Origin: Akkermansia massiliensis
Lineage (GTDB): Bacteria > Verrucomicrobiota > Verrucomicrobiia > Verrucomicrobiales > Akkermansiaceae
Direction: 5' to 3'
Length of the DNA stretch: 64,000 bases
Assembly: GCF_018847375.1 (NCBI RefSeq)
Contig: NZ_CP072036.1
Span: 310,001-374,000 of the forward strand
Positions 1 to 64,000 of this stretch are shown one piece after another. The translations under genes were made by a program, and so were the position numbers. How positions within the stretch are numbered: position 1 is the stretch's first letter; each line of letters begins with the position of its first letter. The notes under the pieces are model-generated. The model was not told the DNA's origin. It worked only from the letters and a program-made list of their open reading frames with translations, and did not search any database.

Positions 1-583
1 CCGGATTGCCTATCACCGCGCAGAACATGGTGGCGGCGGCGTCCGGATTCCCGCTGGCAAGAAACAGACGTCCCAGGCGGTACTGGGCGTCCACTTTCAA
101 ATCATTCTGTTCCGCATTGCGGACCACGAGCTGGTAATACTGGATAGCCTTGTCCGTTTCCCCGGCAGCGGAGGCATCCGTCGCCAGGCGGTAGGCGGAA
201 GCGGCAACCAGAGCCGGGCCGCCCGTCTGGGTCAGCCTGCGGAACAGGGTGTGCGCGTCCTCCTTCCTGCCGAGCTCCTCCAGGCACATGGCGGCGCGGT
301 ACTCCGCCAGGGGAGCCTGGGCGGACTGGGGGAAACGCTGGGCAAATTCAAGATACTTGCGCAGGCTCAAATCAAGCAGGCGGCCATATTCCTGCCGGTT
401 CGCCTTCGTCGCCGGTTCCTGGGCCTGCTTGTACAGCATGTCCGCCATGTCCAGGGAATCCTGCTCCGGATTGGCGACCAGCGGACCGTCCGCAATGGGA
501 GCGGCGTCCGGAATGTTTTCCTGCGCGGCGGCGAACGCCGCCAAAGTCATTAAACCTGCATTGATGAAAAATAATGCTTTCAT
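1..583 (-). CDS. TPR-containing periplasmic protein, C-terminus off the left edge
   Basis: This frame is open from an ATG at 583 down to the window edge, about 194 codons with no stop. The N-terminus (MKALFFINAGLMTLAAFAAA) looks like a signal peptide cut just before Gln. The rest contains helical repeats of TPR type, for example LRKYLEFAQRFPQSAQAPLA and KAIQYYQLVVRNAEQ, resembling YbgF/CpoB-like Tol-system or outer-membrane assembly TPR proteins. Its start overlaps the stop of exbD by four bases (ATGA), so it is translationally coupled to the exbB-exbD operon. Inference: a periplasmic accessory of this energy-transducing complex. The C-terminal end cannot be seen. Confidence 0.75.
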   Translation of the reverse strand, partial: MKALFFINAGLMTLAAFAAAQENIPDAAPIADGPLVANPEQDSLDMADMLYKQAQEPATKANRQEYGRLLDLSLRKYLEFAQRFPQSAQAPLAEYRAAMCLEELGRKEDAHTLFRRLTQTGGPALVAASAYRLATDASAAGETDKAIQYYQLVVRNAEQNDLKVDAQYRLGRLFLASGNPDAAATMFCAVIGNP

Positions 584-1026
584 GAAGCCTGGGGGTTGGG
601 AACATTGACGGAAGAGGGAGCCGGAGGCCGCGTGGAGAAGGAAACATTGTTCAGCCCGGCCTTCAGGCAGGCGTCCATCACATGCACCACCACGCCGGAT
701 TCCGCCTTCTCATCCACGCGGATGCGGACGAGCATGGTTTTATCCAGCCGGGCGACGGAAAGAAGCTTGTCCTCCAGCTGCGGCATGGTATACGCCTGGC
801 GGTTGATCACCACGGTGCCGTCCTTCCGGATATTCACGATGATTTCATTGGAAACGTTTTCACCGGGCTTGGGAGTCTCCGCGGAGGGGAGGTTGATGGA
901 AAGGTCCGGCTCGTCATCCTCAAACGTCTGGGTCACGATGAAAAACACCAGCAGCAGAAACACGATGTCCAGCATGGGCGCGAGCTGGAACCCGATGGGG
1001 CTGGGCATTTTATAGTGGAATTTCAT
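580..1026 (-). CDS. exbD: ExbD/TolR family biopolymer transport protein
   Basis: This 148-residue protein has the ExbD/TolR layout: a short cytoplasmic N-terminus, one transmembrane helix with the conserved Asp at its start (APMLDIVFLLLVFFIV, about residues 16-31), then a periplasmic domain (SNEIIVNIRKDGTVVINRQ, and a C-terminal VVHVMDACLKAGLNNVSF helix-strand). Together with ExbB it would form a proton-driven motor that powers a TonB- or Tol-type partner across the envelope. It lies 36 nt after exbB and overlaps the following TPR gene by an ATGA. A Pro/Ser-rich tail of about 15 residues follows the domain. Confidence 0.93.
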   Translation of the reverse strand: MKFHYKMPSPIGFQLAPMLDIVFLLLVFFIVTQTFEDDEPDLSINLPSAETPKPGENVSNEIIVNIRKDGTVVINRQAYTMPQLEDKLLSVARLDKTMLVRIRVDEKAESGVVVHVMDACLKAGLNNVSFSTRPPAPSSVNVPNPQAS

Positions 1027-1062
1027 ACGTTCTTCCGGTGTGGTGGGGATGGCCGCTTCCGG

Positions 1063-1854
1063 CTAAAGCCCGCGCACGTCGCGCAGGGAGGTGGGGTCAA
1101 CGGGAACCCTGGGAAGTTCTTCCTCATGGAAGGCTCCGGCTACGCCGGCACGCGGCTTCTGGAGCTGGGTGGCTACTACGGAAACGCTGTGCGTCACGGC
1201 GGCTTCCAGGTCCCCCACGCGCTTGTGAACGCGGCTGCGGAAGTACACATAGGCCAGGATGGCGGGGATCCCCAGCATCAGGCCGCCCGCGGTCGTAATC
1301 AGGGCTTCCGCCACGCCGCCCGCCATGTCGATGCGCTGCTTGCCGCCGGAGAAATCACCGTTGGCGATCTCAAAAAAGGTCTTCATCATCCCGACTACGG
1401 TTCCCAGCAGGCCCAGCATGGGAGCCAGGGCGCCGATGTCCGACAGCCAGGAAATCTGGCGACTCAGGAAGCCCGCCTGGCGGCCGCCTTCCGCGGCGGC
1501 TATTTCCCTCACCTCTTCAAACTGGGCGGAAGGATTGCGCAGCATGAAACTGGCCACCGTCAGCATTACGCGCGCGTAGCAGGAGTCCCCATCCTTGCAA
1601 AGGATGGAAAGGCCCGTATAATCCCTCTTGCGGATGAAGGATTCCGCCTGCTCCACCAGCTTGGTGGGCAGAACGGCGGAGGCGCGGGTGGAAAAACAGC
1701 ACATGACCAGCACCACCACCCCGGCGATGGATAACAGGAGCAGCGGCCACATGATGAAGCCGCCTTTCATAAACAGCTCGGAGAGGGGATAGTTTCTATC
1801 TCCCACCACAAAGTCCATGGCGGCAGCCAGCGTGGTAAACGGTACAGGATTCAT
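1063..1854 (-). CDS. exbB: MotA/TolQ/ExbB proton channel family protein
   Basis: A 263-residue inner-membrane protein with the three-helix ExbB/TolQ arrangement. The first helix is about residues 31-52 (FIMWPLLLLSIAGVVVLVM). A cytoplasmic region follows, then the conserved pair of helices beginning LSDIGALAPMLGLLGTVVGM and continuing with AEALITTAGGLMLGIPAILAY. The Gly- and Thr-rich LGLLGTVVGM segment is the family signature. It is the first gene of the minus-strand exbB-exbD-TPR operon and is divergent from uvrC; about 110 nt separate the two starts and should hold both promoters. A start at Met13 is possible but less likely. Confidence 0.93.
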   Translation of the reverse strand: MNPVPFTTLAAAMDFVVGDRNYPLSELFMKGGFIMWPLLLLSIAGVVVLVMCCFSTRASAVLPTKLVEQAESFIRKRDYTGLSILCKDGDSCYARVMLTVASFMLRNPSAQFEEVREIAAAEGGRQAGFLSRQISWLSDIGALAPMLGLLGTVVGMMKTFFEIANGDFSGGKQRIDMAGGVAEALITTAGGLMLGIPAILAYVYFRSRVHKRVGDLEAAVTHSVSVVATQLQKPRAGVAGAFHEEELPRVPVDPTSLRDVRGL

Positions 1855-1966
1855 ACAAAAGACGTAGGGGATTATACAGAAGAAGTCTTCCTAGGCAAGC
1901 CAAGTAGCCGTAATGCAGTACGTTTCCGCAGTTTCATTTCTTGCCGCATATGGCATAATAATCCCC

Positions 1967-3535
1967 GTGGCAGATCGTGAGAAACCATCTCTGAAGGAAC
2001 TCTGGAGGCAAACTCCGCATAAACCCGGCGTTTACATCATGAAAGACGCCCTGGGGAATACCATTTACGTGGGCAAGGCCAAGGACCTCCACCGCCGCCT
2101 GGGCAACTACTTTTCCCCCACGGGGGCCACCCTGTCCAACCACAAGACAAGGGCGCTCATCAATGCCATTGCGTCATTCGACTACTTTGAAACCAGGAAC
2201 GACCAGGAGGCTTTTCTGCTGGAAAGCAAGCTCATCAAGCAGTACCGCCCGCATTACAACATCCAGATGAAGGATGACAAGCGCTATCCCCTGCTGAAGA
2301 TTCCCAAGGGGGAAAAACTGCCGCGCTTCCAGCTGGCGCGGGTGCGCAAGGACGACGGAGCGCGCTACTTCGGCCCCTTTGTCCACTCCCAGGCGCTTTA
2401 CGCCACGCAGGAATGGCTGAACCGGCATTTCCGGCTGCGGACCTGCAAGGCCAAAAATCCGGGTCTCCACGAGTTCAAGCACTGCCATGCGGACGTGATA
2501 CGCAACTGCTCCGCCCCGTGCATCGGGCGCATTTCCGTGAGCGACTATAACCGGAACTTCGACCAGGCGGCGCGCCTGCTGGAAGGAACCGGCAAAAAAA
2601 GCACTCTGGACGAGCTCACCCGGGAAATGATGCAGGCCTCCGACGAGCTGGACTTCGAGCGCGCAGCGTACCTGCGGGACATCCGGGACAACCTGGTCAA
2701 GGTTCTGGAGCCCGCGCGGCGGTTCCAGAAGGGAACGCCCAACCTGCCCGGCACCGTGCGCCCGGAAGAAGACATGAAGGAACTGGGGCTGGCCCTGGGC
2801 CTGGAAGAGCCTCCAGCCATCATGGAATGTTTTGATATTTCCAACGTCTCCTCCAACCACATCGTGGCCTCCATGGTGCGCTTCACCAACGGCAAACCGG
2901 ACAACAAGGCCTACCGCCGCTACCGCATCCGCACGGTGGACGGGCAGAACGACTTCGCCTCCATGTCTGAAGTGATCCGGAGGCGCTACTCCCGCATTCT
3001 GGCGGAGAGCGACGCCGTGGCCTCACGGCCCGCGGACATGACCCTGTACCAGTGGCTCAAGAAGCTCAGCGGAGAAGGAAAAGCCCCCATCAAGGTTCCG
3101 GACCTGGTGGTGGTGGACGGCGGCAAAGGCCAGCTCTCCTCCGCCCTGGCCGATCTGGAAGCCATCGGACTGGGTGACATGCCCATCGTCGGCCTCGCCA
3201 AGCAGCGGGAGGAAATCTTCTTCCCCCACCAGCCACAGCCCCTCTGCCTGCCGCACAGCACGGGAGCCCTCAAGCTCATGCAGCGCATCCGCGACGAAGC
3301 CCACCGCTTCGCCAACGGCTATAACGAACTGCTTTACCGGAAGCGCATGCGGGAAAGCGCCCTGGACGACGCCCCAGGCATGAGCGCGGCAAAAAAAAGC
3401 ATGCTGCTGGAAAAATTCAAGTCCGTGGCCGCCATCAAAAGGGCGGACCCGGCTTCCATCGCCGCCATCCGCGGCATTTCGGAAACCTGGGCCCGCAACC
3501 TGCTGAACTACCTCAATTCATCCTCCAACTCCTGA
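1967..3535 (+). CDS. uvrC: Excinuclease ABC subunit C
   Basis: UvrC makes the dual incisions of nucleotide excision repair. Visible in order are the GIY-YIG domain (KPGVYIMKDALGNTIYVGKA), the cysteine-containing linker, a UVR domain (ASDELDFERAAYLRDIRDNL), the RNase H-like C-terminal nuclease domain (PDLVVVDGGKGQLSSAL with catalytic Asp) and a short helix-hairpin-helix end (IRGISETWARNLL). At about 522 residues it is shorter than typical 600-residue UvrC; the second half of the HhH region looks reduced. I chose the GTG at 1967 because homology begins just after it; an ATG at 1913 gives 18 more residues that resemble nothing in the family. rlmH follows 6 nt later. Confidence 0.94.
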   Translation: MADREKPSLKELWRQTPHKPGVYIMKDALGNTIYVGKAKDLHRRLGNYFSPTGATLSNHKTRALINAIASFDYFETRNDQEAFLLESKLIKQYRPHYNIQMKDDKRYPLLKIPKGEKLPRFQLARVRKDDGARYFGPFVHSQALYATQEWLNRHFRLRTCKAKNPGLHEFKHCHADVIRNCSAPCIGRISVSDYNRNFDQAARLLEGTGKKSTLDELTREMMQASDELDFERAAYLRDIRDNLVKVLEPARRFQKGTPNLPGTVRPEEDMKELGLALGLEEPPAIMECFDISNVSSNHIVASMVRFTNGKPDNKAYRRYRIRTVDGQNDFASMSEVIRRRYSRILAESDAVASRPADMTLYQWLKKLSGEGKAPIKVPDLVVVDGGKGQLSSALADLEAIGLGDMPIVGLAKQREEIFFPHQPQPLCLPHSTGALKLMQRIRDEAHRFANGYNELLYRKRMRESALDDAPGMSAAKKSMLLEKFKSVAAIKRADPASIAAIRGISETWARNLLNYLNSSSNS

Positions 3536-3541
3536 CTTCTC

Positions 3542-3979
3542 ATGCAATTCCTGATTCTGGCCGCAGGCAAGCCGGCCCTGGGCTATGCCCGGGAAGGCGT
3601 GGAACTCTACCTCAACCGCCTCAAGCCTTTCGGCAAGACGGAACTCAAACTCGTCAAAGACGGAAGCTCCAAAGACGTTTCAGAACGCCTGCTGGCCGCC
3701 AGCGAGGGCTGCCTGCGCATCGCCATGGACGAACGCGGAGAACTCTGGACCACGGAGAAGCTGGTCAAACTGGCGCGGGACTGGCAGATGCGTTCCGTGC
3801 GCCGCATCGCGTTCCTCATCGGGGCCTCGGACGGCCACACGGAAGAACTGCGTTCCCGGTGCGGCCATATCCTGGCCCTGAGCAAATTCACCCTCCAGCA
3901 TGAGCTGGCGCTCGTCGTCCTGCTGGAACAGCTTTACCGCTGCCATACCATTCTGGCGGGAACGCCGTACCACCGGTAA
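3542..3979 (+). CDS. rlmH: 23S rRNA pseudouridine(1915) N3-methyltransferase
   Basis: A 145-residue SPOUT-fold methyltransferase that methylates pseudouridine 1915 in helix 69 of 23S rRNA using SAM. The signatures are all present: the knot-forming [17 protein letters not shown] segment, [19 protein letters not shown] and the invariant C-terminal [10 protein letters not shown] ending. The start lies six bases after the uvrC stop, so the two are probably cotranscribed. Length matches the family (about 155 residues). Confidence 0.95.
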
Positions 3980-3983
3980 ACGG

Positions 3984-4418
3984 CTAAAGCTTTCCTTGCT
4001 GCCGCGGTGAGTCCATCAAGGCTTTCACCGTCACGGAAACGGTCGCGAGCACGGCCACACCCCATGCCATGGAGTCGCCCGCAATTCCCGTGGCAAACGC
4101 CGGAAAAGGATTGAACGCCACCGCAAGGGAACCAAACACCCAGCCCCAGCCGGGAAAGCCTTTCTTAAAGGCCACGTAAGCCAGATAGAAATACAAGGCC
4201 ACGCCTGCAAATTGAAACAAAGGGAAAGCGGGACCGTATTCCACCTTCCTGAGGCCGGAGACATTCCCCGGCATGCGATGGGAATGTTTCAGAAAAGAGG
4301 CTATCACCAGAAAAAGCGGCGCAAGCAGTAAAGGAGCAATAGGGAAAACGCTTCTTTCCGTTTTTTCTTCTTCCGGAGAAGAATCCGGAATTCCGTCCTG
4401 CTGCCGACCTTCTTCCAT
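3984..4418 (-). CDS. Small multi-pass membrane protein of unknown function
   Basis: A roughly 144-residue protein with a charged N-terminus (MEEGRQQDG, EEEKTERS) followed by four hydrophobic segments: VFPIAPLLLAPLFLVIASF, GPAFPLFQFAGVALYFYLAY, GWGWVFGSLAVAFNPFPAFA and MAWGVAVLATVSVTV. The NPF motif in the third segment and overall size resemble small DUF6804-type membrane proteins, but I cannot assign a function. The ATG at 4418 is preferred; an upstream start at 4439 adds seven residues. It ends 4 nt from the convergent rlmH stop and is separated from rpsI by a terminator, so it is probably transcribed alone. Confidence 0.7.
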   Translation of the reverse strand: MEEGRQQDGIPDSSPEEEKTERSVFPIAPLLLAPLFLVIASFLKHSHRMPGNVSGLRKVEYGPAFPLFQFAGVALYFYLAYVAFKKGFPGWGWVFGSLAVAFNPFPAFATGIAGDSMAWGVAVLATVSVTVKALMDSPRQQGKL

Positions 4419-4458
4419 AATAATTAATCGTAACAGCAACCAGCTTCCCCTGCAACGA

Positions 4459-4490
4459 AAAAGGAGTACTCCGCAGGGAGCACTCCTTTT
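4459..4490. terminator. Bidirectional intrinsic terminator after rpsI
   Basis: A 14-bp stem (AAAAGGAGTACTCC against GGAGCACTCCTTTT, one G-T pair) with a GCAG loop has A-tracts and T-tracts on both sides. It lies just downstream of rpsI on the minus strand and before the next minus-strand gene. Confidence 0.85.
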
Positions 4491-4535
4491 CCGAGAAAGA
4501 AATGGTAAAGCCAGTTCCTTCGCAGCCAGCCAAGC

Positions 4536-4931
4536 TTAGCGCTTGGAGAACTGGTAACGCTTGCGGGCGCCGGGACGACCGGGCTTTTTACGTTCCTTCA
4601 TGCGGGAATCACGGGTCAGAAGACCGAATTCACGCAGCTGGGCGCGGGAAGCTTCATCAACCTGAACCAGAGCGCGGGCAATCGCCATGCGGATGGCGCC
4701 CACCTGGCCGTGAATGCCGCCGCCCTTGGTGACGACGTTCACGTCGAATTTGTTCATGGTGTTGGTAACCTGGAAGGGCTGGAGAACGGCGTTCTGCAAC
4801 TGGACGGTGGGAAGGTATTCTTCAAAACCGCGACGATTGATCGTGATGCGGCCGGCACCTTCAGTAAGCCAAGCGTGTGCAATGGCGGTCTTGCGGCGGC
4901 CGGTGGCGTTGTATGGGGTTGTCTGACTCAT
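4536..4931 (-). CDS. rpsI: 30S ribosomal protein S9
   Basis: About 131 residues from the ATG at 4931. The protein opens with YNATGRRKTAIAHAWL, continues with the characteristic GGGIHGQVGAIRMAIARAL and ends in the conserved basic tail RKKPGRPGARKRYQFSKR, whose final Arg reaches the P-site tRNA. It follows rplM by 15 nt, the usual bacterial rplM-rpsI operon. Two earlier in-frame codons give five extra residues not found in the family. Confidence 0.97.
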   Translation of the reverse strand: MSQTTPYNATGRRKTAIAHAWLTEGAGRITINRRGFEEYLPTVQLQNAVLQPFQVTNTMNKFDVNVVTKGGGIHGQVGAIRMAIARALVQVDEASRAQLREFGLLTRDSRMKERKKPGRPGARKRYQFSKR

Positions 4932-4946
4932 GTCTGGGGAAATCAA

Positions 4947-5375
4947 TTAGAGAGTGATGGCAGTGGGCTGCTGGGCTTCATGCGGATGACCGGCGCCGGC
5001 ATAAACCTTCAGCTTGGTCATTTGCTGACGGCCCAGGCGGGTGTGGGGCACCATGCCCTTGACGGCCAGTTCCAGAAGAAGTTCGGGGCGGCGGGCGCGG
5101 ATTTTCCGCGGAGTGTCCACCTGCTTGCCGCCGACGTATCCGGAGAAACGGGTGTAAATCTTGGCGTTTTCCTTGTTGCCGGTCAGCACCACCTTGTCCG
5201 CGTTCACGATAATGACAAAGTCGCCACAATCAACGTGGGGGGTGAAAATTGTCTTGTTCTTGCCACGCAAAATGTTAGCCGCTTCAACGGCAACACGGCC
5301 GAGCACCTTGTCGGCAGCGTCTATAACATACCATTTGCGCTCTACTTCTTGCGGTTTGGCTGAGAAGGTCTTCAT
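4947..5375 (-). CDS. rplM: 50S ribosomal protein L13
   Basis: A 142-residue L13 with the family hallmarks [20 protein letters not shown] near the N-terminus, [15 protein letters not shown] in the middle and [20 protein letters not shown] towards the C-terminus. First gene of the rplM-rpsI operon. No good Shine-Dalgarno is seen in front of the ATG, which is common for genes in this window. Confidence 0.97.
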
Positions 5376-5442
5376 GGTTCAATTCTTCGTTCTCGTTTTT
5401 CGGCATCCTGCCGTAATCTTCCAATTCGGGGGCGCATTCCTA

Positions 5443-5465
5443 ATGATTATTCGCGTAAATGTCAA
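5443..5465 (-). promoter_or_regulatory. Possible promoter of rplM-rpsI
   Basis: On the minus strand a perfect TTGACA lies at 5460-5465, followed by AT-rich sequence with no clear -10 at ideal spacing. It is upstream of rplM in an otherwise gene-free stretch. Confidence 0.35.
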
Positions 5466-5556
5466 ATACTTTTTCTCTTTTACTCCCCTTTTGCGGCCTT
5501 TTTTCCGTCCCTTCCGCAGAATCGCGGCTTAATTGCGGCGTTTCCACATTCAGGAC

Positions 5557-5584
5557 TTGCCCTCGTGGAAATATGGCCTATTAT
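5557..5584 (+). promoter_or_regulatory. Possible promoter of infA
   Basis: TTGCCC at 5557-5562 and TATTAT at 5579-5584 are separated by 16 bp, about 50 nt upstream of the Shine-Dalgarno of the extended infA frame. Weak -35, good -10. Confidence 0.4.
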
Positions 5585-5641
5585 TCGCCTGCGCGAAAAT
5601 TCGTACACGCGCGTTCATTTTAACCTTACAAGGAGAATCCT

Positions 5642-6160
5642 ATCAGCCCGAATCCAAGACCCAGCAACCGCCCCAGCGGCGGTCAGAATTCCCGCCCCGG
5701 CCCCAGGCCGGCAGGCAGCAGCACAAGACCGGCCGGCAACGCCAGCCGTCCCGGACAGCCCCGGCCTGCCGGGAGTGGCACCGGCCCGGCACGCCCGGCC
5801 GGACAGTCCGCTGGCCCGGGAGGCGCCAGAACTGGCGGAGGACCACGCCCCGGAGGCGGACCCAACCGGCCGCGCCCGCAGGGAGGCGGGGGCCGCCACA
5901 CCAAGGGCAGGAGGCATTTCAGCAAATCGGCCCCCAAGGAAGAAAACTCCGAAAGCGAAATTGAAGTGGAAGGCACCATCTGCGCCGTGCTGGCGGGCAC
6001 CATGTTCAAGGTGCGCCTGCCCAACGGGCACGAAGTGCTGGCCCACATTTCCGGCAAGATGCGCAAGCGCTTCATCAAAATCGTTGTGGGCGACAAGGTG
6101 CGCATGGAAATGTCCCCCTACGACATGACCAAGGCGCGCATCACGTTCCGCATCGGTTAA
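5642..6160 (+). CDS. infA: Translation initiation factor IF-1 with a long basic N-terminal extension; apparent ATC start
   Basis: The C-terminal 65 residues are a clear IF-1 OB fold: [39 protein letters not shown] and [17 protein letters not shown]-1 binds the ribosomal A site during initiation. The frame is open upstream for 108 more codons encoding a disordered Arg/Pro/Gly/Ser-rich tail with repeated RPAG units and a basic [16 protein letters not shown] end. No ATG, GTG, TTG or CTG occurs in that stretch until a GTG at 5966, which would cut into the first beta strand and has no good Shine-Dalgarno. Instead AAGGAG at 5630-5635 sits six bases before an in-frame ATC at 5642, so I place the start there. 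The IF-1 identity is certain; the start is inference. The minimal alternative is 5966-6160. Confidence 0.75.
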
Positions 6161-6186
6161 CCGCCCCCGGATTCACTCCTTTTGCG

Positions 6187-6221
6187 AAAAACCTTCTCCG
6201 GCTTGCAGGAGAAGGTTTTTT
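6187..6221 (+). terminator. Intrinsic terminator after infA
   Basis: Stem AAAACCTTCTCC / GGAGAAGGTTTT with an 8-nt loop, followed by a T run, 27 nt after the infA stop. Confidence 0.9.
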
Positions 6222-6255
6222 AACGTACAGTGCACACTGACCCCATCAGCGCGCC

Positions 6256-7746
6256 ATGAAAGTTTGCTCCACGGAAAATATGCAGATCGCGGAACGCGAG
6301 CTCATCATCAACGGAACTCCGGCCAGAACCCTCATGAAGCTGGCTTCCGCCGGCATTGCGGAAGCCGTCACGCAGTTCTTTCCCGTCCCCGGGTTATGCA
6401 TAGCCTACGTGGGGAAAGGCAACAACGGCGGAGACGCCCTCACCGTCCTCAATATCCTGAAACAGCATGGATGGGAAACAGGTTTCCGCGCCGCCTACCC
6501 GCGCGCGGAATGGGGGGAACTGCCCGCGCGGCAGCTCGCGGAAATATCTCCTCCGCCCCAGGAATACCAGGAAGCGCCGCTGCCCCGTACGGGTAAGCCC
6601 ATGATTCTGCTGGACGGCCTGCTGGGCATTGGAGCAAAAGGGCTGCTCCGCAAGGAAATCTCCGCCCTCTGCGCGGAAATGAACTACCTGCGGGACCGCT
6701 GCGGAGCCGTGCGCACGGTGGCGATCGACCTTCCCACCGGAGTTGACCCGGATACGGGGATGCCCCAGGAAAATGCCGTAGAGGCGGATTTCACGATGTG
6801 CATAGGAGCGGTCAAGCAGGGGCTGCTGGATGACGACGCCACCCTGCATGCGGGGCGCCTGGCCTGCATCGACCTTCCCGGCCTCCATGTGCAGGCGCTT
6901 CCCGCCACGGAACTCATCACCTCCTCCCGGCTCACTAAATTCCTCTCTGCAAGACCCTATACGGACTATAAGAACAAACGCGGGCACATCGGCGTCATTG
7001 CCGGATCGGAAGGAATGCTGGGCGCTGCCAGGCTCTGCTGTGAAGCCGCCCTCCGGGCCGGAGCCGGACTGGTGACGCTCCACGTCCACCGGAACGTCTA
7101 TCCCCTCATAGCGCCGTCCATGCCGCCGGAAATCATGGTCAAACCCGTGGACAGTTATGCGGACGTCTCCATCCGGACGTTCAGCGCCTTTCTCATTGGC
7201 CCCGGCATCGGCTCCGTATCGGAGGAAGACGCGGAAGCCATCCGCCTCATTCTGGAAACCGGCACTCCCACCGTCCTGGATGCGGACGGCCTTAATCTGG
7301 CCGCCGCCATGCAATGGAGCCTGGGAGAACATATTCTGGCGACACCCCACCATGGGGAAATCCGCCGTCTGCTGCCGGACGCGGACAACTGCGCCATCCG
7401 GGCGGACATCGCAGACTGCTTCCTGGCGGAGCATGAAGCGGCCCTGATTTACAAAGGGGCCCGCACCATCGTCACCCAGCGGGGAAAACCTCTCTTCTAC
7501 AACATCACCGGAGGCCCCGGCATGGCTACCGCCGGCCAGGGAGACGTGCTGGCAGGCGTCTGCGGCGGATTCATGGCCCAGGGGGAATCCCTGCTGGTCT
7601 CCGCCGTTCTGGGAACCTATCTCTGCGGGCGAGCTTCTGAAATAGCCATCTCCGCCGGAGATTCCACCCAGCAGACACTGACGGCGGGAGACACGCTGCG
7701 CCATCTGCCCGCCGCCATTCTTTCCACCGCACGTCTCTGTTACTAA
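6256..7746 (+). CDS. nnrD: Bifunctional NAD(P)H-hydrate epimerase / ADP-dependent NAD(P)H-hydrate dehydratase
   Basis: This 496-residue enzyme repairs damaged hydrated NADH and NADPH. The N-terminal YjeF_N epimerase half (about residues 1-215) shows AYVGKGNNGGDALTVLNIL and VAIDLPTGVDPDTG. The C-terminal carbohydrate-kinase-like dehydratase half (about 225-490) shows GHIGVIAGSEGMLGAARLC, FLIGPGIGS, TPTVLDADGLNL and TGGPGMATAGQGDVLAG, which holds the catalytic Asp. This is the usual bacterial fusion length. radC follows after a one-base gap, so the two genes form an operon of DNA and metabolite repair functions. Confidence 0.95.
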   Translation: MKVCSTENMQIAERELIINGTPARTLMKLASAGIAEAVTQFFPVPGLCIAYVGKGNNGGDALTVLNILKQHGWETGFRAAYPRAEWGELPARQLAEISPPPQEYQEAPLPRTGKPMILLDGLLGIGAKGLLRKEISALCAEMNYLRDRCGAVRTVAIDLPTGVDPDTGMPQENAVEADFTMCIGAVKQGLLDDDATLHAGRLACIDLPGLHVQALPATELITSSRLTKFLSARPYTDYKNKRGHIGVIAGSEGMLGAARLCCEAALRAGAGLVTLHVHRNVYPLIAPSMPPEIMVKPVDSYADVSIRTFSAFLIGPGIGSVSEEDAEAIRLILETGTPTVLDADGLNLAAAMQWSLGEHILATPHHGEIRRLLPDADNCAIRADIADCFLAEHEAALIYKGARTIVTQRGKPLFYNITGGPGMATAGQGDVLAGVCGGFMAQGESLLVSAVLGTYLCGRASEIAISAGDSTQQTLTAGDTLRHLPAAILSTARLCY

Positions 7747-7747
7747 A

Positions 7748-8488
7748 ATGGCCTACCGAAAACTCCAGGATCTTCCCTTCCAATCCCTGCCGCGGGAAAA
7801 GCTGCTCCGCCAGGGAAGGCACAGCCTCAGCAATGCGGAACTGCTCGCCATCTTCCTGCGGATGGGCATCAAAGGAAAAAACGTGCTGGACATGTCCTCG
7901 GACCTGATCCAGTCGGCAGGCTCTCTGGACGCCCTGGCCCACATGGAGGCCGCAGAAATAGCGGACATCTGCAAGGGAATAGGCATGGCGAAAGCGGCCA
8001 CGCTGAGCGCCGCCTTTGAACTGGGGGCGCGGGCTCTCCGGGAAACGCTGGCCCGGCAACCCATCCAGACGCCGGAAGACGTCTATGACTACCTGGTAAC
8101 AGCCATGCGCTGGAAAGACAAGGAGACGGTACTCGTCCTGCTGCTGGATACCAAAAGCCGCCTCATCAAACCCGTGGAAATTTCCAGCGGCACCCTGAAC
8201 GAATCCATCGCCCATCCGCGCGACATTCTGCGTCCCGCCGTCATCCACAATGCCTACGGCTTCGTCCTGGCGCACAACCATCCCAGCGGGAACCCGGCTC
8301 CCAGCCGCCCGGACGACCTCCTGACCGAACGCGTGCGGGAATGCGCCAAGCTATTGGGCGTCCGGTTCCTGGACCACGTGATCATCGGAAAACCTACCGA
8401 AACTGTTCGCAGAAACTATTACAGCTATAACCACCCCAACGGAGACCGGCTCCGGGAAGCCGACAAGGGCCTCCCTCTCTATCATTAA
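7748..8488 (+). CDS. radC: RadC/JAB-domain protein
   Basis: A 246-residue RadC family member: an N-terminal HhH-type region (SLSNAELLAIFLRMGIKGKN and ICKGIGMAKAATLSAAFELG) and a C-terminal JAB1/MPN-like metalloprotease fold with the metal motif LAHNHPSGNPAPSRPD. The biochemical role of chromosomal RadC is still unresolved despite its name. Directly downstream of nnrD with a 1-nt gap. Confidence 0.93.
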   Translation: MAYRKLQDLPFQSLPREKLLRQGRHSLSNAELLAIFLRMGIKGKNVLDMSSDLIQSAGSLDALAHMEAAEIADICKGIGMAKAATLSAAFELGARALRETLARQPIQTPEDVYDYLVTAMRWKDKETVLVLLLDTKSRLIKPVEISSGTLNESIAHPRDILRPAVIHNAYGFVLAHNHPSGNPAPSRPDDLLTERVRECAKLLGVRFLDHVIIGKPTETVRRNYYSYNHPNGDRLREADKGLPLYH

Positions 8489-8530
8489 ACAACCGTTCCC
8501 GCGAATTTTCTTCCGGAACGACGCCTGATA

Positions 8531-8557
8531 AAAACAAAAAACCCGTCTTGCGACGGG
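8531..8557 (-). terminator. Intrinsic terminator of tRNA-Ser
   Basis: Stem CCCGTC / GACGGG with a 4-nt loop; on the minus strand it is followed by a T-rich run (TTTTTTGTTTTTA). About 20 nt past the tRNA-Ser 3' end. Confidence 0.85.
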
Positions 8558-8575
8558 CTTTCTCTTAAAAAAAAC

Positions 8576-8668
8576 TGGCGGAGAGAGTGGGATTCGAACC
8601 CACGGTGGGTTTTAAAGCCCACGTTCGATTTCGAGTCGAGTGCCTTAGACCAGCTCAGCCATCTCTCC
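8576..8668 (-). tRNA. tRNA-Ser (CGA)
   Basis: A class II tRNA of 93 nt with encoded CCA at 8578-8576. The acceptor stem is GGAGAGA/TCTCTCC, the anticodon loop reads CTCGAAA (anticodon CGA, codon UCG), and there is a long variable arm (GTGGGCTTTAAAACCCAC) and a normal T loop (GTTCGAATC). The anticodon stem has one mismatch at its top pair. Confidence 0.95.
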
Positions 8669-8750
8669 GCTTGGAAATCGGGAGCGTTTGTATCCGGTTT
8701 GCGGGATGCTGTAAAGAACAGAATCACCGCCAACCGTTATTTGAACGCCT

Positions 8751-8957
8751 TTAACGTCTTGGCGAAGCCAGCGGTCCCAGCGTAGCTTCCGCTTCAAATC
8801 TCTGGGTCTTGTTATGGGGAAGAGCGCTCTTTTCCGGGCCGGGGGGCGGCTGCGGAACACGCTCCCGTTCCTTCGGCTCCATCAGCCAGGAGCAGGAAGA
8901 GACCAGAAGAAGGGAGAAAGACGTAAGCAAAAGGGAGGCTGTGAATCGTTTCATCAT
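8751..8957 (-). CDS. Small putative lipoprotein
   Basis: 68 residues with a lipoprotein signal peptide: basic start MMKRF, hydrophobic core and lipobox LVSSC at about residue 22. The mature part is only about 46 residues, rich in Pro, Glu and Arg (EPKERERVPQPPPGPEKS). A Shine-Dalgarno-like AAAGGAAA precedes the start. It follows the coiled-coil gene at 9031 but is separated from it by a strong terminator. Function unknown. Confidence 0.65.
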   Translation of the reverse strand: MMKRFTASLLLTSFSLLLVSSCSWLMEPKERERVPQPPPGPEKSALPHNKTQRFEAEATLGPLASPRR

Positions 8958-8965
8958 TTCCTTTT

Positions 8966-9009
8966 AAAAAGTTGAACCCCACTATGCCGGAGGGCACAGC
9001 GGGGTTCAA
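8966..9009 (-). terminator. Intrinsic terminator after the coiled-coil gene
   Basis: Nine-base arms TTGAACCCC / GGGGTTCAA with a further partly paired inner stem, followed on the minus strand by a five-T run. Located 22 nt past the stop at 9031. Confidence 0.85.
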
Positions 9010-9030
9010 GGAAAATACGCGGCAGAAACC

Positions 9031-9846
9031 TTATTTGGCGGACTGCAACGGACGCAGAAGCTGCACCATGTCGCCGGGCTGGATGCTCATGCCGGCGGGC
9101 ACGCTGTCCTTGACGATGTCAGCCACCGTCTGGTTCTTTTCCAGGGAGGTCACCTTCAGTTTGCCGATGCTGCGGCCGTCACGGGTAACGAGCAGAACCG
9201 TATTCGGATCAATGTTGCTGCCCTGCCCGGCGCCAATCACCACAAAGCCCCACTGCGGGTCCACGGACAGAACGGGATATTCATCTCCATTCTTGGCGAG
9301 GGCGGCGCGGTATTCGGCCTGTTCCTTCTGGCGTCCGGCCAGCTCGGTAGCCTGCTCGGCACGCTTCTTGGCGGCCACTTCCGTAGCGCTCTTGATCTGG
9401 TCAATGTCTTCCTGAAGCTTCTTGTTGGAGGCTTCCATGGATTCCATCTTCGCCTGGATTTCCTGCACGCTGGAAACGCCGAAGTCGTTCAGCTTGGCCT
9501 TGAGCTCATCCATCTGCTTGTTGATCTTGGACAGGTCCGCATTCAGCTGGACTTCTTCTTCCTTCAGCTCCGTTTCCTTGGAGAGCTGTTCGTCACGCTG
9601 CTGGGTCACGGAGGCCTTGTTGGAGGTCAAGCTGAGGTTTTCCTCCGCAGCCAGACCGCGGTTCTTGATCATGTCATTGCGCAATCCCGTCCAATTCCGG
9701 ATTTCCTTGTCCAGAACCTTGCGGTAGGTGATCATCTCCTTGAAGTCCTGATACTGGCCGTTGACGCCGAAGAGGCCGCTGAGACCGGAGAACCAGGCGC
9801 CCGCACCTGCTGCAAGAATCAATAAAACTACTAAGACAGTTTTCAT
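9031..9846 (-). CDS. Membrane-anchored coiled-coil protein with C-terminal FlgT-like beta domain
   Basis: 271 residues. An N-terminal hydrophobic segment (VLVVLLILAAGAGAWF, residues 4-19) can act as a signal anchor. About residues 60-185 form a long coiled coil rich in Lys, Glu and Gln (KETELKEEEVQLNADLSKIN). The C-terminal 70 residues (GFVVIGAGQGSNIDPNTVLL, then a V-RDG-SIGKL pattern and PGDMVQLL) form a small beta domain shared with the next gene and with the partial gene at the right edge. The pattern resembles FlgT C-terminal or barrel-sandwich domains of envelope proteins. Function not known; paralogy to the 9894 gene suggests local duplication. Confidence 0.8.
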   Translation of the reverse strand: MKTVLVVLLILAAGAGAWFSGLSGLFGVNGQYQDFKEMITYRKVLDKEIRNWTGLRNDMIKNRGLAAEENLSLTSNKASVTQQRDEQLSKETELKEEEVQLNADLSKINKQMDELKAKLNDFGVSSVQEIQAKMESMEASNKKLQEDIDQIKSATEVAAKKRAEQATELAGRQKEQAEYRAALAKNGDEYPVLSVDPQWGFVVIGAGQGSNIDPNTVLLVTRDGRSIGKLKVTSLEKNQTVADIVKDSVPAGMSIQPGDMVQLLRPLQSAK

Positions 9847-9893
9847 TGTGTATGTATGTGAGAGTGTATGGTGTGTATTGAACCGGGAAAGGA

Positions 9894-10742
9894 CTAGGGA
9901 CGAACGGATACAACGACGTCTCCGGCTTCAACACGTTCGCCGGCGGTTACCGTGCTGGGGAGAATGGTGGCCGTGGAAACACGGGATTCAACAGCGCTTA
10001 CGTCAAGTTCGGCAATTTTGTTGCCGTCCCTCATCACGGCCAGCTTGGAGCCGGGCACTACGCCCAGGTCGGCAGCACCGCCGTCAATCACAACTACATT
10101 GAAATCATTAATCACCTGGGAAACCCGCGTTTTCAGATTGGGCGGGGAAAGGTGCGCATCCTGGTCCGCCTTGAGCTGGCGAAGGGCCGCATTGTTCACG
10201 ACAAGCTGTTCCGTTTCAGCAACGATGGCGTCATGCTTGCCCTGCTCCGCCTGCTTGACTACTTCCAGCTGCTTGGATTCTTCTTCCAGTCCCTTGATCT
10301 TGTCCGCAATGGCCTGGATACTTTCCATGTCCTTGCTCTTGGACTGAAGTTCCGCCAGGGCTGTTTGTTGCGCCTGGAGGTCCGTCTTCTTGGCCTCATT
10401 GGCGGCGGCCAGCTCCTGGTTCTTGGCTTCCAGCTCGTCCTTCTGCTTGGTCAGGGCGTTGATATCGTTCGTCAAAGCCTCATTCTTCACCAGGAAGTCG
10501 ACATATTTTGTCTTTTCTTCCGTAAACTCGCCGCGAAGACCGTTCAGGTTCTTATAACGGGAGACGCATTCCTTACGCTCCTTGGTTAGAGCTTCCTCGT
10601 TATCAAGATAATACATGGCTCCGCCGAGAAGAGCAATGACCAAGGCTGCTATTGATACTTTGACCCACATAGGAAATAATAGAGATGAGAAGGTTCCTGT
10701 TACTTTTGTGAGATTGGCATGAACATTTTCAGATTTCAACAT
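9894..10742 (-). CDS. Membrane-anchored coiled-coil protein, paralogue of the downstream gene
   Basis: About 282 residues from the ATG at 10742. A transmembrane helix at about residues 31-46 (IAALVIALLGGAMYYL) is followed by a coiled coil of about 140 residues (LTKQKDELEAKNQELAAANE) and the same C-terminal beta domain as the 9031 product (NVVVIDGGAADLGVVPGSKL, VMRDGNKIAEL, EAGDVVV). The first 25 residues before MWVKVSIAALV may not be translated; a start at 10670 would put the hydrophobic segment at the N-terminus as in the paralogue. 47 nt separate it from the downstream paralogue. Confidence 0.78.
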   Translation of the reverse strand: MLKSENVHANLTKVTGTFSSLLFPMWVKVSIAALVIALLGGAMYYLDNEEALTKERKECVSRYKNLNGLRGEFTEEKTKYVDFLVKNEALTNDINALTKQKDELEAKNQELAAANEAKKTDLQAQQTALAELQSKSKDMESIQAIADKIKGLEEESKQLEVVKQAEQGKHDAIVAETEQLVVNNAALRQLKADQDAHLSPPNLKTRVSQVINDFNVVVIDGGAADLGVVPGSKLAVMRDGNKIAELDVSAVESRVSTATILPSTVTAGERVEAGDVVVSVRP

Positions 10743-10889
10743 CAAAATGTCATCCTCACTGTTTTCTTGATATTTTTTTCAGGGAAGCTCCGTAACAGGA
10801 TACCGCAAGAGTTCTCTTATCAACATTTTAAAACAATTACGCTCTATTTTCTTTTCAAACACGGACTCATCTTCTAGTCTTTCTGAACC

Positions 10890-13103
10890 GTGAGTTACCA
10901 GGTCTTTGCCAGAAAATACCGTCCTCTGACATTCGATGACGTCCTTGGACAGGATCATGTCGTCCAGACGTTGAAAAACGCCATTGAGCACAACCGCCTC
11001 GCCCACGCCTACCTTTTTGTAGGCCCCCGCGGAACGGGAAAAACATCTACCGCCAGAATTTTTGCAAAAGCCCTGAATTGCAGCGGCGGTCCCAGGGTGG
11101 ACTTTGACCCGCACGAAGACATCTGCGAGGAAATAGCGGAAGGGCGCAGCCTGGACGTCCTGGAAATAGACGGCGCATCCAACCGCGGCATCGACCACAT
11201 CCGTGACCTGAGGGACAACGTGCGATTCGCTCCCAGCAGGGGCAATTTCCGCATCGTCTATATAGATGAAGTGCACATGCTCACCAAGGAGTCCTTCAAC
11301 GCCCTGCTGAAAACGCTGGAGGAGCCGCCCCCCCACGTCAAATTCATTTTTGCGACTACGGAACCCCACAAGATTCTGCCGACCATCCTGTCGCGCTGCC
11401 AGCGCTTCGACCTGCGCCCCATTCCCTCTGAAATCATTGCGGAACACCTGCTTCACATCGCCTCTGCGGAAGGAGTGAGCCTGAGCCGGGAAGCGGCCTT
11501 TGCCGTCGCCAAGGTGGCGGACGGAGGCATGCGGGACGCGCAATCCATGCTGGACCAGCTTGTTTCCTTCTGCGGAGACCACATTGAAGAACAGCAGGTG
11601 CTTCACATCTTCGGCATCACGTCCCGGGAAACCGTAGCCCATGCGCTGGCGCTGATTCTGAACAAGGAGCTCCCCTCCCTCCTGCACCTCCTGCATGAAC
11701 AGGCGGAAGCTGGAAGAGACATGGGCCAGTTCCTCTCTGAAATCATCTCCGCCGTGCGTGAAATCCTGGTCTCCAAGGTTGACCCGGAGGCCAGCTTCGA
11801 TTCCCTGCCGGAATCCTCCAAGGAGGAACTTTCCGAACTCGTCAAACGCACCCAGACGGACAAAATCCTGCGCCTGGTGGAAGTGCTGGCGGAAACGGAA
11901 GACAAGATGCGCTGGTCCACCAACAAAAGGCTGCATCTGGAAATGGGCCTGATCAAGGCCGTTCACGCTCTCGCGGAAGCCAGCATCAGCGATATTATCA
12001 TGGCGCTGGAAGGCGCCCCCCTGGCATCCTCCGTCCCATCCTCCTCTCCGGCGCCCGCTCCGCGCCAGGAACAGGAGATGCCCGCGCCCGCCGCTCCGGT
12101 CCCTGCGCCGGAGCCTCCGGCAAACGCCCAGCCGCCCCTTCCTGCGGAAAAACCGGAGCCCGCTCCGGAAGAACACCTGATGGACCCGGTTCCGGACTTT
12201 TCCCCGGCCAACCCATTCCCGGCTCCCGCGGTACAGGCGAGCGAACCTGCCAGTGCGCAACCAGCCCCGGCTCCCGCAGAAAAACCCGAACCGCAGCCCA
12301 CTGATCCCGCGCCGGAACCTCCCGTAACTGCTGCAAAAGCCCCCTCCCCCGCCATTCCGCAGGAAGAGCCTTCCTGTTCCGCACCTGAACCGCGGCCGGA
12401 GCCCACTTCCGACACCCCGGAAGAGCCTCAACGTCCCGCCTCTGCCATCTCCGATGCCCCGGTGGCTCCTCCGGATTCTCCGGAACCCACTTTCATGGAC
12501 CCTGAGGAAAACCTCCCGCCGGAAAGGCGCACCAGCAGCTTCTTTGACAACCTGTTCGACACGGCAAGCGCTCCTTCCCGCACCCCTGCTCCCATGGTAA
12601 AAGAGGAACCGGAAGCCCCTGCCCCGCAATCCGGAAGAACCATCACGGAGGAGGACTGGAAAGCGGCGCTGGAACGTGCCGCCGCCAACTTCCCCCTCCA
12701 GGCGGACTTTCTGGCCAACAGCGTTTTCTCCGGCCATGACGGCGCATTCGTCGCCATCTCCTTTCATCCCTCCGACCATCAGGGAATGGACAGCCTCGGA
12801 TCCGGCCCCCTGCGGGCGGCCCTGGAAGCGGACCTTTCCCAACGCGGCGGAGTCCCCGTCACCATTTCCATCCGCCAGGATTCCTCCGTGCCGGAGCCGG
12901 TTCAGGAAGAACTGGCCCCGCTGCCGGCGCCTCCCCCCCCCGCGGCCTCCGCACCTTCTCCCAAACCCCAGGCGCCGCGGGAAAAACCCGCCGCAGCCGT
13001 TCAGGAACCCGCCAGGGAGAAAGATGAAGATAATTCCTACTATACGGACCCCCTGATTGACGCCGCCATGGAGATCTTCCGCGCCCGCATCATTTCCCAA
13101 TAA
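10890..13103 (+). CDS. dnaX: DNA polymerase III subunit gamma/tau
   Basis: A 737-residue clamp-loader ATPase starting at GTG. The N-terminal 365 residues are a normal DnaX AAA+ core: Walker A FVGPRGTGKTSTAR, Walker B YIDEVHML, sensor 1 FATTEPHKI and the SRC arginine-finger motif at LSRCQRF. The zinc module is unusual: after ALNC only one more Cys (DPHEDICEEI) is present instead of the usual three. About residues 380-570 are a Pro/Ala/Glu-rich linker, followed by a tau-like C-terminal domain (about 580-690) and a second Pro/Ala linker. I saw no programmed-frameshift heptamer like that of E. coli. Followed by ybaB, the common dnaX-ybaB pairing. Confidence 0.95.
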   Translation: MSYQVFARKYRPLTFDDVLGQDHVVQTLKNAIEHNRLAHAYLFVGPRGTGKTSTARIFAKALNCSGGPRVDFDPHEDICEEIAEGRSLDVLEIDGASNRGIDHIRDLRDNVRFAPSRGNFRIVYIDEVHMLTKESFNALLKTLEEPPPHVKFIFATTEPHKILPTILSRCQRFDLRPIPSEIIAEHLLHIASAEGVSLSREAAFAVAKVADGGMRDAQSMLDQLVSFCGDHIEEQQVLHIFGITSRETVAHALALILNKELPSLLHLLHEQAEAGRDMGQFLSEIISAVREILVSKVDPEASFDSLPESSKEELSELVKRTQTDKILRLVEVLAETEDKMRWSTNKRLHLEMGLIKAVHALAEASISDIIMALEGAPLASSVPSSSPAPAPRQEQEMPAPAAPVPAPEPPANAQPPLPAEKPEPAPEEHLMDPVPDFSPANPFPAPAVQASEPASAQPAPAPAEKPEPQPTDPAPEPPVTAAKAPSPAIPQEEPSCSAPEPRPEPTSDTPEEPQRPASAISDAPVAPPDSPEPTFMDPEENLPPERRTSSFFDNLFDTASAPSRTPAPMVKEEPEAPAPQSGRTITEEDWKAALERAAANFPLQADFLANSVFSGHDGAFVAISFHPSDHQGMDSLGSGPLRAALEADLSQRGGVPVTISIRQDSSVPEPVQEELAPLPAPPPPAASAPSPKPQAPREKPAAAVQEPAREKDEDNSYYTDPLIDAAMEIFRARIISQ

Positions 13104-13137
13104 ACAACATCAACCCATACTTCCAAATACGACAGCC

Positions 13138-13452
13138 ATGAACATGATGAAAATGATGAAGCAGGTCCAGCAAATGCAGGCCGGACTTGCCGCCGCCCAG
13201 GAAAAGCTGGCCTCCCAGACCGTTGCCACGGAAGGGGCGGGCGGCAAGCTGAAAGTCACCGCCACCTGTGACGGAAACCTCACGGAGCTGGTGATTGATC
13301 CCTCCATCATCGACCCGTCCGATTCAGAATTCCTCCAGGACCTGCTCCTGCAAACCATCAATGCCGCCATAGCCAAGGGCAAGGAAACCGCGGCGGCGGA
13401 AATGAAAAAACTGACGGGCGGCATGAGCCTCCCTCCCGGCATGGGCCTTTAA
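13138..13452 (+). CDS. YbaB/EbfC nucleoid-associated protein
   Basis: 104 residues from the ATG at 13138: MNMMKMMKQVQQMQAGLAAA, then the conserved VTATCDGNLTELVIDPSIID and LLLQTINAAIAKGKE segments, ending in a Gly/Met-rich tail (TGGMSLPPGMGL). EbfC-type proteins dimerise and bind DNA. The gene starts 34 nt after dnaX, as in many bacteria. An in-frame extension upstream overlaps the end of dnaX and is not supported. Confidence 0.92.
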   Translation: MNMMKMMKQVQQMQAGLAAAQEKLASQTVATEGAGGKLKVTATCDGNLTELVIDPSIIDPSDSEFLQDLLLQTINAAIAKGKETAAAEMKKLTGGMSLPPGMGL

Positions 13453-13464
13453 CCTACCACCACC

Positions 13465-14505
13465 GTGCATCGGCTCAGAAGACGCAAACATCTGGCGGAA
13501 CCACTGCCAGCGTTATCCGGGGTCAACCACCTGGGAATAGCGCTGGGCGGCGTCTCTCTGTGCCTGTGGGTCATCGTCGTCACCATCTTCTGGACCGGTT
13601 CGGACACAATGGCCTTCATGACGTCACTGCCCACTTGGGCATGCTGCCTCATCTTCTCCTTCCCGGCGCTTATTGCATGGCTGGTCTTCGGTTCCCGGAT
13701 AGGCCTGCTTGGCGTCATTATCTGGTTTGCGTACGGCATCGTCATTACGGACTTTCTTCCTCCCATTTCCAGAACGGGAATGGAGTATTACAAAATGCCG
13801 CCGGCTCCGGATGCCCGGCAAATCAGGGTTCTCACCCTGTACGGGGGTTGTGTGGAAAATCCGCCCATTGAACAAATCTCCAAACTCCGCGCAGACGTCA
13901 TCTTCATCCAGGGATGCAGCAACCACAACCGGACACTCAAATTCGCCTACAGCATTTTCGGACGCACTTCCTACATCAAGCAGATAGGCAGCTGCGCCAT
14001 CATCGTGCGGCACGGGCAGATTGGTCCGGCCCAAAGCATCACGGACACAGCCGGACTCATCGTGGACTGGATACCGGAAAATTCTTCCCTGGCGATACGG
14101 CTCATCAACATCAGCCTGGAGCCTTTTGAACACCGCTTTGACTTGTACTCCCCCGCCTGCTGGAAATACTTCCACACGCTCCGGTTCATTCACCGCAAAC
14201 AGCTTCAATACCTGTTTGACACCCTGCGGGAGGTAGGAAGCCAGCACGGTGAACTGCCCATCATCCTGGCCGGAAACTTCAGCGCCGCGCCCCAATCCCC
14301 TATTTTCGCCAAGCTCAGCGCCGATTTTCAGGATTGCTTCAAACTGAAGGGAGCCGGATACGGAGCCACTCAACCTGTCAACTTCCCGCTGCTGCGCCTG
14401 GACCGTGTTTTCTGCACGCCGCCGCTCAAACCCGAGCGAGCCGCCACTGTGCTGATACCGGACACCGTCCGCCGCTCCATCCTGGCAGACATTGCCATGC
14501 CCTGA
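13465..14505 (+). CDS. Membrane protein with a degenerate endonuclease/exonuclease/phosphatase fold
   Basis: 346 residues from GTG, 12 nt after ybaB. Three hydrophobic segments fill residues 24-100 (LGIALGGVSLCLWVIVVTIF, TWACCLIFSFPALIAWLVF, GLLGVIIWFAYGIVITDF). The rest matches the EEP superfamily layout found in many periplasmic proteins: RVLTLYGGCVENPPIEQISK, DVIFIQG, ELPIILAGNFSAAPQSP and LLRLDRVFC. Key catalytic positions look changed: the metal-binding Glu of the LQE-type motif is Gly in IQG, the GDFN motif is GNFS, and the final SDHxP motif is replaced by RRSILAD. Probably a non-catalytic relative; function unknown. Confidence 0.8.
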   Translation: MHRLRRRKHLAEPLPALSGVNHLGIALGGVSLCLWVIVVTIFWTGSDTMAFMTSLPTWACCLIFSFPALIAWLVFGSRIGLLGVIIWFAYGIVITDFLPPISRTGMEYYKMPPAPDARQIRVLTLYGGCVENPPIEQISKLRADVIFIQGCSNHNRTLKFAYSIFGRTSYIKQIGSCAIIVRHGQIGPAQSITDTAGLIVDWIPENSSLAIRLINISLEPFEHRFDLYSPACWKYFHTLRFIHRKQLQYLFDTLREVGSQHGELPIILAGNFSAAPQSPIFAKLSADFQDCFKLKGAGYGATQPVNFPLLRLDRVFCTPPLKPERAATVLIPDTVRRSILADIAMP

Positions 14506-14560
14506 TTCCCCTTTCCACACGGCCGCGCCATTCCGCTCCGGCAGAAAGAACTTCTCCATC

Positions 14561-14586
14561 CGCCTCCCCAAACGGAGGCGCTTTTA
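14561..14586 (+). terminator. Intrinsic terminator after the EEP-fold gene
   Basis: Stem CGCCTCC / GGAGGCG with a 6-nt loop followed by CTTTTA, 55 nt past the stop. Confidence 0.7.
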
Positions 14587-14587
14587 C

Positions 14588-14615
14588 TTTCCGGGGAAAG
14601 AATTTTCCCCGGAAA
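14588..14615. repeat. Perfect 12-bp inverted repeat between convergent genes
   Basis: TTTCCGGGGAAA and its complement TTTCCCCGGAAA with a 4-nt loop, immediately before the minus-strand pyrophosphatase stop. Probably a transcription-ending hairpin, though no clear T-tract follows it on either strand. Confidence 0.6.
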
Positions 14616-14616
14616 C

Positions 14617-15894
14617 CTACAAGGTTTTCAGCGCACGGGAAATAGCCGGGAAAAGCTGCTTCTTGCGGCTGACCACATCGGCGGCGGAAAACAAGTTGGG
14701 GCCCAGCCGCTCGTACTCGATGTGCTCCAGCACCTCTTCATCCCCGACGGCCAGCAGCATGGAATCATGCGTGACAATGTCCGTGACCAACAGGCACGCC
14801 AGCTTCAATCCTTCCTCTTCCACCAGCTTCTGAAGCTCCTTCACCAGGTCATCCTGAACTTCCTTCAGGCCGAACATGCCTATTTCCTCAATCTGTGAAA
14901 TGCTGATCTTGTGCCCGTACTCGGTAAAGGTTTTCCTGTCCGCCTGGACAATCGCGCAGGGCGCCGTTTTGGAACGCAGCAGAGAACCGGTGGCAAAAAA
15001 TTCCTCCGTGAACTTCTTGGCGTCTATCCTGGCAATGCCGGTCAGCCATTCCAGCATTTCCCGGTCCGCCCGCGCCGTCGTGGGAGACGTCAGGTTCAGC
15101 GTATCTGAAAGAATCCCGGCGCACAGGCAAATCGCCACCGCCTGCGAAGGCTCCGCATCACGGTGGTAAAACCTGCGCGCCACCAGGGTGGAAGTGGAGC
15201 CCACGGGTTCATTCAGGAAGCGGATCGGGTCCCGTGTGGAAAGCTGGGTGCCCAGGCGGTGGTGGTCCATCACCTCCACGATTTCCGCTTCCTCCACTCC
15301 CTTCACGGCTTGTGAAAACTCATTGTGGTCCACCAGGGCCACGCGCGTACGGGGCGGATCCACCAGATCCGTCTTGCTCAGCACGCCGATCATCTTGTTC
15401 GTCTTGATGCTCATCACGGGGAACAGCGCCTGCTTGCGCTTCACGGCGGCCTGCCTCAACTCGGGCAGCGGCATGTTCTCCGGGAAAACCGTATAATCCT
15501 TGTGGACCTGTTCCCTCACCTTCCGGGAGCAGCGGATAAGCTGCCCCACGCTGGCCGTATCCCACGGGGTGCTTAAAATGCATGTGCCCGTCGTCTGGGC
15601 CGTCTCAATAATATCCAGGGAAGGGAAAGCCCCGGACGTGGTCACCAGAGCGCGCACGCCGTGCTCCACGGCATACAGCTGGACATTCGGGCGGTCCCCG
15701 CAGATAACGATCAGATCGCGGACGATGCCCTTTCTCTTGTAATTGGCAAGCCTCGTCCGGACGCTCGGCTCGCTGGAAGCGCCCACCAGAAGAATATTCT
15801 GCGTTTCCTCCTCGCTCAGGGTCTCCCCGGTCAGGCACTTGCCGTCAATGGTAGTGGCAATGTTGCTCAGGCTGGAAAAAAACGGAGCGCACAT
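14617..15894 (-). CDS. ppaC: CBS-DRTGG family II inorganic pyrophosphatase, C-terminal part (frame-shifted from its N-terminus)
   Basis: This frame carries most of a manganese-dependent family II pyrophosphatase with regulatory insert. It begins inside the CBS region, includes a DRTGG-like domain (VRDLIVICGDRPNVQLYAVE), the second CBS half (ALFPVMSIKTNKMIGVLSKT) and the catalytic DHH motifs ALVDHNEFSQAV and VMDHHRLG. It ends in a DHHA2 domain with the substrate-binding SRKKQ motif. The N-terminal DHH motif lies in the overlapping upstream frame (15845-16309). The nominal start at 15894 falls within sequence that should be read from that frame, so it is probably not a true start. Removing one base from the seven-A run at 15876-15882 joins the two frames. 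Confidence 0.8.
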   Translation of the reverse strand: MCAPFFSSLSNIATTIDGKCLTGETLSEEETQNILLVGASSEPSVRTRLANYKRKGIVRDLIVICGDRPNVQLYAVEHGVRALVTTSGAFPSLDIIETAQTTGTCILSTPWDTASVGQLIRCSRKVREQVHKDYTVFPENMPLPELRQAAVKRKQALFPVMSIKTNKMIGVLSKTDLVDPPRTRVALVDHNEFSQAVKGVEEAEIVEVMDHHRLGTQLSTRDPIRFLNEPVGSTSTLVARRFYHRDAEPSQAVAICLCAGILSDTLNLTSPTTARADREMLEWLTGIARIDAKKFTEEFFATGSLLRSKTAPCAIVQADRKTFTEYGHKISISQIEEIGMFGLKEVQDDLVKELQKLVEEEGLKLACLLVTDIVTHDSMLLAVGDEEVLEHIEYERLGPNLFSAADVVSRKKQLFPAISRALKTL

Positions 15895-16309
15895 TCATCT
15901 CCGTCATGTTCAGGGGCATCAGCAGGCTCAGCAAATCAAAATAACGCAGCAGGCCGTAAAGATTGTGGTCCGCGTCAATCACCGGAATGGTTTGAAGGGA
16001 GTTCTCCGTCATCCGGCGGTACGCCGTCAGGAACGTGTCGTCCGGACTCACGCTGATCACGTCACGGCGGCAGATGGTTCCCGCGGTAGGCGTCACGTCA
16101 TGAATCAGCACCGGTTCCGGCACCCCGGCTTTTTCCAGCACCCAGGATGTCCTCAGCGTCATCTCCCCGCATCTGGCGGCAACCGCGTCAGGTTCGCCAT
16201 GGGTTCTTAAAAACTCCGCATTCCCTATGGCGGAACAAATGGCATCCGTATCCGGATTCTGGTGGCCGATCACGTAAATGGGCCTTTTCTCTATTTTCTC
16301 CGGAAGCAT
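15845..16309 (-). CDS. ppaC: CBS-DRTGG family II inorganic pyrophosphatase, N-terminal part (frame-shifted)
   Basis: 154 codons encoding the start of the same pyrophosphatase: the metal-binding motif YVIGHQNPDTDAICSAI, then the first CBS half (ISVSPDDTFLTAYRRMTENS, TIPVIDADHNLYGLLRYFDL). After MNVRSVF the frame leaves the family and runs into FQPEQHCHYH and a stop. The continuation SSLSNIATTIDGK lies in the other frame. The full-length product would be about 560 residues. Either a real frameshift mutation, slippage on the U7 run, or a one-base sequence error. Confidence 0.8.
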   Translation of the reverse strand: MLPEKIEKRPIYVIGHQNPDTDAICSAIGNAEFLRTHGEPDAVAARCGEMTLRTSWVLEKAGVPEPVLIHDVTPTAGTICRRDVISVSPDDTFLTAYRRMTENSLQTIPVIDADHNLYGLLRYFDLLSLLMPLNMTEMNVRSVFFQPEQHCHYH

Positions 16310-16330
16310 CTCTCTTATCTCCTGCGCAGG

Positions 16331-17104
16331 TTAATCTATATTCAACCTGACGGGCACCACCACCTTGGAAGCAATGGGCGCGCCGTCTTTTTCTGCCGGA
16401 TAGAAAGTCCAATTCTCTTTCACCCAGCGCATGAAAAGACGGTCCAGTTCCGCATTTCCCGTTGATTGAAGGAGATTGACGGATGAAGGTTCGCCACGGG
16501 GATTCACACCCACCACTACTTTCACCACGGCATTCACCTTCCCGACTCTAGAAGAATTGACGGAATTGGGCAAGGACGGAGCATGTTTATAACGCACCTT
16601 TTTATCAGGAGTCACGTTCTCATCCGGGCTAGGCTGCCCCGGCAGGGAAACCGCCGGAGTCTTCACGGGACGCCTGGGCTTTACCTCCCTCATGGAAATC
16701 CGCATGCTGGAAAGCTCCTCCGGCAAATACTCCGTGGGAGTCTCCTCCGGAAGAAAATCCTTCATGTCGGAACAATCCTCATTCTCCGGCAGCTTCATCG
16801 CAAGCAGGTCTTCATCTGCGGAAATTTCCGGAACGGGGCTGACCGTGGAAGGGGCCGCGACCGGCTCTACGGGCACGGGCTGAACTTCCGCCAGCTCCTG
16901 AAGAACCTCCTCGGAAGGAGGCACAAACTCCATTTCCACCTCCCCGTTCTGCACGGCGGGCAGCCACAGCTCCTGAAAATGAATGGCTACCAGCACGGCG
17001 CACAAAGCCACCTGAACGCCCACGGCCACCGCCACCGCAATCAGCATGGCGGACTTGGAAGTGGAACGGGGCGTGAATCTTACAATTCCGGGCTTTTCAT
17101 CCAT
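16331..17104 (-). CDS. tonB: TonB-family energy transducer
   Basis: 257 residues with the TonB plan: short cytoplasmic N-terminus, transmembrane anchor (AMLIAVAVAVGVQVALCAVL, about residues 19-38) and a Pro/Glu-rich periplasmic spacer (PVPVEPVAAPSTVSPVPE). The C-terminal TonB domain (about 170-257) shows VKVVVGVNPRGEPSSVNLLQ, GNAELDRLFMRWVKENWTFY and VVVPVRLNID. It couples proton-motive force from ExbB/ExbD to outer-membrane receptors. It stands between pyrF and the pyrophosphatase without its own exbBD, so it may use the exbB-exbD pair at 580-1854 or the one at 50197-51306. Confidence 0.88.
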   Translation of the reverse strand: MDEKPGIVRFTPRSTSKSAMLIAVAVAVGVQVALCAVLVAIHFQELWLPAVQNGEVEMEFVPPSEEVLQELAEVQPVPVEPVAAPSTVSPVPEISADEDLLAMKLPENEDCSDMKDFLPEETPTEYLPEELSSMRISMREVKPRRPVKTPAVSLPGQPSPDENVTPDKKVRYKHAPSLPNSVNSSRVGKVNAVVKVVVGVNPRGEPSSVNLLQSTGNAELDRLFMRWVKENWTFYPAEKDGAPIASKVVVPVRLNID

Positions 17105-17228
17105 AAAAACGGGCAGGGAGAAGGGCAGTGCCCGTTCAATATACCAGCGCCCTTCCCTTTGACAAGCGCCTGCACCGCCATAAGCAGCCCGTTATCATTT
17201 TGTTATCTGCCGGAAAAACGCATGGACA

Positions 17229-18023
17229 TCAATAACCCAATGCCTCCCGGATGCTCTGGGCGAATCTGCCGGCCTTTTCCGCAAAGCCAAGCTCCGGATT
17301 CTGGTACATGATGCCGCGGGACACGTTAATCAGGGGGGGGGCCGCATGGCCGGAACCGCTCAGGCTGGAAAGATCGCCGCCCTGGGCTCCCAGACCGGGA
17401 ATCAGCAGGGGAGCGTCCGGAATGCGCTCCAGAATGGAGGAATCCGCATTGGTCAGCCCCACCACCATGCCTACGGAAGTTTTGCGCCCTTCCTGCATGG
17501 AACGGCGCACCATGTCCCCCACCAGTTCATAAACCCTGCGGCCGTCGGCCAGCTCCTGCCTCTCCACGTCCGCGGAACCGGGATTGGAAGTGACCGCCAG
17601 CAGATAAATGCCCTTCCCTTCATAATTCAGAAAAGGCTCCAGCGTATCATAACCCATGAAGGGGCTCAATGTGACGGCATCCACGCCCAGGCGTTCAAAA
17701 TACGCCTGCGCATAATACTTCTGCGTCTCCCCGATGTCGCCGCGCTTGGCGTCCAGCACCACGGGCACATCCTCCGGCATATCCGGGAGCAACTCCTCCA
17801 GCATTTCCAGGCCGCGCAGGCCCATGGCCTCAAAATAGGCGATATTCGGCTTGAACGCCGCCGCATACGGAGCGGTTTCTTCCACGACCTTCCTCAACAG
17901 GGAAGGAACCGACTGCAAATCATCCATGACGGGGCGCGGGTCCAGCCCCACGCACAGGGCGGAACCGGTCTTTCTGATGCGGGCGGCAAGTTTATCCGTA
18001 AAAGATTGGCTCATGCCGTTCAT
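17229..18023 (-). CDS. pyrF: Orotidine 5'-phosphate decarboxylase (type 2)
   Basis: PyrF converts OMP to UMP, the last step of de novo pyrimidine synthesis. From the ATG at 18023 it is 264 residues. Diagnostic segments are SALCVGLDPRP, FKPNIAYFEAMG, the catalytic VVLDAKRGDIGET (Lys and Asp of the DxKxxD charge network), VTLSPFMGYDTLEPF and LLIPGLGAQGGD. Length and motifs fit the longer type 2 subfamily. A longer frame from 18116 adds 31 residues of no family similarity and would overlap the promoter region of the divergent transporter. Confidence 0.94.
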   Translation of the reverse strand: MNGMSQSFTDKLAARIRKTGSALCVGLDPRPVMDDLQSVPSLLRKVVEETAPYAAAFKPNIAYFEAMGLRGLEMLEELLPDMPEDVPVVLDAKRGDIGETQKYYAQAYFERLGVDAVTLSPFMGYDTLEPFLNYEGKGIYLLAVTSNPGSADVERQELADGRRVYELVGDMVRRSMQEGRKTSVGMVVGLTNADSSILERIPDAPLLIPGLGAQGGDLSSLSGSGHAAPPLINVSRGIMYQNPELGFAEKAGRFAQSIREALGY

Positions 18024-18135
18024 TAAACCACGGGCTCCACGGGCAGGCAAGCCCCAAGCGGGGGGCGTTCCGGAGGAAAGGAAAAGGCAGATACGGCTTT
18101 TCCACCGCGCCCGCACATGCTATGTTCCGGCCCGT

Positions 18136-20004
18136 ATGGCACCTACGGAATCCCAGTCTTCCCCCGCTCCTCTCTCCTGCCTGGAAAAGCCGCTGCCCCT
18201 GGACGGCTTCCAGGGCACGCCGGATGAAATCGAACAGCAATGGTATGACCGTGTCTACCTGGGCTCCGGAGACAGAATGAAGCAGCTTACCTGGAGAGCC
18301 GTCATCGTAGGAATGCTCCTCGGCTCCATCCTCTCCCTTACCAACCTGTACGCCAACCTTAAGATGGGATGGTCCTTCGGGGTGGCCCTGACGGCGGGCA
18401 TCATCTCCTTTGCCCTGTGGAACGCCTTCGTGCGCCTGGGCATCTCCAAATCCCCCATGACCATTCTGGAAAACACGTGCATGCAGTCCGCCGCCAGCTC
18501 CGCGGGCTACTCCACGGGAGGCACGCTCACCTCCGCCGTGGCCGCCCTGCTCCTGCTGACGGGGCAGCACATGCCGCTGGGCGTCACCTTCGCCTGGATA
18601 TTCTTCATTGCCGTGCTGGGCGTCACCATGGCCATTCCGATGAAGCGCCAGATGATCAACATTGAGCAAATCAGGTTCCCGGACAGCATCGCCACGGCGG
18701 AAACCCTCAAGGTGCTCTATTCAGAAGGCAAAAAGGCGGCTGGACAGGCCAAAGCCCTTCTTTACTCCGCCCTCTTCGCCTCCGCCAACGCCATCGCCAT
18801 GGCGGCGGGAGGGGAACAATGGCTGGGCACCGCCCAGCAGCAAATCCTGGGCAACTGGTACCAGCGCACCATCTTCTTCAAATGGGACCTCATGTTCGTG
18901 GGCGCGGGCGCGCTGGTAGGCATGAAAACTTCCCTCAGCCTCTTCATCGGCGGTACAGTCTGCTGGGCTCTCTACGTACCGTGGCTGGAAAGCCAGGGAC
19001 TGCTTCCCGCGGGAGCGGGCTACCGGGACAGCGTGGGCTGGACCCTGTGGGGAGGAACCGCCTGCATGGTCGTCGCCAGCATCGTGGCCTTCCTGTTCCA
19101 ATGGAAAAGCATCGTCCGCTCCTTCTCCTCCCTGGGCGCCATGTTCTCCCTGACTAAAAGGCGGGAGCTGACGGACGTGGAAAAAATAGAAACGCCCATG
19201 AGCTGGTTCCTGGCAGGCCAGCTCGTCTCCCTGGGGGCTCTCGGCTACCTGGCGTACGTCACCTTTGACGTTCCGTACTGGATGAGCTGCATTGCGGTAA
19301 TCATCTCCTTCTTCCTGGCGCTGGTCGTCTGCCGGATCACCGGGGAAGCCAACATCACGCCTACCGGAGCCATGGGGAAAGTCACGCAGCTCATCTTCGG
19401 CGGAATCGCGCCGGGACACGTGACGGCCAACCTGATGGCGGCCAACATCACCTCCGGAGCATCCAGTTCTTCGGCAGACCTGCTCGTGGACCTCAAGGTG
19501 GGCTACCTGCTGGGAGCCAATCCCCGCAAGCAATTCATCGCCCAGTTCTCCGGAATCTTCCTGGGAACCCTCGTCTCCGTGCTGGCCTTCCGCTCCATGG
19601 TCCCGGACGTGGACGCGCTTCAGGCCTTCAATGCTCCTGGAGCCAGAACATGGGCGGCCACGGCGGAAGCGCTGGGCATGGGGTTCAGCCACTTGCACAG
19701 CATCAAGGTTCTTTCCATCATCGCGGGCGGCATCCTCGGCCTCATTCTGGTGCTTGTCCCCCGCTACCTTCCCGCCGCAGGCAAATGGCTCCCCACCCCC
19801 ATCGGCTTCGGGCTGGCCTGGGCCATCCAGTGGAACGACTCCTTCCTCTTCTTTGCAGGGGCCGTGCTCGGCTGGGCCGCGGACCGCTTTTTCAAGGCCA
19901 AATCCAAGGAATATAAAATCCCCACCGCTTCCGGCATCATTGCCGGCGCGGCCCTGACGGGCATGGCCATCCTGATGTTCAGCATTTACCAGGCGGCACG
20001 CTAA
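18136..20004 (+). CDS. OPT-family oligopeptide transporter
   Basis: A 622-residue polytopic membrane protein from the ATG at 18136. OPT signatures are visible: the first helix region with MLLGSILSLTNLYANLKMGW, NTCMQSAASSAGYSTGG, the ITPTGAMGKVTQLIFGGIAPG motif and NLMAANITSGASSSSADLL. About 14 to 16 hydrophobic segments can be counted. Bacterial OPT proteins are predicted importers of peptides or metal chelates; the substrate here is unknown. The longer upstream frame overlaps pyrF in antisense and is not used. Confidence 0.9.
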   Translation: MAPTESQSSPAPLSCLEKPLPLDGFQGTPDEIEQQWYDRVYLGSGDRMKQLTWRAVIVGMLLGSILSLTNLYANLKMGWSFGVALTAGIISFALWNAFVRLGISKSPMTILENTCMQSAASSAGYSTGGTLTSAVAALLLLTGQHMPLGVTFAWIFFIAVLGVTMAIPMKRQMINIEQIRFPDSIATAETLKVLYSEGKKAAGQAKALLYSALFASANAIAMAAGGEQWLGTAQQQILGNWYQRTIFFKWDLMFVGAGALVGMKTSLSLFIGGTVCWALYVPWLESQGLLPAGAGYRDSVGWTLWGGTACMVVASIVAFLFQWKSIVRSFSSLGAMFSLTKRRELTDVEKIETPMSWFLAGQLVSLGALGYLAYVTFDVPYWMSCIAVIISFFLALVVCRITGEANITPTGAMGKVTQLIFGGIAPGHVTANLMAANITSGASSSSADLLVDLKVGYLLGANPRKQFIAQFSGIFLGTLVSVLAFRSMVPDVDALQAFNAPGARTWAATAEALGMGFSHLHSIKVLSIIAGGILGLILVLVPRYLPAAGKWLPTPIGFGLAWAIQWNDSFLFFAGAVLGWAADRFFKAKSKEYKIPTASGIIAGAALTGMAILMFSIYQAAR

Positions 20005-20019
20005 ATATCTTGACGGACT

Positions 20020-20057
20020 CCGGTTCTCCGGAAAAAAGCATATTTCGGAGATCCGGC
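20020..20057. repeat. Imperfect inverted repeat between convergent genes
   Basis: CCGGTTCTCCGGAA and TTCGGAGATCCGG can pair around an A-rich loop, between the OPT gene and the GH89 gene, which converge. Possibly a shared terminator, without a clear T run. Confidence 0.4.
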
Positions 20058-20074
20058 CCAGGGTCGGCATCGCG

Positions 20075-22633
20075 TCAGCGGGCTTCCTTCTTCAACGTCA
20101 TTTCACCCTTGGAATCCCCTTCGGAAACGCCGCTCACCTCCGCCTTCAAGGTATAGGAATCAAGGTTTGTGCGGTACTTCTTCAGATCAAGCCTGTAGGA
20201 ATTATCCTTATTCTCCACGCCGGTCCAGCCTTCATGGGTATCTGCGGCCACCTCCCTGTTCCCCTCGTACAATTTGACGGAATGAATCTTCAGGGCGCTG
20301 GGGCCGTTCTTCCACTGGAAGGTGGCGGTGTACGTGCCTGGTCCGGTTACCTGGTCCGTCACGTTGAACTGCAACGGGGATCCCTGTTGGAGGTCCCACG
20401 GAGTTCCCGTGGAATGTCTTTCTTCCGCGCTCAGGGCGTCCAGCATTTCCCGGTGGGCATTCATCACGCGGTTGGCGACGGCCAGAGCATCCCCGGACGG
20501 CTTCGTGGAATACACCTTTCCATTTCCGGCAAAGGCCAGTTCCTCCCGGACCGTCTTATCCATGAAGGCGGCCTGGGCGGCGGCACGGTCCTTCTTTCCA
20601 GTCAGCACATCCAGCTGGGATTCAAAAAAATTCTTCCAGCGGGGCAGATAAAAATCGGCCACAAGCCCGGCCCACTGGCGGTTGGAATAATCATTCAGCG
20701 CGCGGGGAGCCTGGTCAATCCACGTGGTAATAAGCATCTTGGCGGACTTGTCCATCAAGGCCTTCTCCTGCCGGGTGCTCCCCCAATCCAGCGCCTTCTT
20801 CTGCCAGGTTCCCAGCAGGAACTGGCTGTCCGTCGCCAGGAGGGCGTCCATATCCGAAACCAGGGACAGGAAAAGCTTCACCTGCTTCCTGTAGGCAGGT
20901 ACGTCTCCGGCGTCAAAAGCGCTCCTGACCCGCTGGAGCTGGTAAAAAGCGGCGTCCGCGAGCACCTGGCGGACGACATCCACCAAATCATAGCGGAAGG
21001 TCTCCTCCTTCACCAGGGATGGCTGGTCATTGGCCGCCTTCAAATAACCGCGGGCCGCTTTAACGATGTCTCCCAGATGGTAATACCTCTCTCCGCTGGA
21101 CCACGTGGAAGCCTTGCGGACGTCCCAGGACGGGCGGGCGCAGATAATGGACTCCGTACACCCCTCCTGCGAACGGGCGGGATTGTAAATGGAGGAAGTC
21201 AGGACTTCCAAAGCCCGCACGACCGCTGCCGGAGCGGCGCCGTAACGCTGGCGAGCATACTTCTTGAGCCAGTCCCGGACGGGAATATCCTCCGCCGTCC
21301 ATAAACGGTCGCTGAAGAGGGCGTAATGCAGGGGATTCGTTTCCAGCCCTTCGGACAAGGTGCCCATTCCCACCAGGCCCTTGTCCCTGTAGCCGACCAA
21401 ATCACTCCCCAGCCGGGACAGAAGGGGAACCCCGCCGTATAGTCCCGTATTGCCGCCGAAATTGGCCAGCTCGCACCAGACCCAGGGAATACCGTCAAAA
21501 GTCCTCAAATTCTTCCCGCCGCCAGCCATGTCCTTGGTGAGCTGCAGCACAAGAGCATGCCTAGGGTCCGTACCGGCCAGCAGCTCGCGGGAAGGATTGC
21601 CCCCCCAGGCCTGGATCACCCAGGAAGAACCCGGTGAAGCCTTCTGCATGGCGCCCTGAACCGCCTGCGCCGCGCGCGTCACGTTAATGTCGCCCTTGCT
21701 GCCGCCTTCATGGAACAAATCCCCGCCGAACATCTTTCCGGAAATGCCGTATACCTTGCGGAGAGCTTTGTACCAGCCCGCGGCCAGCTTCGGAAAAGCC
21801 TCGCAAGTGGGGTCCACAACCCACGGCCTTTTGAAATTGACCCATTCCCCCTGCGGAATAAGCTTCAGCCCCTTCATCTGCACGTTCTCCGCAAAATCCG
21901 CAGGAACAAACCCCACATAACCCTGAAGGACGGGAGTCATGCCCAACTGCTCCATGCGGGACACGATGCGCCTACCCATCTGCGCCATCCTGTCAATCTG
22001 CTGCTGGGTCAACGGTCCTCCGTGTCCTTCCAGGTTGCCCATATTCCACCAGGCGGCAAAAGCGGGATTGGGGATGAAGCGGAGAGCCTTTTCACGGGGA
22101 TACCCCAGGCCAATGAGGAAATCCTCCCAGGTCTTCTCCAGGCCTGCCGTCACCAGCGCGTGCGTAAACCCGCTCAGAGCCAGAAAATCAATCTCACGCT
22201 GCCAGCGGTTCCAGTCCCAGAAAGCCGCCGTATAGGACAGCGTGCAGTAATTATACGCAAAAACGGTATTCCACGGGGACTCAATCGTGACAGGGGTGGA
22301 CGGAGCAGGCAACGGAGAGGGAAGCGTCAGACGGTCTCCGTTCCATGAAAAATGCACCTTGGCAATATTTTTCAGATACCAACCGTACCCCGCTACCAGG
22401 CGGCGCACGTCAGATGCTTCCACCCGGATGCCTCCGGGAGCGCCAGAAATAGTAATCTTGTTGCCCATGGCCGGATTCAAGCGGAACGAAACGGCGCCTT
22501 TTGCAGATGGAGTCACACGAGCCACCACGCCTTCAGCAGCCGCTACGGGAGACATTTCCGCGGCAGAGACGCAAACAAGCGGGGACATGACCGTTCCCAG
22601 AACCGAACCGACTGCAAAAGCATGTGAAAGCAT
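20075..22633 (-). CDS. Alpha-N-acetylglucosaminidase, family GH89
   Basis: About 852 residues from the ATG at 22633, starting with a signal peptide (MLSHAFAVGSVLGTVMSPLV...SAA). The NAGLU layout is clear: a small N-terminal domain, then the catalytic barrel with NYCTLSYTAAFWDWNRWQRE, AAWWNMGNLEGHGGPL, LGMTPVLQGYVGFVPADFA and MFGGDLFHEGG (predicted catalytic Glu). IPWVWCELANFGGNTGLYGG follows, and then an alpha-helical C-terminal domain. A final beta region of about 100 residues carries the sequence through to 20075. GH89 enzymes remove terminal alpha-linked GlcNAc, found on gastric-type mucin glycans, so an extracellular or periplasmic role in mucin use fits. A longer frame to 22789 lacks a signal peptide at its start and is not used. 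Confidence 0.9.
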   Translation of the reverse strand: MLSHAFAVGSVLGTVMSPLVCVSAAEMSPVAAAEGVVARVTPSAKGAVSFRLNPAMGNKITISGAPGGIRVEASDVRRLVAGYGWYLKNIAKVHFSWNGDRLTLPSPLPAPSTPVTIESPWNTVFAYNYCTLSYTAAFWDWNRWQREIDFLALSGFTHALVTAGLEKTWEDFLIGLGYPREKALRFIPNPAFAAWWNMGNLEGHGGPLTQQQIDRMAQMGRRIVSRMEQLGMTPVLQGYVGFVPADFAENVQMKGLKLIPQGEWVNFKRPWVVDPTCEAFPKLAAGWYKALRKVYGISGKMFGGDLFHEGGSKGDINVTRAAQAVQGAMQKASPGSSWVIQAWGGNPSRELLAGTDPRHALVLQLTKDMAGGGKNLRTFDGIPWVWCELANFGGNTGLYGGVPLLSRLGSDLVGYRDKGLVGMGTLSEGLETNPLHYALFSDRLWTAEDIPVRDWLKKYARQRYGAAPAAVVRALEVLTSSIYNPARSQEGCTESIICARPSWDVRKASTWSSGERYYHLGDIVKAARGYLKAANDQPSLVKEETFRYDLVDVVRQVLADAAFYQLQRVRSAFDAGDVPAYRKQVKLFLSLVSDMDALLATDSQFLLGTWQKKALDWGSTRQEKALMDKSAKMLITTWIDQAPRALNDYSNRQWAGLVADFYLPRWKNFFESQLDVLTGKKDRAAAQAAFMDKTVREELAFAGNGKVYSTKPSGDALAVANRVMNAHREMLDALSAEERHSTGTPWDLQQGSPLQFNVTDQVTGPGTYTATFQWKNGPSALKIHSVKLYEGNREVAADTHEGWTGVENKDNSYRLDLKKYRTNLDSYTLKAEVSGVSEGDSKGEMTLKKEAR

Positions 22634-22832
22634 AGCACCAACTATACATGCAAAATCCGCGGTGTCTTTCAAGGAGTAATGCAATGGCGGGAAAAGCTGG
22701 ATAGCCCCCCTTATTGATTTTCTACCGAAGAGCTTGGAGGAGGCAAAGGCGCGACGGCTCGGACAGGCGGCATGTACCAAATGTTCCACTTAGCCGGAGG
22801 AAGGAAGATCGCGCCATCAAGAAAACGAACAA

Positions 22833-22860
22833 GCCCCGCCAGTTGAGGAACTGGCGGGGC
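22833..22860 (-). terminator. Terminator of the rRNA operon
   Basis: Perfect 12-bp stem GCCCCGCCAGTT / AACTGGCGGGGC with a 4-nt loop, 15 nt past 5S; T-rich sequence (TTGTTCGTTTTC) follows on the minus strand. Confidence 0.88.
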
Positions 22861-22875
22861 CTGATGAAAAAAAAT

Positions 22876-22990
22876 CCCGGCGGCGACCTACTCTTGCGGG
22901 ACCTATCGTCCGACTACCATTGGCGCGGCAGCGTTTCACTTCCGGGTTCGGAACGGGACCGGGTGGGACCACTGCGCTCTGGCCACCGGG
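22876..22990 (-). rRNA. rrf: 5S ribosomal RNA
   Basis: About 115 nt with complementary ends (CCCGG/CCGGG) and conserved internal sequence such as the loop around GAACCCGGAAGT and CCGATGGTAGT-like segments read on the minus strand. Last gene of the rRNA operon. Ends are approximate to a few bases. Confidence 0.93.
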
Positions 22991-23224
22991 CTTCAGGGGG
23001 AAGAGGGCTTTTTTTCTCTTCATCCTGCCTGCCCGGGAGCCCTTGGGGGGCTTTGAGGGGGATTTTTTAAGGGTTGTTGTGTGTGTGGCTAAGAAGATTT
23101 CCTCTCGTTACGAGGGGAAGGAATCAGCGTAAACTGACATCTGCGTGGCTGGTGGTGTTACTTTTAAACATACATCCAATGAACAAGACAACAGCAAGTT
23201 GTTATTCACGAACGGGAGTGATGT

Positions 23225-26068
<2,844 letters not shown>

Positions 26069-26273
26069 GCAAAAGTTTTTTACCACTTCCACAATACCAC
26101 AAAGCCCTTTCGTGACTTACTGTATTGTCTTATTTCTTGGTATGCATGTTTTAAATTGTGTATTGTAGTTGTTTTTCAACTACCCACTTTGTTGGAAAGC
26201 AATTGCTTCTCAGCAATTGTTTTCTTTGCCACGCAGATGTCAATTTTCGCTTTCCCTCAATAATCGATTTTTT

Positions 26274-26350
26274 TGGTGGGCCTGACAGGACTTGAACCTG
26301 TGACCCCGCGCTTATCAAGCGCGTGCTCTAACCAACTGAGCTACAGGCCC
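26274..26350 (-). tRNA. tRNA-Ile (GAT)
   Basis: 77 nt including encoded CCA. Acceptor GGGCCTG/CAGGCCC, anticodon loop TTGATAA (GAT) and T loop GTTCAAGTC. In the 16S-23S spacer, nearest to 23S. Confidence 0.96.
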
Positions 26351-26439
26351 GGTTTTGGGTCTCGCAGAGGCAGTTAACAGTGAACAGGCAATAGTTAATA
26401 GCCATTTATCGTTCTCCGTTGCCGCCTTCTTACCGAAAC

Positions 26440-26515
26440 TGGTGGAGGCACGGGGACTCGAACCCCGGACATCCAGCTTGCAAAGCTGGCGCTCTACCAA
26501 CTGAGCTATACCCCC
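26440..26515 (-). tRNA. tRNA-Ala (TGC)
   Basis: 76 nt including encoded CCA. Acceptor GGGGGTA/TGCCTCC with one G-T pair, anticodon loop TTTGCAA (TGC), T loop GTTCGAGTC. It lies between 16S and tRNA-Ile, so the spacer order is Ala then Ile, opposite to the commoner Ile then Ala. Confidence 0.96.
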
Positions 26516-26531
26516 AGTTGCGGTTCTTTTT

Positions 26532-26559
26532 GAAAAAAGGTCGTCACGCACGTCGTGCC
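26532..26559 (-). repeat. 16S rRNA processing stem, 3' arm
   Basis: This 28-nt block downstream of 16S (GAAAAAAGGTCGTCACGCAC...) is nearly complementary to 28311-28337 in the leader upstream of 16S. Only three or four positions differ, and two of those can form G-U pairs. The pair would enclose the 16S precursor in a long duplex, as expected for RNase III cleavage. Confidence 0.75.
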
Positions 26560-26682
26560 TAGTTTCGCTCCAAGCGAACTGGCTGTTTACACATCTTTGG
26601 TTCGTTGCGGGCCCTCGCGGGTTTCGCTCTCTCTTCCCTCGGGAAGAGATCCGACCTGTGCATTTTTCATGCACTTTCTCCA

Positions 26683-28198
<1,516 letters not shown>

Positions 28199-28587
28199 TA
28201 TAATTTTTGAAATTGCTGGACCAAATGGAATCTTTCGATTTCATCTGCGCCATGCTTCAGTCAGCTCTTCCCTCAAGTTGTGTCTCTTGAGGTCCTCTTC
28301 GCTCTGCCAAGCACGGCGCGCGTCACGACCTTTTTTCTTTCCCCTTGCTTCTACCAATCCGCCCCTCTCGGAGCTAGGTCGCTCCTTCGGGTTTTTTCTC
28401 CCTCACACGTCTCTCGACGCATTCAGGAAAACCCTCGGCGGGTTCGGTAGTCATTCCCTTGAAATCTTCTTATCGGCCCCTTTAATGAGGCTCTTCCGGG
28501 TGGCCGGCCCCGGCTTCATTCAGGCCCTCTTCCGAGTCCCTCCTGCCGCCGGGCTTTTCATCCCGTCGCCGTGTTGGCGTGCCGAGA
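28199..28587 (-). other. rRNA operon leader
   Basis: About 390 nt between the predicted promoter and 16S, without a credible gene. It includes the 5' arm of the 16S processing stem at 28311-28337. A 126-codon frame on the other strand has no features of a real gene. Confidence 0.7.
28311..28337 (-). repeat. 16S rRNA processing stem, 5' arm
   Basis: Complementary to 26532-26559 downstream of 16S; see that entry. Located about 110 nt before the 16S 5' end. Confidence 0.75.
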
Positions 28588-28650
28588 AGTCTACCATTTT
28601 CACCTCCCTTGTCAATTTTTTTCGAGTCGTTTTTTGTGAGATTTTTTTAG
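28588..28650 (-). promoter_or_regulatory. rRNA operon promoter with UP-like element
   Basis: On the minus strand, consensus TTGACA (28610-28615) and TAGACT (28588-28593) with a 16-bp spacer. Directly upstream are repeated A-tracts (AAAAAAATCTCACAAAAAAC...), typical of an UP element bound by the RNA polymerase alpha C-terminal domain. Confidence 0.75.
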
Positions 28651-28701
28651 CATTCTAAATATTACTGATTCTTAACGTATTACATTTTTCTCTTTTCCCG
28701 C

Positions 28702-28732
28702 AAAAAAGGCCCCTTTCATCACGAAAGGGGCC
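28702..28732 (-). terminator. Intrinsic terminator after the TlpA-like gene
   Basis: Stem GGCCCCTTT / AAAGGGGCC with a 7-nt loop followed by six T on the minus strand, 17 nt past the stop. It separates this gene from the rRNA promoter. Confidence 0.92.
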
Positions 28733-28749
28733 TAAACGTTTCAGAATTC

Positions 28750-30945
28750 TTAAGCTTCCGCCTGTTTTTTCTTCATGGCTACATACTGGTGCATGAGGGG
28801 TAATTCCCGGAGTGCATTCACAGCGTCTTTTTTCGCCTGGGCGTAGTCTTTTTTCTCCATGGCCATTTCCATCATGACTTGATAGCAAGCCGCATTATAA
28901 CCACCGTCATCCCGCGTATTGAAGTCTTTCATGATCTGGAGGGCATGCCGGGCCGCTTGATAGTTGTATCCACGCATTTCATCCGACCCATTCAGGATTT
29001 TCAGGAGGTAAGAAGCCAGGGAGTCTTCCTTCGGAAAACGCTTCAGCACCTGGTCTATGATGTCCGCCACCTTTTGGTAGTCCTTCTCCTTCCAGGCTTT
29101 CCCCGCCTGAACTTCCGCCACTGTAGAGGCAAACCATCCGTCATCGGCAAATCGCTCGGCGTTTTCCTCAATCAGTTTTTTGTATTCATCAAATTTCTTT
29201 TCCTTGCGCAGTTCAAAGGATTTTTTGATGACTGCCTGCAGGGCCTGCTGATGAGCTTTGCGCTTCGCATCCTCCTCAGCAAACCGGTTCTTGTCAAAAG
29301 AGTCCCAGAGGGCCGTTTCCGCCACCCACGCGGGCATCCTTTTAATTTCCCCTGCCCACAGCAATGTTCCGTCACGAACGACGGCGGCGGCAGGGAACGA
29401 ATTAAGCTTCAGGGAATCAAAAAGTTCCATCACGGAATGGTCCGACGGAATACCGACAGGGTAGGCAGTCCATCCTTCCGGACCAGACAGATATTCCTGC
29501 ATCTGTTTTTGATCCATCGGAATGACACCCAATACCACAGCCTTCACCTTGGGATTGTCCAGAAGACCATATTTTTTCAGGACTACATCAAGCGTTTTCC
29601 CCGGAGCTCCATCACTCCACATGCCATTGTTCCTCGCAGCTCCTCTCCAGAAGCTGATAAATACGGTTTTGTCAGAAGGCAAGCCCGTCAGCCCGGGATG
29701 ATTGAACCAATTCAGCTTGCTGAAAAGGGGCGTGTATTCCTTGTCTTCCTGCACAGGCCCCATTTCCTGCATTTTCCGAGGAGGCTCCGGCTTAATTTCC
29801 TCAGCTACCTGGTCCACAAGGGATTGGAACGTCTCCGAATTGCCCGAAAGCTGCTGCAGCTTCGTCCACGCCTTGCTGATGGAGGTCAGGGAAAGCGCCT
29901 TTTCCATATCCCGAAGCGCTTCCTTCATGTTGCCCTGCCGCTCCCGGAGTTCACCCATCAGACGCCAGGGAAGGGAAGCTTCCTTGTTGCCTTTCCTTGA
30001 GATTTCAATGCAACGGTTCAGGCACCGCTCCACCAGAGCGGCATCCATCTTGCCGGCAGGAACTGATTTTCCTTCCATCAAGGTTCCAGCCACATTGATC
30101 TGCACGCGGTAGTTGTCCGGATATTCCTTGCACAAGCTGTCAAGTACCGACTGTGCTTCCTGGAATTCTCCTTTTTCCGCTAGTACGATGAACGGGATCA
30201 TCTTCAGTTGAATCATCTGATCCTGTTGAAATTCCCTTGAATCCTGGATTTGCTTTAAAAACGCCATGGCTCCCTGTTTTCCTTCTTTCCGGACCACCTC
30301 GCCCAGCTTTTTCGAGACTTCCCGATAACGCTTCCACTCACGGGCGCCCGCATCAGAATTTTCCGACGGAAGGGAAGCGGCGGAAAAATCAGGTTTCAAC
30401 ATGGCCTGCATGATTTCTTCCGAGAGTTTTACGGGATGTCCGCGCCAGATGAGTTTACCGTTCTTTACGGCAAAGGCATGCGGAATGCCGTTCACATCCA
30501 TAGGAGCCAGCCATTTTTCCCTGGTTCTCTTTCCATCCACATCCACCGCCATTGTGTAAGTAAGGGGAGACGGCCGATTTTTTAAAAATTCCTTCAGAGC
30601 CTCCGGAGATTTCCGGTCCATGACATTGACTCCTATGATCTGCATGCCCGGGTTGTCTTTAAATGCCTGATGCAGTTGTTCCATATGGGGCATGGCGGCC
30701 AGGCACGGTCCGCACCAGGTGGCCCAGAATTCAAAGATGTATACCTTGTCCTTTTCCCATTCCTTGACAGGCGTTCCCTGCAGCCATACTTCCGGCAATC
30801 CCTCCAGGGAAAGGGTGGGAAGAGCATCCGCAGAAGCGGCAGTTTTATTTTCTTTTTTTTCAGGAGAGGCAGCCAGTAAAGGCATTCCCGCAGACATCAT
30901 AAAAACCGCGGAACACCCCAAGGCGAATAAAGAGGAATTTAACAT
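28750..30945 (-). CDS. Secreted TlpA-type thioredoxin-fold protein with TPR region and a second, CXXC-less thioredoxin domain
   Basis: 731 residues. A signal peptide (residues 1-26, ending LLAAS) is followed by a TlpA/AhpC-TSA-like domain (about 45-185) with active-site WATWCGPC and cis-Pro region GIPHAF. A helical TPR-like region follows (about 200-400: ALRDMEKALSLTS and similar). A second thioredoxin-like domain (about 415-560) has the redox site replaced by FWRGAARNNG but keeps the fold pattern (FPAAAVVRDGTLLWAG). The end is helical again (565-731). Likely a periplasmic thiol oxidoreductase with added binding modules. Transcribed alone. Confidence 0.88.
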   Translation of the reverse strand: MLNSSLFALGCSAVFMMSAGMPLLAASPEKKENKTAASADALPTLSLEGLPEVWLQGTPVKEWEKDKVYIFEFWATWCGPCLAAMPHMEQLHQAFKDNPGMQIIGVNVMDRKSPEALKEFLKNRPSPLTYTMAVDVDGKRTREKWLAPMDVNGIPHAFAVKNGKLIWRGHPVKLSEEIMQAMLKPDFSAASLPSENSDAGAREWKRYREVSKKLGEVVRKEGKQGAMAFLKQIQDSREFQQDQMIQLKMIPFIVLAEKGEFQEAQSVLDSLCKEYPDNYRVQINVAGTLMEGKSVPAGKMDAALVERCLNRCIEISRKGNKEASLPWRLMGELRERQGNMKEALRDMEKALSLTSISKAWTKLQQLSGNSETFQSLVDQVAEEIKPEPPRKMQEMGPVQEDKEYTPLFSKLNWFNHPGLTGLPSDKTVFISFWRGAARNNGMWSDGAPGKTLDVVLKKYGLLDNPKVKAVVLGVIPMDQKQMQEYLSGPEGWTAYPVGIPSDHSVMELFDSLKLNSFPAAAVVRDGTLLWAGEIKRMPAWVAETALWDSFDKNRFAEEDAKRKAHQQALQAVIKKSFELRKEKKFDEYKKLIEENAERFADDGWFASTVAEVQAGKAWKEKDYQKVADIIDQVLKRFPKEDSLASYLLKILNGSDEMRGYNYQAARHALQIMKDFNTRDDGGYNAACYQVMMEMAMEKKDYAQAKKDAVNALRELPLMHQYVAMKKKQAEA

Positions 30946-31191
30946 GATAACACGGTACTCCCGGAACGGGCTTCGTCAAGCCAATAGAAGAAGATGAACC
31001 AGAAAGTATCCCTCCCAACGGGCGCTCCTTTTCCGGAACAGCGGTAAAAATACCTTGAAGAAGGAAGAATATTAAACATGAAGTTTTTCGTCTAAAATAA
31101 GAAAACAGGCGCTTCCAGGATTCACATTTTTTTGAGTTTCATTGGATTTAGGAAAAACGATTTACCTTTTCGGATACACAAAGACAATATT

Positions 31192-31210
31192 ATTTTCTAA
31201 AATAGAAAAT
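31192..31210 (+). promoter_or_regulatory. Perfect palindrome abutting an HTH gene, possible operator
   Basis: ATTTTCTA-AAA-TAGAAAAT, 8-bp arms with a 3-bp spacer, ending at the base before the chosen ATG of the HTH gene. A site of this kind fits autorepression. Confidence 0.55.
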
Positions 31211-31603
31211 ATGCCAGAAATGGCTTGCCAGATTTTTCTGAATGCGAAAAATGCGCGCATGGATGAAATGAAGTCCAGCATCAGAAAGTTTCTTGCCCTT
31301 ACGAAGATGACACGTGACGAGTTCGCCGATCTTTGCGGCGTTAGCAAAAGCCAGGTTGATAAATGGCTTTCTACTGTTCCTATTCCCCGTGCACGACAAC
31401 GCCTCATCATCAGAATCATGAAAGAGGAGTACGCCAAACACGCACGTTTGGTGCAGACCAAGAACCCGAACAGTATTTATGTTCCCGTTACTCCTCAAAA
31501 GTATGAGAAGTTCAGAAATGAAGCGGAACGCCACGGTTTGACCGTTCCGGAATGGGCCAGTGAGGCTTTGGATGCTCTTTCCAGCATCAAGAGCAAAAGT
31601 TAA
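31211..31603 (+). CDS. Small HTH protein with a ribbon-helix-helix-like C-terminus
   Basis: About 130 residues from the ATG at 31211 (a later ATG at 31259 is possible). The helix-turn-helix is KMTRDEFADLCGVSKSQVDK (about residues 31-50), of the Cro/XRE type. The C-terminal part (YVPVTPQKYEKFRNEAERHG, then TVPEWASEAL) has a strand-helix-helix pattern like ribbon-helix-helix proteins. A perfect palindrome abuts the start. The next gene has the same architecture with an additional HTH, so the two are relatives. Lower GC and A-rich upstream sequence contrast with the neighbours. Role unknown; probably a transcription regulator. Confidence 0.7.
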   Translation: MPEMACQIFLNAKNARMDEMKSSIRKFLALTKMTRDEFADLCGVSKSQVDKWLSTVPIPRARQRLIIRIMKEEYAKHARLVQTKNPNSIYVPVTPQKYEKFRNEAERHGLTVPEWASEALDALSSIKSKS

Positions 31604-31705
31604 AAGCAGGGTTCACTATCCCGGAACAGTTCCAAGGAAAGAGAAAATAGCGTTTCAAACGCTGCCATCCTATTTTTTCTTTCATCACATAACCTGCATC
31701 AATTC

Positions 31706-32332
31706 ATGTCTGACGACGATATACGCACCATGGTCAAGGAATGGCTGCAATGCCAAAAACGCAAGTCCTACCAATTGGCGGAGGAAATAGGAATCCGGCC
31801 CCAGACGTTTTACGCACAGATGAGCGTTCGCAAAATATCGGCCAATACGAAAAAAGCACTTTCCCGAATCATTCCGGAACTGGCTGCCGATGCGGATTTA
31901 AACGCTTCTTCCTCTGAGAAAGAAAACAATCCTGAAAAGCTTAAAATCAAGGAATGGCTCCGCACACACGGTAAAACGCGCCAATGGCTGGCGGAACAAT
32001 GCCGGGTTTCCGTCCGCACCGTGCACACCTGGTTTGCCTTTCGCGGCAGCATTCCCGTCACCCAGTCCCTTTTCATCGGCAAGCTGATGAGTGAGGGCGA
32101 ACCCTGGAAAATTCAAATATCAAATACCATTCCCGTGATTTTTTCAGAGACGGAAATGAGCATTATCCACAAGTTTCAGGAACGCCATCCGGAGATCGAC
32201 CTTCCCATGTACGGCATGCATAAAATTCTGGAGTTGTGCGTAAATGTACTCGTTCAGGATGAATATTCAAATCCGCTCCAAACTTCCGGTTTCATCAGAA
32301 CCCCAGAGATTTGCACCCGGCAGGCAGAATAA
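31706..32332 (+). CDS. Double-HTH DNA-binding protein, relative of the upstream gene
   Basis: 208 residues with two HTH-like segments: residues 1-60 (RKSYQLAEEIGIRPQTFYAQ) and about 77-130 (KTRQWLAEQCRVSVRTVHTW). They are followed by a C-terminal region with the pattern PVIFSETEMSIIHKFQERHP and LPMYGMHKILELC, similar in layout to the C-terminus of the upstream gene. The ATG at 31706 begins MSDDDIRTMVKEWL. 102 nt separate the genes. Possibly paired or competing regulators that arose by duplication. Target unknown. Confidence 0.7.
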   Translation: MSDDDIRTMVKEWLQCQKRKSYQLAEEIGIRPQTFYAQMSVRKISANTKKALSRIIPELAADADLNASSSEKENNPEKLKIKEWLRTHGKTRQWLAEQCRVSVRTVHTWFAFRGSIPVTQSLFIGKLMSEGEPWKIQISNTIPVIFSETEMSIIHKFQERHPEIDLPMYGMHKILELCVNVLVQDEYSNPLQTSGFIRTPEICTRQAE

Positions 32333-32768
32333 AAAATATTCAGCCTCCCGGTTCCCTTTCTGTGAATACATGCGCTATTGAATGCACTAGCCCCGTGCGC
32401 GGACCATCTCCGGAACGCCTCAGTATTCCCGCCAGTCTGAACCGTTTCTTTCCATCCAGTATGGCGCCCATTCGGAGGCCCTTCCCTCCCCTTCCGGTGT
32501 GATGACGGCAGAAGGATTTTTTAACTACGGCCCCCATTCCATCAGTTCCATCGCCCAACAGGATTGATTGAAGAACAGGAGGCCTCCTTTTCCGTGCACA
32601 AGATAAGAACGGGAACTGCTATTTCTTCCGACAACGGAGCAAGACAGCCACACGGGATAATGCCGCTTTATTCAGGCCGCCCATCCACATTTGCACCATT
32701 TCCGGCCCCGTTCCACCGTTCTTGCAGGCATGCTTCCACCGATGAAAGAAACTTTTCCCTCACATGAA
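32333..32768. other. Gene-free stretch
   Basis: About 435 nt. Short frames on both strands (up to 72 codons) show no signal peptide, domain or convincing start. An AGGAGGCCTCCT palindrome lies near 32577. I see nothing else in it. Confidence 0.5.
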
Positions 32769-32770
32769 AG

Positions 32771-32802
32771 AACCCCGTTTTTCTTAAAAAGAATACGGGG
32801 TT
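32771..32802 (-). terminator. Intrinsic terminator of tRNA-Arg
   Basis: Arms AACCCCGT / ACGGGGTT, with an A/T-rich, partly self-complementary centre, 8 nt past the tRNA 3' end on the minus strand. Confidence 0.75.
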
Positions 32803-32810
32803 CCGAAAGA

Positions 32811-32887
<77 letters not shown>

Positions 32888-32967
32888 ATGGTGCGGAAAA
32901 AGATTAACAGAGTTCATCTCGGCTTGGCAAGCCCGTATCTTTTAAAAGCGCGCTTTCAGCCGCCGGG

Positions 32968-33453
32968 TCAGCAGTTATCCGGGAAAGAGATGCCTGCCAG
33001 GGCAGTCCCGAATTCCCGCACCAGCGGTTCCTGACGGGAGAACATGCGTTCCCGTTCTTCCGGCTCCGTGTCTATGTAGCCGTGCAGGTGCAGAAGACCA
33101 TGCACCATGTACCGGAAGAGCTCCCTGAAAACCGGCTCATTGAATTCCGACGCCTGCCGGATGGCGGTATCATAACTGACGATGATTTCTCCCATTCCGT
33201 CCCCATGCGGGAAGGTGATGACGTCCGTCACCGTGGGATCATTCAGAAAACGGGCGTGCACGTCCCGGATCACGTCATCGTCCACCACGCTTATTTCCAC
33301 CTCGTCCAATCCGGAGAGGACGGGCACAGGGCCTTCAGGCAATGCCAGCACAGCGGGGAGGCAGGCATCCAGGGCACGGGCCAGGGTATCCGCAACGGAC
33401 GGACTGAGACACCCTTCTTCCAGATGATTATAAAGTTCAAGACGCGGTTTCAT
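32968..33453 (-). CDS. ybeY: rRNA maturation RNase YbeY, altered metal site
   Basis: About 161 residues from the ATG at 33453. Family motifs are the early EVEISVVDDDVIRDVHARFL, TDVITFPHG and the metal motif region MVHGLLHLHGYIDTEPEERE. In most YbeY proteins the motif is HxxxHxxGYDH with three His ligands; here the third position reads Asp (GYID). YbeY acts in 16S 3'-end maturation and ribosome quality control. The start overlaps the end of the HD-domain gene by 17 nt. The pairing with a PgpH-like gene is a common bacterial neighbourhood. An upstream start at 33516 is less likely. Confidence 0.88.
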   Translation of the reverse strand: MKPRLELYNHLEEGCLSPSVADTLARALDACLPAVLALPEGPVPVLSGLDEVEISVVDDDVIRDVHARFLNDPTVTDVITFPHGDGMGEIIVSYDTAIRQASEFNEPVFRELFRYMVHGLLHLHGYIDTEPEERERMFSRQEPLVREFGTALAGISFPDNC

Positions 33454-35191
33454 TTTTCTCCGTATCCGTCCCGTCCTTCTGCTCCACCTCTGCGGGCTTT
33501 TCCTGCTGGCCGGCATCGGGCAGTTCCATGATTTCCGGAACAGCTTTGCCTTCCCCTTCCTTTTTCTCCGCTTTTTCCTCTTCCTTCATGGCAGTCACCA
33601 CAGGAAGAACAGGCTTTTCAATTTTTGCCTCCGGATTGTGGGAAGGATACGCAATGCGGTTGTGGTGAATGCTTTTCAGCGTCTTGATGAAGCTGTTGCG
33701 GATTTTCTTGAGATCCCCGAAGGTAAGGCCGCAATCGTCCAAATGGCCGTCCACCACCCTCTGCTTCAGGAGTTCATCCACCCTTTTCTGCATTTCCTCA
33801 CAGGAGATTTTTCCCATGGAGCGCGTGGCGCTTTCCACGATGTCCGCCAGGCTGACGATGCCCGTTTCCTTGCTCTGGGGGTTAGGGCCCTTGTAGCGGA
33901 AGTTGGATTCCACCACTTCCGGCACATCATCCGGAGAGGCCAGTCCGCTTTCCACCCGGCTCAGAATTTCATCCCGGTATTGAAGGGCCTTCCGGTAAAA
34001 GAAGTAGGCCAGCGAGGTGCCGTGATGCTGCTCAATAACCTCCACCAGAGGACGCGGAAGGTTGTTCGCCCTGGCCAGCTCCACCCCGTCCTGAACGTGG
34101 TCGATGATGATGCGGGCGCTCATGCTGGGCGTGAGCTCATCATGGGGGTTGGGACCGTCCATGATATTTTCAATGAAGTAGAGGGGGTTCTGCATTTTGC
34201 CGATGTCATGGTAATAGGCCGCTACCCGGCATTCAATGGGATTGGCGCCGATGGCTTCCGCCGCCGCTTCCGCCAGCTGGGCGACCATCAGGCAGTGGTG
34301 GAAGGTACCCGGGGCTTCCATTTGCAGCCTCTTCATCAGCGGGCGGTTCATGTCCGCCATTTCCAGCCAGGAAATGGGCGTAATGATTTTAAAGACACCT
34401 TCTATAATAGGCAGTACGCCGCTGATCAGCACGCTGGTCAGCATGCTTACGCCAAACGCCACGGCCAGGCATACCAGTACGCCTACCAGGTTGTAGTCCC
34501 ACGCCTGGAGATTGATGACGCCCATGATGCAGCACAATACCATGACGAGCAGCCCCACGAAGAAGCCCGCGCGCAGCAACTGGGCACGGTTCCGCAGGTT
34601 ATGGGTAAGCAGCACGGTGAGCATGCCGGAGAGGGAGCTCAAGATCCAGAATTGGACCTGCTTTTCCGGTACGTACTGCTCCGGCAGGATGAAGAATCCA
34701 CCGAGCATGCAGATGGAGATGGTGGCGAACATGCCCAGCAGCGGCCCCAGCAGCACCGTTACAATCAGCGGTGCCATCATATAGGGCAGGTACAGGAGTT
34801 CGTTGCCGATGTCGGACGTAATATCAGCCGTCACATGCCGGATAAGGCCAAAGAACAGGAGCTGGACCAGAATGGCCCCCCACGTGACGACAAAGGTTTT
34901 GTTTTTCCTGCGCAGGGAACCGGCGCAGAGCCAGTACATGGGCATCAGCGCCAGCGTCACGGAGAAGAGCAGAAAGGCTTCCGACACATGGTGCCAGACG
35001 GATTTCCCCCAATGGGGGCTGTAACTGCCCATCCATTGAAGAACGATGAAGACCAGCACGCACAGGCCCACGGATACCGCCAGGCTGGAGTCCAGGCGGT
35101 CACCGGGGGAGCGGGGCACGGAGGCCGCCTCTTCCGGTTTTTTTCCTTCTTTTGCCGCTGCTGCGGCATGTTTTTTCAGAAAATGAAACAT
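33437..35191 (-). CDS. 7TM-HD family phosphohydrolase, PgpH-like
   Basis: 584 residues: a cytoplasmic N-terminus of about 35 residues, then about seven to eight hydrophobic helices (residues 37-270) and an HD domain. The metal motifs are FHHCLMVAQLAEAAAEAIGA, AAYYHDIGKMQNPLYF (the HD pair) and VIEQHHGTSL. A charged Lys/Glu-rich tail ends the protein. PgpH relatives hydrolyse cyclic di-AMP; the long extracellular 7TMR-HDED domain of PgpH is missing here. Upstream of ybeY and overlapping it, so cotranscribed. Confidence 0.87.
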   Translation of the reverse strand: MFHFLKKHAAAAAKEGKKPEEAASVPRSPGDRLDSSLAVSVGLCVLVFIVLQWMGSYSPHWGKSVWHHVSEAFLLFSVTLALMPMYWLCAGSLRRKNKTFVVTWGAILVQLLFFGLIRHVTADITSDIGNELLYLPYMMAPLIVTVLLGPLLGMFATISICMLGGFFILPEQYVPEKQVQFWILSSLSGMLTVLLTHNLRNRAQLLRAGFFVGLLVMVLCCIMGVINLQAWDYNLVGVLVCLAVAFGVSMLTSVLISGVLPIIEGVFKIITPISWLEMADMNRPLMKRLQMEAPGTFHHCLMVAQLAEAAAEAIGANPIECRVAAYYHDIGKMQNPLYFIENIMDGPNPHDELTPSMSARIIIDHVQDGVELARANNLPRPLVEVIEQHHGTSLAYFFYRKALQYRDEILSRVESGLASPDDVPEVVESNFRYKGPNPQSKETGIVSLADIVESATRSMGKISCEEMQKRVDELLKQRVVDGHLDDCGLTFGDLKKIRNSFIKTLKSIHHNRIAYPSHNPEAKIEKPVLPVVTAMKEEEKAEKKEGEGKAVPEIMELPDAGQQEKPAEVEQKDGTDTEKNETAS

Positions 35192-35197
35192 GATTGA

Positions 35198-36247
35198 TTA
35201 TTTGGGGTACACTTCGGAAACCTCCGGAATAGTGCCCAGCCTGGCCATCTCCTCTTCAATGAGGGGATTGACACCCTGCTGCACCATTTCCATGGAGACT
35301 CTCAGGGCATTGCGGATAGCGACGGGGGTGGAGCTGCCATGCGCAATGATCGTCACGCCCCGGACGCCCAGCAGGGGGCTTCCCCCCACGGAGTCTGCAG
35401 AGAGGCGCGCCTTCATGGCGCGAAATGCGCCGGAAGCGCAGGCGGCTCCCATCATGCGGAGCGGGTTTGCCTGAAGTTCCTCCTTCAGCCATTTGCCGAA
35501 CGCCTTGGCGGTGGCTTCGCAGGTTTTCAGCAGGACGTTCCCGGTAAAGCCGTCCGTCAGCGCCACGTCTATTTCATGTTCAAAGAGATCATGGCCTTCC
35601 ACATTGCCCACAAATTTAAAAGGGAGCGCGCCGCGCTCCTCCAGATGCTTCAACAGACAAAAAGTTCCCTTGGTAAAGTCCGTTCCCTTTTCATCCTCGG
35701 AGCCATTGCTCATGACGCCCACCTTGGGCATCGGCTTGCCGTATACGGAACGCGCCAGAATACTGGCCATAACGGCATAGCCCACCAGATGACGGGGCTT
35801 GGCGTCCGGATTGGCTCCGGTGTCCGTCACATTGCAGACTCCGAATTCATTCGGAAGCTGGGTCACGATGCCCGCGCGTTCCACGCCGTCGAGCAGCCTG
35901 AGCTTGATGGTGGCGGCCGCTACGGCCGCGCCCGTGTTGCCCGCGCTGACCACGGCGTCCGCATCCCCGGTCTTGACCAGGTCCACGGAGACGGACATGG
36001 AAGAGTTTTTCTTTTTCCTTACCGCCAGCAGCCCGGATTCATTCATTTCCACCACTTCCGCGGCGGGAACGATTTCCACGCGCGGACCGGAAAGCCCCCA
36101 GCGGTCACAGGAGCTGCGCACCACCTCTTCCCTCCCCACAAGATAGATTTTTTCAATGAGAGGGAAATCCTGCAGGGCCCGCTTCGCCCCGTCCATGTTA
36201 ATATCGGGCGCATTGTCGCCGCCCATCACATCCAGTGCAATCTTCAT
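35198..36247 (-). CDS. plsX: Phosphate acyltransferase PlsX
   Basis: 349 residues. PlsX makes acyl-phosphate from acyl-ACP for phospholipid synthesis. Conserved segments are IALDVMGGDNAPDINMDGAK, VVSAGNTGAAVAAATIKL, VGVMSNGSEDEKGTDFTK, VALTDGFTGNVLLKTCE and GVRGVTIIAHGSS. The gene lies 6 nt ahead of the pgpH-like gene. rpmF and yceD are immediately upstream, the classical yceD-rpmF-plsX order. Confidence 0.96.
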   Translation of the reverse strand: MKIALDVMGGDNAPDINMDGAKRALQDFPLIEKIYLVGREEVVRSSCDRWGLSGPRVEIVPAAEVVEMNESGLLAVRKKKNSSMSVSVDLVKTGDADAVVSAGNTGAAVAAATIKLRLLDGVERAGIVTQLPNEFGVCNVTDTGANPDAKPRHLVGYAVMASILARSVYGKPMPKVGVMSNGSEDEKGTDFTKGTFCLLKHLEERGALPFKFVGNVEGHDLFEHEIDVALTDGFTGNVLLKTCEATAKAFGKWLKEELQANPLRMMGAACASGAFRAMKARLSADSVGGSPLLGVRGVTIIAHGSSTPVAIRNALRVSMEMVQQGVNPLIEEEMARLGTIPEVSEVYPK

Positions 36248-36274
36248 AGTATTTGTTGAAGAAATGTGTTAGCA

Positions 36275-36329
36275 GAAAAAAAAGCCTGCTTCAAGCAAGT
36301 TCAGCCGCTTTGCGGAGCAAAAGCGGCTG
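36275..36329 (-). terminator. Hairpins between rpmF and plsX (terminator or attenuator)
   Basis: On the minus strand a strong stem (AGCCGCTTT/AAAGCGGCT, with further GC pairs around a GGA-type loop) at 36302-36329 is followed by a short GCTTG-AAG-CAGGC hairpin and eight T. It lies before plsX, so it may partly end rpmF transcription. Confidence 0.65.
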
Positions 36330-36396
36330 GAGAGGTCTACATGGTAGCGCCGCAGTACGGCGATAACTTTCAAGGCAAATGCGGCGCCTGCGGAGC

Positions 36397-36588
36397 TTAC
36401 GCTTCCGCCTTCACCACGATTTCCTTGCCGGAGCGGGTCGTGTACGTACCGCAATTGGGGCAGGCGGTATGACCGGGGGTACTGCTGCCGCAATTCTGGC
36501 ACTTGCGGAGCTTCGGAGCACGCCATGCCTGCGCGGCAAGGCGGGTACGCTGCTTCATCTTGGACGTTCTGCGCTTAGGTGCTGCCAT
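36397..36588 (-). CDS. rpmF: 50S ribosomal protein L32
   Basis: 63 residues: [20 protein letters not shown], then the zinc ribbon [20 protein letters not shown] with both CxxC pairs intact. A zinc-binding (C+) L32. Located between yceD and plsX. Confidence 0.96.
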
Positions 36589-36611
36589 AATTTTAGTTGG
36601 TAAAAAGGTGA

Positions 36612-37103
36612 TTAATGATGATCCCCCAGCTCATTGAGGGCGTCCCACACGCCGCTATTCTTACTCGGGGCAGAACTGTTTACACCCGTTCCCCCCTCTT
36701 TGTCCACTCCAAAATATGGAGTTTTCGCCATACAGTCATTTTCCATGCCTCCGTCCGCACATTTCGGATAGGCAGGAAAATCCAGGACTATTTCCTCCCT
36801 CATGGAGTCTGAAACGTCTACAACACTCTGTGCGTCAATTTCAAAAGAGGCGGCAAAATCGCTTACCTCCACCACGTAGTCAAAGTAGCCCAGGCAGCGC
36901 ACGCAACGGAATTTGAACGGAGCGGAAATATTGCCCCGTACGAATAATTCGTTTTCAAATCTCTGCACCTGCAAGTCAAAAGCAAGAGGCCCAATGGAAG
37001 TAACCTCTTCATCATCGATGCCGAAGATTTCGGAATCCAGCTCACCGCTGTATTTTTTCCCCGCTTCCGGCAAGTTTTCAAGCTCTACCAGCAATCTTTT
37101 CAT
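36612..37103 (-). CDS. YceD/DUF177 family protein
   Basis: 163 residues with the DUF177 pattern: an early beta domain ([20 protein letters not shown]), the CVRCLGYF cysteine pair and a late [16 protein letters not shown] segment. YceD proteins are linked to 23S rRNA stability through their constant link to rpmF. 23 nt precede rpmF. Confidence 0.9.
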
Positions 37104-37222
37104 GAATGCATCTTACAGGCAGACTCCACGCCTGACAAGCAGACAGGGCGGCACCATCCCCGGAAAAGGGCAGGAATGACACATCCCCTCCCTCCCACCG
37201 GCGGCGCTAATTCCGCTCCGGC

Positions 37223-37567
37223 CTAACCGGGAGGCCATTCCAGCTTGCGGCCTGCCAGCAGGTGCATGTGCAGATGGGGTACCGCCTCTCCGGCGTCCGG
37301 GCCGTTGTTGATGACCAGGCGGAAGCCGCTTTCATCCAGGTGGAGGGTCCGTGCAATCCGTCCGGCGGCCAGCATCATATGGCCCAGCAGGGCGGCGTCT
37401 TCCTCCCCTGCACCGGAAAGGCGGGGAATGGGTTTGCGAGGAACCAGCAGCAGGTGTTCCGGAGCCTGGGGGCTGATGTCCCGGAAGCAGACGCATTGTT
37501 CATCCTGGTACACGATGTCCGCAGGGATTTCCCCGGAACAGATTTTTTCAAATAACGTAGCGGCCAT
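37223..37567 (-). CDS. HIT-family protein (HINT-like)
   Basis: 114 residues from the ATG at 37567. The HIT fold is clear: TLFEKICSGEIPADIVYQDE at the start, VNNG-like INNGPDAGE and the histidine triad VPHLHMHLL near the C-terminus. HINT-type proteins hydrolyse adenosine phosphoramidates. The longer frame to 37729 runs into the sua5 gene and is not used. 55 nt downstream of the Sua5-type gene. Confidence 0.92.
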   Translation of the reverse strand: MAATLFEKICSGEIPADIVYQDEQCVCFRDISPQAPEHLLLVPRKPIPRLSGAGEEDAALLGHMMLAAGRIARTLHLDESGFRLVINNGPDAGEAVPHLHMHLLAGRKLEWPPG

Positions 37568-37622
37568 AAGTTCAAAAAGGGATTCGCGGTGACTGTAGCA
37601 TATCCGGGGAGCCGTGGACAAG

Positions 37623-38669
37623 TCATTCCCTGGCGGCGGAGGCGCGGCGCAGGCGGTCCATGATGGCCCGGCCCAACCCGGCTTCCGGAACGGGTTCCGC
37701 CACGATGACGTCAATGGCTTCATTTTCATCCATCTGCCTCATCAGGGCAAACAGGCGCACGGCAGCCTCCGCCAGCCGTCCGCTGCCGGGGCTCATGGCC
37801 ACCACTTCCGTCCAACTGCCCTCCTGGGCAAGATCAGACGTTCCCTCATAGGAGAGCAGACCGTACCGCACTCCTTCCACGGGCACGAATTCTTCCCCGG
37901 CTTCCAGCAGCGTCATGGGTTTGCGCGGAGCGTAATGGCTGCCGAGCTGGCCCGGAGCATCCGCCGGAGCTTCTTCCGAAACGGGACGGACAGCAGGCTT
38001 GCGGCGCACCACCTTCACCAGGTTCCGGAACTGCTCCCGGGTCACCGGACCTTCACGCAGCAGTTCCAGCGCGGGCTTTCCCTTCTCGTCAAGCATGGGA
38101 CGCACGATGGTGCTTTCCAGCCCCTCAGAGCAGGCTCCGGCGTCCAGAATCATTTCTATGCGTCCATCCAGCTCCTTCTGCACGGCGGAGGCGGAAGTAG
38201 GGCTGATATGGCCGAAGCGGTTGGCGCTGGGCGCGGCCACGGGACGGCCCAGCGCTTTTGCCACCCCGCGCATGGCGGGATGCGCGCTTACGCGCACGGC
38301 CACCGTAGGCAGGCCGCTGGTCACGATGTCCGGGATGATGTCCGCCTTCGGCAATACCATCGTCAGCGGCCCCGGCCAGAATTTGGAGGCCAGCGTATGC
38401 ACCAGTTCCTTCAGTTCCTCCGGAATGGCGGTGTATTTGTCCACCTCCTTTCCATGATGAACATGGATAATCAGGGGATCGAAGGAGGGCCTTCCCTTGG
38501 CTTCAAAAACTCTGGCTACCGCTTCCGGATTCAAGGCATCCGCTCCCAGGCCATACACGGTCTCCGTGGGGATTCCCACCAGCGCTCCCGCAGCCAGCGC
38601 TTCCGCCGCACGAACATACAGCTTGCGGTTGTCTGACAGGGGGTCTACCTCGAACATTTCGGTTTGCAT
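37623..38669 (-). CDS. L-threonylcarbamoyladenylate synthase, Sua5 type
   Basis: About 348 residues from the ATG at 38669. The N-terminal YrdC domain (about 1-200) makes threonylcarbamoyl-AMP for the t6A modification of ANN-decoding tRNAs: VGIPTETVYGLGADALN, KGRPSFDPLIIHVH, FWPGPLTMVL and PVAAPSANRFGHISPT. A C-terminal Sua5 domain of about 110 residues (residues ~230-348) follows a linker with SHYAPRKPMTLLEAG. Fusion to a Sua5 domain distinguishes it from short TsaC. Confidence 0.93.
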   Translation of the reverse strand: MQTEMFEVDPLSDNRKLYVRAAEALAAGALVGIPTETVYGLGADALNPEAVARVFEAKGRPSFDPLIIHVHHGKEVDKYTAIPEELKELVHTLASKFWPGPLTMVLPKADIIPDIVTSGLPTVAVRVSAHPAMRGVAKALGRPVAAPSANRFGHISPTSASAVQKELDGRIEMILDAGACSEGLESTIVRPMLDEKGKPALELLREGPVTREQFRNLVKVVRRKPAVRPVSEEAPADAPGQLGSHYAPRKPMTLLEAGEEFVPVEGVRYGLLSYEGTSDLAQEGSWTEVVAMSPGSGRLAEAAVRLFALMRQMDENEAIDVIVAEPVPEAGLGRAIMDRLRRASAARE

Positions 38670-38923
38670 GGCCTTATCCTTGCCTGAAGGAAGCTCCTGC
38701 GTCAAGTAAGACCTCCTTCCCCGGAGGGGAGAAGCCGTCAAATTCGCGGGAGTGCGGCATCTCAGCCGGACATGAAGGTTCCTGGCCTTCCCCTATTTGC
38801 CAAACCGGGCCTCCTTGACCCTTCCCATTGCGGCATTCCGCCCGGAGCGGAAGCAGGAGACGGAAAAGGCCATACGGCTAAAAAGTTGTTTTCTCACGCC
38901 GCCGGATTGAGTACAATCAGGCC

Positions 38924-39478
38924 ATGAAGGGGGCCGCGCCAACATCCTTGCCAAACATCATCCTGATCGGGCTGATGGGGTGCGGCAAAACGACCATCGG
39001 GAAGGAATTGCACCGGGAGACGAGCCTTCGTTTCACGGATACGGACCAGATGATCGAGCACCAGACGGGAATGAGCATTCCGCAGATTTTCAAGGCTCAT
39101 GGAGAATCACATTTCCGTGACCTGGAAACCGGAATTCTGCGCCAATTGCATGGGGTGGCCAGGCAAAGCCGCATTATTTCAACAGGCGGCGGCATCACTA
39201 TTAGGCCGGAAAACCGGGACCTGCTGAAAAAGCTGGGCTTCGTCGTCTGGCTTCATACGGATGTGAACACCCTGTACCAGCGCATTTCCAGATGCACCAA
39301 CCGCCCCCTGCTCCAGCAGCCCAATCCCAAAGCCGTGCTGGGGCGCCTCATGAAAGAGCGGCATGATTTTTACCGGGAAACGGCGCACCTAACCATTGAC
39401 ACGGCCAATCTTCACATTCATGAGATCGCGTTCGGCATTCTGGAATCCGCCAGGGTGTTCCAGTCCCGCCGGCAGTGA
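38924..39478 (+). CDS. aroK: Shikimate kinase
   Basis: 184 residues. Walker A GLMGCGKTTIGKEL, shikimate-binding FTDTDQMIEHQTG and STGGGITIRPENR, and the lid Arg in RPLLQQPNP are visible. It phosphorylates shikimate in aromatic amino acid synthesis. Alone on the plus strand between two minus-strand groups. The ATG at 38924 starts MKGAAPTSLPNIILIG. Confidence 0.94.
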   Translation: MKGAAPTSLPNIILIGLMGCGKTTIGKELHRETSLRFTDTDQMIEHQTGMSIPQIFKAHGESHFRDLETGILRQLHGVARQSRIISTGGGITIRPENRDLLKKLGFVVWLHTDVNTLYQRISRCTNRPLLQQPNPKAVLGRLMKERHDFYRETAHLTIDTANLHIHEIAFGILESARVFQSRRQ

Positions 39479-39562
39479 CGCCGGGCCGTTTTTCTATGTA
39501 CGGGAGATTCCCGACGCAGGGATGCCACCTGACAATTCTCCCGCATCAGCGCAAGAAACAAC

Positions 39563-39592
39563 AAAAGGCGGTCCCCGTCAGAGGAACGCCTT
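39563..39592 (-). terminator. Intrinsic terminator after rpsP
   Basis: Stem AAGGCGGTCCCC / GAGGAACGCCTT with two imperfect pairs, followed on the minus strand by TTTTGTTGTTT. Confidence 0.8.
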
Positions 39593-39617
39593 CAGGAAAG
39601 ATGATGAAGAACCGGGC

Positions 39618-39860
39618 TTAGGCCTTGCGGGCCTTGCGGATCATGGAATTGACCGTTTCAGAGGGCTGCGCGCCGTTGGCAAGCCACTTGTCAACCTTTT
39701 CCAGGTTGATGGTGTAGTTGACGCCTTCCTTCATGGGATCATAGGAGCCCACTTGTTCGATGTAACGGCCGTCGCGACGAGCACGGCTGTCGACAACTAC
39801 GATTTTATAGTAAGGACGGTCCTTGGAACCCTGACGGTTGAGTCTGATTGCTACTGCCAT
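39618..39860 (-). CDS. rpsP: 30S ribosomal protein S16
   Basis: 80 residues: [40 protein letters not shown] and the [20 protein letters not shown] segment match S16. It stands alone here; the often linked rimM, trmD and rplS do not follow before the terminator. Confidence 0.97.
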
Positions 39861-40027
39861 ATCAATTATAAGTAAAAGGTGTTAATGGGGAACTTGCGCG
39901 CCTTGTCACTCACATGCGTGCGCGTTCAGCTCCCCACAGCGGGTGCAGATGTATGCGATATAATGGAGTCATTGTCAATACCAGAGTTATTTTTCCGAGA
40001 AAAAAGCCGTTCCCTCCCATCTCCGCA

Positions 40028-40654
40028 TCAGGAAAAACTTTCCACCGCCATGCGCCCGAAGGAGTACAGCATGCTGAGGCCGAACCCCGCCAGCACAAGA
40101 GACAGCACTCCATCCACCCCTCCGGCATGCCGGTCATAAAAGGACCGGATAGGCTGCCAGCGGAAAACCAGAGCCCACAGAATCCACCCCGCCGTCCCAG
40201 TCACCACGATCAATGCGCCAAGGAACAGGGCATAGGAAGGGTCATGATTCTTTTCCAGCAGCGGGGCGGAGAGGGCCACGAAGAAGAACGTGGCCTTGGG
40301 GTTCATCAGGTTGGTCACCAGGGCATCCCGGTAAATGCCGGAAGCCGGGGGAATATCCCCGCTCCCGGCAAGGCTGCCCTTCCTCCCCCGCGGCCATATC
40401 TTCCACGCCAGGTACAGCATCCAGCAGGAGGCGGCACAGAAAAGCACCAGCCCCAGGGAGCTGTGAAAAACGGAAGCCCCCACCGTGCAAGCCAGCGCCG
40501 CGTGGGCGACCACCCCTGTTCCAATGCCCAGAGCCGCCATCACCCCGGCGCCAAAGCCGTAAGCCAGGGTGCTCCGGGTGACAAAAGCCTGGTCAGGGCC
40601 CGGAGACGCCTGGGAGAGCAGCAGGATTCCTGCGAATATGAGTTCTTCCGTCAT
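40028..40654 (-). CDS. LysE/RhtB-family exporter
   Basis: 208 residues with six hydrophobic segments and the family N-terminal motif SQASPGPDQAFVTRSTLAYG followed by GAGVMAALGIGTG. LNPKATFFFVALSA-like text appears as MNPKATFFFVALSAPLLEK. Members export amino acids; the substrate is unknown. Follows the Xer gene by 14 nt. Confidence 0.9.
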   Translation of the reverse strand: MTEELIFAGILLLSQASPGPDQAFVTRSTLAYGFGAGVMAALGIGTGVVAHAALACTVGASVFHSSLGLVLFCAASCWMLYLAWKIWPRGRKGSLAGSGDIPPASGIYRDALVTNLMNPKATFFFVALSAPLLEKNHDPSYALFLGALIVVTGTAGWILWALVFRWQPIRSFYDRHAGGVDGVLSLVLAGFGLSMLYSFGRMAVESFS

Positions 40655-40668
40655 GGGATAAAACGGCC

Positions 40669-41571
40669 TTATGCCCTGGGATGCGCCTGCCTGTAAACTT
40701 CCGCCATTCTGGCCCGCGTCACATGCGTATAAATCTGAGTGGTGGACAGGGAGGCATGGCCCAGCAGTTCCTGGACGGAACGAAGATCCGCCCCGGCATC
40801 CAGAATGTGCGTGGCAAACGTGTGCCTGATCTTGTGGGGGGAAATGGTGAAAGGAATGGAAGACAGCTTCACGTACTTGTCCAGCATCATCTGAACGGCG
40901 CGCGCGCTGAGCCGGGTTCCTATACGGGAGACAAACAGGGGGGAATTCTTAGGCAGGCAGGCCATGGAGGCATAGGCCTCCAGAGCCGCCAGCGCAGGAG
41001 CGCCCACAGGCAGAATGCGCTCCTTGCGCCCCTTTCCCATCACGCGCACCCCCCGGAAACGGTGGTCCACGCTGCTGACGTCCAGCCCCACCAGTTCACT
41101 CAGGCGCATCCCGCAGGAATAAAAAAGTTCCAGAATAGCCGCGTCACGGTAGGGAAGCCACGCGGGGGCATTCGCAGGAACAGGCGTCTTGTACGGCAGC
41201 TCCAGCAATTCCAGCATCTGGTTAAGCGTCAGGAAAACGGGCAGGTTTTTCTTTTTCCTGGGGAGGGAGACGCCCGTCATCGGGCTCGCTTCCAGGCTGC
41301 GCCGCCGCATCATGAAACGGTAAAAACTGCGCAGGGCGGCAAACCTCAGGCGGATGGAGGCCGTGGCGGCCTCATCCTTCAGTTCCTGGAACAGCCAGTC
41401 CCTCATCTGGTCCGGAGTACAGTTTTCCCACCCTGTGAACACCCCGGCCGCCCAGGCCCGGAACTGGCGCAGCGCGCGGGCATATACCTCCACCGTATGG
41501 GGGGAGGCCTGCTTTTCCACCTCCAGATATTGCAGGAAGGCCTGTTCCGGTTCCAGAGGGTTCTCCATCAT
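40669..41571 (-). CDS. xerC: Tyrosine recombinase XerC/XerD family
   Basis: 300 residues: an N-terminal SAM-like core-binding domain (FLQYLEVEKQASPHTVEVYA) and a C-terminal catalytic domain with all key residues. These are Arg in SCGMRLSEL, Lys in GKGRKERILPV, HxxR in PHKIRHTFATHILD, His in LLGHASLSTTQIYTHV and the catalytic Tyr within it. Length fits a chromosome-dimer resolvase rather than a phage integrase, and no att sites or phage genes are nearby. Whether it is XerC or XerD cannot be decided here. Confidence 0.92.
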   Translation of the reverse strand: MMENPLEPEQAFLQYLEVEKQASPHTVEVYARALRQFRAWAAGVFTGWENCTPDQMRDWLFQELKDEAATASIRLRFAALRSFYRFMMRRRSLEASPMTGVSLPRKKKNLPVFLTLNQMLELLELPYKTPVPANAPAWLPYRDAAILELFYSCGMRLSELVGLDVSSVDHRFRGVRVMGKGRKERILPVGAPALAALEAYASMACLPKNSPLFVSRIGTRLSARAVQMMLDKYVKLSSIPFTISPHKIRHTFATHILDAGADLRSVQELLGHASLSTTQIYTHVTRARMAEVYRQAHPRA

Positions 41572-41582
41572 GAAGAATAAAA

Positions 41583-42425
41583 TTATTCCGTGCCCTTCTC
41601 CTTTTCCTCCCCGCTGTTCACGGGAGCCTCCTTCAGCAGCACTTCACTGATATTCGCCCGGATGAACAGGTCAATGTCGTCCGGTTCCTCCATGGCATAC
41701 AGGGGACTGTCCTTATGGCTGTCCGCCAGAGCCTGCTCCTTCTCCACCGGGCTGAGCACGCCATCCTGGTCCAGGTCGTAAAGGTCCATCATCTCCTTCA
41801 TTCTGGCCCGGTACAGAGCCGCCGCATCCTTCATGACAGCGGCATGCTCCTCCGGATCAATGCGGCCGTTTCCGTTGGCGTCATACTTCTGCATCAGCAT
41901 GTTCCGGGTCAGCAGGAACAGGCCGGGAGCCACCATGAAGCGCTTCCGGGCCGCCGTCCGGATTTCCACCATGGGCATTTCCCGCCCTTCGCCGGGAGGG
42001 GGGGGAGGAGGGGGCAGCTCGCCCCGCTTGTCCGGGGCGGCGTCCGGCCTGCGGGAACCGCGGCGTTTCTCCACATGCTCCCGGAAGGCCTTGTACTCTT
42101 CCGGAGAAAGCTTTCCGTCCCCATCCTTGTCAAACTGCATCAGGAACTTCTTCCGGGCTTCCCTTTGCGCAGCGCGCGCATCCTCCACCAGCCGGGCCTT
42201 GTCCTGTTCGGACAAAATGCCCGTTCCTGTGCTGTCATACCGGTCCAGAACCATCTGGCGGATCAGCAGGGTTACCTGAAGACATTCCAGTCCGGGCCTG
42301 GGAACAGGCTCCTCTTCCCTGCGGTCTACGGAAGCCGCGGTCTGACCTGCCGCAGGCGGCAGAAAACCGAACGCCAGCACCGCGGAACAGGACAGGATGA
42401 ACGTGTGAGGCAATCTCATGATCAT
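41583..42425 (-). CDS. Secreted four-EF-hand protein
   Basis: 280 residues with a signal peptide (RLPHTFILSCSAVLAFGFLP) and at least four EF-hand loops: DSTGTGILSEQDK, DKDGDGKLSPEEY, DANGNGRIDPEEH and DLDQDGVLSPVEK. They form two pairs around a Pro/Glu-rich linker (RGELPPPPPPPGEGREMP). Likely a calcium-responsive periplasmic protein; partner unknown. 11 nt ahead of the Xer gene. Confidence 0.88.
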   Translation of the reverse strand: MIMRLPHTFILSCSAVLAFGFLPPAAGQTAASVDRREEEPVPRPGLECLQVTLLIRQMVLDRYDSTGTGILSEQDKARLVEDARAAQREARKKFLMQFDKDGDGKLSPEEYKAFREHVEKRRGSRRPDAAPDKRGELPPPPPPPGEGREMPMVEIRTAARKRFMVAPGLFLLTRNMLMQKYDANGNGRIDPEEHAAVMKDAAALYRARMKEMMDLYDLDQDGVLSPVEKEQALADSHKDSPLYAMEEPDDIDLFIRANISEVLLKEAPVNSGEEKEKGTE

Positions 42426-42466
42426 TCTTATTAACCCCGCCGGGAAAAGACGGTTTCAAAAATAAA

Positions 42467-42501
42467 CATCCGCCCTTGCCGTCAGGCGACACGGGCGGAT
42501 G
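42467..42501 (-). terminator. Intrinsic terminator after yajC
   Basis: Arms CATCCGCCC / GGGCGGATG with a 17-nt loop; on the minus strand TTTATTTTT follows. 27 nt past the yajC stop. Confidence 0.8.
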
Positions 42502-42528
42502 CTGAAAACGTACGGAAGGCGGAAAACC

Positions 42529-42861
42529 TTACTTCTCCACTTGAACGATGGCGTTCTTTTCCAGTTCAACCACCACGCCTTCCGCAATCTTGAGGGAGAC
42601 GGTGCGGTCATTCACCTTTTCCACAAATCCGTGCAGCCCGGCGTTCGTGACCACCTTGTCCCCGCGCTGCAGGGCCGCGATGCGTGCCTGCTGTTCCTTC
42701 TGGGCCTTTCTCTGGGGGCGGATCAGCATCACCCAGAACAGGACGATGATGATCACAAACATGAACATGGGGCTGCTGAGAATCTGCTGGAACATATTGG
42801 AGGGTTCCTGTCCGGCGGCGGCCGCCGCATCCTGAGCCTGTGCTAACATGAAGATATTCAT
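42529..42861 (-). CDS. yajC: YajC, Sec translocon accessory subunit
   Basis: 110 residues: one transmembrane helix (MFMFVIIIVLFWVMLIRPQR, about 32-51) with the conserved RPQRKAQKEQQ that follows, then GDKVVTNAGLHGFVEKVNDR. Its start overlaps the tgt stop by four bases, the usual tgt-yajC pairing. Confidence 0.95.
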   Translation of the reverse strand: MNIFMLAQAQDAAAAAGQEPSNMFQQILSSPMFMFVIIIVLFWVMLIRPQRKAQKEQQARIAALQRGDKVVTNAGLHGFVEKVNDRTVSLKIAEGVVVELEKNAIVQVEK

Positions 42862-43991
42862 AAAATGTCGTTTGCTTTGTACCGCGCGATGAATGAATCC
42901 TTGAAGGAGCCGAACGTGCCGGCGGCTATGGCCTCACGCGCCTGAGCCATTAGCCGGAGATAGAATTCCAGATTCTGGAAAGAAAGCAATCTTAAAGCGA
43001 GTATTTCACCGGCTTTGAACAGGTGGCGCACGTAAGCGCGGGAGAATTGTGTGACATGCGGATGCCCTTCCGGGTCGATCGGGCGGGAATCCGCCGCCCA
43101 GCGCTGGTTCTTGATATGCATGGGGCCGTCCGGAGTCAGGGCCACGCCGTGGCGCGCCAGGCGGGTAGGCATCACGCAGTCAAACATGTCCACGCCGCGG
43201 GCGATCATCTCCAATAGCTGGGGAGGCGTGCCCAGCCCCATGGCGTACCGCGGCTTGTCCTCCGGCAGCCAGGGTGCGGAATGGTCGATGGCCCGGAGCA
43301 TCTCTTCCTCCGGCTCTCCCACGGAAACGCCCCCGATGGCATAACCGTCAAACTCCATGGCGGCCAGTTCCTCCGCGCACCTCTTTCTCAAATCCGCATA
43401 CACGGACCCCTGCACAATGCCGAAATGGTGCTGACGCCCTTCCCCGGAACGGGGCCGGTGCTCCTGCACCCAGTCCTTGCAGCGGCGCGCCCACCGGAGC
43501 GTATAGCCCAGGGAGGCTTCCGCATACTTCCTGTCGCAGGGATAAGGGGGGCACTCGTCAAACAGCATGGCAATGTCACTGCCCAAGTCCGCCTGGATCT
43601 CCATGGAACGCTCCGGACTCAGCATCATGTACGCGCCGTCCAGATGGTTCTGGAAGCGCACCCCTTCCTCCGTAATCTTGCGGAGCTTGGCAAGGGACCA
43701 GACCTGGAAACCGCCGGAATCCGTCAGAATGGGGCGGTTCCAGGAGGAAAACCGGTGCAGGCCGCCCATTTCCCGGATCAGGGCGGAACCGGGACGCAGG
43801 GACAAATGGTAGGTATTCCCCAGAATAATCCGGGCCCCCAGCGTCTCCAAATCCTGCGGATGCATGGTTTTCACGGAACCCTGCGTTCCCACCGGCATGA
43901 AGATGGGGGTGGGAACCCGGCCGTGCGGCAAATCAAGCGTGCCCAGGCGCGCAGCCGTGGAGGAATCTTTCTGGTGAAGTGTAAAAGGCAT
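42858..43991 (-). CDS. tgt: Queuine/preQ1 tRNA-ribosyltransferase lacking the usual zinc ligands
   Basis: 377 residues. Tgt exchanges guanine 34 for preQ1 in tRNAs with GUN anticodons. The catalytic core is intact: TDSGGFQVWSLAKL (general Asp), GGVSVGEPEEEML, and the nucleophile region MFDCVMPTRLARHG. The zinc site normally reads CxCxxC near PLDPxC and a His 25 residues later (IHNL). Here these positions read PIDPEGHPHVTQFSRAYVRH and LLSFQNLEFY, so none of the three Cys and not the late His is present. Followed by yajC with an ATGA overlap. Either a zinc-free variant or altered function. Confidence 0.93.
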   Translation of the reverse strand: MPFTLHQKDSSTAARLGTLDLPHGRVPTPIFMPVGTQGSVKTMHPQDLETLGARIILGNTYHLSLRPGSALIREMGGLHRFSSWNRPILTDSGGFQVWSLAKLRKITEEGVRFQNHLDGAYMMLSPERSMEIQADLGSDIAMLFDECPPYPCDRKYAEASLGYTLRWARRCKDWVQEHRPRSGEGRQHHFGIVQGSVYADLRKRCAEELAAMEFDGYAIGGVSVGEPEEEMLRAIDHSAPWLPEDKPRYAMGLGTPPQLLEMIARGVDMFDCVMPTRLARHGVALTPDGPMHIKNQRWAADSRPIDPEGHPHVTQFSRAYVRHLFKAGEILALRLLSFQNLEFYLRLMAQAREAIAAGTFGSFKDSFIARYKANDIL

Positions 43992-43996
43992 CGGAA

Positions 43997-44593
43997 TCAG
44001 GCTTTCTGCAATTTAATGAAGCGGGCGCGGTAAATCGGTTTTCCCATGGACTCCCATTGAAGCTGGAAATCCGTCCGGGGATAAAAAAACTCATCATCCT
44101 CCCAACCGGACCTGCTGAACAGGCCGCTGCGCGCCACATGGTCCAGCACCCACAGGAAATACTCCTCATGATCCGTTTTAAACAGGAATTCCCCGCCGTC
44201 CGCCAGGGAACGGTGCAGCACGGGCAGAAAATCATCCTGCACCAGGCGGTTCTTGTGGTGCCTCTCCTTGGGCCACGGGTCCGGGCACAAATAGTGCAGC
44301 CGGGAAACGCAGCCGGGCCGCACCATCCATTCCAGGAAATAACGGCTCTCCACCCGGAGCACCTTCACGTTTTCCAGGCCGCGGACGGCTGCCCGGGAGC
44401 AAACGCCCCGCACGCGGCCCAACAGCCGCTCAATGCCCAGAAAACGGCGTTCCGGATAATGGGCCGCCATCTGGAGCAGGAACCCTCCGTCTCCACAGCC
44501 CAGATCCACTTCAAACGGGCCGTCCGTTCCAAAAATATCGGAAGGCGCCAGCACCTTGAAAAAATCGTCTGGAATGAAGGCCGGATCTGTCAT
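43997..44593 (-). CDS. trmB: tRNA (guanine-N7)-methyltransferase
   Basis: 198 residues from the ATG at 44593. SAM-binding motif FEVDLGCGDGGFLLQMAAHY, ERRFLGIERLLGRV, and the catalytic PDPWPKERHHKNRLVQDDFL match TrmB, which makes m7G46 in tRNA variable loops. tgt starts 6 nt downstream. The longer frame to 44722 has an improbable Cys-rich start. Confidence 0.95.
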   Translation of the reverse strand: MTDPAFIPDDFFKVLAPSDIFGTDGPFEVDLGCGDGGFLLQMAAHYPERRFLGIERLLGRVRGVCSRAAVRGLENVKVLRVESRYFLEWMVRPGCVSRLHYLCPDPWPKERHHKNRLVQDDFLPVLHRSLADGGEFLFKTDHEEYFLWVLDHVARSGLFSRSGWEDDEFFYPRTDFQLQWESMGKPIYRARFIKLQKA

Positions 44594-44652
44594 GGGAATC
44601 AACGTGCGGATAAGATGCGTTACAAAACGGACTCTGTCAAATGAGAAGAGCC

Positions 44653-44679
44653 CCTCCCCGCAAACATGGCGGGAAGAGG
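44653..44679 (-). terminator. Possible terminator after the NUDIX gene
   Basis: Arms CCTC-CCCGC / GCGGG-AA-GAGG with a 7-nt loop and CTCTTCTC afterwards on the minus strand. A consensus TTGACA for trmB lies just beyond it (near 44635). Confidence 0.45.
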
Positions 44680-44721
44680 CCCGGCAAGGCGGAACGGCCG
44701 CACCCGGACAGCCGGAGGGCA

Positions 44722-45444
44722 TCAGCTCCGGTAATAAAGGCGGTTGTAAATCTTGCGGTCAAAACGGTAATAGCGCGCGGCGCGGTGGGCCACGCCCTCC
44801 TCCTTCTCATCCAGCGGCACAATGTAGGGACGGGAGGCGATCTTCTTGTGGAAATTGCGCACGTCCATGGGCTTGCCGTGAATCTCCTCATTCAGCCGCC
44901 GGAGCTGAAGCGCCGTAAACTTGGCGGGCAGCATGTCGTAAATCAGCGCGGGCTCCTTCTTCACGGAAGAACGTATCCTCTCCAGAGCCAGATCAATAAT
45001 GTCCCGGTGATCAAACGCCAGCTCCGGCAGGCCGTCCACGGGCACCCAGCGGGTTTTGTGGCTCTCCATCAGCTTGCGCAGCTTGGTGGAAATCCTCAGC
45101 ATGGCCATGTAAGCCACCGTCACCAGGCGGCCTATCTTCTGGCCGGAGACGGCTTCCACCCACTCCCTGTCCGCCGGATTCTTGATGCGCGACGGCGCGC
45201 CGAAGGTATGGAACTGCTCCAAATGGGGGGAAGACATGCCGGTCATGTCAAACAGGATACGGCGTGCGGCGGCGTCAAGTTCTTCCTCCTCATAAATCAA
45301 ATCACCGGGCAGCTTGGAAATAGCGCCGGTATGGCCGGGTGCGACATGTGTCTTTTCAACCAGAAGGACCTTCAGCCCTTCCTCATCGAACCCGATCAAC
45401 ACACAATCCACTGAGAGATGCGGATAAAATGCCTGTCTGCTCAT
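44722..45444 (-). CDS. NUDIX-winged-helix regulator, NrtR-like
   Basis: 240 residues with the NrtR layout: an N-terminal NUDIX domain (LSVDCVLIGFDEEGLKVLLV and SKLPGDLIYEEEELDAAARR) and a C-terminal winged helix (FTALQLRRLNEEIHGKPMDV, NFHKKI). The NUDIX box lacks the catalytic REUXEE core (RRILFDMTGM here), as expected for a sensor rather than a hydrolase. NrtR proteins repress NAD synthesis genes; no such gene is adjacent, so the target is open. Confidence 0.85.
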   Translation of the reverse strand: MSRQAFYPHLSVDCVLIGFDEEGLKVLLVEKTHVAPGHTGAISKLPGDLIYEEEELDAAARRILFDMTGMSSPHLEQFHTFGAPSRIKNPADREWVEAVSGQKIGRLVTVAYMAMLRISTKLRKLMESHKTRWVPVDGLPELAFDHRDIIDLALERIRSSVKKEPALIYDMLPAKFTALQLRRLNEEIHGKPMDVRNFHKKIASRPYIVPLDEKEEGVAHRAARYYRFDRKIYNRLYYRS

Positions 45445-45679
45445 TATGTTATCTATTATTTGTAGTAAGTTCCCAGAATCGCACCAACGCTACGCAAGCG
45501 GCCCAGTCAAGTCAACCAAAATCAAAACAAGATCGGCAAAGGCCATTCCGTCCCTCTCCCTGTCCCTGCGGCCCGGCTGCCGCAGACACGCCAGCATTCC
45601 CGGCGGCGGCGTCCTCTCCGGAGCGGGAAAACGCATCGGCGTCTTGCATTACCCCATCTTCCCGGCCATATAATAAGGC

Positions 45680-46198
45680 ATGCAGACGGGCATCATCAGG
45701 GGAGCGGCCATGCTGGCCGGGCTGTTATGGCTGGCCTCCTGCTCCTCCTCACCCAAAAGCCGGGACTATACGGGCTACATGACCCGCCCCTACACCATCC
45801 GGGGCCACCGCTACCACCCCATGAGCGTGGAACAGGCGCTGTCCTATGAACAAACGGGCATCGCCTCCCATTATAATGAATGCGCGCTGTGGGGGCTCGT
45901 CAGCGGAGAAACGGCCATCGGGGAAAACGTGCGCCCCTGGCACCTGCACGCGGCGCATCCCACCCTGCCCCTCCCGTGCGAGGTGCTCGTCCAGTCCCTC
46001 CGCACGGGAAAAACCGTGAAAGTGCGCGTCAACGACCGGGGCCCCTTCATCAAAAACCGCATCATTGACCTGAGTGAAAAAGCTGCAGAACGGCTGGACA
46101 TGAAACACCACGGACTGGACAGGGTCAGAATCACCGTCCTCTCCGTGGGAGACGGGAAATGGAAAAGGGAAGCGCCGCCCTACGCCACGCCGGCCTGA
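45680..46198 (+). CDS. RlpA-like lipoprotein, septal ring lytic transglycosylase family
   Basis: 172 residues with a lipoprotein signal (lipobox LASC near residue 21) and a double-psi beta-barrel: TGIASHYNECALWGLVSGET, HAAHPTLPLPCEVLV, VKVRVNDRGPFIKNRIIDLS. RlpA family members cleave naked glycan strands at the septum. The SPOR domain of E. coli RlpA is missing, so this is the short form. Stands alone; the next gene converges on it. Confidence 0.88.
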   Translation: MQTGIIRGAAMLAGLLWLASCSSSPKSRDYTGYMTRPYTIRGHRYHPMSVEQALSYEQTGIASHYNECALWGLVSGETAIGENVRPWHLHAAHPTLPLPCEVLVQSLRTGKTVKVRVNDRGPFIKNRIIDLSEKAAERLDMKHHGLDRVRITVLSVGDGKWKREAPPYATPA

Positions 46199-46202
46199 CC
46201 CT

Positions 46203-47111
46203 TCACTTCAGCACGTTCTGCGTGGTCTTGAAATGCATCTTGGCCACCTTCGGAAGCATCTGCTCCCCATGCTGGGCCACCAACTGGCGAGCGGCCTTTA
46301 CTACCTGGCCGGAAGCCCCCAGCGGCAGCTTCATGCCGGCGGCCTCTCCCGCCGCATCCATCCAGTTCACAAAACGTTCGCGCGCCAGAATGGACGCCGC
46401 GGCCACCGCCACGTCACTTTCCGCCCGGACGCGCTGTTCCAGCCTGATGGACAGCTTTTTGGCCGCCAGGGCCCTTTTCAGTACAAACGGATTGGCAAAC
46501 TGGTCGCTCAGAGCCATGGGGCAGTCCGGCACCTTGGCCGCCAGGCCCTCAATCACCGTGGCATGCCCCCAGGCCAGAAAACGGTTCAAATTCTTGAACT
46601 CCGGATAAAGCTGGTTGTACCTCTCCGGGCCGATGCTCACCAGATGGAACCGGATGCCGGGCACCCTGCGTATCCCTTCCGCCAGGGAACGGATTCTGGC
46701 GGAAGAACCCACCAGCTTGCTGTCACAGACGCCCAGCTTGCGCAGCGCGGCGCCTATGCGCCCGTCCGCATAAACACCGGCCACCACCAGAGGGCCGAAA
46801 TAATCCCCCTTGCCGCTCTCGTCAATGCCGAAATGGGCTCCCTTACCCCCCTCATCCTCTTCCGCTTCCTCCGGCAGTGACAGGAGGCCGGTCACCTGCG
46901 GCTCCAGCGTAAACTCTATAAAATCGTCCGTTCCCTTCCCCTGCAGAAGAAGCTTGTTCTTCTTCTCATAAACCGTCACCAGCAGGGAAGGCCCGGCAAA
47001 GGAAAAGCGCGCGTAGGGAACCTCCCTTCTTTCAAACCCCTTTCCCTCAAGAATGGACTCAAGCCTTCCGGCCTGAGCGTCAGTCAGCATGGTTGTAAAC
47101 GTGGTGCGCAT
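46203..47111 (-). CDS. rnhC: Ribonuclease HIII
   Basis: About 302 residues. An N-terminal TBP-like substrate domain (residues 1-90) precedes the catalytic domain with GIDESGKGDYFGPLVVAGVY (Asp-Glu pair), GVCDSKLVG and AESDVAVAAASILARERFV. The DESGKG spelling distinguishes type HIII from HII. It removes RNA from RNA-DNA hybrids. The ATG at 47111 is chosen; the upstream extension is not family-like. It ends 5 nt from rlpA. Confidence 0.9.
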   Translation of the reverse strand: MRTTFTTMLTDAQAGRLESILEGKGFERREVPYARFSFAGPSLLVTVYEKKNKLLLQGKGTDDFIEFTLEPQVTGLLSLPEEAEEDEGGKGAHFGIDESGKGDYFGPLVVAGVYADGRIGAALRKLGVCDSKLVGSSARIRSLAEGIRRVPGIRFHLVSIGPERYNQLYPEFKNLNRFLAWGHATVIEGLAAKVPDCPMALSDQFANPFVLKRALAAKKLSIRLEQRVRAESDVAVAAASILARERFVNWMDAAGEAAGMKLPLGASGQVVKAARQLVAQHGEQMLPKVAKMHFKTTQNVLK

Positions 47112-47234
47112 ATGCTCCCTCCCGGCGCCGGAACGCCCGGCGGGGAATAATGGAAGCATTCAAACCGTTCCGGTCAAGCAAAATCCCCGCATCACGCGGT
47201 TGAGGACGCAAAAATCAAGCATGCCACGGATTGT

Positions 47235-47275
47235 GTGATTTTTTAGGAGACAAATCACGCACGCTGAACTATAAA
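47235..47275 (+). promoter_or_regulatory. Possible promoter/operator of the HU gene
   Basis: GTGATT and AATCAC form an inverted repeat with a 12-bp spacer (47235-47258), just before a TATAAA at 47270-47275. The -35 is weak. Confidence 0.35.
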
Positions 47276-47306
47276 ACTCATACATTCATATCATTCTGCA
47301 CTCCAT

Positions 47307-47612
47307 ATGGCTAAAACATTAACAAAACGAGACCTCGTTAACAAGATCAGCGCCGAAACCAACTTCACCCAGATTGAAGTGTTCGACATCGTACAGCGTG
47401 CCGTGGACATTATCTCCAGCACACTTGCGGAAGGTGACCGTGTGGTGATTCGCAACTTTGGTACCTTCCAGGTGAAGGAAGTGAAGCCCAAGGTAGGCCG
47501 CAATCCCAAGAATCCTGACCAGGACGTGCCGATTCCGGCCCGCTCCGTCGTCAAATTCAAGGTCGGCAAGGAACTGAAGGACCAGGTCGCCAAGCTGACC
47601 GCCTCCAAGTAA
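47307..47612 (+). CDS. HU/IHF-family DNA-binding protein
   Basis: 101 residues: MAKTLTKRDLVNKISAETNF, then the DNA-binding arm region VVIRNFGTFQVKEVKPKVGR with NPKNPDQDVPIPARSVVKF. This is the bacterial histone-like fold. The C-terminal 10 residues are basic (KDQVAKLTASK). Ends in a strong terminator. Confidence 0.95.
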   Translation: MAKTLTKRDLVNKISAETNFTQIEVFDIVQRAVDIISSTLAEGDRVVIRNFGTFQVKEVKPKVGRNPKNPDQDVPIPARSVVKFKVGKELKDQVAKLTASK

Positions 47613-47641
47613 TCCCCGCAGGGACCAGACAAATTACACCG

Positions 47642-47674
47642 GGCGTCTCCATTCAGCGATGGAGGCGCCTTTTT
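47642..47674 (+). terminator. Intrinsic terminator after the HU gene
   Basis: Stem GGCGTCTCCAT / ATGGAGGCGCC with a short loop and TTTTTG. Confidence 0.9.
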
Positions 47675-47712
47675 GTTTGCAATTTGCGCGGCAATCGGGA
47701 ATATAGGGAACC

Positions 47713-48351
47713 GTGAGCATGTTCCGGATACAGCACATTCTCCTGATCGCCGCCGCAGGGCTCTGCTCCTGCGCCACCGAACGTACGGTGACCACCAGCC
47801 TTCAGCCCAAACAGCGCCCGGACTCGGCAAAAACGGACGCGGAGCTGATGGATGCCCTGGAGGCGAAATTCGCCGGCGGCTTCGGCCAGCAGACGGACAA
47901 GGAAGGCAACACCAAGATGGTCTCCCAGAAACGGAGCTCCTTTGAAGGACTCCGGTACAACGGCGACATGTCCCAATTTGAGAAAAAGGCCTTTGAAACC
48001 ACCGCCTTTGAAAAAAAGAAATTTGACGGAGCCGCCACACAGTTTGAAACCAGGAAATGGGACGGCGTCAAATCCTTCACGGATGGAAAACTGGAAACAC
48101 CGGACTTCATTGCCCGGGCCAAGGGCGTGAATACCCAGTCCTGGCAAGATGCCTCCAAACAATACGCCACGCAGCAATCCGACCTTCAGGGCCGCTCCTG
48201 GAAGGAGGCGGACAAACACCTCGGACGCACCGTCAACCGGGACATTGAAGCCAAGCGGCAGAGCTTTGAACAACCCACCATGATGAGCGCTCGCCAGGCC
48301 CAGGCCCGCACCATCCAGGAAACACGGGAAATGATGGGGCGGACGGACTAG
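47713..48351 (+). CDS. Putative lipoprotein with repeated FE/KF motifs
   Basis: 212 residues from GTG (an ATG two codons later is possible), with AGGGAA five bases upstream. Lipobox AGLCSC near residue 20. The mature protein is hydrophilic with a stretch of short aromatic-acidic repeats: SSFEGL, SQFEKKAFETTAFEKKKF, TQFETRKW. No known domain is recognised. Not in an operon with HU because of the intervening terminator. Confidence 0.75.
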   Translation: MSMFRIQHILLIAAAGLCSCATERTVTTSLQPKQRPDSAKTDAELMDALEAKFAGGFGQQTDKEGNTKMVSQKRSSFEGLRYNGDMSQFEKKAFETTAFEKKKFDGAATQFETRKWDGVKSFTDGKLETPDFIARAKGVNTQSWQDASKQYATQQSDLQGRSWKEADKHLGRTVNRDIEAKRQSFEQPTMMSARQAQARTIQETREMMGRTD

Positions 48352-48393
48352 CGCGCCAACGTTCCGGACGTGATCCCATGCCACATTTCAGGT

Positions 48394-48423
48394 TCGACAT
48401 TGTTTTCAGCCGCCCTCTATAAT
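48394..48423 (+). promoter_or_regulatory. Possible promoter giving a leaderless transcript
   Basis: TCGACA (48394-48399) and a perfect TATAAT (48418-48423) with 18 bp between. Transcription would begin about 7 bp after the -10, at or next to the GTG of the gene at 48431. Confidence 0.5.
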
Positions 48424-48430
48424 CCCGCCC

Positions 48431-48694
48431 GTGAGTGCCAAAGACGTTCCACCTTCCATCACCCTGCCTACCAGCGACTACTATACCATTGTCAAAATGA
48501 GCAATCATGCCGTCGTGGGAGTATTCCGCCAGCATGTCTTTGCACGCCGCGGCACGCGCCGTTACGCACCCCCCATTCCGGAAGAGCACGACTCCTACTG
48601 CGTTAAAAGAACTCCGGAACGTGTCATGGTGCAAATCTTTCATGACGGCAACGAAGTTTACCGTTGCATTTTTGTGCCGCCTGCCGATTATTGA
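48431..48694 (+). CDS. Small protein of unknown function
   Basis: 87 residues beginning at GTG. It reads MSAKDVPPSITLPTSDYYTI and ends EVYRCIFVPPADY; no signal peptide or membrane segment. A strong -10 lies 8 nt before the start, suggesting leaderless mRNA. The following lipoprotein gene starts 13 nt later, so the two are likely cotranscribed. I do not recognise a family. Confidence 0.55.
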   Translation: MSAKDVPPSITLPTSDYYTIVKMSNHAVVGVFRQHVFARRGTRRYAPPIPEEHDSYCVKRTPERVMVQIFHDGNEVYRCIFVPPADY

Positions 48695-48707
48695 CGGCAG
48701 GACAACC

Positions 48708-49151
48708 ATGAAAGCGCCTTTTTTCAGTCTGGCCTTCTGCCTCATTACAAGTCTGATTGCAGCCTGTTCCTCCCCCTCGGGACCCAATGCGTGGACGCCG
48801 GTCACTTCCGGCCCGCCGCGTGCGCCCATCCCTCAGAACGAAGTTCTGGTCATTGATGAATACCCCATGGGGGAATATACCAACGTAGGGCACTTTAACG
48901 GTCCTGAAGGGCGCATTGTCCATGTCTCCATGGAAGACAAGGAACTGATCGACTACTTCACCAGGGAGGCTGCCGCCATGGGCGGCAACACCGTCGTCAT
49001 CAGGGAACCGCGCATCCGCTACCGTTCCGGTGAAGGCAAGAGCAGCCGGGTGGACGTCATCCATGTGCGGGAGGAAATGGGAACGCACGGCGCGGAAGAC
49101 CTGGGCATGGACTCGCTCCCCATTGATGAAGAATCCCTGCGGATTTATTAA
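48708..49151 (+). CDS. Putative lipoprotein of unknown function
   Basis: 147 residues from the ATG at 48708 with signal peptide and lipobox LIAAC at about residue 20. The mature part holds one alpha/beta region (RIVHVSMEDKELIDYFTREA, AMGGNTVVIREPRIRY) that resembles small secreted YbjQ-like folds only loosely. The frame reaches further upstream but that part overlaps the 87-residue gene in another frame. Confidence 0.75.
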   Translation: MKAPFFSLAFCLITSLIAACSSPSGPNAWTPVTSGPPRAPIPQNEVLVIDEYPMGEYTNVGHFNGPEGRIVHVSMEDKELIDYFTREAAAMGGNTVVIREPRIRYRSGEGKSSRVDVIHVREEMGTHGAEDLGMDSLPIDEESLRIY

Positions 49152-49163
49152 TCCGGCCCCACT

Positions 49164-49196
49164 GCCCTGCGCGATCTCCCGCCCAGGGCTTTTTTC
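49164..49196 (+). terminator. Weak terminator after the lipoprotein gene
   Basis: GCCCTG / CAGGGC with a 14-nt loop, then TTTTTT. Ends at the convergent gene's stop. Confidence 0.55.
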
Positions 49197-49410
49197 AGCC
49201 TTTTCTATTGGCCGCGCCGCAATGCGGGCACTCCGCATGGGAATTCCCGTCCTCCACATAAAACCGGAACCCGCATATCCGGCACCGTACCTTGCGCCTC
49301 CGGTCCAGGAAAGACCGTACCCACCCCGTTGCCAGGCAAATGAACACTACGGCGCAAAAACCGCCGGACGCCAGCAAAAACAGGCGCAGCAAAAAATCGT
49401 GAAGGGTCAT
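49195..49410 (-). CDS. Small membrane protein with a zinc ribbon
   Basis: 71 residues: one transmembrane helix (LLASGGFCAVVFICLATGW) and a C-terminal zinc ribbon CRICGFRFYVEDGNSHAECPHCGA with two CxxC pairs. It directly follows the TonB-like gene (2 nt gap) and is last in the exbB-exbD-tonB-like operon. Function unknown. Confidence 0.7.
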   Translation of the reverse strand: MTLHDFLLRLFLLASGGFCAVVFICLATGWVRSFLDRRRKVRCRICGFRFYVEDGNSHAECPHCGAANRKG

Positions 49411-49412
49411 GC

Positions 49413-50177
49413 TCACGGCTCTTCCTCCTTCCATTCAATGGACATGGTGCCGCTCCGCGGCTCCCGGGACGGAACCCAGCGCAGGGAGCGGGCAAACCTC
49501 ATGGCGGACTCGTCCGCTCCATTGCTGCCGGAAGACTCCAGCAGCAGCACCTGGGAGGGAACGCCCCATACGTCCACTACCACAAAAAACTCGCTTCTCA
49601 GCCCCGTATGGTCCTCGCTCCTGGAAAAACCGGACAGGGAGCCGGCTGTAACAATCCGGCCGTCCAGCCCCGGAGAACAAAAAGACAGGTAGGGAATGCA
49701 CGTGCCGGAAACATCCAGGGAAGGATTCATCATGGCGCGTATATGGAAATCCGGATGCTGCCACATGCGCCACACCTGGTCCGCCACGGTGGGGACGGAC
49801 ACGGGGGGAAGAGGAGCCAGAGGCGTATCGGCGGAGCGCAGGGAAGGCAGAGTCACGCCCGTTTCCCCGATCGGGCCGGCTGTCACCGGATCAGCCCAGA
49901 CGGGGCCCCTTACGGGCAGCGGAGTATTGCGCAGCACATACTGGTGCAGGCGCGGATTATCCGCAGGAAGCAGAACCACGGCGCCCGGCTGGTCCCCCCG
50001 GCGGCGGACTCCCGGCACCTCCACATGGACAAACACGGCGGCCACGGATGCGCAAACGCCGAACAAAAGCATCCACAGCAAAATGCGCCAGCGCAAAATG
50101 CCGGTCTCCCGCCAGTCAAACGTCAACCCCACGTGGAGGTCGAAAATCTTGGCCCGGCTCTTTTTGTTCAGCTTCAT
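49413..50177 (-). CDS. Divergent TonB-like protein of a second ExbBD operon
   Basis: About 254 residues from the ATG at 50177. A single transmembrane helix (WRILLWMLLFGVCASVAAVF, about residues 29-48) is followed by a Pro-rich periplasmic spacer (TPLAPLPPVSVPTVAD) and a C-terminal domain with the TonB-like pattern SEFFVVVDVWGVPSQVLLLE, then DESAMRFARSLRWVPSR. It follows ExbD- and ExbB-like genes, which supports the assignment more than sequence alone. Another start at 50219 overlaps the exbD-like gene. Confidence 0.7.
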   Translation of the reverse strand: MKLNKKSRAKIFDLHVGLTFDWRETGILRWRILLWMLLFGVCASVAAVFVHVEVPGVRRRGDQPGAVVLLPADNPRLHQYVLRNTPLPVRGPVWADPVTAGPIGETGVTLPSLRSADTPLAPLPPVSVPTVADQVWRMWQHPDFHIRAMMNPSLDVSGTCIPYLSFCSPGLDGRIVTAGSLSGFSRSEDHTGLRSEFFVVVDVWGVPSQVLLLESSGSNGADESAMRFARSLRWVPSREPRSGTMSIEWKEEEP

Positions 50178-50196
50178 GCGGCAGAATGGAAAAAAA

Positions 50197-50631
50197 TCAA
50201 TCCGCAGGCTCCGCGGCAATATAGCACGTCATTCCCTTGGCAAGCACCATATCCACCAACTGCTGTTCCAGAGCCCGAGAAACGGCGGAATCCAGCCGCA
50301 AGGCAATCCCCACGCGTCCCCCTCCATCCCCCTCGTTCTCCCGGGAAATCCGGTCCAATTCTGCGGAAACGCCGGGAAGGCCGCCTTCAATCAGGCGGTT
50401 CCCAATGTAAAAAGCGGGCTGGTCGCCGGCCGTGACGGAAATAAACTCCACATCCCCCACAATATTCATCAGGAAACGGGAGGACGGGGCCTTCACCTCA
50501 TACCCGTACGCCATTCCCACGCGGGAAGTCATGATCGTCAGCACGCAAACAAGCACGACCAAATCCAGCAGGACGACCACCTGCATGAAAAACGCCCCGG
50601 TGGGCAACGTTGAGCGCGTCTTGATCTGCAT
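50197..50631 (-). CDS. Divergent ExbD/TolR-like protein
   Basis: 144 residues. A transmembrane helix (MQVVVLLDLVVLVCVLTIM, about 16-34) contains an Asp (LLDLVV) as in ExbD, and is followed by a periplasmic domain with FYIGNRLIEGGLPGVSAELD and VSRALEQQLVDMVLAKGMTC, matching the ExbD secondary-structure order. Weaker match than the pair at 580-1854. Sits between ExbB-like and TonB-like genes. Confidence 0.7.
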   Translation of the reverse strand: MQIKTRSTLPTGAFFMQVVVLLDLVVLVCVLTIMTSRVGMAYGYEVKAPSSRFLMNIVGDVEFISVTAGDQPAFYIGNRLIEGGLPGVSAELDRISRENEGDGGGRVGIALRLDSAVSRALEQQLVDMVLAKGMTCYIAAEPAD

Positions 50632-50655
50632 GCCTTTTTTCCTTCCCTGTTACGC

Positions 50656-51306
50656 TTACACTCCCCGTCCGGCCATGCTCTCTCCCTCCTCGCGCCTCTG
50701 GCGGGCGTCGCACACCAGGCACACGGCCTCCGTGCCGGCCCGTTCCAGGGAATGCACGATCTGGCGGGAGCGGGAAGCCAGGTAGGAATAAAACAAATAA
50801 GCGGGAATCGCAATGCTCAGCCCCAGGGCGGAGCTCAGCAGGGCCTGGTAAACGGCGTCCGACATGGCGAGGGTGGGGGCCTTCCCTTCCAGGAGGCCCG
50901 GCTGGGAATAAAAACCCACCAGCCCCTGAATCGTCCCCAGGACGCCTATCAGCGGACTCACCGTAGCCACCACCAGGAGGCCGCGGATATTCTTCTCAAT
51001 CTGGAACACCTCCATCTGCACGGAATCCTCCGCCACGGTCCGGAGCTCTTCACGCCGCAATCCGGCATGCGCCAGCACGGAGGCAACCACACGGGCCGCC
51101 GGGCCAGGCAGAATGGAAGCCTCATGCCGGGCTTCATCCGTCTTTCCGGCATTCACCAGCTTGGAAATGCCCCTTAAAAAATCCCCGGTATTAATCTGAA
51201 TCCTGTGGAAATATAAAATCCGCTCCGCAACAACCGCCAGCGCGTACACGGCCAGAATGCTTAAAACCCAGAACAACGGCCCTATCTTGATGATCAATTC
51301 ATTCAT
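50656..51306 (-). CDS. MotA/TolQ/ExbB-like proton channel protein
   Basis: About 216 residues from the ATG at 51306. Helices at about 8-27 (IGPLFWVLSILAVYALAVVA), then the pair VVATVSPLIGVLGTIQGLVGF and ALLSSALGLSIAIPAYLFY match ExbB. It is the first gene of the divergent minus-strand exbB-exbD-tonB-like operon. A longer upstream frame is Cys-rich and unlikely. Confidence 0.87.
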   Translation of the reverse strand: MNELIIKIGPLFWVLSILAVYALAVVAERILYFHRIQINTGDFLRGISKLVNAGKTDEARHEASILPGPAARVVASVLAHAGLRREELRTVAEDSVQMEVFQIEKNIRGLLVVATVSPLIGVLGTIQGLVGFYSQPGLLEGKAPTLAMSDAVYQALLSSALGLSIAIPAYLFYSYLASRSRQIVHSLERAGTEAVCLVCDARQRREEGESMAGRGV

Positions 51307-51361
51307 AACCCACTTTCTCGCGTCAGATGATGCACACTTTCCATGTAAATTCAATCCAAAC

Positions 51362-52087
51362 CTATGTAGCCCGGCAGCCGAGCTTCTGCAGCAGCCGCGT
51401 TCCGGCCCACAATAAAACGGCGCCGATCCACAGCAGGGAACCCAGGCACAACAGCCATACCGCATCAAACAGGCACATGCCGGAAAGCAGCAGCACCACG
51501 GCCGCCTGAACCCGGGGCCTGCCCGCTTCACGCCGGGCCACCATGGAAATCAGGCAGGTAAACGCAAACAGGCCGAAAGCATACCACAGCAGGGACGCGG
51601 GCAGCACGGGTTCCCCGGCCGCATGGGCAAACACCAGCCCGGCGGCCAGCACCCACAGCCCGCGGCACAGCCCCATCAGAAAAACGGAGCCGCTCCACAA
51701 CTTGTGAAACATATTGTACAGGGAAATCACGATCAGCAGCACAGCGCCCGCGGCAAACTCCCCGCCCAGCGCCATATTCAGCACCAGGCCGGACAGCCCG
51801 GCCACCAGGGACAGCAGCCTCAGCACGGACACGCTCACCGCGCCGCACGGCACGGGACGGTCCGGATAACGGGAAGCGTCCCACCTGGCATCCACACGGT
51901 CATTCTCCCACATGCCGTACAAATAAAAGCACACCCCCATCAGCACCACGCCCGCATACAGGCCGGCAGGCGGCAGCTCCGCTCCCCGGACGGCAGCCCA
52001 CGCCACGGCCGCATTGGTGAACAGCGTGGGAATATTGGCCGGACGGGAGGAACGGATCACTCCCCTCAATAAACGGCAATCATGCAT
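51362..52087 (-). CDS. UbiA-family prenyltransferase-like membrane protein
   Basis: About 241 residues, six to eight hydrophobic segments. The first Asp-rich motif is ENDRVDARWDASRYPDRP (NDxxDxxxD), the second is reduced to SLYNMFHKLW with no Asp, so the substrate-binding aspartates of the second motif are not evident. Quinone-biosynthesis partners are not adjacent. Possibly an EboC-like relative. It lies upstream of the ExbB-like operon with a 55-nt gap. Confidence 0.78.
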   Translation of the reverse strand: MHDCRLLRGVIRSSRPANIPTLFTNAAVAWAAVRGAELPPAGLYAGVVLMGVCFYLYGMWENDRVDARWDASRYPDRPVPCGAVSVSVLRLLSLVAGLSGLVLNMALGGEFAAGAVLLIVISLYNMFHKLWSGSVFLMGLCRGLWVLAAGLVFAHAAGEPVLPASLLWYAFGLFAFTCLISMVARREAGRPRVQAAVVLLLSGMCLFDAVWLLCLGSLLWIGAVLLWAGTRLLQKLGCRAT

Positions 52088-52264
52088 CGGCGCACACTGT
52101 ATAGGGAAAAACGGCATTTACCAAGCACATCCACAGTCAGCAAAAGTGTGGAGACGGCCCTCCCTACCATGCAGGGCGGTATCCATACATACCCAGAAAT
52201 AGATTGTCTTTACAGGGCTGTTCCCTATCATCCGGAAACATTAAAGCTTCTTTTTCTCCCCTCC

Positions 52265-53383
52265 ATGAATATCAGAACCCACATCCAGGCGCTTCTCATC
52301 TGTACCATGGCCTTATCTGCACAGGCGCAAAGCATCGTGGATTCCCGGGCCTCCCTTCCCCGGGCCGTTCAGCTCCACGGGGATGAAGGAAGAGAAACGG
52401 TGCGTCCGGACGAATCCAAGCGCATCTCCCCGAACGAAGCGCCGGCCTCCCGCATGCAGCCCCAGCGCATCGTCAACCGGATAGCGGCCACCGTCAACGG
52501 TCGCCCGATCACGGCCAATGAAGTCAGCGTGCGGCTCATGCCCATCGGCGCGCAACTCGCGGCCCAGTACCCCAAACAGGGTCCCGAATTCTACAAACAG
52601 CTCGCCCTGGCGAAAAAAAACATCATTGAAGACCTGGTGGAGCGCGAACTGCTCCGCAACGAATTCGAAGGCATGGGCGGCGTCATCCGCGACTCCCTCA
52701 TTGACCAGGAAATCAACCGCACCATCCTGACCACCTTCAACGGTGACCGCTCCGCTTTCCTGAAAAACCTCAACCTCTCCGGCATGACCATCCGCGCCTT
52801 CCGGGAAATGACGAAAAAACAGCTCCAGGTCCAGATCATGCGCGCCTCCAAATACGACCAGGAAATACCGCCCACCCCGGAAGAAATACGGCAGGAATAC
52901 GAGGCAACCAAGGAACAATACCGGGACCTGACCAAGGACAAAATCAAATTCAAGAAAATCTTCATCCCCATGCTGGGGGACGACTCCGCCTCCACGCCGG
53001 AAGTGCAGCTCAACCTGGCGGAACTCATCGCCAAGGAAATCAAATCCAAAAACGCCACCTTTGAAGACATGGCCAAGCGGTACTCCAAAGACCTCTATGC
53101 GGAAAAAGGCGGCGATTGGCCCGTCACGGAGCGCTCCACGCTCTCCCCGGAATCCGCCGCCATCATCTTTGGCGCGCAGCCCGGCGAAATCATCGGGCCG
53201 CTGGTGGACTCCACCGGCTTCACCATCGTGCTGGTGGAAAAAAAGGAACTGGCCCCTCCTCCGCCACTTTCCGCCATCAAGGAGCAGATCGACATGATGG
53301 CGCGCAACAAGCGCAGCAATGAACGCTATAAAAAATGGGTGGAACGCCTCCGGAAAAAAGCCATCGTCAAGGTGTACATCTGA
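52265..53383 (+). CDS. SurA-like periplasmic peptidylprolyl isomerase/chaperone
   Basis: 372 residues from the ATG at 52265, with a signal peptide (MNIRTHIQALLICTMALSAQ). The SurA-N domain (about 70-190: RIVNRIAATVNGRPITANEV) is followed by a parvulin domain (about 230-345) with AKRYSKDLYAEKGGDWP and AIIFGAQPGEIIGPLVDSTG. Likely assists outer-membrane protein folding. Only one parvulin domain is seen. A strong terminator follows. Confidence 0.9.
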   Translation: MNIRTHIQALLICTMALSAQAQSIVDSRASLPRAVQLHGDEGRETVRPDESKRISPNEAPASRMQPQRIVNRIAATVNGRPITANEVSVRLMPIGAQLAAQYPKQGPEFYKQLALAKKNIIEDLVERELLRNEFEGMGGVIRDSLIDQEINRTILTTFNGDRSAFLKNLNLSGMTIRAFREMTKKQLQVQIMRASKYDQEIPPTPEEIRQEYEATKEQYRDLTKDKIKFKKIFIPMLGDDSASTPEVQLNLAELIAKEIKSKNATFEDMAKRYSKDLYAEKGGDWPVTERSTLSPESAAIIFGAQPGEIIGPLVDSTGFTIVLVEKKELAPPPPLSAIKEQIDMMARNKRSNERYKKWVERLRKKAIVKVYI

Positions 53384-53689
53384 GTTCCTCCCGCCTCTCC
53401 CCTTTCCCCCGTTGCCGGACCGGCCCATTCAACAAGGCCGGTCCGGCATTCTCTTTTTCATTCCCCCGGTTCCAGTCCATCCAACCGATTCATTCGTCCT
53501 CTTTCTTTGACCGGGGGCAGCTTCCTCTCAACCATATTTCCGGAAGACGCCTCCATACATAACCGGACGGCGGCTGCAAGTCATCCCGCCGGATACGTGA
53601 AGCCCTGCTGACGGAATCCGTGCAGAAACCGCATTCTGCTGAATAAAAATCTTGCAAGATTGCAGATTTCCAGTCGTAATACCACAGAT
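53384..53689. other. Intergenic region before the GH2 gene
   Basis: About 305 nt holding the strong terminator at 53414-53458 and then the upstream region of the beta-galactosidase gene. No gene seen. Confidence 0.6.
53414..53458 (+). terminator. Strong intrinsic terminator after the PPIase gene
   Basis: Perfect 12-bp stem GCCGGACCGGCC / GGCCGGTCCGGC with a 10-nt loop, followed by TTCTCTTTTT. Confidence 0.9.
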
Positions 53690-56653
53690 ATGTTCACCAA
53701 CATTACACGCACGACCCTCTGCATTACTGCGTTCAGCATCGCCAGCCTCATGGCGGCGCCCCTGGACGCCACCAAAACGGAGAGCCTGGATTGGAACTGG
53801 AAATTTGCCCGTTTCGGAAAAATGCCGGATGGCAGCACACAGCCGGAACCGGGAAAAGCCATGGGATTCGCCACTGCCACCAGTGAGGAATCCGGCAATC
53901 CGGCGGACAATGCCGTGGACGGGGACAAGTCCACCCGCTGGTGTGCCGACGGCGGCAAAAGCGGGGAGAAAATCACTGTGGACATGGGACGCCCCGTGGA
54001 CGTGAAAACCGTCAACATCCTGTGGGAAAAACAAAACAACCATCTTTTCAAGCTGGAAGGCTCCGGTGACGGAAAACGCTGGACGACCATTGAAGACAAA
54101 ACTTCCGGACAAAACGACTCCAAGGAAGACACGGTGGAAAACAAAACCGGCAAGCCTCGCTACTTCCGCGTCACCGTCACGGGCAACAACCAGAGCAACT
54201 GGGCCAGCATCCGTGAAATCACCTTTAAAAACGACAAGGGGGAAATCATCCGCCCGCAGGCCGCCGCCGGAGCCAGCAAAGCGGACCATCCCTCCAGCCC
54301 CGGTTTCAACGACAAAAACTGGCGTTCCCTGAACCTGCCGCATGACTGGGGTGTGGAAGGGCCATACCGCATGGACCTTCCCAATGAAACAGGCAAACTC
54401 CCGTGGGACGGCATCGGCTGGTACCGCAAAACGCTGGAAGTACCGGCGGACGCCAAGGGCAACCAATTCTATCTGGATTTTGACGGCATCATGTCCCGCC
54501 CAAAAATCTATGTAAACGGAGACCTGGCCGGCGAATGGAAATACGGGTACGGCTCCTTCCGCGTGGACATCACGCCCTTCCTGAAATTCGGCCAGAAAAA
54601 CACCATCGCCGTCAGGGTGGACAATCCCCCCAACTCCTCCCGCTGGTATCCGGGCGGCGGCATCCACCGCCATGTGTGGCTCACGGAATCCAACCCCGTG
54701 CACATCGAACACTGGGGCGTCTTCGTCAAAACCCCGGAAATCACTAAATCCTCCGCCAAGGTGGAAGTGGACACCACGGTGAAAAACACCACGGACAAGG
54801 CCGTCACCCCCTCCGTTACGGAAGAAATTCTGGACGGTGACAAGGTAGTGGCCACAACCACCACCAGGGGGGAAGCGATCCCCGCCGGGGAAAAAGGCAA
54901 GGTCACCAGCACGCTGACGCTTAAAAACCCCACCCTGTGGACGCTTGAGGCCCCCCATCTGTACAAGATGAAAACCACGGTCAAGCTGGGTGACAAGGTC
55001 ATTGACCAGAAACTCACGAACTTTGGCGTGCGCACCATTGAATGGAAGCCCACGGGCTTCTACCTCAACGGGGAGCGCGTGCAGCTCAAGGGCGTCTGCC
55101 AGCACCATGACCTGGGGCCGCTGGGCGGAGCCGCCCATACGCGCGGCTATGAACGCCAGATTGAAATCCTGAAGGAATTCGGCGTCAACTCCATCCGTAC
55201 GTCCCACAACCCTCCCGCGCCGGAAGTGCTGGACCTGTGCGACAAAATGGGCATCCTGGTCATTGACGAACTCTTCGACATGTGGCACAGCGCCAAAAAA
55301 GGGCAGGACTACCACAACTACTTTGACGAATGGCATGAACGCGACCTGGTCAACTTCTGCCACCGGGACCGCAACCATCCCAGCGTCATCGCCTGGAGCA
55401 CGGGCAATGAAGTGCCGGAACAGGGCAACAAAAACCTGCATAGCGTCTCCCAGAACCTCACGGACCTCTTCCACCGGGAAGACCCCACCCGCAAGGTGAC
55501 GGCCGGCTGCAATGACGCCGGGGCCGCCCGGAACGGCTTCGCGGACACGATGGACGTCTATGGCTACAACTACAAGCCCTGGGCGTACAAGGCCTTCTCC
55601 AAGGATCGCCCGGACCAGCCCTTCTACGCCAGTGAAACCTCCTCCTGCGTCAGCACGCGCGGAGAATACTTCTTCCCCGTGGACTGGAACAAGAGCAAGG
55701 GCTTCTTCCTCTACCAGGTCAGCTCCTATGACCTCTACGCCCCCGGCTGGGCCTACCGCCCGGACGTGGAATTCGCCGCCCAGGACGACAACCCCAACAG
55801 CGCGGGCGAATACGTGTGGACGGGCTTCGACTACCTGGGAGAACCCACCCCGTACAACCTGGACGCCACCAACGCCCTGAACGTGCCGGAAGGTCCGGAA
55901 CGTGAAAAACTGATGGCCGAGCTCAAGAAGCTGGGCAACCGCGCTCCCTCCCGCAGTTCCTACTTCGGCATCGTGGACCTGTGCGGCTTCAAGAAAGACC
56001 GCTTCTACATCTACCAGGCCCACTGGAGGCCGGATGTCAAAATGGCCCACATCCTGCCGCACTGGAACTGGCCGGAACGCAAAGGCCAGGTAACGCCCGT
56101 GCATGTCTACACCAGCGGGGATGAAGCGGAACTCTTCCTCAACGGGAAATCCCAGGGCGTCCGCAAAAAGGGCACCGGTGAAAAAGACCGCTACCGCCTC
56201 GTGTGGGAAGACGTGAAATACACGCCCGGCACCCTCAAAGTCGTCGTCAAAAAAGACGGCAAGCCCTGGGCTACGGACACGGTAACCACCACCGGAAAAC
56301 CGGCGGCGCTCACCCTCAAGCCGGACCGCAGTGAAATCAAGGGAGACGGCTATGACCTCTCCTACGTCACCGTGGCCGTCCGCGACGCGCAGGGCCGCAT
56401 GGTGCCCCGCAGCAAAAACCAGCTCACCTTCAAGGTAAGCGGCCCCGCGGACATTGCCGGCATCTGCAACGGCGATCCCACGGACTTCACCACCATGGCG
56501 AACCCGGAAAACAAAAACATCATGAAAATCAAGGCCTTCAACGGTCTTGCCCAGGTCATTCTGCGTTCCCGCAAGGGTGAATCCGGAAAAGTGACGCTCC
56601 AGGTCATCTCCAACGGCCTCAAGCCGGCCCAGACGACCGTGACGGTCAAATAA
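53690..56653 (+). CDS. Secreted GH2 beta-galactosidase with inserted F5/8 type C (CBM32-like) domain
   Basis: 987 residues from the ATG at 53690, with a signal peptide ending about MAAP. The first strands of the GH2 sugar-binding domain (WNWKFARFGKM) are followed by an F5/8 type C-like insert (about 50-165: NPADNAVDGDKSTRWCAD, ...KPRYFRVTVTG). The sugar-binding domain then resumes (NDKNWRSLNLPHDWGVEGPY). The immunoglobulin-like and TIM-barrel domains follow, with acid/base AWSTGNEVPEQ and nucleophile FYASETSSC. The C-terminal region has further beta domains. It should remove terminal beta-galactose from secreted glycans such as mucin. Confidence 0.92.
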   Translation: MFTNITRTTLCITAFSIASLMAAPLDATKTESLDWNWKFARFGKMPDGSTQPEPGKAMGFATATSEESGNPADNAVDGDKSTRWCADGGKSGEKITVDMGRPVDVKTVNILWEKQNNHLFKLEGSGDGKRWTTIEDKTSGQNDSKEDTVENKTGKPRYFRVTVTGNNQSNWASIREITFKNDKGEIIRPQAAAGASKADHPSSPGFNDKNWRSLNLPHDWGVEGPYRMDLPNETGKLPWDGIGWYRKTLEVPADAKGNQFYLDFDGIMSRPKIYVNGDLAGEWKYGYGSFRVDITPFLKFGQKNTIAVRVDNPPNSSRWYPGGGIHRHVWLTESNPVHIEHWGVFVKTPEITKSSAKVEVDTTVKNTTDKAVTPSVTEEILDGDKVVATTTTRGEAIPAGEKGKVTSTLTLKNPTLWTLEAPHLYKMKTTVKLGDKVIDQKLTNFGVRTIEWKPTGFYLNGERVQLKGVCQHHDLGPLGGAAHTRGYERQIEILKEFGVNSIRTSHNPPAPEVLDLCDKMGILVIDELFDMWHSAKKGQDYHNYFDEWHERDLVNFCHRDRNHPSVIAWSTGNEVPEQGNKNLHSVSQNLTDLFHREDPTRKVTAGCNDAGAARNGFADTMDVYGYNYKPWAYKAFSKDRPDQPFYASETSSCVSTRGEYFFPVDWNKSKGFFLYQVSSYDLYAPGWAYRPDVEFAAQDDNPNSAGEYVWTGFDYLGEPTPYNLDATNALNVPEGPEREKLMAELKKLGNRAPSRSSYFGIVDLCGFKKDRFYIYQAHWRPDVKMAHILPHWNWPERKGQVTPVHVYTSGDEAELFLNGKSQGVRKKGTGEKDRYRLVWEDVKYTPGTLKVVVKKDGKPWATDTVTTTGKPAALTLKPDRSEIKGDGYDLSYVTVAVRDAQGRMVPRSKNQLTFKVSGPADIAGICNGDPTDFTTMANPENKNIMKIKAFNGLAQVILRSRKGESGKVTLQVISNGLKPAQTTVTVK

Positions 56654-56675
56654 ATCCTGAAAAAACTCCGCTCAG

Positions 56676-56710
56676 GCCGCCGGTTCCCGCCAGGGAGCCG
56701 GCGGCTTTTT
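56676..56710 (+). terminator. Intrinsic terminator after the GH2 gene
   Basis: Arms GCCGCCGGTTCCC / GGGAGCCGGCGGC with a 4-nt loop and five T. Confidence 0.9.
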
Positions 56711-56807
56711 CATACTGCTGCCCCTGGGGCGGAAAGAGCCGGTTTTTCCACCCATCCCAGGGCAGGTAGGGATTGAAAGAAAAAAACTTTATGGTACCCT
56801 TTTGCCC

Positions 56808-59480
56808 ATGTCTGATCTGCCCAAAGCATATGATCCGTCCCTAGTGGAAGAAAAATGGCAATCCCGCTGGATTGAAGAAGGTTGTTTCAAGGCTGACCCG
56901 GCTTCTGAAAAGCCTGCCTACTCCGTCGTCATTCCTCCCCCCAACGTCACGGGAGTGCTCCACCTGGGCCATGTGCTGAACAACACCATCCAGGACATCC
57001 TGGTGCGCCGCGCGCGCCAGAAAGGATATGAAGCCCTGTGGCTGCCGGGCACGGACCACGCCGGAATCGCCACTCAGGTACGGGTGGAAAAGGACCTCAA
57101 GCAGACGACGGGAAAGAGCCGCCATGACCTGGGCCGTGAAGCCTTCCTGGAAAAAGTCTGGGAATGGAAGGAAAAACACGGCGGCATCATCATCAACCAG
57201 CTCCACAAGCTGGGCTGCTCCTGTGACTGGGACCGCGAACGCTTCACGATGGATGAGGAATACACCAAAGCCGTCGGGCAGGTATTCATTGACCTCTTCC
57301 GGGAAGGCCTCATCTACCGCGGCCGCCGCATGGTCAACTGGTGCCCCGTTTCCCTCACCGCCCTCTCCGATGAGGAAGTCATCATGACGGAGCAAAAAAG
57401 CAAGCTTTACACCGTCCTCTACAAGCTGGAAGACGGCTCCGGAGCCCTTCACGTAGCCACCACCCGTCCGGAAACCATCATGGCGGACGTGGCCGTGGCC
57501 GTCAACCCGAAGGACCCGCGGTACGCCCACCTCATCGGCAAAAACGTCATGCGCCCGCTCAACGCCGCCCCCATTCCCATCATCGGGGATGAATACGTGG
57601 AAATAGAATTCGGCACGGGCGCTCTGAAAATCACCCCGGCCCATGACAAGGCCGACTTTGAAATAGGCCGGAAATTCAATCTGGAAATCATAGACATCCT
57701 CACCCCCGACGGCCATATCAACTGCACGGAAGTGCCGGAACTGCACGGCATGGACCGCTTTGACGCGCGCCGGAAATCCGTGGAAATGCTGGAAGCCGCG
57801 GGCCTCATGGTCAAAATTGAAGACTATGACAACAAGGTGGGCTTCTCCGAACGCGCCAACGTCCCGATCGAACCGCGCCTCTCCATGCAATGGTTCCTCA
57901 AATACCCGTGCGTGAAGGAGGCGGCGGACGCCGTGGCCGGCGGGGACATCACCTTCCGCCCCGCGCGCTGGGCGAAAACCTATGCCCACTGGCTGGAAAA
58001 CATCCAGGACTGGTGCATCTCCCGCCAGCTCTGGTGGGGGCACCGCATCCCCGTCTGGTACCGGAAGGACAAGGCGGAAGAACTCAGGAACGCCCCTGCT
58101 CTGGACGCCTCCGCCCTGGAGCAAGGCTTCCTCTACGTGGGAACCGAGCCGCCCGCGGATCCGGAAAACTGGACTCAGGACAGCGACGTGATGGACACAT
58201 GGTTCTCCTCCTGGCTGTGGCCCTTCTCCACCATGGATGACGAAACCCGCGCCAAATTCTACCCCACCACGGACCTCGTCACGGGACCGGACATCATCTT
58301 CTTCTGGGTGGCCCGCATGATCATGGCCGGCTACCGCTTCCAGCATGACAAGCCGTTCAGCAACGTCTTCTTCACGTCCATCATCCGCGACAAAATAGGA
58401 CGTAAAATGAGCAAATCCCTGGGCAACTCCCCGGACCCGCTGGACCTGATCGCCAACTACGGCGCGGACGGCCTCCGCTTCGGCCTCATGCGCATCGCCC
58501 CCACGGGCACGGACGTGCGCTTTGACGAAAACCAGATCGGCGAGGGCAGGAACTTTGCCAACAAACTTTACAACGCCACCCGCTTCCGCCTGATGCAGGG
58601 CGCGGCGGAGGAAGACGCTGCGCCGCACTACTCCCCCGTGCACATCTCCATCATCTCCAAGCTCAAGCAGCTCCATGCAGATGTGGAAAAAGCGCTGGCG
58701 GACTACGAATTCAACGCCCTCATCCAGAACCTGTACCAATTCTTCTGGAACGAATACTGCGACCGCTTCCTGGAAGCCGTCAAGGGAGATTTGAGGGACG
58801 GAGCGGACCCTGCGGCACGGGCGGCCACGCTAACCACCATGGACACGGTGCTCAGGCACTACCTGGCCCTGCTGCATCCGGTCATGCCGCACATCACGGA
58901 GGAACTCTGGGCTTCCCTGGGCTTTGCGGACGCCAACGGCGGCCTTCCGCTCATGCGCACCCCGCTCCCCTCCGCGGACGGTCTTCTGGCAGGGCTGGAC
59001 GAAACCCGCATCACGCTGGCGAACACCCAGGCTGCGGCTCTCTATGAAACGGCCAACAAGGCCCGGAACCTGAAGGCGGAATACGACCTCTCCAACAACA
59101 AAAACGTCAGCTTCATCCTGAAAACCACCCATGACGTCCCGCTGGACATCCTCTTCCGGCTGTCCATTCTGGCAAACGCCAAATCCGTCACCCGGGACGC
59201 TGCCTACTCCGCCCCCAAGGGAACGCCTGCGGCCCTCACGCCGCTGGGAGAGCTCTTCCTTCCCCTGGAAGGACTCATTGACGTGGAAGCGGAAAAGGAA
59301 CGACTGGGCAAGGAGCTGGACAAAATTGCCAGGGAAATCGCCAAATCCTCCTCCAAGCTGGGCAATGCGGGCTTTGTAGAAAGAGCCCCGGCGGAAGTCG
59401 TGGACCAGGAAAAAGCCCGTCTGGCGGATTGGGAGGCAAAACAGGCCCAACTGAAAGGGATGCTTGATTCCCTTTCCTAA
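56808..59480 (+). CDS. valS: Valyl-tRNA synthetase
   Basis: 890 residues from the ATG at 56808. HIGH motif in PPPNVTGVLHLGHVLN, editing domain with TTRPETIMADVAVAV, KMSKS motif GRKMSKSLGNSP and the C-terminal tRNA-binding coiled-coil arm (LGKELDKIAREIAKSS) mark it as ValRS. Length fits the shorter bacterial forms. Its promoter is not evident; a terminator isolates it from the upstream GH2 gene. Confidence 0.97.
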   Translation: MSDLPKAYDPSLVEEKWQSRWIEEGCFKADPASEKPAYSVVIPPPNVTGVLHLGHVLNNTIQDILVRRARQKGYEALWLPGTDHAGIATQVRVEKDLKQTTGKSRHDLGREAFLEKVWEWKEKHGGIIINQLHKLGCSCDWDRERFTMDEEYTKAVGQVFIDLFREGLIYRGRRMVNWCPVSLTALSDEEVIMTEQKSKLYTVLYKLEDGSGALHVATTRPETIMADVAVAVNPKDPRYAHLIGKNVMRPLNAAPIPIIGDEYVEIEFGTGALKITPAHDKADFEIGRKFNLEIIDILTPDGHINCTEVPELHGMDRFDARRKSVEMLEAAGLMVKIEDYDNKVGFSERANVPIEPRLSMQWFLKYPCVKEAADAVAGGDITFRPARWAKTYAHWLENIQDWCISRQLWWGHRIPVWYRKDKAEELRNAPALDASALEQGFLYVGTEPPADPENWTQDSDVMDTWFSSWLWPFSTMDDETRAKFYPTTDLVTGPDIIFFWVARMIMAGYRFQHDKPFSNVFFTSIIRDKIGRKMSKSLGNSPDPLDLIANYGADGLRFGLMRIAPTGTDVRFDENQIGEGRNFANKLYNATRFRLMQGAAEEDAAPHYSPVHISIISKLKQLHADVEKALADYEFNALIQNLYQFFWNEYCDRFLEAVKGDLRDGADPAARAATLTTMDTVLRHYLALLHPVMPHITEELWASLGFADANGGLPLMRTPLPSADGLLAGLDETRITLANTQAAALYETANKARNLKAEYDLSNNKNVSFILKTTHDVPLDILFRLSILANAKSVTRDAAYSAPKGTPAALTPLGELFLPLEGLIDVEAEKERLGKELDKIAREIAKSSSKLGNAGFVERAPAEVVDQEKARLADWEAKQAQLKGMLDSLS

Positions 59481-59498
59481 TCATCTATTCTTCCGGGA

Positions 59499-60362
59499 AT
59501 GAATGACCTTCAACAGTACTTTGCCGGTCGTGAGCAATTCATTGAATTGCTGGAAGCGGTGGGCATACGTACTCTTGAACAATTCGCTTCCGCGGACCCT
59601 TTCACCGTTTTGCCTGAACTCCATCAGGCAAAACGGATGCTGAAACTGCGCACGGAAATACCTCCGGCTCCCGTTTTCAGGGAATGGGTGAACCAGGCGC
59701 TTGCAATGCCCACAGCGCCGGAACCGGCTGCACTGCACGCTTCCACGGACGGAAGCCTCCCGCTTGCCACTCCCGTGGTGGAACTGGCTCCGGCGGTGAA
59801 GACAACTCCGCGGACATCCGGACCCGGCAGGGAAAAACGGCCACGCCCTCGTGCCGACGGCCCTGCGAAACATCTCTCCACCAAGGCAAGGCGCCAGGAA
59901 GAACAAAGCTACCAGCCCGCCAAGCGCGTCCATGTCCGGCAAGAGCCAAAAACCTACCTGCGCAAAAAGGGCGTCAAGCACATGACTCCTTTCCGGACAT
60001 GGCTGGGAGCCGCCTCCGTCCTCCTCCTCTTCGTCTGCACCCTCTTTTCCATCGCAATCATCACCCTCGTGCTTCTCAACGGGGAACGAGGCTGGTTAAT
60101 CATCAGCCTATGCTTCGGCCCCTGGTTTCTGGCGCTGATCCTGTATCTTTCCCTGGCGTTGCCCCGGAAATGTAGCGTATGCCGCGCCCACGTCTTCTCC
60201 TTTAAAAAATACACCCGCAACAAGGCGGCCCATCGCATCCCCCTCTTCGGCTACGTATTTGCCACGGCTCTGCATATATTCCTCTTCCACTGGTTCCGGT
60301 GCCCGGCCTGCGGTTCCTCCCAGCAGTTGGAAAAAACCCGCGCGGAACAGCACAAACACTAG
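59499..60362 (+). CDS. Membrane protein with N-terminal helical domain and C-terminal zinc ribbon
   Basis: 287 residues, 18 nt after valS. The first 60 residues form a helix-rich domain resembling DUF4332/HhH-type ends (REQFIELLEAVGIRTLEQFA, ELHQAKRMLKL). About 70-160 is a basic, Pro-rich disordered stretch. Then two transmembrane helices (ASVLLLFVCTLFSIAIITLV; WLIISLCFGPWFLALILYLS) and two CxxC pairs split by a hydrophobic stretch (CSVCRAH...CPACGSS). Function unknown; position suggests cotranscription with valS. Confidence 0.72.
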   Translation: MNDLQQYFAGREQFIELLEAVGIRTLEQFASADPFTVLPELHQAKRMLKLRTEIPPAPVFREWVNQALAMPTAPEPAALHASTDGSLPLATPVVELAPAVKTTPRTSGPGREKRPRPRADGPAKHLSTKARRQEEQSYQPAKRVHVRQEPKTYLRKKGVKHMTPFRTWLGAASVLLLFVCTLFSIAIITLVLLNGERGWLIISLCFGPWFLALILYLSLALPRKCSVCRAHVFSFKKYTRNKAAHRIPLFGYVFATALHIFLFHWFRCPACGSSQQLEKTRAEQHKH

Positions 60363-60940
60363 CGTGCGCGTGGCCCCCTCCGCCTTGGCCTCCCCGGGAT
60401 CTCCCGGCCTTTCTCCTGCGCGTAACGCTCGGAAAAAGGCTCCTTTCCTGTCCGGCGGCAGCAAGAACAGCAATCCCGAACAACGCGTTTCCCGCTCTTT
60501 GCCCTATCCCTGGGCCCCAAATCCGGATTCAGACGGGACAAACAGCCTTCCCTCTCCGAATTCTCTGAAATGGCCTTCTATCAGCGGTTCCCGCATCTTC
60601 CGCCGTCATCCCCTGCCCGGAAGCGGAACGGGCGCATCTCAAGTCTCTTGGCTCCCGGCACGCCCCAAGACATTCTCTCAGACAGACCGCCTGAGGCCCT
60701 TGCCTCCCTTCCGCCTGAAAAACCCGTATCGACATCTTCATGCCGTGCGATGTAAAAACACGTTCCCAACTCGGAAACACGGGAATCCATCGGGACGTTT
60801 CAAAAACAGGAAAAAACCTGCCCCATAAACTATTCCGGACTCTCTTCCCAGACGCCCGGCAAACTCGTAGTTCCGGTGACTTTATTGTTTCTCATGAAAA
60901 ACGCCTCAAACACACATTCACCGGAAAAATACGGGCAACA
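60363..60940. other. Gene-free stretch
   Basis: About 580 nt between the zinc-ribbon membrane protein and the rplN terminator. Frames up to 189 codons are open but have no domain, signal peptide or repeated codon pattern. I saw no tmRNA, RNase P or SRP RNA signature. Confidence 0.5.
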
Positions 60941-60975
60941 AAAAAACGCCGTCCTCTCTTCAGAGAACGGCGTTC
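60941..60975 (-). terminator. Intrinsic terminator after rplN
   Basis: Arms AACGCCGT / ACGGCGTT with an inner CTCT/AGAG pairing, followed by seven T on the minus strand. Ends the S10-operon fragment. Confidence 0.88.
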
Positions 60976-60995
60976 AAAATCCTGAGGTGTCTCGG

Positions 60996-61361
60996 TTAGA
61001 GCACTTCCGGAGCAAGGGAAACAATCTTCATGAACTTCTTTTCACGGAGTTCACGGGCGACCGGCCCGAAAATACGGGTGCCGCGCGGGTTGTTGTCCTT
61101 GTCGATAATGACGACGGCGTTACCGTCAAAGCGGAGCACGGAGCCGTCATCACGGCGGATCGGGGCGGCGGTGCGCACCACCACGGCCTTCACCACAGTA
61201 CCCTTCTTCACGGAAGCGGTGGGAATGGACTCGCGGATGTGGCAGGTAATAATGTCGCCAATGTGGGCCTGACGGGTGCGCTTGCCGATGACGCCAATCA
61301 TCTTGGCGGAGCGGGCGCCGGTGTTGTCGGCCACCTGGACTAGGGATTCCATCTGGATCAT
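60996..61361 (-). CDS. rplN: 50S ribosomal protein L14
   Basis: 121 residues: [53 protein letters not shown] and [20 protein letters not shown] are diagnostic. AAGGAG precedes the start. Last gene of the operon here; rplX does not follow. Confidence 0.97.
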
Positions 61362-61398
61362 GGTATCAAATCTCCTTTATTTAATGGTTGATTCCTGA

Positions 61399-61671
61399 TT
61401 AGTGGGTAAGCACTTCCACCAGTTCCCAGCACTTGAGCTTGGAAAGCGGGCGGGTTTCAACGATACGTACCTTATCGCCTACCTTGGCCGTGGAATTTTC
61501 GTCATGGGCATAGAACTTCTTGCTCTTCTTGACGATCTTCTTGAACTTGGGGTGCGGAACGCGGGCAACGTATTCCACGACGATGGTCTTGTCCATCTTG
61601 GTGGAGGTCACCACGCCGACGCGCGTCTTGCGAAGGCCGGGCTTCTTGGTTGTTTCGGTTTGTTCGGACAT
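61399..61671 (-). CDS. rpsQ: 30S ribosomal protein S17
   Basis: 90 residues with a short N-terminal extension, then [40 protein letters not shown] and [20 protein letters not shown]. 37 nt ahead of rplN. Confidence 0.97.
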
Positions 61672-61720
61672 TGGATTCTAAAAGTGTTAGAATGTTCTGT
61701 TGTTACCGGAAATCCTCAGC

Positions 61721-61924
61721 TTACGCTTCCCCGGTTTCACCCTTAATGGTAAGGGCACGGGCAAGGTCCTTGCGGACAGTGCGGATTCTCTGGTTGTTTT
61801 CCAGCTGGCCGGTGGCCTGCTGAAGACGGAGATTGAAGAGTTCTTCACGAAGGCTGCGCACCAGAGCGGAAAGCTCCTTGGCGGACATAGCACGAAGTTC
61901 TTTGGGGGAATTCTTATCGGACAT
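61721..61924 (-). CDS. rpmC: 50S ribosomal protein L29
   Basis: 67 residues: ELRAMSAKELSALVRSLREE followed by LFNLRLQQATGQLENNQRIR. Between rplP and rpsQ as usual. Confidence 0.95.
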   Translation of the reverse strand: MSDKNSPKELRAMSAKELSALVRSLREELFNLRLQQATGQLENNQRIRTVRKDLARALTIKGETGEA

Positions 61925-61938
61925 GGTGATGAGTAGCT

Positions 61939-62361
61939 TTAGTGTTGAACGCCTTGACGATAGACGAAGCGGGTCGGCACGCCCAGCTTGTTGGAAGCCA
62001 GACGAAGGGCTTCACGGGCCTGGGATTCGGTCACGCCGCCTACTTCAAACAGAATGTTGCCGGGACGGACAACGGCCACCCAGCCTTCCACGGCGCCCTT
62101 GCCCTTACCCATACGAGTATCCGGGGGACGGGACGTAAAGGACTTCTGCGGGAAAATGCGGATGAACACCTTACCTTTACGTTTCAGGTAACGGTTGATC
62201 GCAATACGGCAGGCTTCAATCTGGTTGTTGGTGATCCAACCGCGGTCGAGCACCTGAAGGCCGAAGTCACCAAAGGCAACATAGGTACCGCTGGTGGCAT
62301 TGCCGGAACGGCTGCCGCGGTGCATCTTGCGGTGCTTCACTCTTTTGGGCATTAAAGGCAT
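61939..62361 (-). CDS. rplP: 50S ribosomal protein L16
   Basis: 140 residues: [60 protein letters not shown] and [20 protein letters not shown]. The true start may be the Met at 62352. Confidence 0.97.
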
Positions 62362-62412
62362 ATCTTATTCCTCCTTGTGTTAAGTGTGATGAACAATGTG
62401 ATGGCGGCTTTC

Positions 62413-63102
62413 TTAGGCACGCGGACGACGGGGACCGCGGGGGCCGGACGGGCGTGAGGTCTGCTGGGAGACGACTTCATCGCGCTTGTTGACCCAGCAC
62501 TTCACGCCGATGATGCCGTACAGGGTGCGGGCTTCGGCGAAACCGTAGTCAATCGGGGTGCGGAGCGTCTGCAACGGCACTTTGCCTTCGCGGTACCATT
62601 CGGCACGGGCGATATCGGCGCCGCCGAGACGGCCAGCGCAGCGGATGCGGATGCCGTCGGCGCCACGTTCCATGGCTACCTGCACGGCGCGCTTCATGGC
62701 GCGGCGGAAGGAAACGCGGCGTTCCAGCTGGACGGCCACGTTTTCAGCGATGAGCTGGGCGTCTGTTTCAGGGGAACGGATTTCCACGATGTCAATGTTG
62801 ACCTGGGTGGAAGCGCCGCACAGGCCCTGGAGGTACTGGCGGATCTTTTCAATTTCTTCACCCTTGCGGCCGATGACAAGACCAGGACGGGCGGTGTGGA
62901 CGGTAATGCGGACGCTGTTCCAGGCGCGTTCAATCACGATGCTGGAGACGGCGGCGGACATCAACTGTTCCTTGATGTACTTGCGCATCACCAAGTCTTC
63001 ATGCAGCTTGGTGGCGTAATCCTGGCCCGTGGCGTACCACTTGGAACGCCAGTCCTTGTTGACGGCGAGGCGGAACCCGATTGGATTTACTTTCTGACCC
63101 AT
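62413..63102 (-). CDS. rpsC: 30S ribosomal protein S3
   Basis: 229 residues: [20 protein letters not shown], the KH domain [20 protein letters not shown] and the C-terminal [21 protein letters not shown] basic tail ([14 protein letters not shown]) ends the protein. Confidence 0.97.
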
Positions 63103-63141
63103 GATATTAGTTCAGCTATATGTGTGTTAGATTGGAATGAC

Positions 63142-63480
63142 TTAGCCTTCTTGATCGGCCAGTACGACGGTGATATGGGATGTGCGCTTGCGGATCATGT
63201 TGGCGGATCCACGGGCGCGGGGCATCGTGCGGCGCATCGTGGGGCCTTCATCGACCATGACGGACTTGACCACCAGCGTGTCAACGGACAGTTCCGCATT
63301 ATTCTCGGCGTTGGCCAAGGCGGACTTGAGCGTCTTATTCAGCAGGTAGGCACCCTTCTTGGGGGTGTAGGACAGGATGTCGGTCGCCTGGGAGACGGAC
63401 AAGCCTTGAATTTCTTGAGCAATATCGCGCATCTTCTTGGCAGAGATGCGGGCGTATTTGTAAACAGCTTTCACTTCCAT
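63142..63480 (-). CDS. rplV: 50S ribosomal protein L22
   Basis: 112 residues: YKYARISAKKMRDIAQEIQG, GAYLLNKTLKSALANAENNA and PTMRRTMPRARGSANMIRKR. First ribosomal gene of the fragment. rpsS, normally next upstream, is not present; a coiled-coil gene stops 39 nt before it. Confidence 0.96.
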   Translation of the reverse strand: MEVKAVYKYARISAKKMRDIAQEIQGLSVSQATDILSYTPKKGAYLLNKTLKSALANAENNAELSVDTLVVKSVMVDEGPTMRRTMPRARGSANMIRKRTSHITVVLADQEG

Positions 63481-63519
63481 GGGTTTTTCCTCGTAGTGCA
63501 GGTTATTGATGAAGATGAT

Positions 63520-64000
63520 TTAGTCGTTGGTTTTTACTGAGGCAGAATCTCCGACGCGCACCGGCTCGGCGGGCGCCGCAAGTTTCTGAACAAGCGCGCC
63601 ACATACTTCCTTGCGGACGTCCGTGACTACGGCTTCTCCGATGGTTTGCGCTCCCCGGGTCACCTGTACGGGCATCCCGACTTGCATCCCTGCCGTTCTG
63701 CCGGCGTTCAGCACCACTACTCCGGATTCGGAGTCAATGCTGAGCACCTTGGCTTCCGCCAGGGTTCCCGCGCCATCTCGCACGGGCTGTTGCCTGTATC
63801 CCAGAACGGACTCCAGCAGGCGCAGGGAGCTTTCCACTGCCGTCCTTGCATTTGCGTCCTCGGATATGGCTTGTTTCATGTAGGCGAGGATGGCTCCGGA
63901 GAGCTTGACGGACGCCTGCTCCAGCCGCTGAATGCGGTCATTGGAGGCTTCGATGTCTGCCACCGCCTGAATCAGGCGTTCCTCACTATTACCTAGCGCT
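63520..64000 (-). CDS. Coiled-coil protein with FlgT-like C-terminal domain, N-terminus off the right edge
   Basis: The frame stays open to the window edge (160 codons visible), so the start is outside; an in-frame GTG at 63963 is unlikely to be the real start. Visible are a coiled-coil segment (SNDRIQRLEQASVKLSGAIL) and a C-terminal beta domain (SGVVVLNAGRTAGMQVGMPV, VTRGAQTIGEAVV, RVGDSASV). This shares its pattern with the C-termini of the 9031 and 9894 proteins. It precedes rplV on the same strand, so it may be transcribed with the ribosomal genes. Function unknown. Confidence 0.75.
   Translation of the reverse strand, partial: ALGNSEERLIQAVADIEASNDRIQRLEQASVKLSGAILAYMKQAISEDANARTAVESSLRLLESVLGYRQQPVRDGAGTLAEAKVLSIDSESGVVVLNAGRTAGMQVGMPVQVTRGAQTIGEAVVTDVRKEVCGALVQKLAAPAEPVRVGDSASVKTND

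Follow-up and report, generated by a model that had tools for sequence, protein, structure and literature searches.

The infA gene of Akkermansia massiliensis, encoding translation initiation factor IF-1, appears to be translated from an AUC codon, a start shared by other Akkermansia and many relatives. In the analysed window, a contiguous stretch of 64,000 nucleotides, the infA frame on the plus strand is bounded upstream by a TAA stop codon (5621-5623), as in the closest relatives, and is open to the TAA at 6158-6160. A Shine-Dalgarno site, AAGGAG (5630-5635), is separated by a six-base spacer (5636-5641) from the candidate start codon ATC (5642-5644). The first ATG, GTG, TTG or CTG codon in frame after TAA 5621 is the GTG at 5966. 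Direct reading of the sequence thus bore out the layout given in a preliminary description of this DNA. The frame from ATC 5642 comprises 172 residues, of which 108 precede GTG 5966. Akkermansia G001, the nearest genome to the window (84% of sampled 31-letter words), encodes an identical 172-residue product, and GTG is likewise its first in-frame NTG codon. The window's own 16S rRNA terminates in GGATCACCTCCTTTCT, and pairing of this end with AAGGAG is possible; the anti-Shine-Dalgarno sequence CCTCCTTTCT lies at 26684-26693 on the minus strand. A consensus scan identified a putative infA promoter, TTGCCC-16-TATTAT (5557-5584, plus strand), matching at 9 of 12 positions. The divergent upstream neighbour in the open reading frame list (4947-5375, minus strand) is presumably rplM-like, judging from its translation. 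An RNA fold of the infA leader and start region was no better than those of shuffled sequences (z 0.27), and Rfam showed no entry at infA.

Start codons were compared among relatives, with AUC, AUU and AUA summarised as AUH. Family f1 was taken as Akkermansiaceae because the named matches L087-L092, P0002, P0031 and P0102 resemble its members. Its 159 genomes comprised 58 with AUH, 99 with AUG and two uncalled: G296 (genus g24), with no recognisable AUH motif in the stretch, and the truncated G183. All three genomes of a second family, f6, used ATC or ATT. Genomes lacking a match over the cut-off (G264, G274, G278 and G299, four of 145) and Akkermansia genomes lacking a match (G012, G018 and G029, three of 37) were left out. 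AUH starts were called at an Ile followed by typed residue motifs, so the exclusive presence of ATH at the start place in all 61 AUH genomes (49 ATC, 7 ATT, 5 ATA) is partly built in. An alignment of 28 representatives and the lack of alternative start codons served as independent checks, and the comparison indicates a conserved AUU/AUC/AUA start across these 61 genomes. ATG, GTG and TTG are absent from the stretch leading from the upstream stop to the AUH codon in 45/61, from the tail after the AUH codon in 52/61, and from the whole distance between that stop and the conserved AGT-M, whose ATG lies inside the core, in 11/61. An exception is G262, an ATC genome with an in-frame ATG preceded by AAGGA 18-19 codons upstream.

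Within Akkermansia, 40 of 54 genomes carry ATG and 14 carry ATC or ATT at infA. The latter codons were found in G001, G005, G037, G060-G063, G069, G076, G086, G108 and G195; the exact start is ambiguous in G016 and G080 due to runs of ATT after AAGGAG (G016 also has one ATC). ATC or ATT occurs as well in the named records L087-L092. The suggestion that ATC is the infA start gained support from the ATC or ATT at the same place, preceded by AAGGAG, in all 14 genomes. The sister genome G014 has its ATG in the very column of the ATC and not elsewhere (MSPQPSPSN versus ISPNPRPSN). Outside Akkermansia, ATC, ATT or ATA was called in 44/45 genomes of g20, g22, g23, g24, g25, g26, g27, g28 and g49 (G296 uncalled), and ATG in 59/60 genomes of g18, g19 and g21 (G183 truncated). 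In AUG-type Akkermansia, the ATG start frequently comes immediately after an ATA (e.g. L008, L010, L013, L016, L020). None of 100 infA loci outside f1 and f6, consisting of the best-scoring 30 of a phylum search and 70 of 80 from another search, was free of ATG, GTG and TTG over the 60 codons preceding the core. Inspection by eye of a further 30 loci from the same order revealed an ATG shortly before the core in 25; five did not reach the start. In these samples, which cover other phyla thinly, AUH at the start of infA is therefore characteristic of f1 and f6. GTG as infA start is common in more distant phylum members, with 17 cases by eye among 30 loci (L405-L434).

The 108 codons from 5642 to 5965 (plus strand) encode an Arg/Pro/Gly tail with an acidic stretch at its end. 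Purifying selection on this tail, named in the preliminary description as something to look for, is indicated by a pooled pN/pS of 0.32 versus 0.03 in the core (45 pairs from 10 Akkermansia genomes), the last 12 tail codons being counted with the core. Neither stop nor frameshift, either of which the preliminary description had named as refuting its reading, occurs in the tail of these 10 genomes. Changes fall mostly on the third codon position; G001 and G062 differ at 0, 1 and 20 sites of positions 1, 2 and 3, respectively. High conservation extends from the ATC on, and 12 of the 14 AUH Akkermansia genomes share the same 15 bases, agcccgaatccaaga, after the start codon. The kept frame, the third-position changes and the pN/pS of 0.32 argue for a translation that begins before GTG 5966. 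The coherent look and the open frame of the tail had also been put forward as an argument for its translation. This part is weak: 2000 dinucleotide shuffles of the tail yielded 72% open frames, 13% without NTG and 8% with both properties, so that openness and missing NTG codons prove little. With a G+C content of 72%, an open tail is unsurprising. Translation of infA from AUC 5642, tail included, is nevertheless strongly supported by the comparison with relatives. Tail length varies from 33 to 117 codons among AUH genomes. In both the family and the order, many IF-1 proteins of the AUG type likewise have a basic tail of Arg/Gly/Asn/Pro ahead of the core (e.g. L212-L230, L022, L028, L050), and some order members have an almost tail-less IF-1 (e.g. 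L169, L179).

The IF-1 OB-fold core with its stop codon occupies 5966-6160 (plus strand). Residues 104-170 of the window protein match TIGR00008, translation initiation factor IF-1, with 97.3 bits at a cut-off of 61.15, and the Pfam eIF-1a match reaches 81.2 bits. Matches to solved IF-1 chains span residue 99-105 to 167-171. A second, standard infA had been proposed as a matter to check; the search covered the nearest genome, G001, which holds a single infA. Because no NTG codon occurs in the window's frame ahead of GTG 5966, a 64-residue IF-1 might begin there and leave the upstream frame untranslated. This reading is scarcely credible, since the GTG encodes residue 109 and solved chains match already from residue 99-105; a start at GTG would lose part of the core. 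It is further opposed by the pN/pS of the tail, by the ATG of the sister at the place of the window's ATC, and by the 11/61 AUH genomes that have no ATG, GTG or TTG at or before the GTG place. Two products might also be formed, a long IF-1 from AUC and a short one from the internal GTG, in a ratio set by stringency. The GTG is kept at the same place in G001 and near relatives, yet the short form would miss the same core residues, and the 11 AUH genomes without such a codon include an Akkermansia, G016. A dual start is thus very improbable, and a single start at AUC 5642 remains the preferred reading.

A Shine-Dalgarno site tends to accompany the AUH codon. Of the 58 family AUH genomes, 35 have AAGGAG or AAGGA ahead of the called start, among them all 14 AUH Akkermansia (AAGGAG throughout) and all called genomes of g20, g23, g25 and g26; AAGGAG is present in 3/3 genomes of f6. 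The remaining 23 family genomes without a site before the called start belong to g22, g24, g27, g28 and g49. A T-rich stretch ending in agttATCgc often precedes infA in AUH members of g24 and g27 without Shine-Dalgarno site (L263, L265, L296-L298, L305, L307, L308). AUG starts were called as the 3'-most in-frame ATG, which is wrong in detail for some genomes (internal ATG in G003), and the Shine-Dalgarno count was therefore run over every in-frame ATG. Such a site was found before any in-frame ATG in 1/99 family AUG genomes, and a similar one before some in-frame ATH in 4/99. The base at position -1 is U in 59/61 AUH versus 73/146 AUG genomes, the latter being rule-called ATGs that include 47 from outside the family. 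AUG-type Akkermansia carry an A at this position, counted from the called ATG, in 24/40 genomes. On an IF3 protein tree, built by a quick method that left 40 of 101 inner branches open, the infA start changes four times, in a form that does not separate gain from loss of the AUH start. Independent AUG/AUH pairs amount to two on supported branches and four in all, which places the link between AUH and the Shine-Dalgarno site beyond statistical testing.

The gene infC is the textbook case of control via a start codon that is rejected by the gene's own product. A U just before the start codon may pair with the initiator tRNA. According to published work, IF3 acts jointly with IF1 on the 30S subunit to reject AUU, AUC and AUA starts. 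Autocontrol of infC was abolished by a change of AUU to AUG, as far as the title of Butler 1987, cited in PMC9845219, conveys. An AUH infA mRNA should therefore be sensitive to IF1/IF3 activity. In the mechanism proposed here, infA translation would start at AUC 5642, and the strong AAGGAG six bases upstream and the U before the codon would compensate for the weak AUC. IF3, helped by IF1, would reject this AUC on the 30S subunit. More active IF1 and IF3 per ribosome would lead to less IF-1, a negative feedback on start-codon stringency that resembles the control of infC and is placed on infA. We infer this feedback and its sign; it is the likeliest function, with a probability somewhat above even. 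Its basis, namely the start codon, its conservation, the translated tail, the association with a Shine-Dalgarno site and the AUH infC in the wider family, is supported by comparison. The earlier suggestion of infC logic on IF-1 is plausible; the likewise suggested RNA binding by the tail is hypothetical. Feedback cannot be essential, because 99 family genomes have an AUG infA.

The logic gains weight from infC itself, which seems to start at AUA, AUC or AUU in other genera. By position and following residue, such a codon was called in 66/66 family genomes read outside Akkermansia, under a rule that allowed only ATH codons there. An in-frame ATG, GTG or TTG before the core is missing in 47 of these, and one or more are present in 19. 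Many genera seem to carry AUH on both infC and infA, and g18, g19 and g21 on infC only. The infC of Akkermansia has a conserved GTG and no Shine-Dalgarno site in 41/41 cases (L057-L086, L326-L336, L341-L343), counted under a rule aimed at GTG, which was also seen by eye; an in-frame ATG before the core occurs in 1/41. In the window's clade, infA thus carries AUH whereas infC does not. A joint IF1/IF3 circuit based on AUH codons is broken in Akkermansia by this GTG and was ruled out there.

The main rival considers the AUC start a fixed brake, which keeps IF-1 low or less noisy and does not respond to IF1/IF3 levels, the Shine-Dalgarno site merely restoring sufficient translation. Low expression at a constant level would give the same picture as feedback. 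Drift and compensation would account for starts that alternate between AUG lacking a Shine-Dalgarno site and AUH preceded by one, and the GTG of Akkermansia infC beside the AUH infA of one clade fits as well. The choice of codons, however, speaks against a mere brake: GUG or UUG would likewise reduce translation, and GUG starts on infA are frequent in other parts of the phylum, but the family's non-AUG infA starts are AUC, AUU or AUA, with no GUG or UUG by eye under a rule that did not seek them. The fixed brake is a serious candidate that falls short of an even chance, and feedback on IF-1 synthesis is preferred.

The closest known system is infC of Escherichia coli and others, with an AUU start and autocontrol by IF3. 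Both cases concern an initiation factor gene with an AUU, AUC or AUA start conserved among relatives. They differ in that the gene here is infA, for which we infer the feedback, and in that infC of Akkermansia itself has GTG. A chloroplast infA shares the non-AUG start; it has a functional UUG, and its change to AUG raised translation 300-fold (Hirose 1999, as cited in PMC9845219). UUG is a canonical triplet that is not rejected by IF3, according to PMC4611024. The bacterial genes described here use AUC, AUU or AUA instead, the window's codon being ATC. Discussion of an AUH infA start was not found in the accessible portions of full-text literature on initiation factor and non-AUG starts (including PMC9845219 and PMC13345285), a scope beyond which an arXiv list of non-AUG genes (Gvozdjak and Samanta, cited in PMC9845219) may include infA.

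PMC5756025 describes a basic N-terminal tail before the OB fold in yeast eIF1A, a homologue of IF-1, and its basic residues stabilise the closed state and favour suboptimal start codons. The tail of the window protein is similar in composition. Alignments of PDB eIF1A chains begin at residue 77 with weak E values of 0.04-0.75, and the match to the eIF-1A family model is limited to residues 104-170. At such E values the likeness of the tails possibly reflects mere composition, and it is treated as a lead rather than as homology. The tail may act like that of eIF1A at the P-site codon and aid near-cognate initiation, forming with the AUH start a stringency sensor, a proposal that we regard as unlikely. 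If true, AUH on the infA mRNA and, for most genera, on infC as well would establish a homeostatic circuit of start-codon stringency parallel to the eukaryotic eIF1/eIF1A control.

An infA with the codon class of infC and AUG/AUH swaps between sister species offers ready-made experiments on the role of IF1 in start-codon discrimination, natural swaps in which a Shine-Dalgarno site tends to accompany AUH. Gene callers restricted to ATG, GTG and TTG would truncate the essential IF-1. In NCBI, the AUH codon is already taken as the start, read as M, of three proteins: P0002 from A. muciniphila (165 aa), P0031 from an Akkermansiaceae MAG, with a tail as in L305, and P0102 from Rubritalea marina, which shares its tail with L314, where the codon is ATC.
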